Of a stretch of DNA of 64,000 nt, positions 1 to 64,000 are shown piece after piece. The position numbers and the translations under genes were made by a program. This DNA comes from Rusavskia elegans (taxonomy: Eukaryota > Ascomycota > Lecanoromycetes > Teloschistales > Teloschistaceae). Location of the stretch: the NCBI GenBank assembly GCA_011316305.1, contig SAUG01000172.1, positions 30,528 through 94,527 of the forward strand, read 5' to 3'. Below the pieces are notes generated by a model. That model did no database searches, was not told the origin of the DNA, and worked only from the letters and a program-made list of their open reading frames with translations. Numbering within the stretch: position 1 is the stretch's first letter; each line of letters starts with the position of its first letter.

Positions 1-222
1 GCTTACGAAGGCAAGAACGAGACGGAGGAGGGAGATATCCCAATGCCGGACGCCGAGGGAATGGGTGAAGCGGCTAAGGCGGCCACGGAGAAGGTCAAGG
101 AGAAGGTCACGGACAAGGTCACGGACAAGGTCAAGGAGAAGGCTGGTGAGGCGACCGAGGCCGCGAAGCAGGCCATGGCGGATAGTGATGATGCGGGTGC
201 TGATGAGCATGATGAACTGTAA
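1..222 (+). CDS. C-terminal end of an ER-lumenal protein with HDEL retention signal (partial)
   Basis: The frame open from base 1 encodes 73 residues and stops with TAA at 220-222. The last four residues are HDEL, the fungal ER-retrieval signal, so the mature protein should sit in the ER lumen. Before it lies a charged, Lys/Glu/Ala-rich stretch with repeated KVKEKVTDKVTDK-like segments, resembling LEA-type amphipathic helices, and an acidic MPDAEG patch. The N-terminus and all catalytic parts lie outside the window. An acidic, low-complexity tail ending in HDEL would fit the Lhs1/HYOU1-type ER Hsp70, but other ER chaperones are possible. The reading of HDEL is certain; the identity is a guess. 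Confidence 0.75.
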   Translation, partial: AYEGKNETEEGDIPMPDAEGMGEAAKAATEKVKEKVTDKVTDKVKEKAGEATEAAKQAMADSDDAGADEHDEL

Positions 223-489
223 AGAGAGAATGCGATATGGGCGGGGCTCGAACGGACAAAGTTGGTAAAATAGGCTACTGATCTTCGTACCCCTGGTATG
301 AAGATGAAGGGCAATTGCTGCTGTTTTGTTTAGCGGTTTGCGCTGCTTTCAGTCTGTACTCTATTACCTCTGGAGTTTGGATCAACTTGAACGAAAAGTC
401 ATTCGAGATGAATTGTGTCTGTGCGAATGTTGTGTCAAGATGTGCCTTATGCCTCGCTGGCCGCTGCGTGTTCCATCCGGTAATGAACA

Positions 490-1825
<1,336 letters not shown>

Positions 1826-2052
1826 AGTAGAAGTTGAGGGAAAGGTCTCCGAACTTTGGACCTTCGATGGATGGAAGATGTGGATTCCTAATTTGTCCTT
1901 CTATTCACGGAATCTCTCGAAGATCAAGACCTCTATCGATAAGGCGGCTAATTTTGCCTTGCCGCAAGCGCGGGATGACTCCAAGCCCAAGCTCATCTTG
2001 CTCGTATCTTGTCTTTGACTGTTCACAATTTACGTGGTCGGAAATTTGGACC
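1826..2052. promoter_or_regulatory. Bidirectional promoter DIM1/PRP6
   Basis: The two start codons are 227 bp apart and face away from each other, so this stretch must hold both promoters. It contains agctcatctt (1990-1999), whose complement aagatgagct matches the core of the yeast PAC element found upstream of ribosome-biogenesis genes such as DIM1. No TATA box is obvious. Confidence 0.45.
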
Positions 2053-5043
2053 ATGTCGGGTCGGAAAGACTTTTTGAGCCAACAGGCTCCAGAAAATTAC
2101 GTTGCCGGCCTCGGAAGAGGTGCAACCGGTTTCACTACACGCTCAGATCTTGGGCCAGCAAGAGAAGGACCTAGCGAGGACCAGATCAAGGAAGCTCTTG
2201 CCAAAAGAGCGGCACAGTTGGGTGTAAGCTCTATTCGCCTTAGTCTCGTTCATGCACAAGTTAACATTGGATCCTCTCAGGCTCCAACGCCCTCGGCATA
2301 TGGAGCTGTCGAGAAGAAAGAAGAAGACGACGATGACGATCGCTTTCAAGATCCCGAGAATGAAGTAGGGCTGTTCGCGACTGGTGCCTATGATCGCGAT
2401 GACGACGAAGCGGATCGGATATATCAAGACATTGATGAGCGAATGGACAGGAGAAGAAAGATTAGAAGGTTGGTTCCATTTCTCCCTCAGGCCCGTTCTT
2501 TATCTTCCGCCTCTGCTTGTGAAGCATATGGTTTATCAAATCCCCCTTTGCATAAACAGATTGCCGACTTGAATCCTTTCGCCCACAGGGAAGCCCGCGA
2601 GAAACAAGAAAGAGACGAATACGAAGCAAAGAACCCAAAGATCCAACAACAATTTGCCGATCTGAAGAGAAGTCTTGGCAGTGTAACCGATGAGCAATGG
2701 CAGAACATACCCGAGGTCGGCGATCTCACTGGCAAGAATCGAAGGACGAAGCAGAATTCCAAGCAACGGTTCTATGCTGTACCGGACAGCGTGATTGCAG
2801 GCGCAAGAAATTCGACAGAATTCGAGACGAGTGTGAGCGATGGGGCTCAGACGAACGGATCAGGTTCAGACAATTTAGACGGCACCATGACCAATTTTGC
2901 AGACATTGGAGCGGCAAGAGATAAGGTGCTGCAGGTCAACCTCGACAAAGCTGCTATGAGTTCAGCGGACGCCAATTCGGGCAGCGCCAGTACAATCGAC
3001 CCAAAGGGTTATCTGACAAGCTTGGCGAAGACAGACCTACGGTCGAAAGATTTCGACATTGGTGATGTCAAACGGGTCGAGAGTCTTCTGCAGAGCGTCA
3101 TAAGGACCAATTCACGCCATCCGCCGGGATACATCGCGCTCGCTCGACTACATGAGCTAGCGGGTAAGCCAGTGAAAGCACGAGACGTCATGAGTCAATG
3201 TTGTAATCTCAACCCACATTCGGAAGATGGATGGCTGGAGAACATACGCCTGAATGAAGGTCACAACGCCAAGGTCATTGCTGCAGCTGCTGTCAAGGAG
3301 AATCCCCAGTCGACAAGGCTGTGGACTAGAGCCACTGAGCTGGAGACGGACCAGCAATCCAAAAAGAGAGTACTGCGTCGAGCTCTTGACTTGTTGCCAA
3401 AGAGTGTGGTGCTATGGAAGCAGCTCGTGCAGCTCAGTCAAGACGAAAGCGAGGCCAGATTACTGCTCTCCAAAGCCTGTTCAGAAATTCCCGCCTCAAT
3501 TGAGTTGCATTTGGCGCTGGCTCGGATTGTTGAGACGGTCGACGAAGCTCGAAAAGTACTCAACACTTGTCGTCGTGCGAATCCAAAGAACGCCGAAGTC
3601 TGGATTGCAGCGACTCGCTTAGAAGAACAAGTCGGATCGAAAAACACGTCAAACATTATGAAACGTGGTGTCCAATCTCTGGCGAATGAAAATGCAATGT
3701 TGAAACGCGAGGAGTGGATCGAACAGGCAGAGAAGTGTGAGGAGGAGGGAGCAGTCTTGACCGGCCAATGCATCATTAAGGAGACGCTTAGCTATGGCCT
3801 CGATGAAGACGACGATCGCAAGAAATTGTTCATGGAAGACGCACAAGCTAGTATCTCGAGAGGCAGGTACGAAATTGCCCGAGCCATATATGCATACATT
3901 CTGCGCATCTGGCCCACCTCGAAAAGCGCCTGGGAAGCATCAGCAAACCTAGAGAAAGTTCACGGCAAACGTGAAGTCCTCTGGAACGTACTCGAGAAAG
4001 CTGTCGAAGCCGTCCCCCAAGCCGACGACCTCTGGATCCAATACGCGAATGAGAAATACCAATCCGGCGACGTCGACGGCGCCCGTATCGTCCTCGGAAA
4101 AGCCTTCAACCAATCACCATCCGAGAACATCTACCTCGAAGCCATCAACCTGGAGGCCAAAAACGGTCAGATCGACCAAGCCCGCGAACTTCTTCAGCAA
4201 GCCCGCCAAGAAGCAGGTACGGACCGCGTGTGGATCAAATCAGTCGCTTTCGCCCGTACGCACCCTGAAACAAATGAAACCAACAGCTCTACAGCCCTCG
4301 ACCTCGTCCACCAAGCCCTCCAACTCTACCCCTCCAACTGGAAACTCTGGGCCCAAAAAGCCCAAATCTACACCTCCCTCTCCCTCCTCCCACAAGCCCG
4401 CGAAGCCTACACCACCGGCACGCGCGCGAACCCAAAATCCGTAACTCTATGGCTTCTCCTCTCGCGACTTGAAGAAATGCAAGCCGGCAGCGTCGTCAAA
4501 GCCCGCTCGGTCCTCGACCGCGCAAAAGCCCAGAACCCTAAAAACGAGAGATTGTGGCTCGAGAGCGTGAGGTTAGAACGACGAGCGGGCAACCTGACAG
4601 CCGCGAAAAATCTGATGGCGAGAGCGCTGCAGCCGGGTGAGTGCCACAAGAGCGGGATGCTATGGTCGGAACGCATCTGGCACCTCGAACCGCGCACGCA
4701 GCGCAAACCATTATCGCTCGAGGCCGTGAAAGTGGTGGAATCGGACCCGACGCTCTTCGTGACGGTCGCGAGGGTGTTCTGGGCCGAACGCAAATTGGAG
4801 AAAGCCGTGACGTGGTTCGAGAAGGCGATTCTGCTGGACAGTGATGTCGGTGATACGTGGGCTTGGTATTGGAAGTTTTTGGGCATGCATGGCAGTGAGG
4901 AGAAGAGGGCGGATGTGTTGGAGAAGTTGAGGTTGGCGGAGCCGAGGCATGGGGAGGTTTGGGCGGCCGTGAGGAAGGGGGTGGGGAGAGAGGGGTGGGG
5001 GGTTGAGAGGGTGTTGGAGGAGGTGGTTAGGGGGTTGGAATAG
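2053..5043 (+). CDS. PRP6: Pre-mRNA-splicing factor of the U4/U6.U5 tri-snRNP (PRP6/PRPF6)
   Basis: Exons 2053-2223, 2281-2468 and 2589-5043 encode 937 aa. PRP6 bridges U5 and U4/U6 in the tri-snRNP. The start MSGRKDFLSQQAPENYVAG is the conserved PRP1 N-terminal domain, and ATG 2053 is therefore preferred over the longer open frame that begins at 1834. The rest is a solenoid of HAT/TPR-like repeats with recurrent W-x-x-x-A/L pairs, for example KSVVLWKQLVQLS and KSVTLWLLLSRLEE. Both introns are multiples of three (57 and 120 nt) and contain no stop, so the unspliced frame stays open. I removed them because GTAAGC...CTCAG and GTTGGT...CACAG flank residues absent from the family, and splicing restores RRREAREKQERDEYE. 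The length agrees with other fungal PRP6 proteins. Confidence 0.95.
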   Translation: MSGRKDFLSQQAPENYVAGLGRGATGFTTRSDLGPAREGPSEDQIKEALAKRAAQLGVSSIRLSLVHAQVNIGSSQAPTPSAYGAVEKKEEDDDDDRFQDPENEVGLFATGAYDRDDDEADRIYQDIDERMDRRRKIRRLVPFLPQARSLSSASACEAYGLSNPPLHKQIADLNPFAHREAREKQERDEYEAKNPKIQQQFADLKRSLGSVTDEQWQNIPEVGDLTGKNRRTKQNSKQRFYAVPDSVIAGARNSTEFETSVSDGAQTNGSGSDNLDGTMTNFADIGAARDKVLQVNLDKAAMSSADANSGSASTIDPKGYLTSLAKTDLRSKDFDIGDVKRVESLLQSVIRTNSRHPPGYIALARLHELAGKPVKARDVMSQCCNLNPHSEDGWLENIRLNEGHNAKVIAAAAVKENPQSTRLWTRATELETDQQSKKRVLRRALDLLPKSVVLWKQLVQLSQDESEARLLLSKACSEIPASIELHLALARIVETVDEARKVLNTCRRANPKNAEVWIAATRLEEQVGSKNTSNIMKRGVQSLANENAMLKREEWIEQAEKCEEEGAVLTGQCIIKETLSYGLDEDDDRKKLFMEDAQASISRGRYEIARAIYAYILRIWPTSKSAWEASANLEKVHGKREVLWNVLEKAVEAVPQADDLWIQYANEKYQSGDVDGARIVLGKAFNQSPSENIYLEAINLEAKNGQIDQARELLQQARQEAGTDRVWIKSVAFARTHPETNETNSSTALDLVHQALQLYPSNWKLWAQKAQIYTSLSLLPQAREAYTTGTRANPKSVTLWLLLSRLEEMQAGSVVKARSVLDRAKAQNPKNERLWLESVRLERRAGNLTAAKNLMARALQPGECHKSGMLWSERIWHLEPRTQRKPLSLEAVKVVESDPTLFVTVARVFWAERKLEKAVTWFEKAILLDSDVGDTWAWYWKFLGMHGSEEKRADVLEKLRLAEPRHGEVWAAVRKGVGREGWGVERVLEEVVRGLE

Positions 5044-5799
5044 GTGGTTTGTGTGGGGGAAGGAAGATAGGGGTTGATTGTCGTAGTGGCCTGAGGGCCT
5101 AGATAGTTGCTGTATTATTAATTGAGAATGAGTGAGTTCCTGGTATCAGGCTCGCTATACTGCTGTCTCTCCTTTAACAACTACAGTGAATGCCTGTGCC
5201 TCCTATTTCACGAGTCCTATTGTTCTCGAAAGCTTCCTCACATACCCAACTACCTACACGATACACACAACAGCATCGGCGATATCCCTATTCTGGGCAA
5301 CGTATTTCACAGCCTCCACCTCGCATACATACATCCACAGCCGATGCCCCATATACAACGAAAGCTTCAACGTAGTCACAAAGTATGTATCAAGTACCAA
5401 CAACACAAATCTCCACGCTCTCTCATCTCTCGAACTTCTAGATACCGGAGAATAAGCGATGATTTTGCGTACATTGGTCGAGAGCGGGATGCTTTGAATG
5501 TCCGAAGCCGTACGGATATCGTCAGTCCACGGAGTGTGTGTGTGTTGGTGGATTCCAGCTGATGATGCTGTATATACATGGTCGATGTGTTCTGAAGCGC
5601 AGAAAGTCGGCTTTATTTGCTCTTTCGCCGCGGCTTTGAGAGTGCAATGTCGAATACAGAACTATGCAGGGTCCTGAATCGTGTTTTGCGAAGCATTGCG
5701 ACTTTGTCCTCGCTGCAAGAGCGAAGTGGACGAGGTTATCAATGCTCCACTCACAACCAAAGCATGATCGATCATTAATGATGGACCTCCGATTAATTT
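5044..5799. other. Convergent intergenic region
   Basis: The 3' flanks of PRP6 and the PPR gene meet here. Short open frames exist on both strands (up to 146 codons at 5122-5562), but their products are low-complexity and show no domain or gene-like context. I see no RNA gene or repeat. Confidence 0.5.
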
Positions 5800-8253
5800 T
5801 CACACTCGGATGTCCGTGCCAATATTGTAATGAATACCATTCAGGAAGTCGCCGGACCTGCTCATCTTGTTTCTCTTGCTGAGTTTCTGCACGTCGGCCC
5901 ACACGGCGGGATATTTTTCGGCGGTCCATTTCTTCATGGCTTCTTGCTTGGCGCTTGGGAGGGCGTTGTGGAAGGTCCCTAGCCTATATGATGCTGCCCT
6001 TAGCAGTCCGTCCTTGTGGATCTCTGAGGATTCCCAAACTTACATGAGGACATCGGGAGTAAGACCCGCCTCCTTTTTGGCATTATTGATCAACTCGATA
6101 CATTCGTCGAACAGCGCTTGGCCAGCCAAAGCGCCAATATATGCAGCGTAGATCTCTTTCGTTACTCGGATGTCGAATCTCTTCAGCCTGCTCCAGATAT
6201 CGCGGGCTTGTCTTTCACCAAAGGGTGCCTCTTCACACGCTCGAAGAGCGATTTGAATACTACTGTAGGTCGGACCTTCTCGCGAATGCATGATGTCGTC
6301 CCAGAACAGCAATGCCTGCCTGGGGTCACCGCACCCCAAGTAAGCAAGCATCAGAGCATTGTATAGCTTTGTGTCAGGCTCTACTGTGGCATCCAACCTC
6401 AGCATGTTGTGCACCAGGGCCAGTGATTCCGCGTCTGCTGCTTTTGCTATGCCCTCAAAAACAAGGACGTAGGTTTCGATCGTCGGCTTGATGTCTGGTG
6501 AGTCGAGGTGCCGGATATGGCCAAAGACATGAGTTGCCATGTCACTTCGACCCCGTTCGAAGAATTCGGACATCATCTTCGTCCGTGTTTCGAGGTCCAT
6601 CTCTCTGAAAGTCTGGCGGGTTATGTTGTAAGCGTCCCAGACTTTTGCTGTCAATATGGAGCGGTCAAAACAGAATTGAATTAGATCATTGCATACGGAA
6701 AGTCGCTTGTTGCCTTCGAAGTGGTAGACATGGGTGTTCAGAAGGTCGATTAGATCGTGCAACTCCCCTCGTTGCAGGTGAATCAAGGCCAGTGCTGATA
6801 CGGTCTCCGAGTTCAAGCGAGCTTTGCGTTCGTTAAGGTCATCAACAAGCTCCATGATTCCATTGTATTTTATCGGTTTTTGATTGCACAGTGCCACTAT
6901 GAGCCTGTTGATGAACTTCAGATCGGCATCCGTTTCAAGCTCTCGACCCTTTAGCTCATCATAGGCAGCTTTAGCACCGTCAAGATCGCCCGAGCTGATT
7001 CGATAGTCGAGCTGTAAGAGAAGTGTCTTGGAGTCGGGTTCGAGGCCCCATTTGCGGCCTAATGCGAGATACCTCTCAGCGGTATAAGAGTCATTCTTGA
7101 AAGTAGCAAAGGCAATGAGACTATTGATCAGCCCCATATCTGGTTGAACATCCATCCCTTGTTCTCGAGTCTTCTGGACCATCACGTTAAGCAATCGATC
7201 AAGCTCTTCGACACTTTTCCCTTTGGCCGCTGCCCACTGAAGAATCAACCTCCAATACGCCTTACTGTCTTTGGTATTGCTTGGCTCGCCATCAACCAAA
7301 GATCTCAGCAAAGGCTCGCCCCATTCAAGCTCGTTGTTGTAGATGCACACCCCCAAGACTCTGCGGAGAGTCCTCTGGGTGGGCTTCAGACCGCTAGCAA
7401 CCCCGTAATCATACCATTTTTTCGTCATCTCAACGTTCTTGTTCGAGGCGTAGAATTCCACGATGTATTGATGAGCCCGACTATCGAATGAGACACCGTG
7501 CCCCTCCATTGTCTTGATGGTCCGGATCATTTGCTCTTGCTCATCAACTTTTGCAAAACCCAGCACGACGTTGACCCATTGTCTCCGGTCAATTGATGCA
7601 GGATCCTTCCCCCAATGCTCTTCCAATAAGTCTCGCGCTTCCATGGGCTTCTTCTTGGATGCAAGGACTTCGATGAGTGTGTTGAGACCCTGACGCCGGT
7701 ACTCCGCCGTCATATCTTCCTTGCGATTGACTTCCTCAAACAAGGTTCTGGCGAGCGACACAGTGTTGGCAGTCTCTATAGCTCTCCTAACCCCAGTGCC
7801 CGTGAGAAGACTCATCGCATTCACCATCTCTCCGACAGATAGTCCAAGTGCACCTTCTTCATCTTGCGTGTCCTGCAGATGGCGAAAGGTGGTCAAAAGC
7901 AAGCCGATCTGAGAATCCTCCACAGCCACCCGCTCGTTTTCCTGTTTATCCAATACAAAGGAGGTGAAAGCGTGGATCAAGCTCGACCGCGGCGGTGGGC
8001 GCTCGTGCTTTGCAAGGGCCTGACCCAGCTGTAACATCTCTTTGAGGCCTGGGTCGAAGTCTGGAGGCTTTTGTTTGCGGGTGGGTTGTCTGGAGAAGCC
8101 GAACAGCGTCCTGGCGGGGACCGTAGAGGATGGGAGGCATTTGCGGGCCTGTGGACGATGTGATAGAATCGGGCGGCACCAGCAGAAGGCCTCGGAGTAG
8201 ATTGCATTGTACACAATCTGGCGAAAGACATGGCGTGTTAGATGCGAGTGCAT
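5800..8253 (-). CDS. Mitochondrial PPR-type protein, probably complex I intermediate-associated protein 84
   Basis: Two exons, 6044-8253 and 5800-5983, with a 60-bp intron (GTAAGT...ATATAG), about 797 aa. The chosen ATG at 8253 gives MHSHLTRHVFRQIVYN, a basic, acid-free mitochondrial presequence. The frame extends 33 codons further upstream, but that extension lacks targeting character. The body is alpha-helical pentatricopeptide-like repeats, for example TYVLVFEGIAKAADAE and KLYNALMLAYLGCGDPRQAL. The C-terminus restored by splicing reads GTFHNALPSAKQEAMKKW. The overall layout fits fungal CIA84, an assembly factor bound to the complex I membrane-arm intermediate. A CYA5-like PPR translation activator is the main alternative. 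The PPR/mitochondrial call is firm; the CIA84 name is from remembered family resemblance. Confidence 0.8.
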
Positions 8254-9053
8254 CTCGTGACGACACAGGTATGCGAATGAAAAAGCCAGTAGATTAGGAC
8301 GACAGACAAGAAAGGCGGCGATGGGAGTTGAAAGGTCTCGACCGTTGATCAAGCATCATCTCTCTGCAATTACGTGACGGGATAACTTTATTCTGGAATA
8401 ATAAACATGAGCTGCCCTTTGATCGAGGCATACGAGTTCACACAAGAAATTGTAACTTAAATAACACCGCAAAGAATTCACTATTGCAGCATGTGAAGTA
8501 AACTTTCCGATGGATATCAAACTCATTCAAGCTACATGTTGCATATGAGCCTCGTAGACTGCTATCTAAAAGCGACAATGCCATCATCCGTTCCAGAAGC
8601 TCATCATGTCGTGAGATCGGGCTGAGTACCACTCGCTCATGCAGATTAAATCTATGTAGCGACCCCTTACCTCCCTTGTCCTTCTCGGTTCCTGCCAGAC
8701 GAACACAAATGGGGCTTCCTCGAGCAGGGTCTTCCTTGGAAAATAATATGTCGGTCGCCAGGACTGGCTGTCATCGCAGATGCGAGAAGTGAATGGTTGA
8801 AGAGAAATGCGAAATGGTGTGTCGTTAATTGATGCTGTAGCTGGCTTCAATCCTTGCAGCCGTAAATCGTCGTGAACACCCTCCAAGCATGAGGACTATC
8901 CTTCATCGACCTCCGCCAATATGGACCGCTTTCCCAACATGGTCAGCAACCAAATGGCTCCCAAGACTGAAACAATACAATGCCAAGATAGGCCTTCGTA
9001 CAGCTCAGCTTGCAAACCGCCGTTCGAGCTCCTTCGCCGACCTCCGTATCAGC
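8254..9053. other. Intergenic: PPR gene promoter and WEE1 3' flank
   Basis: This holds the upstream region of the minus-strand PPR gene and the 3' end of the WEE1-like gene. Small open frames on both strands have no recognisable domain. No RNA gene, repeat or mobile element is visible. Confidence 0.45.
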
Positions 9054-12000
9054 TCAAACGTCGATCATCTCCGCGTCGTCGGCTAAAACTTCATCTGCAG
9101 GGCCCCAGTTGCCCTCGAAAATCGTCGCTCCAGCACGCCTTCGCGCGGCAACCCAATTGACGCCGGTCGCGCTGAGGATTTGGTCAATCACTGGTCGATC
9201 GTTCGCGTTTGGCGATATCATCCAGCGGACCACGTTGTCCAGAGCTTCGGCGTTCTGCGCATCCACCATGAAATCGGGGGGATTGAGGAGCTCTCCTGTT
9301 CGTAGGGTCTTCGGCTGGCTTCTCTTCTTCTGATCCTGCTTGGCAGCAAGGTGTTCGGGTGAGCCGAAGCCATCCGAACCATAGAAATCGTCCACTGAGG
9401 AGTCGGGCGTAATGGGCTTTCCCGATGAGTCGCGAAGGACGTTGCTGTTCTCTGAGCTCCACGTCAGACTTGGCACATCGCTCATATCACCTGTACGAAG
9501 ACGCTGCCAGGAAGCTCCGTTGTCTGGCAGCATGACGTTGCCGGCAATTTCGAGCATGATTAGACCCAGTGCGAACACGTCGCCGGGCTTGTCGAACTGA
9601 CCACGAAGTATTTCGGGACCAATGTACTCGCGATCACCTTCGCCATCTATACCCGGTGATGCGGGCCAGCGTGTAGCCATACCAAAATCCGCGATCTTCA
9701 GCACGCCCTCAAAGGTGACAAGAATGTTCGCGGGCTTGAGGTCCAGATGGATGAATCCGGAGTCATGGACATGCTTGAGACCCTAAGAGATGGTTAATAT
9801 GGACAATTGAAACTGCTTATTGCCGATGCTTACCAGTGATAGTTCGAGAAGGATCTTCCAGATCCGGAAATCGTCCAGCCTTGCTTTCCTCCCGACTTGG
9901 TCAAGAAACAAATCAAGACTCCCTTCCTCGCAAAACTCTGTCTGAATATACAAGTGTCCTTTGTCTTCCCACTTGTCAACAAGCTGCAAGGTATGGTCAG
10001 AGTAACCGAGAGCCTTCAGCGTCCTTGCTTCCTGAAGTTTGCGTTGCCGGTCTCGAGGGCCAATGTAAGCGTTTCGAGACTTCTTCACAGCCCATACACG
10101 GTCCGGTAACGGGGTGTTTGGCGATCCCGTCGTTCTTGGCAGTGAAAAGTATCCACGGTTACGGTTGGACTCTTGAGCTTTTTTGACCCGATAGACGAAT
10201 GAAAATTCACCGGTTCCGATAAGCTCCACCTTATCAAACCTTGAGGTGAGGCTCTCGTCAACTTCAGCAAGTGGGATGTTTGATAAGGAAGCAACACTCG
10301 AACGTGATTTGCCGAACATGGACAAGGAATCACGCGATGCCGTGGGAGTTGCAGGCACAAACATCGAACTACTGTTCATCATTGTGTCCAGAGGCTGAAC
10401 AGCTGAGCCGTGAGTCTGAGCTGATATTGAGAGCCGACTGGGATCTGGAGGCATGAATCCCCCCCGAGGCGTTTGCGGTGGTGGGCGATCGAATAATGAC
10501 TGTATTGGACTCGCGGGAGAAAGAACGTCTGGTTTGGTTCTGGGACTCTTCAGACGGGCTGGAGCAGTATGAAAGGTCTTCTTGAGAGGCGTCGGGGATT
10601 TATTTTCGCGCGACGTACGAGACGAGGTGAAGGAAGAATAGAAAGACGATTGGTTTCTGAACCGCAAGGCAGTAGATGGGGAATCATCCATAAGGTGATC
10701 ATTGTCTCCATCCGTACTTTCCAAGGGCGTCCCAAATAGGTCGAGCTTACAGTCGCTTCCGAAGGATGGAGAATCCTCACAAGGTCCCTTTGACAGACCC
10801 GACTCATGTTTCGGGGATTCCTGAAATGCAGGAATACTTGCAGCACTTGATGCGTTAGCCTTAGTAGGAGTGGATAGAGTTCCTTCGGTGCTGGACTGGC
10901 TTTCCGTGTTGAGGAATCGTTGAAAGGCATCTTCGTCATCCACGCTGGCAAAGCTACCGCGTCGGTTGACACCGCCTGAAGTGAAGCCGCTACCGAAAAT
11001 GTTCATACCCTTGGCTAAGGTGCCCTGTGCCGGGCGAGAAGCATGTGGGTTGAATGGAGTTGAGGGAGTGCCAAAGGAATGTCTCGATTTGCCTATCGCA
11101 ATTTCAGGCATGGGTGCAGGCGTCGTAGTTCCAATGACACTGTGACGCTTACACGGCGTATCTGGCATATGCTCTTGAATGCTCACATTGAAGGCAACTT
11201 GAGGGTCCTCAATGTTCTTGTTGCGCTTCGAAATAAGCCCTGTGGACATGAAAGCCGCGGGTAGGGGCTTCGCAAGCTTGTAATTATCTGGTGTCGCGAA
11301 CGACCCCTGCGTGGAGGTTTCCTGTGATGATGGATTGCTGGTCTGATCGCCAGAAGACACAGGTCTGACTATACCCACTGGGAGCGACTTATTGAAGTCA
11401 ACGATTGGGCGTCGATACTCTGGCTGTCGAACCGGGATGTGAGTTGGTGAATCTTCAGCCATACTCGAATTGGAGGATGACTGAGTTATTGTCCGAGAGA
11501 GCGGGTGCCGCTGTGATTGATGTTGGACGACGGGGTTCGAGGGTTTGCCATTCTTATGAGACATTGGATGCGCGGACGCATTGGGCAGACTTTCTTGGGA
11601 GGAGAACGGGCTGTCTCTTGTCATGGATGGTATATGACTGTCTAACGACATTCGGAAGCGACTCTTTGACGCTGGTTGTCCAGGTGTAGTACATTCAAGT
11701 GCAATGTCCGTATTCAATTTGGAGCGCGCGAAGGTAGGTTTGTCATGACGCTGCTGCAGCGTTGTTCTCCGCAATGAGGAGGTACGCTTTGGCAGTGGCG
11801 ACAACGGCGCTTGATGATCAACAACGGAGATGGAATCCTGACTTGACTTATCGTTTGATAAGCTTGGACTTCCCTGAAGAATTGACTCGTAGTCGAAGAT
11901 GTTGAAGTCGGATCCGAAACTGGCACTGTGGAGGCTTCTTCGCTTCGCAGAAGGGCTTGCCATATGTCCCTGGTCAAGATTCATGACCCCGTCACTTCGT

Positions 12001-12584
12001 TTGAGGGGACTCGATTTGGCGCCAAATGTAACATGGCCACCGCTTCCCTTCTCCAGTCTTGCGAGCGCTGGATTGGGCGCGGGCTGATCGAAACCTACGG
12101 GACTAGGGCTGCGATTTTCTATACCATCGCTCGAAGACCCAGATGATTGAGGAGTCGCATTACCCTGGTCGCTGCACTCTGCCAATGTTTTTCTCCTCGG
12201 GCTCCGCGAAGAATTATGAGAGCGCAGGCTCACACGCGGTGGGCTGGTTCGCCTTACTGGCAGGCGAGTCTTTTTGATACTGGATGGATGCGGAGTTGGC
12301 GCAGGAGATTGCGGTGTCATGGTGGGGTATGACGAGACGGTTGCTGAGAGCGAGCGCACGGGCGCATGATCTCGATTCGGTGACAGGGGTGAGTTTGGAG
12401 AGGGAGAGGTCGACTTGGAGCTTATCAGGCGGAAAGCAGGATTTTTGGATGGCGAACGCGAGAGCGATCTCCGTAGCTGCTTGAAGGCCGACGTTGCACC
12501 AACATGTCGGATGTGGGTCGGTGATGGGAAATGCAGAGTGCCACCAGCATCGGTATGGGAAGCGTACGTGCCAGCCATGTGCAA
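9054..12584 (-). CDS. SWE1: WEE1/SWE1-family protein kinase
   Basis: Exon 1 is 9834-12584 and exon 2 is 9054-9782, joined at a phase-0 51-bp intron (GTAAGC...CTTAG), 1159 aa. WEE1 kinases delay mitosis by phosphorylating the inhibitory tyrosine of Cdk1. The first ~780 residues are Ser/Pro-rich and probably disordered, with many SP/TP sites suited to cell-cycle kinases. The kinase domain starts with the glycine loop ELIGTGEFSFVY (about 787-798), the ATP lysine in VWAVKKS (about 833), the catalytic loop HLDLKPANI (about 929-937, with the Leu after His typical of WEE1 kinases), and DFG (about 949-951). A large insert lies late in the C-lobe. The ATG at 12584 is followed by a second Met two codons later. 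A long upstream leader is likely. Confidence 0.92.
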
Positions 12585-14160
12585 TTCAAGTAGAGCTCGG
12601 AAAGGGCTTTCCAGAGCTGTATGGGCGAAGTGAGCAATCCAAAGCAGTGAAAGCCCGGTTGGAAGTAGTAGATATTGCTTGAGCGTGGTGGGACCTTTGT
12701 AAACGCAAGCGCTGAAGCCTTCTTGTTCCTACATATACTTCGTGTCTTGTTGACGTTGCTGGTGTACACCCGGATGGATGACGTGAACCAAATTGGAATG
12801 AAAGCCGCTTGTGGAATGTTGATGTGTTTCAAGGAGCTGTGCTCATGACCTCCATCCGCCGGGAGACTCCTCCGATACTGCCGGACTGTTGTGACTGAAC
12901 GATCCAATGCTGAATCTTGCGAATCCTATGTTGTGGCCAAATATGGTAGACGAAATGAAGGTGCTCGCCCACCGCAGCGAAGACCTGGCAGACGGGCAGC
13001 TGTCCCAGGAGAGCCGAGAAGGGCGCACTACAGCTGTAACGGGGTCGGGATACTGATAGCGACACAGGTGGGATAGAGAGCGAAGGCACCAAAAAGACAA
13101 AGAGAGTGATGGTGAGAGTGTGAGAGAGACATGAATTGGTGAAAAGTTTCAAGAAGTTGCCTTAGAGGTTGAGTGCACCACGCGTTGTAAACAACAGACC
13201 CGGGGAACTACTCCGCATTTTGTCTAGTGCACGTTAGTGTTAGCTGCCACCTGACGCCACTTTTTCTTCCGCGTCCAGATACCCAGAAAACACAGCACAC
13301 TCCTCGATCGGTAGCAGTGAACCGAGGCTGAATATCGATCACTGCTTTCACCTCCCCAGGTCACGACATGGCACGACGACGACCCACTTCACCCGCGGAC
13401 CATCCTCATCGGTTAAGGAAAAGGTGAATTCCCTTGATTCACTCATTATTCAAACATCTACTGGGTTCCCTCAAGCTTGATGATACCCCTGAACCAGGAT
13501 AGATGCCGATCAGTCGATCATGGTAAACAAAGATGCTCTACTCCAGCAGCACCCTTTTGACCCTGAGGTCTGCTCTCAGGGCACCATCAGCCGGCGAGCG
13601 GTTTAACGAATGCGTACTATGGCCATCAGCATGCTAATTCCATATTCCAATTTCGACGGCACCTCTTCAAATGAGCGGTCGGACTGCTTACGACTTGTTG
13701 GTGATACCATTCCAGAGCAGACCAAGGTTTTGGATCGGCGTGTCCTTCAATATACTTTGACTTTAGACGAGAAGACGGATTCCAGCCTTAAGAATGGGCA
13801 GCGTAATGTTCTGGGTTTGCAGCCAAGCTTGGAACGGTAGTATTTTTCACCACAGTCTTTCTTGGAGGGCTAAGCGTGTCTTGTTCGATTCTTGCAATGG
13901 ATCGAGATCGGCGTTGGGTTCTCCAAAAACCTCCGCCCGTTGGGGATGATGCAATTGAGGAAGCCAGGCTTGCCCAGGCTAACGGACGATGCCGAGGACC
14001 CGAGGTTCCTTCGGTTTGCGCGTACCAAACAAAGCACACGCATTTCCACCAATTGGGTGCCCACCGGGCCATCTTAGCAATTGCATTCGACCATACCAAG
14101 AGATTCTTCCTGTACTTGTCAATCAAATAACACAGCGGACTGGACACGCAGGGTACGAAT
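12585..14160. other. Long intergenic region upstream of WEE1 and of the SDR gene
   Basis: About 1.6 kb between two divergent start codons, presumably holding both promoters and long leaders. A 76-codon ATG frame at 13610-13840 and several antisense frames have no recognisable features. I see no RNA gene or repeat. Confidence 0.4.
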
Positions 14161-15363
14161 ATGCCAGTCAGGAAGGGTTGGCTGCCCAGGGAGGGTATCC
14201 ATATTACTTCAGACCCATCGAAGGGCAACGAGATGCTGACAAGCTCCATAATTAAGGCTTGACCGCCAATGTCCTCCTTCGCCTCTTCAACAACACTGCC
14301 CTGAATCCGAGTCTTACCCTACCGATTTACTTTCTCGGCCATTATACACAACGTGGTCGAAGCCTCACCGTGGGCCATGAACTAGCGCTCAGACGCCTCA
14401 AGGTCCTTGTCTATCTCGGCATCCTTCGATGGTTCAACAACCTCCTCAGTGCAGCTGCGTTGAATAACTGGAATCGGTCGAAGCATGAATGGGATAAGGA
14501 GATTGTCGTAATCACGGGAGGTAGTGATGGCATGGGAAAGCTCCTCGCCCTCTTGCTCCAGGAGAAGGGTGCAAAGGTTGCAATCCTGGATGTCCAGCCA
14601 TTAACCTTCGAGCCTCGTATGAACCATGATCCAATGCTCTCACCTGCAAATTTCCGCCGTTCTAACGCACGAGCCAGCACCAAACGTCTCTTTTTTCAAG
14701 TGTGACATTTCCTCGCCCGAAAACGTCTCCACCTGCGCATCTTCGGTCCGTTCCAATATCGGCGTACCGACCATTCTTATCAACAACGCAGGTACCGCTG
14801 CTGGTCTTCCCCTTCTCCACACCACCGAGGACTCTGTCTCCAAGGTTTTCGAGGTCAACATTCTCTCACATTTCCGCTTGATCCGAGAGTTTGTCCCCGC
14901 AATGGTCGCGGCCAACCACGGCACCATCGTCACCATCGCGTCTATATCCGCCTCAACTCCAGCGCCAAACATAGTTCCCTATGCCTGCACCAAATCCGCA
15001 GCCGTCGCCTTGCATGAAGGTCTGGCTGCCGAATTGCAAGTGCGCTACAATGCCCCGAAGGTAAGGACCATCTGTGTTTGTCCAGGCTGGGTGCGCACTC
15101 GCTTGACCGAGGGCATCAACAACCCTTCGACGTTCTTGTACCCTTGGCACCAACCCGAAACAGTGGCTGAGGAGATCTTCAAAAAGATCGTGAGCGGCAG
15201 CAGTGGGATGGTTTTCGCGCCGGAGATAGGATGGCACCTAAGTTGGATCTTGAGATCCCTGCCGAGCTGGTGGCAGGTCATTGTTCGCAACGACGCGGGG
15301 AAGTATATAACAGCGGAAACCGCGCGAGCTAGAGGTATTGATGGCCCAGTCCGCGCGCAGTGA
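14161..15363 (+). CDS. Membrane-associated short-chain dehydrogenase/reductase (SDR16C-like)
   Basis: Exons 14161-14194, 14257-14616 and 14678-15363 encode 359 aa. The long frame lacks an ATG before its N-terminal domain, so I add a 34-nt first exon encoding MPVRKGWLPRE. Its donor (GTATCC), branch point (GCTGAC) and acceptor (TTAAG) give a seamless join to LTANVLLRLF. The Rossmann motif TGGSDGMG is at about 98-105, the NNAG motif at about 167-170, and the catalytic Ser near 220-222 is followed by Y233 and K237 in YACTK. The hydrophobic N-terminus (LTLPIYFLG, LVYLGILRW) suggests an ER or lipid-droplet anchor, as in 17-beta-HSD11/RDH-type enzymes. The substrate is probably a lipid, sterol or retinoid-like alcohol, but this cannot be told from sequence. 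Confidence 0.85.
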
Positions 15364-16384
15364 AAAAATTGCATGTATGTTAGGAAGTACGGACTCGAGT
15401 TGGCTTTCTCCATCTTCCTCTCATGCAGTCTTTCTTGTAATGCCAGGTGCTCCTTGTCTGTTCAATAACTTTGCGGATTCGCCTCAGCACTGGCACGTCG
15501 ACCCGAAAGTTACCGGAATCGAAACTAAAGCGCCTTTGTCTTAGTGACTCGAGACTCGGTCTTCTTACTTGCGCACCGTCGTTCCAAGTCAATTATTCCT
15601 CCCGCTCAAAATTCGAGCCGCGTGGATTTTGAATTCTCGTTGAAAGGATCCCCTTACTGGGAACATCGTTTGACATCAAAAAGGACCGTCTATCATCTAT
15701 TTGCCGAAAGCTCTTTACATCGCTCTCGTGGTCCTCTGTTTCCAAGCGATGAAAGTGAGATGTTGACGGAGACGCAGTAAATATACACGAAGAAAATCCA
15801 ATTCTTGAAAACGGCGGAAAGAAAAAGCTCACGATGAATTCGAATGAATCCCACGGACGGAGTCTTGCCGTAGATTGGTATTGGTGCAGAGAATTTGGAT
15901 CGCTGTTCTACATACATACACGCTTGTCTTTGCGGAGGATAAGTTTTCGACGAATCTAAACCGCGCGCTTTCAACAAGTGGCGTTTTGGACATGGTAACA
16001 CCGATTCACGATGGATATTATTGGATTTTATGGAAATTGGAAATAGTTCTCTTAGGATGATATATTTGCTATGGCAGCATACCCGTGACTGGATCGAAGG
16101 GTTGCAGTACGAGGTTCTTGGTGGTAGTGGCTATTGCAAAACTTGGGGATGATTTCTGTGGTTTTTGTTCTACATATGTGGCAAAGAAACTAAACGTTTG
16201 AGAAAGTATGCTTGTTTGTGCTTTGACCTTTTTTAGCATATATTAATGATGGAACTCTTAGATTGGAATTGGCAACGCCCCCCCCCCCCCTTTTTCCCCC
16301 GGTACGCCTCGCTGCACGCCACTTGAATTCACAAGGAGCCTATTACTTGAAAGAGCAGACTAAATTACATCCACTTGAGCGATA
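15364..16384. other. Convergent intergenic region with a C-tract
   Basis: The 3' flanks of the SDR gene and of CstF-64 lie here. The region is AT-richer than its neighbours. At 16278-16300 it has 13 C, 5 T and 5 C in a row. No convincing gene or RNA is seen. Confidence 0.5.
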
Positions 16385-17368
16385 TCATGAGAATCTTCCC
16401 TGCGTCGCCAGAGTCCGCTTCAATTCCATAATCTGGTCCCTCTGCGGCGGAGGCAAAGCATCAACCTCATGCTGAGGCATGGCCAGTACTTGCTTGAGCA
16501 CCGCCTCACGGTCGATGCCCGCTTGCTGTTGCGGGGGCTGTTGATGCGGCGGTGGTGGTTGCTGATGCATTGGTGGAGGCTGATATGGTTGATTGTGTAC
16601 TGGAGGTGTGGGTACATGACCAGGCATATTGTACTGTCCGTATTGTCCCGGCGGGAGCGGAGGAGGCTGGTATCCTTGTGGTGGGCGAGACGGCGGCATG
16701 TTTGGTGGAGGAGCAATACTCTGTGGTGGTTGTGGAGGGGGCTGCGCGGCTTGTTCGACAACGGAAGCTAGGACGGTGGTGTCGACAAGACCCATGAGGA
16801 GCATGGCTTGGAAAATTGCGAAGGAGAGTTGAGGCGCTTGATGGAGGAGTTCGGTGGCTTTTGCGGGGTCGGTCATCGCGAGACCTTTCATTTGGGCGAG
16901 GATGTCGAGGAGTTGTTCGGTAGGGAGGAGCCTTATGGTTTTGGATATCGCGTCAGGGCAGCTGAGACCTGGTGGAAGGTCAACGCCGGGTGGTAAAGGG
17001 GGCAGCCCAGCAGGAGGTGGGCCATAGCCGTTAGCAGGCTGTTGTTGGGGAGGGGGCTGATTATTGTTATGTCGTGATGGTTCGTTATCGTCTTTTGGGC
17101 CCTGGTGGGAGTATGCGACCCGTAATTCGCGGGTCATGACTTGGTAGCCGTCTAGGTTGCGAATCGCTGAAGCTGCGGCATCTTTATCTGTGTATTCGCA
17201 GAAACCATAGCCTCTGGGCTTCCCAGTTTCCGGATCGGAAACAAGTCGAAATGAAACCACTTGGCCGCAGGTGCTAGCAATTTCGATTACTTCCTCGTCT
17301 GACAATTGATAGGGAATGTTCCCTATGAATACATTCTTTCCCTCTCTTGGTGGCGCGTCTGAAGACAT
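16385..17368 (-). CDS. RNA15: Cleavage stimulation factor 64-kDa subunit (CstF-64/RNA15)
   Basis: A single exon of 327 aa. CstF-64/Rna15 binds the pre-mRNA downstream of the cleavage site during 3'-end formation. The N-terminal RRM (residues ~10-88) shows RNP2 VFIGNI and RNP1 KPRGYGFCEY. A Pro/Gln-rich linker follows. The hinge that binds CstF-77/Rna14 is visible as the helical stretch LLPTEQLLDILAQMKGLA and the following PAKATELLHQAPQLSFAIFQAMLLMGLVD. A second Pro/Gln-rich region leads to the conserved C-terminal helix bundle (REAVLKQVLAM...QIMELKRTL). The ATG at 17368 directly precedes the conserved start of the RRM region. It is divergent from PHB2, with 377 bp between start codons. Confidence 0.93.
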   Translation of the reverse strand: MSSDAPPREGKNVFIGNIPYQLSDEEVIEIASTCGQVVSFRLVSDPETGKPRGYGFCEYTDKDAAASAIRNLDGYQVMTRELRVAYSHQGPKDDNEPSRHNNNQPPPQQQPANGYGPPPAGLPPLPPGVDLPPGLSCPDAISKTIRLLPTEQLLDILAQMKGLAMTDPAKATELLHQAPQLSFAIFQAMLLMGLVDTTVLASVVEQAAQPPPQPPQSIAPPPNMPPSRPPQGYQPPPLPPGQYGQYNMPGHVPTPPVHNQPYQPPPMHQQPPPPHQQPPQQQAGIDREAVLKQVLAMPQHEVDALPPPQRDQIMELKRTLATQGRFS

Positions 17369-17745
17369 TCTGGGGTTTGGTCTGGAAGTTTGAAGTCTTT
17401 ATCTTGGAAGTGCGCAGCAGCGTGATTTCTTTAAATGAAGTCTTCAGACCATACGTTACAAATTTCTCACTGACTCTGTTGTTCTCCCCAGGGATGTAGT
17501 CACTTCTGTCGAGAGTATACCAACAATGGAAGTGAATGGAAAATTGTTGAAGTCGCAATGGATTATTCTATGCGGCTCTGCGGGAAACGATAGCCGCTAA
17601 CAATGCGTCTCCAAGCGCCGATACAAGCACTGTACGCTAGCTCTTTATGAACTTGACATAAGACTTTCCGTCTGCTCGCAGTCGTTGCAAAACCAGATCA
17701 CCAGACAATACCCGCCTGTCTCCACGCCTCTAATCAAGACACAAG
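17369..17745. promoter_or_regulatory. Bidirectional promoter RNA15/PHB2
   Basis: A 377-bp gap separates the divergent starts of CstF-64 and prohibitin-2, so both promoters must lie here. I see no clear TATA box or named operator. Confidence 0.4.
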
Positions 17746-18838
17746 ATGGCACAAAACCCTCAGCAATGGGCACGTAAACTACAGCAGTCTATAGGACAAC
17801 GGGGAGGCGGCTTCGGGGGCGGAGGAGGTCCTAAGCTGCCTTTTGGGGCTGCAGCAGCAGCAGCAGTCATCGTGATCGGCGGTGGCGTGGTGGTGAACAA
17901 TGCTCTATTCAACGGTTAGAATACCGATCATCACAGATTCGTACTGCATGGGAGCTAAAGAGACGCAGTGGACGGTGGTCACCGAGCCATCAAATATACA
18001 AGGATAGGTGGTGTCCAAAAGGACATCTACAACGAAGGTATACGAGGCGATCTGGTCTCCTTCACTAAACCATCTGATTGACTCCCGCCAGGAACTCATT
18101 TCAACATCCCTTGGTTCGAAACACCCATTCAATACGACGTCCGGGCCAAACCTCGGAACGTGGCCTCATTGACCGGCACCAAAGACCTGCAGATGGTCAA
18201 TATCACCTGTCGTGTGCTCTCGAGACCCCGGGTGGATGCTCTTCCCCAGATCTATCGTACCCTTGGCACCGATTACGATGAGCGGGTCCTTCCTTCAATC
18301 GTCAATGAAGTCCTGAAAAGCGTGGTGGCGCAATTCAACGCCAGTCAACTGATCACGCAGCGTGAGAACGTTGCACGGCTCGTCCGAGAGAACCTTTCAA
18401 GACGAGCAGCTAGGTTCAATATCATGCTCGATGATGTGTCTCTCACAGTACGTCTACAAGCGAGCAGAAACTCGTTTCATCCAGGTTGACACCGTTCTTT
18501 AGCACCTTGCCTTCTCTCCCGAATTCACAGCGGCGGTTGAAGCCAAGCAAGTGGCACAGCAAGAAGCGCAACGGGCCGCATTCGTGGTCGACAAAGCACG
18601 TCAAGAAAAGCAAGCAACGGTGGTACGAGCACAGGGTGAAGCACGGTCAGCCGAGCTCATTGGAGACGCGATCAAGAAGAGCAGAAGCTACGTGGATCTC
18701 CGGCAGATTGAGAATGCTCGAAACATAGCCACTATCCTGCAAGAAGCTGGTGGGAAGAACAAGCTGTATCTTGACGCAAATGGATTGGGCCTCAACGTGG
18801 GAGCGAACAACGAGGAGAAGAAGCCCAAAGCCGGGTAG
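17746..18838 (+). CDS. PHB2: Prohibitin-2, mitochondrial inner membrane scaffold
   Basis: Exons 17746-17914, 17969-18037, 18092-18447 and 18503-18838 encode 309 aa. PHB2 forms ring complexes with PHB1 in the mitochondrial inner membrane and supports membrane protein turnover and cristae. A short Gly-rich N-terminus is followed by the single membrane anchor [20 protein letters not shown] (about 34-53). The PHB/SPFH domain follows, with [20 protein letters not shown] and [19 protein letters not shown]-terminal coiled coil begins near [20 protein letters not shown]. The length matches the family. Introns carry GTTAGA, GTATAC and GTACGT donors and all phases agree. Confidence 0.96.
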
Positions 18839-20291
18839 TAGTGGGTGTGGAGCAGGAGCAGGGGAGGCATGGCATCTCCTCTTCTGAGCGATTCGTTTGG
18901 CGTAGCGCTTCAAGGTTAGGCCGGACTGCTGGGTAACAGTGTAAATATTTCAGTTGTACAACTTGGCAACCTTCCGATATGCGTTTCAAGAAAGCCTGGC
19001 AACCACACTACTACTTGATGCCAATGTTGAATGTGGTCATCCCTCTTGATTGACGACCTGACTTCCCAAAGCGTTATTATGAGATCTACCCGCGACTTTT
19101 CCGGTGCACCTGCATGCACTCATGTGGAGTGAGTGTAGGATTTTACCCTTTACATTAAGGTAGCGCTCTAGTCCAGTAACGGCATAATTTCGATGCCAAG
19201 GTTCTTCTTAGCGTGTTCGATGCCGTGCCCAATCCGACTTTGGTGTCAAATCTCCACCAATCGATGCTGATTATTGCAACCTCATCCAATCGCTGCGTCA
19301 ATAATCTTGTTATTCAAGCTTGAAGTCAATGTTCGAACATCATTGTGGTCACGAGTTCTACGACGTCCAAGTCTCGTTCTCTTGGCTGTCGATACCTGGA
19401 CTGTCTTTCCTCAACCATTTCCCGCACTGACTAGAGGGTTTATGCTAAGAGATTTTCTTGCTTAAGCCCCTGTAAAGCGGCTTACTGTTTTTATTTCGTC
19501 CGGAGGCAGTTTGTAGCGAGCTGCCAAGACGCTGTGCTAAGGCTCCCTGCACCAGCCATACCTATATAGGTATAATCAATGTTAAGCCGAAATCTGCAAA
19601 ATCCCTCTACTGTTTCCTCCGAAGCTTCGTTCTTTCTTCCATGTCTGTCTGCGTTTCTTCCACCTTTTCGCTACGGCTTTCTTCCGATCATGTTTCTACA
19701 GGCGTTTCTGCCATTGCCAACTGGAGACCCTTGCAGTAGCCGACCATCTCAAGCTTTTGCGCCTCGAAAATCGTGCAGCTCTGACAAATCGTAAGGAATG
19801 GTGCCACGCTACCAGCCGTCCGAGAGGACGCTGATAAAGCGCCTGTTCGTTGAAGCGCTCTGCGAAACCGACTCTCCAAATGCGCGCCAATCATCCCAGC
19901 TGGAGACATCCAAGTGGCGAGATCGATGAAGCCATCCGCTGCGTTTCAAGCTTTCTCAACGGTCGTAGGACATTATTTCCTTCGCTTGACCACATTTGTT
20001 CCAAACAAAACGGCGGCAGTACGACATATATCGTACCTAAGTTTCGCATCCTGTGGGGTAATCCCCGATCCTTGTTTCGTGGCGTTGTCGTACATATCCT
20101 CCACCGCTCGATGTGCCGTGTCAGATATCTCCGGAACTTATTTGATGCTGTCTGGTCCTCATTCATTGTACTCTTCATCTCATTGCCTCTCTACTGCCCT
20201 TGTTGCAGCTGCTTGTACAGACTGAGCGTAGAATCTTCCCTATACGCTTGCTATACTCCAAGCTGACGCCATTCTACGGCCTGCTATCATT
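18839..20291. other. Intergenic region, no gene recognised
   Basis: About 1.45 kb between PHB2 and the rhodopsin-domain gene, on the same strand. Several frames of 60-140 codons overlap each other and lack domains or plausible starts. The region probably holds the PHB2 3' end and the promoter of the next gene. No RNA gene or repeat is seen. Confidence 0.45.
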
Positions 20292-21708
20292 ATGGCGAAT
20301 TTTGCAAATCTGCCTCCCGGCATCGATCTCTCCCAGATCGCCTCACAACCGCCTCCGCCAGGGGTGGAACAGAATTTCGTCAATCCCGAATCCACAGCAA
20401 GCACTGCTATCGCTGTGACCGTTTTGTTCACCGTCATAATGTTCGTTTTCGTTTGCATGCGAATGTACACCAAACTTTTGATTTCGCGGGCAAGGGGATG
20501 GGATGACTGTAAGCTATCTAGTGAACGCTTACAGGAGATGCTTACTGAGTACGCTGGCAGATACCTGCATACTGGCTTGTGTGCGTGCTGCATGTTCTTA
20601 GGATTGACTCGAATGTCTCTGTTAACCGTGTGCATAGCTCTGCTCTTGGGCGTACATGGGCGTTGTCGTCAATGGTAGATATCGCTCCGAGGCACCTGAT
20701 ATCAAGCTCACCATCAACAGTGTTCCAAAGGGGCTACGCCGTCCACGTCTGGAATCTTCCCATCTCCAAACTGACTAAATCCCTTCTCGAGGTACAGTTG
20801 ACACGCCTTCAACTGCGAGTGGATGCTAGCAGAGTTGACATTTCTCCAGACCCTCAACGTTACGAGCGCCTTCTATGGGCCGACGATGTTTTTCACCAAG
20901 CTATCCATCTTCATTCTCTACTATCGGATCTTCAACCCCAGCAAAACCATGCGGTATCTAATCTACTTTGGCATTGGATTCAATTTCGTCTACTACACCA
21001 TCTACCTCTTCATCTACTCATTTTACTGTCCCAACACCAGCAAAAAGGCACCGACTTGTGGGCATGAGGTCAAGGTCATAAGCGTCGCTACAAGCGCCAT
21101 CAACGTCATCAGCGATTTTTACATCCTCTTGATTCCACTGGCAGCCATCTCAAACCTCCAATTGCCGAAGAAGAGGAAGCTCGGTCTTTTCGCTATATTC
21201 TTTACAGGGTTCCTGTAAGCCAATCGAGCATGAAATGATTCCTGAAACCAGTATTGACCAAACCTTGCGTCTCAGCGCTTGCCTTTGCTCCATTATCTCC
21301 CTCCACTACCGCGTCGTTCTAGTTCGTACCAGGGACGATGTATGGTATGTGGTCCCCGTCCTTGTCATCTCAACGGTCGAATTCAACATCGGCATCATCT
21401 GCTCTTGCCTGCCCACCCTTCCTGCGCTCTTCCGTCGCTCAAATCGCAACTCGAAACCAAGCTATAACCCCGACAGCGGTATTTCAGGTAGTGGACATGT
21501 CCGAGCTGGAGGATTGACGGCGGGAGGATCGGGAGGAGCAGGTAGCAAGAAGGGGTTCGGGCGGCTGGATGCTACCGAGAGTCAGGACAGTGTGGCAGCG
21601 TTGGAGGCGGGGAGGAGAGAGGGAAATGGTGGCGAGGGGGGTTTTGAGCTGAAAGGGTTTGAGGAGGACAAGAGGAAAAGGGAGTGGTTTCAGCAGGCGA
21701 GGATGTAG
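20292..21708 (+). CDS. Fungal rhodopsin-domain (PTH11-like) integral membrane protein
   Basis: Proposed exons: 20292-20508, 20561-20580, 20638-20674, 20721-20791, 20850-21214 and 21276-21708, 380 aa. The joined protein has hydrophobic segments AIAVTVLFTVIMFVFVCMRM, CILACLCSWAYMGVVVN, an aromatic loop HVWNLPISKLTKSLLE, then YGPTMFFTKLSIFILYYRIF, a membrane segment near YLIYFGIGFNFVYYTIYLF, one near ISDFYILLIPLAAI, and VWYVVPVLVISTVEFNIGIICSCLP, as in the DUF-type rhodopsin family of fungal GPCR-like proteins. The Gly-rich, charged tail is cytosolic. Such proteins are often surface sensors, but the role of most is unknown. The weak point is the fourth intron: acceptor 20849 fits family spacing better than 20834. 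Exons 2-4 are short, so transcript evidence would be useful. Confidence 0.82.
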
Positions 21709-22317
21709 GTCCGTGGTATTGATATGAGTACAGCTAATGAGAGAAGGTGGGATGGTGATAGTTTTGGGGGAATACGAAAAGGGGCGGTCTCTGTCGGTTT
21801 AGGTCTTTGCCTTTGCGAATTATGTTTGTGAGATACCCATGGCGATTTTGCTTTTGCCATATACACGCTATAGCTGTCATTGTGTCGTAAGTAAAGCCTG
21901 TGAGCGTTTCAACGATTTGATCTTATGCTTGGATCAAGCTCCCGGCTTCCGAAACAATTCCACTGTAAAGCTAGTATGCATGAGCAACAGTGCTTTTGCA
22001 TTCATGATCTCATGAAATTGTACCCCCCAACTGTTATATCTTGAATTTTTGCAGTCGATGACACTTGGCCATCGACATGACGATACTCGTGATCGATGTT
22101 CTGACTGACTGACGACATCTCTCCTACTGTAAGTAGAGTACACGGTAGTTGTCGACAAGACAGGCCAGTTGTAACATATTGATTCCAACACCATCCCACG
22201 CTAGACTGCATTACCCTCAATAATCATAATCCAACAACACCTCAAAACACATATTCAGCCCCTCAAGCGATTCTTCCAACCCCATACTATACAGCCACAA
22301 TCTTACAATAATGCACA
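21709..22317. other. Convergent intergenic region
   Basis: The 3' flanks of the rhodopsin-domain gene and the PXA/PX gene meet here. Only short frames without features are present, and no repeat or RNA gene is seen. Confidence 0.5.
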
Positions 22318-25300
22318 TCACTGCACCAAAGCCCTAATCGCCTGCAAGATCAACGCACCCATCAACCCCCTCGCCACCTCCTCAATCTGCAACGCATCAA
22401 ACACCTTCCCCACCGCCTCCCCGCTCGCCGCCGCCCCCATCAACCCCGTCAACGCGGCCGGCATCCCCTTTTCCACTAACAGCTTCCTCGCTTTCAGTCT
22501 CAATCTCTCCTTCTCCTCCTCGCCCATCGGCGGCGGCCATTTCTTCAGCTCCGCTTCCGTCGGTAAGGCATTTTCTCTGACTTTGTGGATATGTGAGGCG
22601 AGTCCTGAGTCGGAGATGTTGGCCTCGATGACGGTGTCTTGGATGAGGACGCGGATGGCTTCAAGGTTTGGGTTTCCGGGGCGGAGGAGGAAGTTCTTGG
22701 CGGCTGTGAGGAGGGTACGGCGGATTGTCCAGGCGGAAGAGAGGGTGTAGAGGGAGGTTATGGTTGCGAAGAAGAGCTCGATTGCTACGCGCGTTTCTTG
22801 TTCGGTCAGTGGTGGTTTGGGGGGTTTAGTGGTGGTGGACGGGCGAGGGAGGGAGGTGGATGGTGGATTTGTTGTTGGAGGAGGAGAGAATGGCTGGTCG
22901 TCGGTTGAAGTGGATTTTCGCGGGGTTGGAGGGATTGGAGATGTGGACCAGTCATCTGGGATTTCACTAGGTGGAGGAGGGAGGTGAAGCTCATTCTGAA
23001 GGTTCTTGTCGAGAGCTGGGGACTGATCAGGAGGGACAGATTTGTTGGGTGAATCGCTTGCCGCTGTGGGTGGAGTGCTCTGACTAGGGGACGGCAGAGC
23101 ATTGTGTGTCCGACTAGGTTGATCCTGATCGGTTTGGGTCCCGAATTTTATAGGTAAAGTCGTTGCACGATCGAGCTCATTGAAAGAGGTTCGCTGGTTG
23201 TCTTGGGATACACGACCATGTAGTGAGACAGTGTTGCTTTCCGTTCGGGGGGGATTTGCGTTCAGCGACTGAGTGGTCTTGTTACTCCCGACTGTAGCTT
23301 GCTTCTTCTGTCCCAGAGATCCAACACCTCCCAGGACGCCAGTAACACCACCAAAGATAGCTTTACCTCCACCGGCAGCTCCTTTCGGGGCAGCCGAAAG
23401 GACATCGAGCATACCTTTACCCATACTCTCAAATCCAAAGCCGCCTTGTTTGACGCTTGGCGAAACTCGTCCGAGACCTTGATCCTTTTCAAGAAACCGC
23501 TTCATCCCTTCGCTCTCAGCAAGTCGGTTGAATGAAAGGGCGTCGCGAAGATATCGTTCAAGATCCACTCGCAGCGCGTCCTTGCTTCGGTTCTTCCAGC
23601 CTGGGATAGCATTGTGCCGATCTGCAAATTCGGGAACTCCAGAGACGACAGATATGCGTCGCAGCACCTCATGCAATGTCTCAAAGTCAGCATACTTCCG
23701 CGCAATCATCCATCCAGGATGCTGCACTGATGCGGGTTCGACCTGTAAGAGGTAATCAACGGTAGGCTTGGTCCGCACCACACCCTTCTCCCCTGGCATG
23801 GCGTCATCAAATATGGAAATGCTGGCATTATGCAAGGTCAGAGGCAGAATGACGGATTGCGTTCTGGCGTGACCTGGTTGCAGCGCTGTTGGGGTATGAG
23901 AGTTGAGTAGCTGATCGAAGTTGGTAAAATTGGAAACAGGTTCTGGAATGATCGACTCATGGGCTTTATGGTCTTGGGTGCTATCTCCACCAATGTCGGA
24001 TAGTGATCCATTGACCACGGCTCCCAAATCGCTTTGGGAGGAGGTCGGAGTCGGACCGTCCCCAGTCGTAGTTCCAGAGGATAAGGCGTCTTCGTCGCCT
24101 TGATTTTTCTTAGCTTCTTCTGCAGCAATCATCTCATTAAGTCGTTGCGCTTCTTGCATTGCTTCGTCCATTGCTTCTTCGGCTCGACTCACAGTCCTCT
24201 TGTGTGAAAACTCCTTGGCAGGGGACGAACCTGCTGTGCTGGATGTTCGGTGTTGATCTGCAGATGGACCAGATGGACCGCTTTGCTCAATGCTTGATGT
24301 GCCTTCAATGCTGGCATCGATTGCGTTCATCAGCCTCGGTTCATCCTGTTCCAGCAAGTACACGATCCAACCGTTGATCCATTCCGGCTTCGAGCAGCTT
24401 TGAACAGTCATCTCAAGGCAGATGCCAGCTAAGATCTGCCGAAGGAAGACCCGTACTGGCTCACATCCATACGCTTTGGACTCTAGGAACGAATGGAGGA
24501 TATCTTCCGACACCGCTTTCAGCTTTCTATTCTGCTGATCTACGTCTAAGACGCTGGCAAGGCTACCACTTGGGTTGTGATCCAGATACTGATGTAATAC
24601 ATCGGATGTTTCGAGGCCTGAATATGCAGATGCTGTGAGTGCGCAAGCAAGCTCGTTAAGGAAAACGATGACGATCGAAGAGGCGTTTGTAAGAAAGTCC
24701 AAGAATACATCTGCGGGCCTCTTACGTGCCAGATGGGACGAGAGGGAAAGGAGAAAATTCGTGAGAGTCTGACGGCAGGCGGAAGGAAAGGAGAGATCTG
24801 TGGGCAGAAGTGGCCCGTACCACCATCTAATAGGATCAGTCACGTTCGATAAAGGAGATAAGGAGCATATACTTGACATAATCGCGAATCGCAGCATCAG
24901 TCAGCCCAGTCAAGGCGGCCCCAGTGGCCGGCTCTAACTCTGAGAAACCCATTTGTTTGAGACTCGAAGGTTTAAAACCAAAGGCATTGAGGTCTCCGTT
25001 CACCTCAGGTTGTCTAGTATCGTCTTGGTTTCTCCAGTCGAGAACTCTATGCAGTATGCTTAGGCCGTCTTCCCTCCTCTTTCTTGCTTTTGCTTCCGCG
25101 GACTCGGCGTGATTGTCAAATTGACTGTTGCGCTCTTCCCAAATAGCATGTAATACAACTCCTCCCACAACACCAATCAATACGAGGCCTATTCTTCCCA
25201 GTAAGAAATAGGTAGCTGCGCCCAGGCCGGCAAGACAAGCTCCAAGCGTCTCATTGCTGGCGGTAGAGAGGAATTGAAGGATGTGATCTAGATACTCTTG

Positions 25301-25450
25301 CGCCTTTTGGGAAGAGCTCGTAGTGATGTCCTGCTCCCGGACTTCCGCAGTCTTTATTGTGTCGGATGCCTGGCTGCTGATTTGGTCCAGGTTTTCCTCG
25401 GATTCGGTTCCCAAGAGACGGGATTCGGCGACGGAGCTATGGTGCGGCAT
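22318..25450 (-). CDS. PXA-PX-nexin-C sorting nexin-like membrane protein (SNX19/Mdm1-like)
   Basis: Two exons, 24873-25450 and 22318-24826 (46-bp intron GTATAT...ATTAG), about 1028 aa. Two hydrophobic segments at about 70-105 (LGACLAGLGAATYFLLGRIGL then VLIGVVGGVVLHAIW) suggest an ER membrane hairpin. A PXA domain follows (about 170-340), then a disordered, Ser-rich linker. The PX phosphoinositide-binding domain is at about 549-665, with ARKYADFETLHEVLRR and a downstream basic/Pro loop. The last ~165 residues form the nexin-C domain (TEQETRVAIELFFATITSLY). No RGS domain is seen, which makes it more like SNX19 than yeast Mdm1. Such proteins tether ER to vacuole or endosome and act in lipid metabolism. 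The frame runs 20 codons upstream without ATG, so the start (ATG 25450) is uncertain and an upstream exon is possible. Confidence 0.85.
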
Positions 25451-25739
25451 CCCAGCGACTGGCTCATAGTGTAATACACTATCACGGCTGTCAAAGTCTG
25501 GAGAAGGCAAGTCGTCCCGACAATGAAAGAGAGTATACAGAAGTTATTACGAGTAACTTGAGTGAACTGTCTCAATCTAATGTTCAGACCACGCAACGCT
25601 AGCCGGATTGGTAGGCAAAGTTCGTCCGTCGCCTCTCATCATTGGACGCAAAATTAGCCGGCAGATTTCACGTAGTTGATATCAATCGATGATTACAGAT
25701 TGTCGATGGCTACGATGAACAACCTTACAACACAGCACG

Positions 25740-26586
25740 ATGAGTCAATGCGCGGCGTGTGGCAGGCCTCTGACGCTCGAAATCGATCCTGAAGAGGAAG
25801 ACGAATATGATCAAGATGCGACGGCATCAGGGACTGAAGTTCCAGACTCAGTGGAGCTTACGTGCGGGTGCTGTTTCCATTGGTAGTCTCCCGTCTCCTG
25901 ATTCAGCTTGCTGCTATAATACTGACTTATACGACTGTAGGCAATGTCTACTGGATGCCTATGAGATGATTCAGTGCCCAAAATGTGCAAAAGATGTCTC
26001 GAGCCACACTTCTTCCGGAGAAGAGCAGGTCCTTTGCAATCTAAACAATGAGGGTGGTCTTCAAGAGGGATTCGATATCCTACCTATATTGAAGGAGGAA
26101 AGCTACCTCAAGGCTTTCCCGGAAGAGCGAAGATGTAGAGCGTTCCTGGAATTCTGCGCAGAAGGAGATGTTGGGGCAATCCTGGACCTGATCAATGGCG
26201 AAGAGGATGAGGATGTCAGCATGAGTTCCAACGAAGGAGTAGCAGCCAAATCTATCGACGTCCTTAGGTACCGAGATCCAATGGGCTCTCTTAGCACCGG
26301 GCTTCATGTCGCTGTCAGCAATGGCCGCGAGGAGATCGTTTGGCTTCTGCTGTTTCTCGCCTCGAGTCTTGGATTGCACTATTTCCCGCCAGATGTTCTT
26401 GAGGCTGCTCGAACGCTTGGTGCTACAAGGGCAGAGCAGACGGGAAAGGTCGACATTCGTGTCCTGGAGGATTCAAACCATCGGACGGCGGAGAATCTGG
26501 CTCAGCAAATTGGAGGAATGTGGGAGCCATGGATCCAATCAGAACGTTTGCGGCCTATAATGGACGGCGTTCTACCTATTGTATGA
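25740..26586 (+). CDS. RING-like zinc-binding protein with ankyrin-like C-terminal region
   Basis: Exons 25740-25882 and 25941-26586 (58-bp intron) encode 262 aa. The N-terminus shows paired cysteines MSQCAACGRP, then LTCGCCFHWQCLLDAYEMIQCPKC, where the intron falls inside the Trp codon. The C-x2-C ... C-x-C ... H-x2-C ... C-x2-C spacing looks like a degenerate RING/treble-clef zinc site. The C-terminal half contains LSTGLHVAVSNGREEIVWLLLFLASSLG, which resembles an ankyrin repeat, and an acidic stretch. RING-type proteins may act as ubiquitin ligases, but key features cannot be confirmed. The protein looks like a lineage-specific conserved fungal protein that I cannot name. It is divergent from the PXA/PX gene, with 289 bp between the chosen ATGs. 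Confidence 0.8.
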
Positions 26587-27311
26587 CTAGTTCGCCGTGT
26601 TATTTACTGTGCGTCCATTATGTTTCACCTCTCGGCTACCGACCATTCTTCCCCGTTAAGCTACACGAGTATCCCTTCGACTGACGAGGTGGACATCCGA
26701 TACCTCGACTGCCAGCCAAATCGGCTGCCCCACCAGTGTATGGGAAAACTACTGCGTCTTTGGCGGCCTGATACCAGCTATCATGCACAACGGACTATTT
26801 GGATCCTATTTTGTAGAACGTTGAGAGTTCGATGTCAGCACTTGTCGGGGTTGGACGACTTGTGGAAACACTTCTGTGCAACTTGGGGACTGTCAGTGCC
26901 TGACCAGTTTCATAGCATCGACGTAAGCTCAGGCTCAATGTACCAAAATGTCCAGTTGCATAGCACTCACAGTTGATGTTGAGTTTCCTCATGACATTAG
27001 AGAAGTGTGTTTAAGCTCTTTCGAATTACCTCATCCGCATGGTAATGACTCGGAGATGTATCTAAAGCAATAAAGAGCAGGTGTATCTTCGCAATCCGAG
27101 TGAAGTCCGACGCAATGAGATTTTGCGAAAGACGCAAAGAAGAATGCGATCATCGTGATCGAGAACTCGACAACGTCAACATCGTAATCTCGACGGTCCA
27201 GCTGGCCATCCTCCTTAGATTGTCACAAGCTCCCTTCGGCTTGTACGGTCCGGTCCCCACAGGGAAGCTTCGTAGTGTAATAAGTTGGCACTCATGACGA
27301 TCCTCAAATCA
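26587..27311. other. Convergent intergenic region with a doubtful small ORF
   Basis: The region lies between the RING-like gene and the thioesterase, both ending here. An ATG frame at 26620-26976 (118 codons) starts 34 bp after the RING-like stop. It has no recognisable domain, and I do not call it a gene. Confidence 0.4.
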
Positions 27312-27752
27312 TCACCTTTTGATGTACTTTGTGTGTGTGCCGTGAGCGACTACCTTCTCTTTGTCGCCAGCATGCCTGATTTCAATCGTCGTGAAAGCCA
27401 GCGAAGCGCCAACTTTACTTGCCTTGCTTTCGATCTCCAGCAAGTCGCCCTCTTTAGCGGTAGAGACAAAGGTGGTGTGGATATCTGTAGACAAGCCCGT
27501 ATTGTCTAGACCGGTCGAAGCAATTGCCATTCCACCAGCCCAATCCATGATACACGCCGACACCACACCGTGGAGAGTCTTCTTGGAATTGAAATGAACA
27601 GGAAGAACCTTAAGATGTGCTATGATCTGACCTTTCGTAGCGGAGATTATGTTGATGTCCCCCAAGAGAAAACTATAGATGGGGCTGTTGGGCTTCATGC
27701 TGGCCCAGTAATTACGGACATGTTCAAGTTCTGCATTGACCTCAGCCCCCAT
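27312..27752 (-). CDS. Hotdog-fold acyl-CoA thioesterase (PaaI/ACOT13-like)
   Basis: A single exon of 146 aa from ATG 27752. The longer open frame starts at a GTG and adds 13 residues with no family match. The core matches the 4HBT/hotdog fold: HFNSKKTLHGVVSACIMDWAGGMA (residues ~56-79) contains the HGG-like catalytic region (here LHGVVSA) and the central helix. TDIHTTFVSTAKEGDLLEIE follows as a strand pair, and the protein ends HTKYIKR. Such enzymes hydrolyse acyl-CoA thioesters, probably as dimers or tetramers; the substrate cannot be inferred. The length is usual for the family. Confidence 0.88.
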   Translation of the reverse strand: MGAEVNAELEHVRNYWASMKPNSPIYSFLLGDINIISATKGQIIAHLKVLPVHFNSKKTLHGVVSACIMDWAGGMAIASTGLDNTGLSTDIHTTFVSTAKEGDLLEIESKASKVGASLAFTTIEIRHAGDKEKVVAHGTHTKYIKR

Positions 27753-28252
27753 GGTATCATCAGCAGAAGGCGTCTTAATCCGGACGACCACAGGTTTGAG
27801 CAGCTGACAATTTCAGGGATGATGGAGATTGTCGTAGAAAGGTCCAGTATTTGATGTCGTCGATTTGAAAGGCTTGACCGTCAATCTTCTAGCTCTTGCA
27901 AAAAGCTTTTGGAAACATGAGTCTTGGCATGTCAATGATATACTTAATAATCGATACCTCGGAGTATGGTATATTCCAACGATTGTCTGGACACTACAAT
28001 ATGGCTGCTAGGTGACAAGGTATAGTGGAAACGTAATACTGGGCTACCCTCTCCGTACCTCTATCCAACAAAAAAGTCACCCGATCAGGCGATATTAGCG
28101 GTCAATGACATATGATAATTCTGAACAACATTATCACTCATTGAGCACCCATTCCAACTCCCGCTCATTCCCTCTTTACGACCGTTAAGAATCACAGAGG
28201 AAGACCATATCAGCAGCAAAGAGGCAAAAGTACACCGAGACCGTAGCTGATC
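27753..28252. promoter_or_regulatory. Divergent promoter region thioesterase/DIB1
   Basis: The start codons of the minus-strand thioesterase and plus-strand DIB1 are 500 bp apart. Both promoters should lie here. No specific motif stands out. Confidence 0.35.
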
Positions 28253-28684
28253 ATGGGTTCCGTCGTCCTTCCCCATCTTACCACCGGGTGGCACGTCGAC
28301 CAAGCCATCCTGACCGAAGAGGAGCGCCTTGTTATTATTCGCTTCGGCCGCGACTGGGACCCCGACTGCATGCGCCAAGATGAGGTGCTTTATCGCGTGG
28401 CTGACAGAGTTAAGAATTTCGCCGTCATCTACGTCTGCGATCTCGACCAAGTACCCGATTTCAAGCAAATGTACGAACTCTACGATCGCATGACCCTGAT
28501 GTTCTTCTTCCGCAACAAGCACATGATGTGCGATTTCGGTACCGGAAACAACAACAAGCTGAACTGGGTATTGGAGGACAAACAAGAGCTCATCGATATC
28601 ATGGAAACCATCTATCGAGGGGCGAAGAAGGGGAGGGGTTTGGTCGTCAGCCCGAAAGACTACTCCACGAGATATCGATATTAG
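28253..28684 (+). CDS. DIB1: U5 snRNP thioredoxin-like protein (Dib1/TXNL4A)
   Basis: A single exon of 143 aa. DIB1 is a small thioredoxin-fold component of the U4/U6.U5 tri-snRNP that keeps the precatalytic spliceosome inactive until it leaves. The sequence is one of the most conserved in eukaryotes: LTTGWHVDQAILTEEERLV, VIRFGRDWDP-like IIRFGRDWDPDCM, YVCDLDQVPDFKQMYELYD and MTLMFFFRNKHMMCDFGTGN are all present. It has no redox CxxC, as expected. The ATG gives the normal MGSVVLPHL start and the length matches. It works in the same particle as PRP6 at 2-5 kb. No intron is needed. Confidence 0.97.
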   Translation: MGSVVLPHLTTGWHVDQAILTEEERLVIIRFGRDWDPDCMRQDEVLYRVADRVKNFAVIYVCDLDQVPDFKQMYELYDRMTLMFFFRNKHMMCDFGTGNNNKLNWVLEDKQELIDIMETIYRGAKKGRGLVVSPKDYSTRYRY

Positions 28685-29455
28685 GATTCCCGGAAGGTTG
28701 GTTGGCTATCTGGTCTTGGCTTGGAGAAATGACGCCTGAGGAAGATGGACACGCTGCGGTTAGATCGGGCTTGGGTAATACAGCTACCAGACGCGATGAG
28801 AAACAGTCAAGCAATCTGTGAGTTCGAGTCGTCTTGAAGAATCCGTCATCTTGCTCAGTGCCCGTCATGCAGCAGCGCTCATGTACAAGGGGTTTCGGCC
28901 ACAGCAGCAGGAAAGGTCATCTCAGGTCCCTTCAAAAGGGCAATTCCTGTACCCTGTTTGACGATCGTTCTTCAATTCGGAGAGCGAGAGATCCTCCTCT
29001 GTGTTGATCTGTTGTCGTATTCCACACGTATGCACTCCGACCTTGCTGACGCATATCTTGACAAAAGATTGATTGGAGTAAGAGATTGGTCAAAATACGG
29101 CATTGACGGGCACATAGTACATGCTGAGGTTCAAGGACACAAGAGGTTCCCCGCAATAATTTGTCTCAATCCAGTAGCTATTATATCACCCTGAGTCGAT
29201 CATGTCAATACTGGGAATTATTCAATGGCCATCACATGCATGTGTAGGGGAGCGTTGTCACTCAGCCCTATGCGATGACGTTCAGCCATGAGACAGCTAT
29301 CATAAGGTACAAGTAGCAGAGCTACCATATGTCTCCTGAGGGATTCAAGCGTGATCGCTCTTTAGTCCTATTTCTTACTCATACTCAAAACATATGCCCA
29401 CCCTTATCGTCTCACATTGGCACGTTTCAACCTCTTCCGGGCATACCGGAACAGA
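28685..29455. other. Intergenic region upstream of the DDHD gene
   Basis: The region lies between DIB1 and the DDHD phospholipase on the same strand. It probably contains the DIB1 3' end and the next promoter. Short frames at 28958-29194 and on the minus strand lack features. Confidence 0.45.
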
Positions 29456-32400
29456 ATGGCGGCATCAGTCGGGCTTTTGGAATCCTGGTCGCCATGGCCA
29501 TCTAGAAGCAACACGCCAAAGCCTGTACAGATAGGGGATGGCTCGACTCCCACAGGTTCAAGCTTACAACAGGGTACTGACCATAGTCTGAAAAGCCGCT
29601 TTCGCTTCACTCCACGCCATTATCCTCCCGACTGCCCTCCCGCACAGATCAAGTGGTATTATGCGGTGGATGTAGGTACATGAATCCCACTCCAGACACC
29701 AAAGCGTGGGTCTAATTTCACTTCTAGGTGCCGAAAAGGAAACCACTTCCCCTTGAACAGCCTTCAAAAGGCGCTCCCGTGACGACTCCAAAGAAGTATG
29801 TGGCTTTTTCTGTCCGTGACTCACGCTCTATCGAATCCGCGTTCCGAAGATTAGCAGAGAAGGAGGACGCCATCGTCCAAGACCACAGCCAAGGGGGAGA
29901 TATCGGAGAAGTAGGGCTCGGCCGAGCCAAAACTATCGCGACTCACGGACACACAAGAAATACGAGCCTGGAAAGCGAAGTAGAAAGGAATGGACCAAGT
30001 CCGTCGACAGTTCCGGTGAACGAGGACTTTCTCTTTGATGTGGACATTGATAAGAGGGAACTGGCTCCTGCATATTGGTTTGGCCCCATCTACGACGTGC
30101 GTCGTGGCAGCTGGTTCTACCAAGAGGGCTCCAATCTGAGGCCCTGTGATGAGAATCTCGCCAATCAACTCGAGGAAGGGTATCTGAAGGTCAAGCCTTG
30201 GCGATATGAAGCTGCCTCTCAAGCCCAAGCAGAGTCGCCGCCCGCATCAGGACCCCACCCGAAGGATGCCAATGAAAGCATCAGAACGTTTGATGGAGCA
30301 ACTCCATCGAAACCTCAGCTCAAACCCTCATCCGAAGACTCGAAGACCAAGGCCGACACCAAGGAGACCACTGGTGCAATACCAACAAAGTTTCAATTAC
30401 AAACACACCGACTCTTCGGTGCCTACATGAATTCTGTTGTCACTTATCAAGATGCTACTGTTGGATGGATACTGTCCGACGACCTTTACTCGCGTATGAG
30501 CAGCACTGTCTACCAACGCTTTGCCGGTGGTGGTCATCTTGGTGGTACCAAGGTGACTCGAGGCTTTACAGAACCGAGTAAACCGAAAGACAAAAAAACG
30601 GAAGTCGGCCAGACAGCAGACGATGGTAACCTTGGAACAAGCCCAACTCCTAAAAACCAGAAAAGGAGGTCTGCACCACCTCAGATCGACACCGCAATCA
30701 CGCATGCAGATGCAAGTGGCCCAGCAAGCCACAAGATGGGAAAAAGCTCGGAGGATGATGGTCCGCAGGAGTCTAAGCTTGCAGCGCTCCAGCGGCAAAT
30801 GTCAACGATAGTATCTTCACCGGAGCCCGAGGATCCTGCTAAACAGGACGAGCAAGCGCGCAAGGGTGACGAGGACGAAATCGAACAAGACTACAAGGAG
30901 GCGGATGGCGATGATCCGGGGCGTGAAATAGAACATCTGATCCTTATAACCCACGGCATAGGACAACGACTGGGTCTACGGATGGAGAATTTGAATTTCA
31001 TCCGTGATGTTAATAAGCTGCGCAAAACGTTGAAGAGTGTATATGACGCCTCTCCGGATCTCCAGGCTCTCAACAATGAGCTTGAAAAGCTACCCAAAAA
31101 CTGTCGTATCCAGGTACTGCCGGTGGTTTGGCGCCATTTGCTCGACTTTCCAAAGCAGAGCTTTAAACAGCACGGCAAAGAGCAAGACTTGAGCGATGCT
31201 GATGTTTCGGGTGAAGATGAGAGGTACCCCAGTCTACACGACATTACTATAGAAGGGGTTCCAGGTATCCGCAATCTCATCACGGATCTCGCACTAGACA
31301 TTTTGCTCTATCAAAGTGCGTATCGGGAGCACATCGCAGGCATTGTTCAACGCGAGTGCAATCGGATCTACAAACTGTTTCTTCAGAGGAATCCAAACTT
31401 CAACGGCAAGGTCAGCCTGATTGGGCATTCGCTTGGGTCTGCTATCCTCTTTGACATTCTTTGCCGCCAGAAAGGTCCAAGCAAATCCTCTGGTCCAACA
31501 CGCAACATGCGTCAAGCCAGACGAGTCAGCAGCGTCACTGGCCCAGGACCGACCCGAGACCTTAGTCTGGACTTCGAAGTCGAGAGTTTCTTCTGCCTGG
31601 GTTCTCCGCTCGGGCTCTACCAGATGCTCAAAGGACGCAAGATTGCAGCTCGAGAGTCTATACATGGGTCACCTATTGAGAGCTCTCTCGACGGCGGGGC
31701 GGCGGATGATCCGTTCCTAGGTAGGACATCAACCGATCCTCCCACAGCCAGCGATTCAGATCTGCTTACAATCACCATCTCTTCGCCGAAATGCCGGCAG
31801 CTCTTCAACATCTTCCACCCAGCCGATGCCATCGCCTATCGGCTTGAGCCCCTCATTTCACCGGCAATGTCGACTCTGAAACCGCAACCACTCCCCTACA
31901 CCAAGAAGGGAATCTTCGCACCAGGACAAGGAATCACCGGCATCGGTGCGCGTGTTGGACAGAGCGTGTCGGGCTTCTGGTCTAATATTACTTCGGGTGT
32001 TGCAAGCAGTCTCCTCAACCGAAGCCTGGGTATCAGTGGGGACGGCCAAGCTCCGGCGTCTCAGTCCCTGTCGGCTCCGACGGCACCTGACGTGGTTCCG
32101 TCATTGAACGCAACGGGAAAGGAAACTGATGGTGAAGAGCATCCTCCGACCTTGATCGACAGTGAGATCCAGACATTGTACGCAGGGTTCCAGAAGCGGA
32201 GGCGGAGCGAGCAAAGCGACAACGCTCGAGATTTGGGCCAAAGGCCTGAGTGGCAGGATGCTGAAGCGAGGGCTAAGAAATTGCAACGGGAGGAGGCCAA
32301 AGTACGAGCATTGAACAGTAATGGAAGGGTAGATTTCAGTATCCAAGAGTCAGTCGATGCTCCCTAGTTCCCAGGCCTATGCTTACCCTTGTATGCAGGA

Positions 32401-32679
32401 GCGTTTTCGACGTAAGCAATTTTCGGAGCTGTTATTACTCAATCCCTCTTGAACCAGCTAAGGCTCAAACGCGGTTTCTAACCCCTTTGAACTCCCGAGA
32501 CGTTTCCCCAGAACTCTGTTATCTTACTCTAGGAAGACCTGCTGACTCTGAACTATTAGATCAACAACATTTCCTTGATCGGAACCATCGCCAGTCATCT
32601 GTGCTACTGGGATGACGAGGATTGTGCCCATTTCATGATCTCTCAAATCCTGTCACGGCAGAGGGTCATCAAACATTGA
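29456..32679 (+). CDS. DDHD-domain phospholipase A1 (PA-PLA1 family)
   Basis: Exons 29456-29671, 29728-32348, 32399-32411 and 32560-32679 encode 989 aa. The start ATG 29456 gives MAASVGLLESWSPWPSR; the frame is open further upstream but without ATG. Near the N-terminus PPDCPPAQIKWYYAVDVPKRKP is joined across intron 1. A WWE-like segment (WFYQEGSNLRPCDENL) follows. The lipase site GHSLGS has its nucleophile Ser at about residue 640. The DDHD domain runs from FFCLGSPLGLYQMLKG to FNIFHPADAIAYRLEPLI. The C-terminus ISLIGTIASHLCYWDDEDC comes from the last exon. A 13-nt microexon (32399-32411) is needed to link it. Such enzymes cleave phosphatidic acid or other phospholipids at ER/Golgi or mitochondrial membranes. 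Confidence 0.9.
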
Positions 32680-33566
32680 ACCTGAGGCATATAAAAGGGG
32701 GCAAGCATTGTCGTGGCGCAGAAGGGATAGAAAGCGTTGTCCGGAGGTCCAGGTATATACCCAATATCGCTGCTCAAGCTGTCATAGATGAGGAACGTTT
32801 TCTCGCCGATCAACATCTGAGCGGGCAGCGTCCGACTTTGAAGATCCTTGTCAGCAGTGCTCTCGATTGAATGATTTACGTCTGCCCGACCTCAATGCCT
32901 GGCTCGTACTAAAATCCATCGCACTGTGGGCGACATGGAAAACCAGCAAACAGGTCCCTAGGAACCAAATACCGTTCCGCGTCACTGCTCTGCTTGTTCC
33001 TCGTTGAATAATATGCATGCCTGTAGCAGCAAAACCTTGGTAATCGTTATGACGATATTCTATCGACGTACCGATTGTTGTATGCCTCCCATTGCGTTTG
33101 ATTGTTTATACCGACCTGGACAGAAGGTTTCTTCAGCAATTGACGGTGACCTTGACAAGGCATTGGCCACGTAAGAGACGCGCATTCATGCTTGGTGTCT
33201 GCATGTCCAGCTGATGCAGTGTTCAAATGCTTGGCATTCTGAAGAAGGCAAAAGAAGGCTACCTTTTCTTTGCAATCCCAGCCTCTTTTTGTCTTTCCTT
33301 CCAAACCACTCGTGACGTCGGCTCTGGTAGGTTCCATCATATTCCAACGAGTCGCTACGCTTGTCCCAGCGGTTGACGGCCGTTGGATTCTATTACTGTC
33401 TGTTTATCGATTGCCAAGTGAGGGGCATTCGCTGAGGCGGCCACCTTCCACCTTCACTCCCAGCCTTCAGCCTGACCTCAGCCGTTTTATCCTTCGTCGT
33501 TGCCTCTGGTGTCAAAGCATTGTTCAAGAGCTGAGAACTTGGCATTGACCATAGGCCGAATCGAAC
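32680..33566. other. Intergenic region upstream of the DUF3824 gene
   Basis: About 890 bp between two plus-strand genes. CT-rich stretches near 33460-33540 look like a fungal promoter or leader. Only short frames without features are present. Confidence 0.45.
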
Positions 33567-36500
33567 ATGTCGGTCATCATCCGAGAGCGAGAACGAGAGC
33601 GAGATCGGGATCGAGACCGTGACTCGTCTGATCGAGCCGGCTTTACTACCGTCAAGCGGTACCGTATCCCAACCCGCGATGAAGACGATGATCGACTGAG
33701 TGTATACAACCGTGATCGAGATCGGCGTTCCGACCGCGGTGGTAATTTCGAAGAGACTCGCATCGTCCGCCGCGAACGCACTCCCGACCCTGAACCAGAG
33801 CGGAGAGAAATCCGCATTGAACGCTTCGAGCGCCCTCCATCGCCACCTCGCATCGATAGAGATATTCGCATAGAGCGATACGAACGGGAGCGAGAGCCTG
33901 ATCGCCGCCCCTATGAGAGAGATTATCGATATGAACGTGAGGTCGAGAGGCCCCGCAGGGATCCCTACGATGTCGAGAGGTACTCCAAATCCGTCGAATA
34001 TTTCCCACGCCCGGACCCACCTCAACCCATCATCATCCGCCAAGAACCCCAACAGATCATCATCCAGGAAGCGCCCCGCGCACCCATCGTGGTCCCAGCT
34101 CCCCAGAAAGACGAGTCCGAGTTCCAACTCATTCAGCGCTCCGAAGTCAACGAGGACCGTCAGATTGCTCGCCGCGAGCCCGAACGGCGTGATGATCGCG
34201 AAGAAGATTACTACTACGAACGACGAGTACGGGAGGTCTCGCGCGATGACCGTAGCCGCCGAGGTGGCGATGACGATTTCTACGACGAGCAGCGATACAG
34301 GCGCCGAGAAGTCAGCCCGGGTGATTCTGTCTCCCAGGTCGGAGTCGGACGACGTCGGGACCGAGACTACAGCAGCGATGACAGCATGGTCTACATCAGA
34401 AAAGAGACCCGCGAGACTTACGGAAGAGATGAAAGTCCGCACCATAAACGTCATCTGGCTGAAGGCGCTATTGCCGGTCTTGGAGCCGCTGAGCTGCTCC
34501 GCCACCACAAGGAACGCCAGGGTGACGATACAAGCAGCCGCAAGAGTAGAGTAGGGAGAGACCTTGGTGCTGCAGCAATAGGTGCAGCCGGAGCTGAAGC
34601 AATTTCTCGTGCTCGAAGCCGTCATCGGAGCAAGAGTCGACGAGGCTCGCCTTCTCGTAGTCGCAGCAGATCCCGAGACCGTGAGCGTCGTAGACGTCGC
34701 CATCGTTCTCGAAGCCGATCTCGTTCCCGCTCCAAATCCAGAGTCAGGCAACTTGCGGGACTCGGTTTGGCGGCAGCAGCTACCGCTGCTGCAGTTGGCT
34801 ATGCCAGATCGAGGAATAACAAGCAGAAAGACGAGAAAGATGATCGTCGCAGCCGGTCACGGACCCGTCGTCGTGGCTCTGACGAAGAACCTGATGATGC
34901 CCGAGATCCAGCACACAGGAATAAGAAGATCGCTCAAGCTGGGCTGGCGGGAGCAGCCGTGGCTGGATTGGTCGAACGTGCTCGTAGTAAATCTCGAAAT
35001 GGTCGAGGCAAGTCCCGCTCAAAGAGCAGGGTGCGGACAGGTTTGCCCATTGCGGCTGCAGGCCTGGGAAGCGCCGCCATTGCCGGACTGTATGAGAAAA
35101 AGCAGGCTGGGAACAAGGAGAAGGAGGCTCGGAAAGAAGCTCGGGCAGAGCGTAGAAGGTCACGCTCAAAGTCGCGATCGCGATCCAGGTCTGCATTCGG
35201 TGGCCCTCGCAGCGCCACGGCAAGTGAGCCCGGCCTCATAGAGTACGGTGATCAACCTGTCTACAGCACTGGGGGGGTTCCTGATTTCTACAATCGCCCA
35301 GCTAGCCAAGCGGGGTATCGCGAAGATGCTATGGTCCCGGCCGCTGCCGCTGCAACTGGCGCTGCATATGGAGCAGAGAGAAGCAGAGAGCGAAGGCGTG
35401 GAGGGAGCAGCTCATCCGGGTCGGATGGCGGACGCCGCAGAAGACATCGTCGTAAGAAGAGCCATAGTCGAAGCAGAAGCCGGACTAGAGATCTTGCCGC
35501 CGCTGGCCTTGGAGCAGCCGGCGCAGCAGCAGCAGTGTCTCAACACGAGAAACGTAAGCAACAGAGGAAGCAGGAGAAAAGGGAACGACGACGTAAGCCT
35601 TTTTCCAAACATTCTTTGTAATATAATACTAACTCAATCAAAGGCTATGAAGCTGAGCACGGTCCCGGGTCATATGAAGATCGAGATCGAGAACGAGAAG
35701 AGTATCCTCCACAACAGCAGGTGTACTCTCCTATTGATGGACCAGGTACTCAGGAGGCCGGTTATCCTCCGCAACAGGAAGCTTACTATCCCTCCACCAA
35801 CCAATTCCCTCCACCGCCGGCCGGAGGATATGCCCCGTCACCTGGATATGATCCTACACAATATGCACAGCAACCAGGACAGCCTGGCCAACAGATTCAC
35901 CCTGATTACGGCTACGCACCTCAGCAGAACCCATATATTCCTCCAGGCGCACAAGGCGCTTACTCGCCAGCGCCGGCAGACCCATATGCACCACCTGGGG
36001 GTAATGCAAGGAGAGGGGATGAGAATGTGAGTGCTGAGCCATTCTTCAATACCGCTGGTGTTCCCATTGACGAGTATCGTGCCGCCGAGGAGGGTGGGTG
36101 AAAGCCACTCAGCAATTTGCGCTACAAACGAGCGGGTTTGACTGACATGCCATGATTTAGGTCTAAATACACCTCGAGCATTCTCTCCACCTGATTCCGG
36201 TGATCGGCACAGGTCTTCGTCGCAGCCTCCGTCAAAGTCAGTCCAATTCAATCTTGATACACCGGACACGTCCAGTCCCAGCTCGCCAGAGCATATCCGC
36301 AAACGCCGTGAACGCACCGGCACTAATGACAGAGGTCGATACCATGACGATAGCATTGATAATGAACATTCCTCTTTTTCAGATAACCCCAGCACAAGCC
36401 GCCATTCCAATCAATCAACTTCTTCAACCTCACGGCCCCATCGACATCGCCATCATCACCATCGCCGTCAAGAATCTGCACCATCGGCTACTTCAAACCC

Positions 36501-36762
36501 CAATTCTAGCGCCAATACACTTGTCAACTCTGCCCGATCGCCATCCCCTGCACATTCTGACACTACCATCGATCTGCCTCAGCGATTTGACGAGAAGGGC
36601 AAGAAGATTCCAGAGAAGGGAGACGATCCTCTGGTAGACACCATTGAGGGACTGTTCAGTGGGAGCGGTGGAATCGGGAAACTTATGAAGGGCTTTTTGG
36701 GTGGTGAGGATGATCCGTTGGGCGACGGAGGGAAAAACAGGAGAAGGAAGCGGAGGGATTAG
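33567..36762 (+). CDS. DUF3824 Arg/Ser-rich protein with repeated Gly/Ala segments
   Basis: Exons 33567-35592, 35644-36093 and 36161-36762 encode 1025 aa. The N-terminal third is dominated by Arg/Asp/Glu repeats (RERERERDRDRDRD). RS-dipeptide blocks alternate with at least six short Gly/Ala-rich stretches such as LAEGAIAGLGAAELL, LAGLGLAAAATAAAVGY, IAQAGLAGAAVAGLVE and LPIAAAGLGSAAIAGLYE. This alternation is the hallmark of the fungal DUF3824 family. A Pro/Gln/Tyr-rich region (YPPQQ, YAPSPGYDPTQY) and a His/Arg-rich part follow. The C-terminus reads DTIEGLFSGSGGIGKLMKGFLGG. The function is unknown; the Gly/Ala segments could be glycine-zipper helices. The RS codon bias keeps a long antisense frame open, which I reject as a gene. 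Confidence 0.87.
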
Positions 36763-37019
36763 CTTGGGCTTCATCACCTTTCTTTCCTTGAACGCGGGAA
36801 TGGATAGATGATGCATCACGATGACGATCCTTTCTTTTGTATATTTCCTTCCTTTTTCCTTCATAGGATTCAGATGAATAGATCAGGTCACTCCTCAGAG
36901 TACGATCACGATAGCGGTGATCATGACAATTATGCTGAAGTAAACATGATCATGAGATGACAAGACCCGTCGTTGATGGATAGAGCCTTTCAACAAGCGA
37001 TTTACAGACTAACAAATCC

Positions 37020-37819
37020 CTACTTACCACCAGTCCTCCCCAACCCCCTCCCCCTATCCCTATCCCCCAACCCTGGCCCCGTCCTCCTAACGGACCTCCT
37101 CCTCGCCATCTCCTCCGCTTCCCTCTCCAACATCTCAGGATGCTTATGCACACTAGGCAACAACCCCATACCGACCGCCCTCCTCACCGCCTTGGCCACC
37201 CTCCTCTGATTCACCCCCCTCAACCCCGTCTCCCTCCGATGTCGTATCCGGCCCATACTACTCACAAACTCCGTCATGATGCTGAAATTCTTCCACTCCT
37301 CCAAGGGATTCATCCCCAACACATCGAACACATCCCTCCGGTTCTGCGTATGCGTATTCGCGGGGGCGCCGCGGCCCGTGATGTTGCCGCCGCTGGAGGT
37401 GCGTTGGCGCCATTTTTGCTGCTCGACGGGGGAGAGGTCGTGCGGCGCGTAGATGTCGCCCGGGTGGAAACGCCGGTAGAGGTGGCGTTCGAGGTCCGAG
37501 GCGCGGTAGGAGGCTTCGGTTTCGGCGAGGGCGGAGCGCCGGGCGGTGGCGGCGCGGGTTTGGGTTTGCGAGTCCCGGCTGATGGAGCCGATGAGGTCTC
37601 GGAGGTTGCGGACGGGTTTGGGTTGTTGGGGGGAAGAGGGTGGTGGTGGGCGGGTATCTGGAGTGTGCGTTAGAGGGAAGGGGAACTAATGGAGGTGGAC
37701 GGGTTTTTCGTACTTTGAGGTTCAGGGAGGAGGTAAGGTGTGGTGGATGAGAAGGGACGGATATGGTGGTTTCGGAAGGGTAGGCGGAGGAGTGGTCTTG
37801 GGAGCGTATGGCTAGCCAT
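37020..37819 (-). CDS. RSM18: Mitochondrial small-subunit ribosomal protein bS18m
   Basis: Exons 37714-37819 and 37020-37657 (56-bp intron GTACGA...CTCCAG) encode 247 aa. bS18m sits on the platform of the mitoribosomal small subunit. The ATG at 37819 gives MASHTLPRPLLRLPFRNHH, an Arg-rich presequence. The ribosomal S18 core lies near the C-terminus: NPLEEWKNFSIMTEFVSSMG, RRETGLRGVNQRRVAKAVRR and AVGMGLLPSVHKHPEML. The region before it is Arg/Pro/Ala-rich and fungus-specific. The predicted stop TAG overlaps a perfect donor (GTAAGT), so the last residues are not certain. It is divergent from IMP3, with 237 bp between starts. Confidence 0.9.
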
Positions 37820-38056
37820 AGTCTTCGAATTCCACAATCAATGAAGCCGCAGATTTCTCGGTGATCTATCCGTTGGTCCCGTCAAATTATCTCTGTGTAA
37901 GGTACTCATAGCGAAGTTAAGGTTGGGTGTGCACGAAACTTAAAACTCGCACAAAATGATGTCGAACCCACTTTGATACTTCGCCTTAAACCCCAAACCA
38001 GCACCACCTTTCTCTTATTCAATTATTATTGTAACACCTCCCCAGTCTCTCACAGA
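37820..38056. promoter_or_regulatory. Bidirectional promoter RSM18/IMP3
   Basis: Two ribosome-related genes start 237 bp apart on opposite strands, one for mitochondrial and one for cytosolic ribosomes. The shared promoter is implied by the spacing; no motif is clear. Confidence 0.4.
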
Positions 38057-38771
38057 ATGGTCCGCAAACTCAAGCACCACGAGCAAAAGTAACAATCCCC
38101 ACTCCCTTATAATCCATTCATTCCACTAACCACCCATCCTCCCCAGACTCCTCCGCAAAGTCGACTTCACGACCTACAAATCCGACTCCTCCCACCGCGC
38201 CGCCACCATCTGCCGCCGCTACTCGATCCAAAACACCGCCGACTACACCAAATACAACCGACTATGCGGCTCCCTGAAATCCCTCGCCCATTCGCTCTCC
38301 AACCTCGAACCCACCGATCCCGTGCGCCTGAAACACGAGAAACTGCTCTTGGAGAAATTATACGACATGGGTATCCTGAGCGAGGGCGTCAAATTGAGCG
38401 AGGTCGAACGCAAAGTCGGTGTTAGCAAGATGTGTAGGCGGAGGTTGGGGGTTGTGATGACGAGGTTGAGGATGAGTGAGACGGTTTCCGGTGTCAGTTT
38501 TGCTTCCCCCTTCCCCATTCATATCCATGCTCCAAACCCAATGCCTCCCAGGATCCAGCAAACCATCATTTTACTGACACTATATCTATATTTCCAGGCC
38601 ATCAAATTCATCGAACAAGGCCACATCCGCGTCGGCCCCGAAGTCATCACCGACCCCGCCTTCCTCGTCACCCGCAACATGGAAGATTTCGTCACCTGGG
38701 TCGATAGCAGCAAGGTGAAACGCAATATCCTGAAGTATAGGGATAAACTGGATGATTTCGATTTGCTGTGA
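38057..38771 (+). CDS. IMP3: U3 snoRNP protein IMP3
   Basis: Exons 38057-38088, 38147-38492 and 38598-38771 encode 183 aa, the usual length. IMP3 binds U3 snoRNA and promotes its pairing with pre-18S rRNA in the small-subunit processome. The start is [18 protein letters not shown], joined across a short first intron inside a Lys codon. The body shows [24 protein letters not shown]. The S4 RNA-binding domain spans [19 protein letters not shown] to [26 protein letters not shown]. The C-terminus [17 protein letters not shown] is conserved. Introns start GTAACA and GTCAGT. Confidence 0.96.
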
Positions 38772-39666
38772 GGTTAAGGTTGGTGGTTGGTTCGTCGGAG
38801 TCAAAGACTCGGATCATATGAAGCTCAAGATGTCCTGCGGATGATGGATTTGGAGCGAAGGTAATGGATATATAGGGGTGATATGGGCCGGCCCTTGGAG
38901 AGGGTATGAGAGTCTCGAAGGCTCGAAGGCGAAGGAAGGGGTTGGGTTCCTTTGCTCTACCAGCTACCAGATCGAGAGCATAATTTCCATCGACACACGT
39001 GTTCCATGGAAAGAGGTCAACGAGATATCTCAGGCTGAGCCATGATATACGGACAATATCGCAAAGGAGCAACGAGCTGCCTAGGTATAGACCGCCAACG
39101 TCTATGAAGGGAAAAGCAAGCCATGATAGCTACGAGATATGTCACTCGGGTAGAGGAAGTAAGATAGCAACGTGTGAGAATGGTAGAGATGAAGGAGGGA
39201 GATGGTCCGTGGAGCGGTGGGTAGCAAGCGGGATACCAAGCATATCAGATATCGAGGAATCTGCGGGCGTAAGAGACCCGGCGTCAGAGATCCAGTTCCC
39301 TCTCATATGGCTCAAAGGGAGACGAGGCTTCACATATGAAAAGCGCAAGGATCCAGGAACCAACGTGTACTTGCATGCGAGGATCTCTATATACAATTAA
39401 ACCGCCCCCGTAATCTCCTTACTCGTACAAGAAGCGGTAAATCCTCATAGGATGATAGTAGTATGCATGCACATCTTCCCCCTGTCAAGAACCTCGCGAA
39501 AAGACGCCGGGGGTATCACATTACCAGCTGGCTCCAAAGCCTGTCACCCAAAACGCCCTTTTCTTCAACCGCTTCCCAACATGCAATGCCTCTTTCGTAG
39601 ACGCATCAAAACCTCTAGCCCAGCTCAACGCCATCAAATGCGACCCTTATCCAACTCGCGTCCCCC
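38772..39666. other. Convergent intergenic region
   Basis: About 900 bp between the 3' ends of IMP3 and HFI1. An open frame at 38999-39400 (133 codons) starts with GTG and has no recognisable feature. Nothing else is supported. Confidence 0.45.
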
Positions 39667-41216
39667 TTAAACCGCAAGACACTCATCCAACAGCGCCCCC
39701 AGCTGTTTCCGGTCACCTGCAGCACCGCCAGCCCAACCCCAGCTCTCCTCGTCGTCCTCTCCGTCGTCTTGCATGTCATACCCGTTGGGAATGACACCGT
39801 TCGTCGTTGGTCTGATGGCGGGTCTGCTCTTCCCGCCTCGGTCCATGTCATCTTCCGGTTCTTGCTGGTAGTCGTCAAATTCATTATACACCCATCCTTC
39901 CAGAACGCCCTCGTTCCAATCGTTCATGATGCTATTTACGACTGTGGGCATCTGGGCCAGTTCGCCCCAACCCCCAACACTGATGGCAACTCGCATGTCC
40001 GCGGTGCCCAACGGTTTCCGCGGTTCAAGGTCCCTCTTCTTAATTTCCTTGCTTGTTGAGTTGGCGTGTGTAGAGGTGACGATGACGCCTCCGCCGACAG
40101 AGTTGATGCCCGGTAGGTCACTCCGTACGCGGCCAACGATATTGGAAACGACGGATTTCATGTAGTGGTCCAGAGCCACGGAGATGAACTCGGCGCATTC
40201 ATAATTGCAGCCGTTGGGTAATGACTCTTCGTAGCAAATCGGGACCATACGAGCATGGAGATCCGGTGGGGAAGGGAATTCGAAGGTTTCCGAGGCGAGC
40301 GGTGGAAGGTAGCGTTTGCGGATTTCAAGATCCCAGTCTTCACGCCGAGTCAGTAGAGCAATAGACCAGACCAGCACCATGAGCCAATAGGACTGGAAGC
40401 AAAAGGGTGGGAGTCTGTACTTGTCTTGACTTGCCCGCCGGCGCTGGCAGGTACGGCATCGGGAAGCTTGATCTGTCGAGCCTGATGATATTCATGCATT
40501 GAACGTGCAATCTGCGATTCAAGAGGGTCTGAGATTTGTCCCTGCAGAGTAATAGTATGATCAGCGGTCCTGCCTTGGAGCCAGTCCATTTCTAGACCCT
40601 CGGTCCGCCTTCGCTGCATCCAGACTTCTGGCCTGGTTACGACTCACATCGGTGACCTCTTTGATCCTCCTCCGGTCTCTTGCGGGCAATTGCATCACCT
40701 CCCTCTTCAGTCGCTGTTCGGCCTCATCTCCAGCCAAGGGCTTCGAAAGTAAGGTGGGCTTGTCGTTTGCAGAGACCCAGGGGGCAACACCTTGATCAGG
40801 GACATCCCGTAGGACGTTGCCGTAGATTGCAGCGATAAGTTGGTTGTGAAGGTGTACCGTATTCGGATCGGCGCAGACATAGTGGTCGATGTGTAAGGAA
40901 AGCTCATTTTGGTCGAGATGGCCTGAGGTTGGGTGAGGCTGGTTAGCAGATGCTGGATGTATATCCGTCGAGAATGTATACCAAGGATGAACAAGCTGAT
41001 GGCTTCCTTATAATTCCCCCAGTTGTCTGCTATGGCGGCCTTGAGATTGGTGTATAAAGGTTCGAGATCGATGCGCTGAGGGGCATTGGTAGTCTTCTGG
41101 GTCTTGGAGGATGAATATCCGGTTGCACCGTTGATTTTGGAGATATTGAGAGGATTGGGTATGGGAGGAGCGACGGAGTCTGACCGGCTGAGAGCAGCAG
41201 GGTCGATGTCAGGCAT
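39667..41216 (-). CDS. HFI1: SAGA complex subunit HFI1/ADA1 (transcriptional coactivator)
   Basis: Exons 40982-41216, 40648-40922, 40421-40541 and 39667-40337 encode 433 aa. HFI1/ADA1 is a structural subunit of the SAGA histone acetyltransferase complex and pairs with TAF12 through a histone-like fold. The SAGA-Tad1 region is clear: [20 protein letters not shown], then [32 protein letters not shown], and [19 protein letters not shown]. Exon 3 supplies [20 protein letters not shown], and exon 4 starts [20 protein letters not shown]. The acidic C-terminus ends [14 protein letters not shown]. All four exons join in phase. The promoter lies in 41217-41788. Confidence 0.93.
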
Positions 41217-41788
41217 GGTGTCGCTGGGGGGTCAGAGGTATCTCCTCAGCGCGGATGCGCCTCGCTGCCTACGGTCTCCGGCGCCGCATCAGAGAGACGA
41301 ATATGTCTCCTTGAAGTCAGCGGAGAGGAACTGGGTTCACCGCGCAAGCATGGTGGACACGTCAAGATCATGAATCTGTTGTGAGCTGGACACTGGGCAT
41401 CAGAATGATTGAACGTGGTTGTGAAACTTGCGCCTGCCGCCCCCAGACAACACAACCCAGACCCCATCGAGTCAAATCTGCTCAGATGAACCAGAGCACC
41501 AGTCGCATTCTTATACACGTCTATGTGGCAGCACGTCATCATGATACACAGTTGTATCAAGTATACACATCGTCGATTATCCCATCGTCGAGCGCTTCCC
41601 GATTGTCATACTGACTCTACCCCTGAGTATCTACTTTCAAGCACCTGGTTTATAGGCATTAAGTTAGGGGTAGCTCGTCGAGAACACGAACCATCTAATC
41701 GAATCATCGGTCCGCGAAAGAGGCTCACGAGGGCCAAATATAGCATCTTTGGTCGAAGAAAGGAAAGGACGGTGGATGTCATTGGTTG
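41217..41788. other. Intergenic: HFI1 promoter and BRE4-like 3' flank
   Basis: The region separates two minus-strand genes. Short frames on both strands (for example 41523-41897) overlap real exons or lack features. No RNA gene or repeat is visible. Confidence 0.45.
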
Positions 41789-44700
41789 TTATTGTAGCTG
41801 CAGGATATCTTCATCGAAAGCTCCGAAGAGAATTTCCAGTTCACTGGCAATATCTTTCATCACCTTTGCAAGTTGGCCTGTGACTAACGCTAGATGATGA
41901 CCGTCAGCAGATGGATTCGTAAGGGGACGAGGTGCGTATCAACCTACTGTACGAGTATAGCAAAGCAAAATCTTCGTCGGAACTGATGACAGCAGACTTC
42001 TCTTCTTTGCGGAAGCTGAAAATCTTCGCAAGAAGCCTGTCTCTGGTGTGATCAATGCTTGGTAAGGCATCATTGAGAGGATACTCGAGCTTGATCGACG
42101 ACGCAATCACTGCCAGGATCAATTGAGGTAAGCGATCGAGGGACTGAAAGACTCACCTTGAAACAGATGAGTTATCCTCAAGCTGAGTTGCGCCCTTTCC
42201 GAAGTCGTTGACTTCAGTATAGCTGCTTCTCCCGGCGACATTCGTGTCTCTTTGAGTATCATCACGTTCATCGCGTGAAGAGCATCAAGCATCCCGCCGG
42301 TGCTACTCAACAGTCGATTATAAGATGCTTCCCGGAACGGACCTCGAAGGCTAACCTCGGAAGTAGCAGAGTCTCGCACTTTCTCTAGTTGGGCCAAGAA
42401 CTTGTGTAGGTGTAACTCTTCTTCCATGTCCATATAGGCGTTTGCTGTCTTCCCTTGCAGCCGGCATTCCATCGGCCGTCGCTTCCAAATCAGACCCATT
42501 CGTAGCCAAAGCACGCTGAGACCGTCTTTCAGCTTTTGCCTCGCACTGATTGGCCAGATAAATCTGGTGATAATGAGCCCCCAGACGCAGCCCGAAAGAA
42601 CGGCAGCAGTCCGATGGAAAGTGATCTCCGTGATGATTGGTGAGATGCCACCTTCGTCGTCGTCATCATCCAGGTCTTTAACCGAGAGCGAGTACGCATA
42701 CAGCGCTGAAAGGTTGTACGTCAGCATGATGAATCGTCCCATCGGCCCTTTGCCTTGCGCCACGATGATATACGCCGTCCAGACAGACATGATCCATCCG
42801 AAAGCGGCCAAAGCGAAAGGATTTTCTCCGGACAATTCCCACGCAATGATTGCACAGACGGCACCGATACATGTCCCGAGGAATCGAGCATAGCCCGTAG
42901 TATTGGAGGCACCGATTGTCATCGAGCACACAAGCATGTACGAGAGAAGCCCCCATTCCCCGCGGAATCGTTGGTAGAATGGTCGTGTAGCGCTCAAAAA
43001 CGACGGCAGTGCATACAATGCAGCACCTGCCCCAACCTTGATTGCAAATTTGGTGTCGTCTCGCCGAAATATCGCAAGAGCTTTCCAAAGCCGGTAACGA
43101 CCGGTCATACCTGGACCGTGATTTCCCGACGCTGTGTTAGGAGAAGGGTGATGCAATGGGTGTGGGGCATTGCTTAGAACGTCTGCTTCCTGGTCGAGGG
43201 TATTGATGGAGCCTGCAAAGGTAAGTAAGCCAAGGAAATCTCTCGGATCATCTGTTCTTACTGGTGTCCTCCAGGGATCTGAAACCTCGTTTCCTTCGCC
43301 ATATCTTCAGCCAACTCCAGGTTCTGCCGTTCGGTCTCTCCTCAATCTCTAGCTTCAAGTCATCCAGGACATCCAAGTAAGTGATCATCTCATGTGCAAA
43401 ATCTTGAAGCGCGTAACTGAATACACCACAACTGGCCGCAATTTCCTCAAAGTCCGCCTCGACGTCAACTGACCGGTCTTTGTTAACCTGGTTCGTATCA
43501 TAGACTCTCGATAAAGCAACCTGCCTTGACTGGCTGTACAACTTTACTGCGGCTACGAGGCTCGATCTATATTGTGTGTCAACCATGAAATGGTAGTCTG
43601 GACCGGGTCCAAAAGGCAGGTCGTCTAGAATTTCCCGCAAAGTGTATGCAAGGGATTTCTAAAGTCAGAATTAGCCAAGAGTTCCAGCAGACCTCAGATG
43701 ATATGTGAAGCATGTAGAAAGAATATATAGAACACCTCTGTAGATGGCCCAAGTAGCCCACACCTCTTCACCTCGGCCAGGGTCTTCAAGAACACTGCTT
43801 TAGAGAGTATTTCAAAAAGAAGTTCACCTTTGGGATCAGAGGATAGATACAGGACTTCAACCAATAAGTATTACTGGTAAAGGGAAGTCAAAAGAGGTCC
43901 GGACAGCAAGAAGAGACAGCTGAAAGGTGACTGACGACGGCCGGACTTACTATGGATGGACCCAGGTGTTCGATAAATTCTGCGAATACTTCACCTGGCG
44001 TGAGTATTGAATTTGTAGAGCCTTTCAAGGCAGGTTTTGATGCCCGATCCCCTTCACAGATCTCGGGCGTTTCATCAATGACCTCCAGCGCAGTAGGATT
44101 CTCTGAAGCTGAAGCAACAGCAACCTTGCCTGAGCGGCGTCCAGTTGAGAGACCTAAACCTGGCTGTGCAAGAATTAGGAATTGCGTGGTTGCAGCACTT
44201 CTTAATCCGCCTATGTTCTGTGCGAGACGTTGCATACAATCAACAAGCTTTGCCTCAAGCCGAAATTCGCCTTCCGTTCCGGCGATGTAATGCTCGTATT
44301 TTGCTTCGACCAGGTTCTTTTCAATGTTGGCTAAGTGGCTTTTATATCTGTCCATTGCAGTGCGATACTGGGGACTTTTCATTTCTTCCTCGCGCCCTAC
44401 CAAGAAACAGCTGGTGGTACTCGCAAGTACCTCGGAAAGTGAGTCTGTGAACGAAATCAGGTTCTCCCGTAGGTCTGTCCTGGCGGATACAGGAAAGAGC
44501 AAGAAAGACACGGCGGTCGTTGCGATTACGCCCATCACAATCATCTTGAGCACCTGTACAATCTTGTCGTCTGAAAATCTTGCAGCCTGCACCGCTCCTT
44601 CTTTGGTCAAAACTGTGATGATAGCCAGACTAGTCAGTGAACAGGAGATATTGACCAGAGGGTGCCCCAAGCGCTGCTTGATCCAGCCAACGAACCCAAG

Positions 44701-45448
44701 GCCGCCTCCACAGAACACGACGAGAACAATGATTTGACCGATTATCACAAGATCGACAACCTCACGAAAAAAGACGGAGGTACCCATGCTGGCAAAACTG
44801 ATGAAAGCACTGTATGCGAATGCTACGACCGCTAGGACTACCGCTTCGAACATGCTTCCTTGAGACCGTGCCGGATGGAAATAGACCTGAGTAGACTCTG
44901 AAGTCAGGATTCCTTCTTTGACCAAGTGTTCGGAGTTGAGACATGTCTTATAACTCGCGAGACTAGGGGGTTGGAGGGAAAAGAGCTCAGACCGTAATAG
45001 TAGCTACCATATGCTTCCCATCCTGCTGCCCGAGCATCTCAGCAATAGCGGGAACGAAGGTTGCGAGACTTCCGAGTAGGTAGGCGATACTGCACTTGAG
45101 GACGCCTTTGCCCGTCCTTGACCTTGCGAAGTCGAGTGCATTGTGGTAAATTCGTTGTGCTACTCTTAAGAAGATTCGCGGTGCATCCGAAGGCTTTGGA
45201 CGGGCTTTGGGCACGCCCAAAAGCGGAGAATTCTCGCTCGCAGCACCATTGCCGTTTGGAGTTGTTAAGCCGGGCGAGATGCCTAATGTGACGGTTCGTC
45301 GGACACGCTGGCCGGTCTTAGGAATTATCACGGAGGCTTGTCGAATCTGTGGCGATCAGCTTGTATTTCGGTCCTCGAAATCGGGACCACCCACATGGGG
45401 GCGTGGGACTCTAGGCTCGTTCCCTCCCCCATTGGCACTGGAATTCAT
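41789..45448 (-). CDS. BRE4-like ArAE/fusaric-acid-resistance-type membrane transporter
   Basis: Seven exons: 45395-45448, 44993-45346, 43951-44886, 43262-43658, 42157-43212, 41948-42109 and 41789-41889, 1019 aa. The first membrane block includes GVLKCSIAYLLGSLATFVP and FEAVVLAVVAFAYSAFISFA, the ER-transporter 6TM N-terminal domain. A cytosolic part has EIEERPNGRTWSWLKIW. The second block (KFAIKVGAGAALYALPSFL, GEWGLLSYMLVCSMTIGASN) is FUSC/ArAE-like, and the C-terminus is DUF2421-like. Relatives include yeast BRE4 and aromatic-acid or toxin exporters; the substrate is unknown. Exon 1 (MNSSANGGGNEPRVPRPH) is inferred because the large frame has no ATG before a stop; its 48-bp intron GTGGGT...CACAG removes that stop. 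Intron 3 is 292 bp, the longest coding intron seen here. Confidence 0.88.
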
Positions 45449-46638
45449 AATGGTTTTGCCATGACCTAAAGGTTCGATGATGTGGATTGAATTCGGACAA
45501 TAGATGTTCAGCTGGAAGGGATCTGGCACCACTGGGAAAGTCTACAGTGGCTGGGCGCCGTCGGTTTTGAATTCCAAGGCAAGGTTGTCCAACGGTCGGC
45601 TAGTCCCGAAGGAGATGCGACACCTCAGCCCGGTTCATTCCCATATTCTTCACAAATACGCTTGCAGTTACAGTCTACTGATACACTGGATGAGCCCAGC
45701 AGGGTGAACACTTCGACCATACGATCACATTATACCTCGTTCGCCCGAATCTCGTCGCAAATACAGGAGGAGCCAGCCCGTCACGATTAATTTGGTCTAT
45801 AGATTGTCAAACTCTAGCAACTTTACCGCAACATTATATGCTCCTTCGCTTTGACCGATAATGGACAATCATCTTCAGGTGCTAGAAGAGCGGAGCCGGA
45901 CTCATCGGCACACTTGAAAACGGGACGGTACTTGAGAATTGTTTGGAAGAGCCCTTCGTACCACTGCCAGCATATATCGTGCTGCAGTGCTGCGACCGTG
46001 CTTATAAATATGGTACGGATACGTGAGGCTATCCATGTCACAGCAACCATCTTGGAGGGTACTTTGGACACCCCTCCCAGGAGAGAGCTCGAGCCAAAGA
46101 CGTTCTCGTACTTGGAAGGTACCTGATTCGAAGCCAGGTGTTATTTGTATCACATATTGATGAAGCCGACCTGAGCTGTAAGTATTCAGCAGAACAGCTC
46201 CTTGGATCTCATGTACAGTGGTTCTCCAGAGTGCAGGGGGCAGTGAAAGTGACCCGACGGTTACAGAAGCATCCTTGAGACTATCTACGTGAGCGGAAAC
46301 GATGTTACCGTGCTCGCCAGAGGGTCAAACGCGGGACGTACAAAAGTCGGTACCTCGATAAGGGATATCATTCCAACGACTGCTCGATTGTGACTATACA
46401 GCTATAACGTTCGTTGAAAACGTTGTGTTCAACCGAGTGATGGCCTGTAGTGACTTGGATCTGCAACAGGTGTTATGGTTGTTGCGCGCCCCTAATTGCA
46501 ATGACGAGCCGCGCAATGGATCCCATTTTTCGTGATCTTTGAAATGGACCAATCAGAGCGCGCTTATTGCGTCTATGAAATGCATCCGATTCATCCCAAT
46601 TCACACATTTGAACCACCAATCTTGCGATCCAGCAGCC
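45449..46638. other. Long divergent intergenic region
   Basis: About 1.2 kb between the starts of the BRE4-like gene and the complex I subunit. It should contain both promoters. Frames of 60-90 codons lack features. A hairpin-like stretch near 46119-46139 resembles a tRNA T-arm but the rest of a tRNA is absent. Confidence 0.4.
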
Positions 46639-47677
46639 ATGGCTTCCAAGATATTACCGAGGGTCGAGCGATGTCTTTCCAAAGGCTCCCGAGCTCCCTT
46701 ACGAACACAATGGCGGTCCCTCTCTACCACACCCCGAGTGGCAAGCGAAGCGCTTCAAGTCGTGAGTCCAACTGCTTATACCTCTGCCTACACAGAAATC
46801 TATCTGACGGCCTTCAGCATCGCGACTCTCCCCAAAACAACCCCTCAATCCCATTCACTTTCAATGCCATAAACCAAAAGCTCATCGCCGAAATCCTGAA
46901 GCGTTACCCCCCACAATACAAGAAAGCTGCCGTCATGCCCCTCCTTGACCTGGGACAACGACAACACGGTTTTACAAGCATCAGCGTCATGAATGAGGTT
47001 GCGCGGGTGCTGGAGATGCCGCCGATGAGAGTGTATGAGGTAGCGACGTTCTATACCATGTACAACCGGGATCCGGTGGGCAGGTTTCACGTACAAGCTT
47101 GCACGACGGTAGGACTACGTCTTATAATCCCGCCCCTGCAAAAGACGTCTAGCTGATGGGGCTCATGTGGATGTGATAGACACCCTGTCAACTCGGCGGC
47201 TGTGGCTCCGACAAGATCATGGAAGCTATTGAATCCCATCTTGGGGTCGGCCCCGGTCACACCACCGAAGACGGAATGTTCACGTTCTCAGAGGTCGAAT
47301 GTTTAGGCGCCTGTGTCAATGCGCCTATGGTCCAGATCAATGACGATTACTACGAAGACCTGACGCCCGAGACCATGGTCACGCTACTGAAGGCATTACA
47401 AGCGTCGGCAGAAGCGACCGGCGCGGCTGGAGGGACGGCGGGACTGACGGGTGAAAGTGAGGCGGGGATGGGTTCGAGTAAAGGGGCGGATAGGGCACAG
47501 GGTGAGCGAGATGTGACGGCGCAAACTCCGAGGGGGTACAGTGGCAAGCATGGGGTGAAGTTACCTAGTCCAGGACCCCAGACTGGGAGGAGGACATGTG
47601 AGAATATGGCGGGCTTGACGGCGCTGACGGAGGAGCCATGGGGCAATGAGAAGTTGAGAACCGATGGGCAATTGTGA
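46639..47677 (+). CDS. nuo-24: NADH:ubiquinone oxidoreductase 24-kDa subunit (NDUFV2)
   Basis: Exons 46639-46761, 46818-47108 and 47180-47677 encode 303 aa. This peripheral-arm subunit of complex I binds the off-path [2Fe-2S] cluster N1a. The N-terminus [19 protein letters not shown] is an Arg/Ser-rich mitochondrial presequence. The thioredoxin-like domain contains [33 protein letters not shown]. The four cluster ligands are C136 and C141 (CTTTPC, split by intron 2) and C179 and C183 (CLGAC). The Gly/Ser-rich C-terminal tail ends near KLRTDGQL and is longer than in bacteria, as in other fungi. It converges with AIP1 140 bp downstream. Confidence 0.96.
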
Positions 47678-47818
47678 ATATTCGGACCGATGTATATTGC
47701 GGTGTTGCAGGGACGTAAGCATTGAATGAGCACCGGAATTCCAGATGTACGGAGTACACATGTTATTTCGTGGCATCGTAACATCGTTGTTGCAGCATCT
47801 TCACAGCAGATACTCAGG

Positions 47819-49727
47819 TCAACTCAACCCCTCGACTCTCCAAACTTTGACTGCCGCGTCGCCTCCCACACTCACTACCCTCCCATCTCCCACCCACGCA
47901 ACCCCGTTCACTCCATCTTTATGGGCGTTGGCCTTCCCAACCCTCATACCAGGCTTCTTCACGCTCCAGACGAACACGTTAGTATCCAGTCCTCCACTAA
48001 CAGCGTGTGTCCCCTCCTTATTCCAACTGATACTCGTCACTCGTGCAGTATGTGACGACCATCGACTTATCGCAATTTCCCAGGTCGAGGTATTGAATAC
48101 CGAGATCTTCCCGTTGGAGCAGCCGGCGGCAAGATGCTCGCCAGTAGGGGAGAAGGACAGGATGGAGATATTGGAGCCGAGCGAGTCAACTTTACGCTTC
48201 GTGTCAAGGGATGTTGGGGAGAGAATGAGAAGAGAACCATCATCGCAGGCAACCGCTAGCAGGCCGTCGTTTGCGGCGATGGCTGTAGGCGATGCATTTT
48301 TAAATTGTGCTTCTTTCTGCTTTTGACCGTCTTTGAAAGTCTGGACACCTTTGTGTGTTGCTACTGCTGTAAGCCCATTGGAGGTCGCTGTAACAGCCTT
48401 CGGTTGGCCGTCTGTACTGGTGGAGGAGCCAATGAAGACGGTAGCTGAGGCGTCAATGGTACGAAGAGAGTCGTCCCAGCCAACGCTGTAGATACGATTT
48501 TCTGGCGCTGCCGTGATAGCAGACACATAATTCGTATGGCCTTCTCCGTCAAGGTAGTCGGTTGTCCCGGTAGAAATGTTCCAATTGCAGATGCGACCAT
48601 CGCTACTGCCCGTAAAGAGCGTTGGCACTGAGTCTCTCGCATCAATCGCTGCAATTGCCGTGATATTCTTCTGGTGACCGTGGACAACCTTGTGAGGCAA
48701 CGAATTGCCTTCTGAAAGATACGTCAAATCGCCATTGAGGTTTAGACTGATGATCAATCCATCTGAGCGACCGTGTGGCCAAACAACGCCTACCTGATGA
48801 TCTGGGATGCTCACTCTGCCTTCTTCACCCATACGCCATGTCTGAATGGCTTTACCAGCCTCCGCATCCCAGATCTTGACTGTTTGATCCGCAGACGAGG
48901 TAACAAACTTCTTTGAATCTTTCGACCACGACACACCGAAGATGCTGCCCTTGTGCTCGCCAGCCCCTATCTCGGCTTTTGGCTCGCCAGTCTTGCCGTC
49001 GTAGAAGAATATTTGCTTGTCTGCACCTACGCTCACAACTGAAGAGCCATCAGGACTGAACGCAACACCATAGATGAATCGTTGATGCTTTCTTATGCTG
49101 GTATTGAACTTGAATGGCGCTCCGTGATAGAAGACTAGACTTGTGTCGTCACTCCCAGTCATTGCTCTCAGAGGTCTCTGCTGCCGTATCGAGACGCTAT
49201 TGATTTGCGAGCTATGTCCTGATATTTCTCCCACCGAGTTCCCGGAGTCGGCAGTAATGCAGTGACCGAACTTTTCCTTCCCGTCGCCCACTGCTATGAT
49301 CCTTGCAGAGTCTCCATCCCAAGCCAGATCATTGATTTTACCGCCAATGATATGATACTCCCCTTTAGTGGCTCCTTCGCCAACGCAGTCCCAGACACGG
49401 ACGGTTCCTGAAATATCACCACTGGCAACATAGTAGCCGGACGGGGAAAAGCGAGCGACCGTTGTTGCTGTAATATGGCCGGAATACTGGGTGCTCACGG
49501 CTGGTTTGTCAATGGATCGGAGAAAGATTGATTTGTTGTTCTGCAGAGGGAAGCATCCCTGTCAGATTCCATAGGTGGTTGCTGTAGGCGTGCTTCGGTG
49601 AACTCACGGCATAAGCAAGGCGTTCTCCTTTAGGATCTGCGGAGATGGGTGTAGGCTGACCCCGTGTTGTTGAAGGAGAGGGTGCCCATATTGACTCTGC
49701 AGACCATGAGTGACTTTGCTTGACCAT
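47819..49727 (-). CDS. AIP1: Actin-interacting protein 1 (WD40 cofilin cofactor)
   Basis: Exons 49608-49727 and 47819-49540 (67-bp intron GTGAGT...CTGCAG) encode 613 aa. AIP1 works with cofilin to disassemble actin filaments at cortical patches. The long frame begins at a GTG; the true N-terminus MVKQSHSWSAESIWAPSPST comes from exon 1, and splicing makes ERLAYANNKSIFLRSIDKP, typical of AIP1. Two seven-bladed WD40 propellers are expected, with repeats such as VARFSPSGYYVASGDISGTVRVWD, KKFVTSSADQTVKIWD and THAVSGGLDTNVFVWS. The family length is about 610 aa. Confidence 0.95.
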
Positions 49728-50121
49728 GGAGCAGTTCGAGTACTACCAGGCGTGATAGACATATTGCAGATCCTAGGCACGGCCTACAATCACACTTTGT
49801 TACGGATTCATAAGCAAGTCCTCAGAGACTGCATGTATGCAATCAGGTCCAATCTTTTGGTTTCTACCGGTCCAGGAACATGTGTCGATAGGTGCACGTA
49901 TGGGGCTCAAGCTTCGTCGTCGGGATCCAGCCAATTGACTGCCCTGCTGATAACAATAGGCGCCGGCTAGATTAGGGTTATCGGAAAACAAGCCGGTTTG
50001 AGACGTCATCATTGGCTACAATGACGGTCACGCGAGTGATTGCCATATTGGTCAATATGGAACCACATCAGTCCTGTTATTCTATTTGAGGGATTCTGAA
50101 TGATTCTACCCATAGTATCAA
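49728..50121. other. Intergenic region upstream of AIP1
   Basis: The region holds the AIP1 promoter and the former promoter of the oxygenase pseudogene. One TTAGGG hexamer lies near 49973. No gene is seen. Confidence 0.4.
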
Positions 50122-51113
50122 TTGTCTAAGCTATCTCTTCCAGTCATTGACCTCTCGTGTTTGGATTTGTGTCCTGCTTGCTTCACGAACAATCGAGAAT
50201 TGGCAATACAGCTCGGAAATACTCTAGAAAAGAAAGGATGCGCCTACCTTGTGAACGTACCTTTGACGTTCGGTCATGAAGAGGTGTTCGGACTAACTAA
50301 GAAGTTCTCCAGCCTCCCAGAGAACGAGAAGCTTCGACTAGGAAAGCAAAGCTTCCAGAGGAGCAATAACATCACTTACCGAGGGTGAGCTTACCTAATT
50401 CCACTTTCCGCTATCTACCTGCAGTCCATGGGCGTTTTCGGATTGAGATGACTGCACCATGTCTGATATCAACCTTAACGCAGCTTTTTCCCTGCTCAGC
50501 CTGGTTCCGACAACTTGAAGGAGGGTTTTGAGACCGGTCCTCCGGAGCTACCAGAAGCCCCGAAGTGGGCAAAGGCGAGGATAGATCTGACGGAAGCGAA
50601 TGTCGGGCCAGCCGAGCTGTCAGCTCCGGGTTTTCGGGGCCAGAGCGAAAACTCCATGCAGAGCTTCAGGTTCTTTCTTCCAAACTCCTTTCGCTCATCG
50701 CAATGGCCTTGGGAAAGGAACCATCGTACTTTGACCCCTACCTTCCCAACAGTGTCTCGACGCTTCGATATCTCCGTTATCCAGCTATCAAGCCACTGTC
50801 TCCGCAACAAGAGCTTTGCTGCACTCATACAGACTTGGGCATCCTTACCTTGCTGCATCAGGATTCCGCTGGTGGGCTTGAGGTTCTCGGTCCCGATGAT
50901 GATGAATGGGTTGCCGCGCCTTACGTGCCAGGTAGCGTCGTAGTGATTATCGGTGATCTCATGGCTAAAGTATCCGGCGGAAGATTCTGAGCGACTTTCC
51001 ACCGAGTGCGGAGCTCACCAGGCAAGGAGCAATACAGTGTCCATTTCTTTTTCGAGCCTGGCATCGACTGTAGGATCCAGAGTGTGAATGGATATGGCGA
51101 GGAGATCGTCTAA
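50122..51113 (+). pseudogene. Decayed 2-oxoglutarate/Fe(II)-dependent oxygenase gene (isopenicillin N synthase-like)
   Basis: The family is clear: LPVIDLSCLDL at the start, YRGFFPAQPGSDNLKEGFETGP across an intron (50385-50483, GTGAGC...ACGCAG), LHAELQVLSSKLLSLIAMALG, the iron-binding HTDLGILTLL and the distal FHRV. Three lesions break it. The expected start codon is TTG at 50122, with an in-frame stop just upstream and no ATG. A -1 type shift occurs at an A-run (50648-50651) between PGFRGQSE and KLHAEL. An in-frame TGA (50988-50990) sits exactly where GRF-R-ATFHRV would be expected. It looks as if an Arg CGA codon mutated to TGA. Intact enzymes of this family oxidise small molecules or peptides in secondary metabolism. 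An unseen 5' exon or sequencing errors could explain some lesions, but not easily all three. Confidence 0.8.
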
Positions 51114-52207
51114 GGTGAGCATGTGAGCAGATTGAGATCATCGAGCCGGATATGGCATGAGGGGAGTACTTTTTCTCTGTTTTTGGGCTGGTTCGAATGA
51201 ATATTATAAAGTTGCGGAGCCCTTTCGAGCTAAATTCGACTTGTTGATACTATTCGCGATATGCCTGGAACTCTTGAATGTTGATCATCAGCAGCCATGT
51301 CCGTCTCCGATGTACTTGTTCACCGCAGCTGTATCCCACTTCCGCCGCGTCTGATACAATTTGTCAATGTTAGGTAGAGAAATCCCAATTCGACCTATCT
51401 TCATCGTTAGGTCGACTTCCATATCAGCTCGACTTCACTGTCGGTCTTGATGTCATCAGAATCCCAGTGAATGAGATCGTGGATGTTTTCTTTGTCTTCC
51501 CCTGTGCCAACAAGGTGCTTCCTCAAGGCAACGTGCTCGTGAATCGACCAATCGGCGTGCAGTCCGACATCCAATCTGCAGTGAAGTCCATCCACGAGGT
51601 CATTCATCATACCGAGTTACGTACTCCTTCATTATTGATCTGGCCGAAGCGCTTCGCCGAGATTCTACCAGTGCTAAGCGAATCTTCTTCATAATCAGAT
51701 CCATTCTGCTCTTCAACTTTCTGCTCCTTCATACTCACAAATCCTCGTTCGACCACCACTCACCTTTCTTGTCTGCCTTCGAACAATCAGCCAACCTTCA
51801 AGATCATCAGATCATACCTTCCACCATCGAGACAAGTAAGTAGAAAGTGTGTGAAAGCTGCCTGAAGTTCCGTGTGGCATTTCATGCCCAGCTGCTGTTG
51901 TTACTCACTGTACTCGAATGCTTTCGCACCTGTGCTGTCTTGTATGTGGTTCAATACTGGCTCGATTGAGATGTTTGCTGGTCCTGTATCATTGTGCTTA
52001 CATCGTCGTCATTATTCCGAATCTTTCAGATTCCATGGACTTGTTCGGCTTCCTCTATACCCGCCATTTTGTTTCGTATGGAGCTTTTTGTCAATGCCAT
52101 GGTGTATCCTTCAATGTCTTGAACTTGAAAGCTTTCCATCAGCTTTTGAGTGAGGTCGGTGAGCTGACCACGCCACAGATTCACTCAACAACACGAACTT
52201 CTTGAAC
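51114..52207. promoter_or_regulatory. Upstream region of the repeat-peptide gene, with probable 5' leader intron
   Basis: A CT-rich stretch with TTC/TCA repeats near 51690-51830 looks like a fungal transcription start region and leader. A consensus donor GTAAGT lies at 51836, a branch point GCTGAC at about 52163, and an acceptor CCACAG ending at 52178. Together they suggest a 343-bp intron ending 29 bp before the ATG at 52208. Short frames at 51157 and 51467 are not convincing genes. Confidence 0.5.
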
Positions 52208-52950
52208 ATGAAGTCCTTCGTGGTTTCCGCAATCGCTGGAGCTGCCATCATCGGCATGCATGGTGTGACTGCCATCCTCGGCGCTGAAGCCGCCGCTATC
52301 CCAACCATGGGTGAGTCAAGGTCACAATACCATTGCAATTTTGGACAATGAGCTGATCCAATCATTGTAGATGCGGGCTCCCTGGTCGAGCGTCAAGATA
52401 TCATCGTCGACGGTGGCTGTTGGGAAACCTCCACTGGAGAAGTCCGCTGCTCCGCCGGTAAGGAGAAGCGTCAGGATGTCATCGTCGATACTGGTTGCTG
52501 GGAAACATCCACCGGAGAGGTCCGCTGCTCCGCCGGCAAGGAGAAGCGTCAAGATATCATCGTCGACGGTGGCTGTTGGGAAACCTCCACTGGAGAGGTC
52601 CGCTGCTCCGCCGGTAAGGAGAAGCGTCAAGATGTCATCGTCGATACTGGTTGTTGGGAAACCTCCACTGGAGAGGTCCGCTGCTCCGCCGGTAAGGACA
52701 AGCGTCAAGATATCATCGTCGACGGTGGTTGTTGGGAAACCTCCACTGGAGAGGTCAGCTGCTCTGCTGGTAAGGACAAGCGCGATGGTTCCACTGCAAC
52801 TGGTGAGTGATTTGTTTTTGGCATTCGTTATCTATATCTCGTGGTTGTTTGCTGTTTGGATTGTTCATAATTCTGTTTGTCTGGCCATGTCCTTGGGTCG
52901 TCTCTCCAGTATGTGGTGGAGTCTTCAACGGCACAGATGGAGAATGTTGA
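52208..52950 (+). CDS. Secreted Kex2-processed repeat peptide precursor (five 26-residue Cys-loop units)
   Basis: Exons 52208-52310, 52371-52802 and 52910-52950 encode 191 aa. Residues 1-22 (MKSFVVSAIAGAAIIGMHG...) form a signal peptide, followed by a short leader ending SLVER. Five direct repeats of 26 residues occupy 43-172. Each starts QD[I/V]IVD[G/T]G, has a core CWETSTGEV[R/S]C, and ends SAGK[E/D]KR. KR is the classic Kex2 site in the late Golgi, so cleavage would release five peptides with one possible disulphide each and an N-terminal Gln that may cyclise. A tail peptide DGSTATVCGGVFNGTDGEC also has two cysteines. The layout matches fungal Kex2-processed repeat proteins (KEPs), which include alpha-pheromone and RiPP precursors, but the peptide resembles neither that I know. 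Exon 3 is uncertain: see the alternative join to the CBM18 frame. Confidence 0.85.
52394..52783 (+). repeat. Five tandem 78-bp coding repeats in an A-B-A-B-A order
   Basis: Units lie at 52394-52471, 52472-52549, 52550-52627, 52628-52705 and 52706-52783. They differ at few bases, even at silent sites. Units 1, 3 and 5 encode QDIIVDGG and units 2 and 4 encode QDVIVDTG, so the pattern is also a 156-bp higher-order repeat. Unit 5 has one Arg-to-Ser change before the second Cys. Confidence 0.97.
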
Positions 52951-52998
52951 TGGGCTTGTGTGAGTTTACCCCCGCCCACACGTCTTGTCGGTAACGGA

Positions 52999-53379
52999 AT
53001 GCTTGTGGCATTCAAGACAGTTCTCCTTTCTATCGTGTCATTGTCAGTGATGCTGATGTGTGCTTTAGCTACCTCTGTCGCCCCGGCTCAGTCCTCAAGT
53101 GCACCAAATGCAACTACGACCACTCAGAACCCTGTTGACTCAATACCTTGCTGGCCTGGATGTATCTGTGAGGCGGATGGCTCGAGGACCTGTGAGGGCC
53201 CTCAGCCATGGGACCAAACTAGCCCACCTATTCGCGACGACGGTCGTTGCGGCTTGCCAGAGTTCAACTATGCCATATGCTATACATATAGTCCATGGGG
53301 ACGCTGTTGCTCCTCACATGGCTGGTGCGGGAATAGCACAGATCACTGCGGAGCAGGATGTCTGAATGGATGCCGATAG
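52999..53379 (+). CDS. Small secreted hevein-type (CBM18) chitin-binding protein
   Basis: A single-exon model of 126 aa from ATG 52999. Residues 1-24 (MLVAFKTVLLSIVSLSVMLM...) make a strong signal peptide. A Ser/Thr/Pro-rich linker follows. Then comes a Cys-rich stretch with GCICEADGSRTC. The last 46 residues (81-126) are a hevein/CBM18 fold with eight cysteines, including GRCCSSHGWCGNSTDHC. Such proteins bind chitin and may protect the fungal wall or hide chitin fragments from hosts. The ATG lies only 49 bp after the stop of the repeat precursor. An acceptor TTTAG at 53068 is in phase with donor 52803, so part of this frame may instead be the last exon of that gene. The open frame extends 13 codons upstream to a GTG, without another ATG. 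Confidence 0.78.
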   Translation: MLVAFKTVLLSIVSLSVMLMCALATSVAPAQSSSAPNATTTTQNPVDSIPCWPGCICEADGSRTCEGPQPWDQTSPPIRDDGRCGLPEFNYAICYTYSPWGRCCSSHGWCGNSTDHCGAGCLNGCR

Positions 53380-54362
53380 ATTCGCTAATCAGGTGTGTCA
53401 TCCAACAGTCGAAGCCTCTGTCGAGCAGTAAACTGCAAATCTCTCTAGCACCTGCTCGCTAGGCAGTCCACGTTCGGTGAGCCCATGTTGACACTTCCAC
53501 ATCCTAGCGTTGCTAACATGCCTGGCAGACATTTGCTCGTGCTTCTTGACTTGCGACGGGACATCCAGGCAGCGGTTGAATGGTACATGGCAGATTTTGC
53601 AGAGATGGACTCTTTCATTTTTCTTTCATTTCAAAAAGGCGGTGGGTTTCAAGGGACTCTCTTGAGTGACGGAAGATACGTCGGACGAAGGGTGTACTAA
53701 TAGCATGAATAGATGGCTTGAAAGGGCATGCAGATGTTTTTAGATAGCTACATTTGATAGCCAATCTACGACACTGCTCCTTGCGATCACGATCATGCTG
53801 TGGACATCGTGATGCACTGAATCCGTGGAGAACGTTGCTGGTTGATGCCGGCGCGGTACATTGTATTATGGTGGATAGTGTCGTACATTGTTTGCAGCTC
53901 CTGGTGCTTCGAATTGTTATTCCGGAGCTTGTGCGTTGATCATTTGGAGATTCAACCGACAAGGGAAGCCCGTTCCTCGTGTCGAGATCGCAAAGCAATG
54001 AGGGGCTACAACAGCTGGTACCTCGACAAGTAATATCCTTCTTTCGATCACCAGGGAGTGACTATAGAGTTGTTACTTCGACCAAAAGGGGTATGTTCAA
54101 GGAAGTGGGGGCCGTCGTACGGCCTATATTCCTCGGCTAATACGAGATCATAATCTATTACCCATGTAGGAGATGATCGGGAGGCCGAGAAACGGAAGCT
54201 CGTAACCGGAAGCCATGGTGCCTTTTACACGTAGTCTGTTCACTCTCAAGAAAATATGTCTACTTGAATTACGGAAGTCTATTGCATGGATCATGAAGGC
54301 ATCAACATCGTTTTATTGACATTTGTCTTATCTGCTCAAGGCTTGCTTCCACGTCTAACCAC
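53380..54362. other. Convergent intergenic region
   Basis: About 980 bp between the CBM18 gene and RPL10. A 71-codon ATG frame at 53485-53700 has no recognisable feature. I see no repeat, RNA gene or mobile element. Confidence 0.45.
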
Positions 54363-55329
54363 CTACGCCTCCGTCTCAAATGCTTCAGGGAACAAGCCCA
54401 CATTCCGCTCAATCGGCCCCTTGTTCCTCAAGAATTGCACATATGCTCCATCGATCTTGACCTTGCCCTCGGCGCGCTTCTCAAGGTACTCATCACGGCG
54501 AAGGGGAGTGAAGCCCCAGTTTTTGGAGACAATGATCTTTTGGCGACCGGGGAACTTGTACTGCGAACGGCGGAGGGCTTCGATGGCTGTTGCGCGGTCT
54601 GAAGCCGAAACTGTCAGCTCTCGACCATCTGCGGAGATAGGGAATGTAGACGCACGATTGTCACGGGTCCGAACGCTCAGAAGGATCTGGCCAATGTTGA
54701 CACGAGCGACGGTTCCGTTGGGCTTGCCCCATGCACCTCGCATACCGGTTTGCAGTCTATCGGCGCCGGCACAAGACAACATCTTGTTGATGCGAACGAC
54801 ATGGTAAGGATGAGCGCGGACGCGCAGATGGAATCCTTCTTTGCCGGCAACCTTGACTAGGTATCTGTTCCAAGATGAACGTGTCAGCTGGTTGAGCTCC
54901 GTATGTGCGGACAGATATGGATGTTTGGAGGTTGAAGTGGTAAAGCTGGGGCTCGTTGGGGGGAGAGGCTTCTCGCTGGAACAACGTACTTGTTCGCACA
55001 GATACGGGCTGCTTCGAGAGCTTCGGAGGACAGTTGTTCGTATTCGTTGGAGACCATGTGCACGCAGAGGGGAAATTCGTCTACGTTCGCACGCTTGCGG
55101 CCGAGATCGAAGATGCGAATCTTCGGGTCAGGTACACCACGATTGAAGCGAGACTTGGGATATGGCTATGGAAGAGCAAAATGTCAGCTTTGGATCGTAC
55201 TTGAAAGATGTCATGAAGTATACGAAGACAACATGAATTTTGGAGCACTCCTTCTAGAGCAGTGGTGTTGTAGGGAAGGCTTACCTTGTTCTTGCAGTAG
55301 CGATAACATCTTGCTGGTCGGCGGGCCAT
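54363..55329 (-). CDS. RPL10: 60S ribosomal protein L10 (uL16)
   Basis: Exons 55285-55329, 54990-55165, 54656-54864 and 54363-54598 encode 221 aa, the standard length. uL16 sits near the peptidyl-transferase centre and is one of the last proteins added to the 60S subunit. The start [15 protein letters not shown] comes from a 15-codon first exon. [40 protein letters not shown] and [20 protein letters not shown] are all present. The third intron (54599-54655, 57 nt, GTGCGT...TTCAG) is a multiple of three and has no stop. Without removing it the protein would carry 19 extra residues inside [18 protein letters not shown], so splicing is required. Confidence 0.97.
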
Positions 55330-55624
55330 CTCTGGCTTATTTTTGACTCTGATCTGCACTTCCTGCGAACGTGTAGAGAGGAAAGAGTTGGGAGGATATG
55401 ACCGTATTCAAATCCCACTGACTGACAAATCCACCGGACGAACAAATTACCACGCGCCGAAGTGTGCCCTAACCCTAGGTTACGCCCTTTGATATACTAA
55501 CAATCAGTCAAAGGACTATATTCGTGCTGATATTCAATACGAGGCTCGAACGAGTGGGAGATCAGCTTTGTATGGACTATCTGAACAATTTACAGCATCA
55601 ATGGAAGAATTCCAGATGTCGCTC
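55330..55624 (-). promoter_or_regulatory. RPL10 promoter with telomere-like Tbf1-type box
   Basis: The RPL10 promoter lies between its ATG and the RPL30 stop. It contains CCCTAACCCTAG at 55468-55479, which on the gene strand reads CTAGGGTTAGGG, two TTAGGG-type half-sites about 140 bp upstream of the ATG. Tbf1 binds such boxes at ribosomal protein genes in several ascomycetes. The site is seen; binding is inferred. Confidence 0.55.
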
Positions 55625-56496
55625 TTAGGCCGCCGCTGCACCCAAGATATCCGAATCACCAGCGTCCAACACCGCCATTGTCGAGCATCTGTACAGCTTC
55701 CCGCAAGCACTAAGTGTTTGAGTTAGCAGGTGTCCACCAGGTCAGATTTAGAGGTTCCAAGACATGTCTCTAAACGGCAGGGTTTGCTCGTTTGACCTTC
55801 GAGACATGTCTCGAGCCAGGATTGCGAGAAATCCTGTGTAGAACGGATCGGAGGGTTGCCTTACGTTCCAAGTTCGATCTGTAGTATAAAGTTAGCAAGA
55901 TTGACCCTCCGGTGCCTTGTGACAAGACCCCTTCGCAGGGTGAGCCCTCGAGACAAAGTCTGGTCTTTGGGCAAGTAGCTGCATTGAAAAGGAAACCGCA
56001 TGTTCGGGGAAGGCTTACATTATTCCCTGAGAAGTGATGGACATTGGTCTTTGCGAGCCTGTTGGAACTCTTGTCAGACTTTAAGCGCTTGCAATACATG
56101 TCCAAGCTATAGTGCCACGGCCAGTAGGGTTGCAAAGCCGTGCTTTGAATGCTTGGGAGCCAGGGGATGAGAAGGATATGGGAAAACTGTACATGGAGTA
56201 GTCTGCAACACATTAATATCAGAATTGTTTGCTCGGTATGCTGACTCGACTTACACTCAAGTTCACTCTTCCTCAGGGGCGGTGTATTGCCGGCGATAAT
56301 GACGAGTTTGGCCTTGCCGGAGCGAAGAGATTTGAGCGTTGATTTGTAGCCTAGGGTGACTGCAAGACCAACGGTCAGTCCTTTTGTAGTTCGCATATAC
56401 GACTATCTGCCAACCTTTGCCAGACTTCATGACCAGCGCCAGACGGCTGTTGATGCTGTCGGCGGTCTTCTTCGCCTTCTTCGTTGTTGGTGCCAT
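55625..56496 (-). CDS. RPL30: 60S ribosomal protein L30 (eL30) with two microexons
   Basis: Six exons: 56415-56496, 56255-56359, 56193-56202, 56019-56058, 55865-55878 and 55625-55709, 111 aa. eL30 is a kink-turn-binding protein of the 60S subunit, and in yeast it represses splicing of its own transcript. The joined sequence contains [55 protein letters not shown] and [20 protein letters not shown], all as in the family. Exon 3 (10 nt) encodes most of YYSM and exon 5 (14 nt) encodes IELG plus two bases. Every junction is GT-AG and in phase. Introns 3-5 are 134-155 bp and longer than usual here; I looked for C/D snoRNA boxes and found none convincing. It lies 295 bp upstream of RPL10 on the same strand. 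Confidence 0.95.
55799..55814. repeat. 16-bp perfect palindrome in the last RPL30 intron
   Basis: TCGAGACATGTCTCGA is its own reverse complement. Its 10-bp core AGACATGTCT occurs again at 55760-55769, 42 bp away in the same intron. The role is unknown; it could be a protein site or an RNA hairpin element. Confidence 0.85.
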
Positions 56497-57096
56497 CTTT
56501 GCGAATGCTCCGGCAAATGAATGGGTGGGGTTGTTGCGGTGGAGATTGGTGTGTGTCTGGAACCTGACGATGGCAGGCTGGAAGTGGAAGACGTCAATTT
56601 GTTGTGGACTTTAGCGAGATGCGCTAAGAATGCGGCTGCATGGCAATTGCCGGAAATAGAACGATCATCGACCTTATCGGTATCAGGGCTGATTCAGGTC
56701 CGACAGGTCGACAGGGGTCATCAATGCTTCACTGCTCAATTCTGCCTGTTTGACATTCATCTCGTCCATTGTCTTGCTTCAAGACTGGTTCTCCCTTCCC
56801 ACCTACATGCAGCGATATTGCTTCGTCCTAGTTCATCGTGATACCACAAGCTGTACAAATCTCCATATCCATGCCGCTACATGTGATCTGGCTTCCAACC
56901 GCATCCTTTATCATAGACGCGACTTCTGCAAGCAGGTCCCTGTTCATTTCCCAGAACAGATGTGCTCTCAAGGCGTCGCCCTCCCCTCCAGTATCCTCAG
57001 CATCTGAGATCGAATACCGTTTTCTATCGAACAAATATTGATCGATTGCACTTGCTGGGTGTGCTAGGGATGCAAGGATAATTTCTTGCAACGACA
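56497..57096. promoter_or_regulatory. Divergent promoter region RPL30/coiled-coil gene
   Basis: The starts of RPL30 (minus) and the coiled-coil gene (plus) are 600 bp apart. Short frames inside overlap on both strands and look like noise. No TTAGGG box like that of RPL10 is seen. Confidence 0.4.
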
Positions 57097-58944
57097 ATGA
57101 GCAACTTCTCCCGTTCACCCAGCTCTCGAGGATCAATGACACCCTCCACCAGCCTCGCAGGGACTGGACGTTCATCACCAGTCCGTGGGATGAACGGTAT
57201 CGTACGAAGTGCCCGTGGGAGTGTCAAGAAGCCAAGTCAAACCCTCGGCCAACCAAACGCAAGTAGAACTACCTCGTATGACTCTCAGGAAGCCGATGCA
57301 AGGGCTGAGAACGCATCATTGATGGAAGAGCTACGGCACAGGGTGAAGAAAGCGGAGTCATTGTCAGAAGAATACCAGCGGCAGTTACAATCACTGCAGA
57401 GTCGCCTCAACGACTCTCTACACGACCATGGCAAGCTCGAAGATCAATTGCACGATCGTGATGGAAAGATAGCCGACTACGAAACCCAGGCGAAACTTGC
57501 GGCGAGACAAAGGCGGGAACTCGAGAACAATTTTGCTTTCGAACGAAGCGCTATGCTGCAGGATCAATCTGAGCGCAAAGCCGTGGAAGAAGAGTTGCGG
57601 GCGATCAACCAGCGACTGAAAGATGGTCTCGCTGAACGAGAATCGAGATCACCCAGATTACCTCCTGGTACAGACAACGAGGATCCTGGGATGGCCCAAC
57701 CACCACTTCAGCCAACCAATTCACAACAAGGGCCAAAGGAAGCACTCCAAAAAGACAAGCTAATAGAATCGTTGAAGCTCGAGCTCGCCGGATTCCAGAT
57801 CAAAGTGATGGAGCTGGAAAATGCAGGTGGCAGTCGCATGCAGGAGCTAGAGAAAACCATGATGGAGGCTCGAATCACCAACGCTCGCTTGATGGAAGAG
57901 AACGAAAGCTTCCAATTGCTGCTAAGCGAGAAAACGCTGAACGGGGACTTCACCAAAACCGAAGTCATGCAACCCTCCCATGCGCTCGGATCTCTAGCAG
58001 AGGAGCTTGAATCAGCGGAAGGGGAAAGCGAAAATTACCGACGGCTAGAAAGTGAAGCAAAGGCTCTCAAAGATCAAAACAAAGCCTTGACACTTTACAT
58101 CGAGAACATTATAGGAAGGCTTCTCTCACACAAAGAATTTGAAAATGTTCTGGAGAAGTCACCGGATCTCATGTCATCGATTGCTCGGCCAGGTGCGAGC
58201 AACAAGGATAAAGAGCTGCCGCCCCCGCCCTCAGCAAAAGAAGAAGAGCCCGCTCCATCTTTGCTGCAGAGGGCAAGGTCTGTCGTAAATGGGCCTCGTC
58301 GCCCAAGACCCATGAGCTTCATGGCCGCCTCGACCGCTGCGCCAGCAGAAGCCGACGAAGATGCATCCAAATCGAGCAGTGTCCTTATGGCACGTTCGCA
58401 GTCAGAATCATTACGTCAAGACCAGCACCGACGCTCGCAATCGGAAATGCCAACAATGGCTGCACCGATCGTGAACCAGATGTATCGTGGGGCGCCATCG
58501 ACGGGATCTGGAGGGCCCTTGAGTCCCGGCATTAGCCCAAATGCCGGCATTGCACGGAATCCTTTCTTCGCATCCGCGGCTGGGACCAGTAGCTCTAATC
58601 CCACCTCTCGCGCACCATCTGGGTCCAGGTTCTCACAAGAAAGACCGGGCAGCAGTTCCAACAGCACGTATAGCGACAAAAGCGGAGATGCTTCGACCAA
58701 GGATAAAACCAAATCGGGATACACGAACTTCACTGGAGCAGTAATGACGCAGAATCGACTGCGGCCCTTGCGACTTGTTCAGGAAAACCGTGAGATGGAA
58801 GGCGGTGACAATGGAAGCGCCAAAGCAGAGGAGATAATGGCCCGCAAGAAAGCAAACAGGAATTCATGGATGCCGGGCTGGTTCAATAAGGAGAAAGAAG
58901 ATGACAACAAGGGCGCGAAGTCTGGAACCAGCAACTTTTTCTGA
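57097..58944 (+). CDS. Coiled-coil protein with disordered ends (fungal M-protein-repeat-like)
   Basis: A single exon of 615 aa. The first ~60 residues are Ser/Arg/Gly-rich and probably disordered. A long coiled coil runs from about residue 70 to 180 (ASLMEELRHRVKKAESLSEE onwards) and again from about 220 to 360, with heptads of Leu/Ile and many Glu/Lys. It includes ALTLYIENIIGRLLSHKEFE, the best conserved-looking patch. A Pro/Ser-rich region (PPPPSAKEEEPAPS) follows, and the C-terminus has a basic-aromatic patch NRNSWMPGWFNKEKED. Similar fungal proteins are often labelled M protein repeat protein, with no clear role; a cytoskeletal or septal function is possible. The ATG follows a typical ACAATG context. 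Confidence 0.85.
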   Translation: MSNFSRSPSSRGSMTPSTSLAGTGRSSPVRGMNGIVRSARGSVKKPSQTLGQPNASRTTSYDSQEADARAENASLMEELRHRVKKAESLSEEYQRQLQSLQSRLNDSLHDHGKLEDQLHDRDGKIADYETQAKLAARQRRELENNFAFERSAMLQDQSERKAVEEELRAINQRLKDGLAERESRSPRLPPGTDNEDPGMAQPPLQPTNSQQGPKEALQKDKLIESLKLELAGFQIKVMELENAGGSRMQELEKTMMEARITNARLMEENESFQLLLSEKTLNGDFTKTEVMQPSHALGSLAEELESAEGESENYRRLESEAKALKDQNKALTLYIENIIGRLLSHKEFENVLEKSPDLMSSIARPGASNKDKELPPPPSAKEEEPAPSLLQRARSVVNGPRRPRPMSFMAASTAAPAEADEDASKSSSVLMARSQSESLRQDQHRRSQSEMPTMAAPIVNQMYRGAPSTGSGGPLSPGISPNAGIARNPFFASAAGTSSSNPTSRAPSGSRFSQERPGSSSNSTYSDKSGDASTKDKTKSGYTNFTGAVMTQNRLRPLRLVQENREMEGGDNGSAKAEEIMARKKANRNSWMPGWFNKEKEDDNKGAKSGTSNFF

Positions 58945-59441
58945 TTATGGGTCGGGTTTTCGGCTCTCCCGGTTTGTATTGGATACCCCAGCGACAGCAT
59001 TAGATATTCCGGAGCCGTGGCATGCTTGGACGATCGGTTCGTACGGGGTTCGGTCAGGCAAGACTTGATACACTTGCTATGCGTTACTTTTCTTCACACT
59101 CATTGTCTGTATTATGGTGGTGCAAAAATCACAACTTTATTGACCTGGGTTGCGGACCCCTATGATCTGTCATACCCAAGTATGTTTCAATGATGCTGAG
59201 CCTGCGAAGCCTACCTCATTCGACGGTAAGGTGAGACTCTATGACAAGCTGTTTCATGCCGCAAACACTGAAATGGTAAACAACTTTCAGGCACCAGTGC
59301 AGCGCATCCAGGGCCTGCTGCTACGTCGCCTGCAAGTTTGCTACGTTTTCCTTTCCCGGCACTTGTTGTTTGTTTCTGCTCTCTTAAATTTCGTCTTCTT
59401 GCATCTCTTCACTTTCGCACCATTGAAGTGTAACAGCAACC
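58945..59441. promoter_or_regulatory. Intergenic region with CT-rich leader
   Basis: The stretch before the ATG at 59442 is rich in CTT and TTTC runs (about 59335-59420), typical of fungal promoters and leaders. No gene is seen. Confidence 0.45.
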
Positions 59442-60563
59442 ATGGAATTCTTAAACAACGCCTTCTATGATGGCCCACAGTATCTCTCGGGACACTTGGA
59501 AGATGCTCTCTATAACAGGTCTCCGGGCGGTCTTTACTTCAACAGAGGACAGCGATGGCACTGTTCGGGAGGCTTCTGTTCGGGAAGCTTGCCAGACCCC
59601 TTTTGGAACGAAAGTGAACGTGGTCGAAGCCAGCATGACGCTCTCTATTCCTCTGGGCCTCAGCATCCGCACAGAACCTTTGAAAGAGCCCAAAGCTTAG
59701 ATGAAGCCTACCTCCACCACACAGAAACCGCAATCCCAAGCTGCACGGAGTCTTACAGGACAGCCTTCCAGCATTTGAAGCCTATGCAGGATTATGGATG
59801 CCAGGAGCGAAGAGAGTACCGCCCATGCTCGTACATGAGTACCCCTAGATGCAATGCACGTAGAGAACAGCACGATCCGTCGTTTCCGTTCGATGTCCAC
59901 CGTGGCTTCGGTCATTGCGGCGAAACCGATTTCAGACGAAGAGCATGCAGCAACAGTAATCGGACCGCGCCTAGCTACACGGTCGAAGAGCCCGACGGTA
60001 GTGAGCTTCCCACTTCTCCACGACTTTCCCACCGCGCGAGATCCAGAAGCCAACAGGGGAGTTATGATGATAAGTCCCCCGGGCTCCTGAACTTGGACTC
60101 CATCGCCGTTGCTGGGACCGAAGACAGACCCCGTGTCCAAACTATTTCGCCATCTGGGTCACCATCTCACGAATCTCCCCACGCAGCACAACATCCGTCT
60201 CCACATCCCGGTCTCGTTCATGGCGACCAGCCAGACTCGGCTGGACCACAAGAAGATTCTCCTACATCCACACCTTCAAGACACCCATCTTCTCCACGTT
60301 CGCCCTGCCATGAAGGATTTTACGCTCCGGACGATATCCCAACAGCCCCATATAGAGAAGAGGACCTTGGCGCCATCTACCATCACATCCTTCGTCAAAA
60401 TGAGAAACTGAAACGCAAGCGGGACAAGCTGCACCGTCTTCGATTGAAATTGTTCCGCAGAGCCGAGAAACTGCAATTCTGGGAGGTGCAATTAATGGAG
60501 CGGGAGGCTAGGGAAGGAAGAGCGGTGACCGGGTCTTCCGGGTATGATGGTTTCCGGCACTGA
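59442..60563 (+). CDS. Hypothetical protein with basic C-terminal coiled coil
   Basis: A single exon of 373 aa from ATG 59442 (context AACCATGG). I do not recognise it. The N-terminal half is polar, rich in His, Arg, Ser, Tyr and Cys without zinc-like spacing. The middle is Ser/Pro-rich (SPSGSPSHESPHAAQHPSPH). The C-terminal ~65 residues form a predicted basic helix or coiled coil: YHHILRQNEKLKRKRDKLHR, then LRLKLFRRAEKLQFWEVQLM. Such a basic coiled coil could dimerise or bind nucleic acid, but no basic-zipper signature is present. A transcript is plausible because of the clean CT-rich leader, but no function can be given. Confidence 0.65.
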   Translation: MEFLNNAFYDGPQYLSGHLEDALYNRSPGGLYFNRGQRWHCSGGFCSGSLPDPFWNESERGRSQHDALYSSGPQHPHRTFERAQSLDEAYLHHTETAIPSCTESYRTAFQHLKPMQDYGCQERREYRPCSYMSTPRCNARREQHDPSFPFDVHRGFGHCGETDFRRRACSNSNRTAPSYTVEEPDGSELPTSPRLSHRARSRSQQGSYDDKSPGLLNLDSIAVAGTEDRPRVQTISPSGSPSHESPHAAQHPSPHPGLVHGDQPDSAGPQEDSPTSTPSRHPSSPRSPCHEGFYAPDDIPTAPYREEDLGAIYHHILRQNEKLKRKRDKLHRLRLKLFRRAEKLQFWEVQLMEREAREGRAVTGSSGYDGFRH

Positions 60564-61962
60564 ATGTTCTGGAAAGGTGACAAGCATACAAGGCAGGTAG
60601 GAAACCTGGAATGTCCAGGTAAATGGCGTGCGATGTATGGATAGGCAGATATTAAGCAGATGCTGGAACAAGACCTTGAAACGGGTATCCGAGCTGATCC
60701 CCATATGGACATTCAATCCTTACTTTTTTCTGATGATGTGTTCCCGTGTACCTACATATGTATGGCCACGTAGCCTCGCCGAATTTTGAAAACCCCTTTT
60801 CCCCTGTAACTTGCCGTCTCAGCATGGCGCACCCGGCAAAGCGAAGAAGCCCTGCATGCATTGGCTTGAGCCTCTTTATATGAATCTTTCATCAGAGGGT
60901 CGGAGGGTCGACCATTCTGGTACCGTGATTCTCATGCAAACACCCGTTGCGTCTCCCAAGCGGCAAGCAGCTGCACAGTAAGGCCTTATGCACACAACAA
61001 GGACAGTCGTGCTTAGATTAATATTACCTTACCCTTGAGAAAGAAGATGTAACACTGTTGCCCGAACGCTGTCCCGCCGCCGCGGTTCAACGTTCAACGT
61101 GGTTGACGTGTTTTGGGGGCTGCAGGAGCAAGGGCAAGAAGGTTAAGGTAATCGGACGATATTGCATCTGCAGGAGGCGAGCATCTCGGTGCATCCGATC
61201 GTTTGGCATCGCTTACGGAGCGAGCACGATTCTCCTTCTGGAAGACGACAAGGCGGCTGAGTACGAGTTCCGGAGGAAGACGAAGATCTGCTGGCCAAGA
61301 TCCGAGTCGATCCAGCCGACACATGTGGCGCCCATCCGGACGGCTGATCCGCAACAAGGTGCAAGCGAGGAGGCGATCAGCAATCACTTGCCACGAACAG
61401 CAAGGACAGCCCCTCGGCTGCAGATTGCATTTTGGCTCCAATCTATTGCGTAGGGCCCGCCAGGAGAGAGGGTCATTGACGATGAGATCTTCTGTATTCG
61501 TACCTGGGAACCGTCTGCCCATGCGTGTGATTGTGCCGTGAGCTGGACCTACTTGAGTGACCGACTGGCGACAGTTCACTAGTGAGCGATGGTGGTACGA
61601 GTCAAGTATTTGCACTTCTTCTTAAGCCTTCTGCATTCCTGATTCTTCTATCCTTCACTCGTCCCTCATTTCTTCACCAATCGTTCCGGAAAGTAAGTGT
61701 CGTACCTCTTCCTCCGGCACGATTCACCATGGGTTCTCTTCCTCCTCTTCCTATAAGCCCCAAGTGAATTCAATATCCATCTGCTGAATGAGCCTTCCCA
61801 CAATCCAACCACGACAATCCACCTCGCCCAGCTCGCTACTTGACACAGCAGTGACATACAATTTAGCAGGAGTCGGCTTTCTGTCCGAGGGAATCCAATA
61901 CTCAAACACACCTGACCGTCGACCGCTTCTGGAGAAGTGCAGAGCAAGACACGAGATCCACC
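60564..61962. other. Intergenic region and P450 leader with upstream ATGs
   Basis: About 1.4 kb before the P450. Overlapping frames at 61058-61453 (+) and 61094-61615 (-) have no ATG at their 5' ends and no domain. Two upstream ATGs lie in the probable P450 leader: a 12-residue uORF (61729-61767) and a frame from 61788 that overlaps the P450 start. A donor GTAAGT at 61693 and acceptor TTTAG at 61866 may splice both out. Confidence 0.45.
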
Positions 61963-63986
61963 ATGATATCACTTGTGCTTTGGGCCCTGCTGGCCCTTCC
62001 TCTGAGCTACTTCCTCAACAGCTTGTGGTGCCTTCGTCGAAACATCCTGGCCGCCAAAGCAACCGGCTTGCCCTACGTCGTGCTTCCGTGGAGCAACCTC
62101 AACCTCCCCTGGCTGATCCTGCGCCCAATTCTACTGCCATATCTGAACAAGCTCCCGATCCGCGACGCCCTTTGGTTCAGGCTTCTCTCCGTCGACTGGC
62201 CATGGCATCAACAGTACGCCGTCTTCCAACAGCTGCGCTGTGACAACTTTCTATACGTCTCGCCGTCATACAATTATTTCAATACAGCCGACGCTGCTGT
62301 CATCGATCAGATCACCAAGCGCCGCCATGACTTCCCAAAGCCCACCGAGGTCTACCGTTCACTCGACATCTACGGCCAGAATGTCGTCAGTACCGAGGGG
62401 AACCTCTGGAAGCACCATCGAAAGACAGTGAGCCCGCCCTTCAACGAGAAGAACAACCGCATGGTCTGGTACGAGAGTCTTCGCCAGGCCCGGTCGATGG
62501 TCAATGGCTGGATGAGCGATCAGACCGAGTCTTCCGCCACTATTTACAGCGTCGCCGATGACTGCATGAAGTTGAGCCTGTACGTCATCAGTTGCGCTGG
62601 CTTTGGAGTCAATCTGGACTGGCCAGGTCAGGGAGAACAGCCGCTCGCCAATGGGCATGCTTCTTCCAGCACGGAGAAACCCCCCAAAGCGTCTGAAGTC
62701 AGTGGTGACCACACGTTGAGTTACGTCGATGCACTTCAGAGTCTTCTTCACAACATGCTTTGGATCTTTATCTTTCCCCTGTTCCTCATGAGTAAGTCAT
62801 CCACAATCCTGTCCGACATCCCCGCATGTCTTTCTAACGCTCGTTATCAGAATGGCTGCCATTCAGTGGAATCAAGCGGTCCTATACTTCCTATATCGAA
62901 TGGGGAAAACATCTTCGCGAGCTTTTCGACAACAAGAAGGACGACATCGCGGCCGGCAAAGCCCAGGAAGGCATGGACCTGATGGGATTCCTCTGCAAAG
63001 GCGCCGGTATGACTTCGGATCCCACCAGGGTGGATTCCGAGAAGTCTCGAGCAAAGCCAGTACTCAGCGACACGGAAATCATGGGCAACGCTTTTGTCTT
63101 CCTCCTGGCCGGGCACGAAACCGCCGCCAACAGCATTCATTTCTCTTGCCTCTACCTTGCCATGCACCCCTCTTCCCAACGCCGACTCCAAAAGTCTCTG
63201 AACCGCATCTTTGCTTCACGTCCCATCTCCGAATGGGAGTACGAGCGGGACTTCAATGCATTATTTTCAACAATGGCCGGCGCCGTCTTAGCTGAAGAAC
63301 TCCGTCTCATCCCCCCCGTGCCCGCAATCCCCAAATGTGTCCCTCGCAACGCCTCCCCACAAACTCTCGTCATCGACAACCAAAAACACACCCTCTCACC
63401 CGCCACCTACATCAACCTCGTCTCCCTCGCCGCCCACCGCAACCCAAAAAGCTGGCCCGCCGGTCCCCCTTCAGATCCCAAAAACCCCGTCCACCCAATC
63501 AGCAACACAGACAACGACCTCGAAGAATTCAAACCCGAGCGCTGGCTCCGCGAATCCGCTCACACTTGCGATTCCCCATCGTCCGAAAAAGACATGTACA
63601 CCGAAGACGCCCCCAACACCGCAACCGGCACCAACAGCTCCCACGCTCTGCACCGCCCGCCCCGCGGCGCATACATCCCCTTTAGCGAAGGCTACCGCGC
63701 CTGCCTGGGCCGACGCTTCGCGCAGGTGGAAGTCCTGGCCGCGTTGGCGGTGATTTTCAAAGACTATAGTATCGAGCTAGGCGTGGAGAAATACGCGAGC
63801 GATGAGGAGGTGGAGAAGATGGGGAGGGAGGAGAGAAGGGAGGTTTATGGGATGGCGGTGCGGGATATGAGGGTTTTGATGAGGGAGAAGATGGGCATGC
63901 TTTTCACGATGCAGATACGGGGGGCGAATGTGGGATTTCGGGTTGTGAAGAGGGGGGAGGAACGGTTCGCTGATGCTTATCTGTGA
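61963..63986 (+). CDS. Cytochrome P450 monooxygenase
   Basis: Exons 61963-62791 and 62851-63986 (59-bp intron GTAAGT...ATCAG) encode 654 aa. The N-terminus MISLVLWALLALPLSYFLN is an ER membrane anchor. The C-helix WxxxR-like LWKHHRK is present. The I-helix oxygen-binding motif AGHET is at about 363-367. The K-helix E-x-x-R is in EELRLIPPVPA. The heme loop FSEGYRACLGRRFA has its ligand Cys at about 561. The protein is longer than the usual ~500-550 aa: extra residues lie near LANGHASSSTEKPPKASEV and between the PERW motif and the heme loop. These look like low-complexity insertions. The substrate cannot be inferred; an isolated P450 with upstream ATGs suggests a detoxifying or secondary-metabolism role. 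It ends 14 bp before the window edge. Confidence 0.95.
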
Positions 63987-64000
63987 TGGTTGTTTTGTGA

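Follow-up and report, generated by a model that had tools for sequence, protein, structure and literature searches.

Kex2-processed repeat precursors (KEPs) are, as a class, well described (PMC6339444, PMC7329392, PMC9769878). They are characterized by a signal-like leader and near-identical repeats with KR between them, and a minimum of three repeats was set for the class by PMC6339444. Umemura classified 7,878 KEPs, of which 2,560 are without homologs; the accompanying table includes Umbilicaria and, for one KEP type (S-6, of Neocallimastix and Piromyces), an HMM match to Chitin_bind_1 (PMC7329392). Because of this S-6 match, the pairing of a KEP with chitin binding has one listed precedent, in unrelated fungi. 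KEPs of Coprinopsis cinerea have been expressed in Pichia pastoris (PMC9769878), and kep knockouts in Coprinopsis are described as having no detectable phenotype (Vogt et al.), which calls for caution in functional claims. The main texts of PMC6339444 and PMC7329392 do not mention lichen, Lecanoromycetes or Xanthoria; the supplementary lists may include the gene family described here. The accessible text of a comparative genomics study of lichens does not mention Kex2, CBM18 or chitin-binding (PMC9232553), and a survey from 2025, covering 111 genomes of lichen fungi, is described as having found that the two RiPP clans studied lack conserved repeated regions (PMC12048977). A literature search on Xanthoria and Kex2 gave no paper, and among the papers on lichen, Kex2 and pheromone none describes the gene reported here, judged by title and the start of the abstract. 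To our knowledge, very few peptide signals have been described from lichens.

Three other described systems resemble parts of the locus. Ascomycete alpha-pheromone precursors share the processing plan and the short two-cysteine peptide; precursors of dikaritins and other UstYa-type RiPPs share leader, repeats and KR; and hevein-type CBM18 proteins (PF00187) share an eight-cysteine domain that scores above the curated cut-off.

Here, we describe a KEP locus of Rusavskia elegans (genome of 44.16 Mb in 217 contigs). The window, i.e., the whole 64,000-nt stretch of DNA analysed, is part of contig C80. We consider it likely, with a probability of roughly 0.7, that this locus of a lichen fungus in the Teloschistaceae encodes a secreted repeat precursor processed by Kex2, from which about five acidic peptides are released and whose CBM18 part is bound to wall chitin. 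In contrast to described KEPs, the gene combines Cys-loop units with a CBM18 exon in the same locus, and we found no description of its repeat type. The original prediction called the precursor undescribed; this holds for the gene, which we did not find in the literature searched, but not for the class. What is new is a lineage-specific KEP example with a linked CBM18 exon, while the KEP class is known.

Five near-identical units in a coding frame

The 5' part of the gene comprises the following features.

52208, + strand: start codon (ATG) of the KEP gene, from the translation
52208..52310, + strand: exon 1, predicted signal peptide and start of the pro-region (MKSFVVSAIAGAAIIGMHGVTAILGAEAAAIPTM), with an N-terminus conserved in homologs
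52311..52370, + strand: intron 1, 60 nt, GTGAGT donor, CTGAT branch and TAG acceptor; splicing restores the frame of the homologs
52371..52802, + strand: exon 2, comprising the L-V-E-R end of the leader, the five units and DGSTAT; from sequence and translation
52394..52471, + strand: unit 1, QDIIVDGGCWETSTGEVRCSAGKEKR
52472..52549, + strand: unit 2, QDVIVDTGCWETSTGEVRCSAGKEKR
52550..52627, + strand: unit 3, QDIIVDGGCWETSTGEVRCSAGKEKR
52628..52705, + strand: unit 4, QDVIVDTGCWETSTGEVRCSAGKDKR
52706..52783, + strand: unit 5, QDIIVDGGCWETSTGEVSCSAGKDKR

Several lines of evidence place the gene among KEPs. First, the N-terminus is hydrophobic and is predicted as a signal peptide by hydropathy only (Kyte-Doolittle maximum of 2.56 over a 12-residue window). 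Second, the five in-frame repeats at 52394-52783 are exactly 78 bp each, i.e., 26 residues per unit, and are near-identical, with the consensus Q-D-[I/V]-I-V-D-[G/T]-G-C-W-E-T-S-T-G-E-V-[R/S]-C-S-A-G-K-[E/D]-K-R. Third, all units end in KEKR or KDKR, so that a KR site for Kex2 follows 5/5 units, and each contains one CWETSTGEV[R/S]C loop (C-x5-G-x3-C). The hydrophobic leader, the five repeats and the loops had been noted in the original prediction and are confirmed by sequence and translation. The units fall into two alternating subtypes (1, 3 and 5 versus 2 and 4). Tandem Repeats Finder scores the array at 641, compared with 53, 55, 63 and 84 for the four further arrays of the window. A short 12-bp tandem repeat of 4.7 copies is present at window positions 87-142.

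The KEP reading frame of the units is coding and under purifying selection. Between unit pairs in this frame, mean pS is 0.264 and mean pN 0.048, giving a pN/pS of 0.18, whereas the two remaining forward frames have ratios of 3.64 and 1.68; gene conversion between units depresses the absolute values but is not the source of the contrast between frames. The three reverse frames give 0.93, a pS of zero, and 0.29, the last with mirrored third position. Variable columns in the units number 16, of which 12 are at third, three at first and one at second codon positions. A DNA search and a search with the protein of a relative each gave only this one locus in the genome.

Unit 1 is preceded by L-V-E-R, not KR. 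For Kex2, an extended motif LxxR is described in which Glu is accepted at P2 and Leu preferred at P4 (PMC8528282, accessible text), and L-V-E-R is therefore a plausible first Kex2 cut.

The Cys loop is conserved in relatives from the Teloschistaceae

Two protein searches at E ≤ 1, one with the spliced KEP protein and one with an alignment of eight, scored 7,992 and 7,998 word-sharing candidates, respectively, and gave 10 relatives (P0001-P0007 and P0010-P0012), distant ones possibly being missed. The relatives are from Xanthoria (three), Flavoplaca (three), Calogaya, Xanthocarpia, Polycauliona and Gallowayella, and all six genera are Teloschistaceae lichen fungi in the NCBI taxonomy. With P0002 as query, plasmids, viral contigs and bacterial and archaeal genomes gave no relatives. 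The leader of P0002 (Xanthoria sp. 2) is nearly identical to that of the KEP in the window.

Together, the window and the 10 homologs contain 35 complete loops in 11 sequences, excluding an extra loop of P0010 that is cut by the gene model. C1, W2, G7 and C11 are invariant in 35/35 loops; position 9 is V in 31 and I in four, and position 10 is R in 32. The sequence ahead of the loop differs between genera. A KR of its own before the next loop is present in 31/35 loops. The exceptions comprise a single Xanthocarpia site, which reads KKKG, and three loops from Xanthoria calcicola and X. mediterranea; therefore, one loop per peptide is not universal. In the proteins of the latter two species (P0004 and P0005), two Cys loops share a Kex2 fragment with no KR between them. 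The leader ends in E-R in 9/11 sequences ([L/V]-x-E-R) and in K-R in 2/11, and Gln comes next in 11/11, which agrees with the Kex2 motif of PMC8528282. Complete loops per protein range from one (P0012, partial) to five, with fewer than three in each of P0002, P0007 and the partial P0012.

On these comparisons, the locus is a conserved, lineage-specific KEP with an invariant Cys loop. The idea of a Kex2-processed repeat precursor gains support from the conservation of the loop and of most KR sites. As far as can be told, the homolog gene models are automatic predictions and are mutually discordant at the 3' end, which weighs against the preferred reading of that end.

A CBM18 exon follows the repeat array

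Scanning 52200-53500 for CTRAY followed 5-22 nt on by YAG gave three acceptors (52370, 53068 and 53408), and for GTRAGT three donors (52311, 52803 and 52960). Combined with the relatives, these signals allow the following features downstream of exon 2.

52803..53068, + strand: intron 2 of the preferred model, 266 nt, GTGAGT donor, CTGAT branch and TTTAG acceptor, giving an in-frame KEP-CBM18 join; from splice signals and the junction in P0011
53069..53379, + strand: CBM18 exon with its own stop, comprising an S/T/A-rich linker, a Cys-rich stretch and a hevein-type domain at about 53245-53373; matches PF00187 and aligns with P0008, P0009 and P0011
52999..53379, + strand: alternative reading, CBM18 frame with its own signal-like start MLVAFKTVLLSIVSLSVMLMCALA; hydropathy 2.65; the ATG is absent from P0008 and at another codon in P0009
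53409..53431, + strand: alternative last exon behind acceptor 53408 (CTAAT branch, CAG), ending ...DGSTATVEASVEQ-stop; from splice signals and the endings of relatives
52910..52950, + strand: last exon of the original prediction (VCGGVFNGTDGEC-stop), behind acceptor 52909, weakly supported

The original prediction, in which the CBM18 exon is absent, ended the gene at 52950. This end is probably wrong. Acceptor 52909 has no CTRAY branch 5-22 nt upstream, and P0008, whose protein letters permit only L/S/stop and F/S/Y at the two codons, lacks the terminal Glu-Cys; we have, therefore, rejected it as the main model. Better signals lead to the exon at 53069-53379. When donor 52803 is spliced to acceptor 53068, which lies with its branch at 53053-53068, the frame runs into ATSVAPAQSSS... 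and CBM18, for a total of 281 residues. The exon matches PF00187 with 29.9 bits (Pfam cut-off 27.8). The hevein domain has a pattern of eight cysteines, and all eight are present in the window, P0008 and P0009. At E ≤ 0.1, the CBM18 part has 15 matches in PDB, 13 of which bear the names of lectins, agglutinins or class I chitinases, the best being plant hevein-type lectins; the other two are to peptidoglycan recognition protein 3 and are weak (E 0.03 and 0.05). The preferred model differs from hevein-type CBM18 proteins in the Kex2-cut repeat array ahead of the domain.

The relatives provide evidence for the join. The partial P0011 (Flavoplaca limonia) is annotated with the same junction, ...KRDGLTET joined to ATSVAPTQ..., at a homologous acceptor, and its CBM18 scores 31.6 bits; its gene model lacks the last two CBM18 cysteines, and this cut, together with its being partial, weakens it as a witness for a fusion. 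In the annotations of P0001 and P0010, the KEP runs into this downstream region in another frame, so the CBM18 exon adjoins the KEP in these relatives too, although their 3' models are probably wrong in detail. Compared to 52807-53068, P0008, a close relative, has, as read from its protein, a frame shift near 52893 (a 1-nt indel) and lacks 28 nt (~52992-53019, including the ATG at 52999), while its CBM18 part differs by substitutions and one in-frame insertion only. Such a pattern is typical of an intron. Against a fusion, the 266-nt intron is long relative to the 60 nt of intron 1, and the signal-like start of the CBM18 frame favors a separate CBM18 product. We put the chances of a KEP-CBM18 fusion at about even. 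Either way, fused or separate, the locus is predicted to encode both the peptides and a CBM18 protein.

The strongest competing reading, which we regard as a serious possibility though short of probable, is that the same KEP locus gives two secreted products from overlapping transcripts: a KEP with a short tail (VEASVEQ or GE), and a CBM18 protein starting at 52999, whose frame lies wholly within a 606-nt intron at 52803-53408. Its CBM18 start is signal-like, with an ALA-T cleavage-like site and a hydropathy of 2.65, and only ~1% of frames are as hydrophobic (of 846 ATG frames tested across the window, 8 have at least 2.55, and the KEP and CBM18 starts are themselves that high). P0009 keeps the hydrophobic stretch before CBM18 without gaps (2.29), and even in P0008 an in-frame Met further upstream comes with a stretch of this kind (2.56). 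Moreover, in the annotations of P0004 and P0006, exon 2 runs straight into the -VEQ exon. This exon is present in the window behind the CTAAT branch and CAG acceptor, and splicing of donor 52803 to acceptor 53408 gives a product ending in VEASVEQ, comparable to FEAPVEQ in P0004, VEAIVEQ in P0006 and FEAIVEQ in P0011, where it follows CBM18. However, only 48 or 188 nt separate the KEP stops (52950 in the original prediction, 52810 if unspliced) from the ATG at 52999, leaving little room for a second promoter. The ATG itself falls in the 28 nt missing from P0008, and Met is at other codons in P0009. Finally, acceptor 53068, with its CTGAT branch, is in frame with exon 2, as the fused model has it. 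It is conceivable, though we think it rather unlikely, that alternative splicing of the one locus yields a two-part secreted kit for lichen-partner recognition or signalling, comprising disulphide-ring peptides and a chitin-binding protein, and that the signal-like sequence of CBM18 doubles as the 3' part of the KEP intron.

The CBM18 exon contains CICEADGSRTC (53161-53193), whose C-x5-G-x3-C spacing matches that of the KEP units; the corresponding CVCRDDGSRTC of P0009 and the Gallowayella loop CWETDDGQVRC have 5/11 letters in common. The shared spacing may reflect a common origin or merely a common hairpin.

Predicted product and mode of action

In the preferred reading, the precursor would enter the secretory pathway by its predicted signal peptide, and Kex2 would cut after L-V-E-R and after each KR. 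Kex1 would then trim K-R. Kex1 trims only basic K-R, and the mature unit is therefore expected to have 24 residues and to end in SAGKE or SAGKD rather than in SAGK, as originally proposed. The N-terminal Gln may cyclise to pyroglutamate, and the two cysteines may close an 11-residue hairpin-like ring by a disulphide. In total, some five copies of the acidic peptide of 24 residues would be released, and the CBM18 part would be bound to wall chitin. Their most likely role would be that of an extracellular signal or effector, in self-signalling or toward algal or microbial partners.

The computed 24-residue products have a pI of 4.05-4.37, a charge of −3.2 to −4.3 and a GRAVY of −0.29 to −0.47. 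Judged from these values, the product resembles neither a cationic antimicrobial nor a hydrophobic coat peptide. With K-R trimmed, the monoisotopic mass of units 1 and 3 is 2539.132 Da reduced, 2537.116 Da with the disulphide and 2520.090 Da with disulphide and pyroglutamate; the latter two forms have masses of 2567.127 and 2550.100 Da for unit 2, 2553.111 and 2536.085 Da for unit 4, and 2454.031 and 2437.005 Da for unit 5. The locus represents a conserved lichen precursor with homologs in six genera and a defined predicted product that can be synthesized and searched for by mass.

The alignment-based structure model of the KEP has a mean confidence of 40.6 and shows short hairpins over the loops at low confidence; it was set aside. 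The KEP profile had no relative in PDB at E ≤ 1; one PDB match of P0002 (E 0.38) was taken as chance, as were the Pfam matches of the KEP to Chlam_OMP3 (26.8 bits, cut-off 25) and nine weaker families, which we attribute to the Cys-rich repeat.

Other readings and genomic context

That the gene is instead a divergent alpha-type mating-pheromone precursor acting on the STE2 receptor is improbable. The architecture is the same, the genome has one STE2 match (contig C174), and the cores in Flavoplaca, CWQLPDGQVRC, have an LP-GQ-C look. In addition, three alpha-pheromone patterns matched 4, 8 and 1 places in the genome (12 different, the first two patterns having one in common), none a convincing precursor: judged by eye, none is in frame with a leader and KR repeats, although introns could hide a leader. 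The best-looking candidate, WCDDLGQNCW on contig C217, has KR about ten residues before it but lies on the opposite strand of a TFIIB-type gene. The STE2 ligand in Teloschistaceae may, then, be divergent. However, the R. elegans core is CWETSTGEVRC, and WCxxxGQxC is found in 0/35 loops, which agrees with the dissimilarity to alpha pheromones stated in the original prediction; nor do STE13-type dipeptides follow KR, the units beginning with QD.

Still less likely is that the gene encodes a surface-coat peptide of the Ustilago Rep1 kind, or a repeat protein that stays in one piece. Repeats with KR fit such a protein, and one of five single-sequence structure models of exon 2 is beta-rich (pLDDT 74.9), but it was made with no alignment and the other four reach 43.8-46.3, so that we do not count it as evidence. 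Rep1-type surface peptides have hydrophobic repeats; by contrast, the R. elegans units are hydrophilic and acidic, and the KR sites are mostly kept in relatives. A link to the Xanthoria algal-binding protein was dropped, this protein being described with arginase activity in the accessible text of PMC8126723.

Least likely of all is a dikaritin-type RiPP precursor with peptides cyclised by UstYa oxidases: leader, repeats and KR are as in dikaritin precursors and UstYa matches exist in the genome, but all 11 of these (DUF3328) are on five other contigs (C168, C22, C148, C209 and C73) and none on the KEP contig, UstYa, tyrosinase and methyltransferase are absent among the 18 window frames scanned, and the paired cysteines suggest a disulphide instead. 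Judged by these matches, the genome may hold several dikaritin-type clusters elsewhere.

The 18 frames scanned against Pfam are from 103 long frames listed for the window, and their matches are mostly of housekeeping type.

Further left of the KEP: PRP1, CSTF2-like and sorting-nexin genes (Pfam)
46536-47156: thioredoxin-like ferredoxin (Pfam)
47819-49561: WD40 protein (Pfam)
54363-55127: ribosomal L16/L10e frame (Pfam)
62838-63986: cytochrome P450 frame, ~9 kb right of the KEP (Pfam)

The P450 frame shows no sign of belonging with the KEP. Elsewhere, the genome contains one kexin-type match (C7), with a subtilase domain (159.7 bits) and a P-domain, and PF00187 matches number ten, the KEP locus included.
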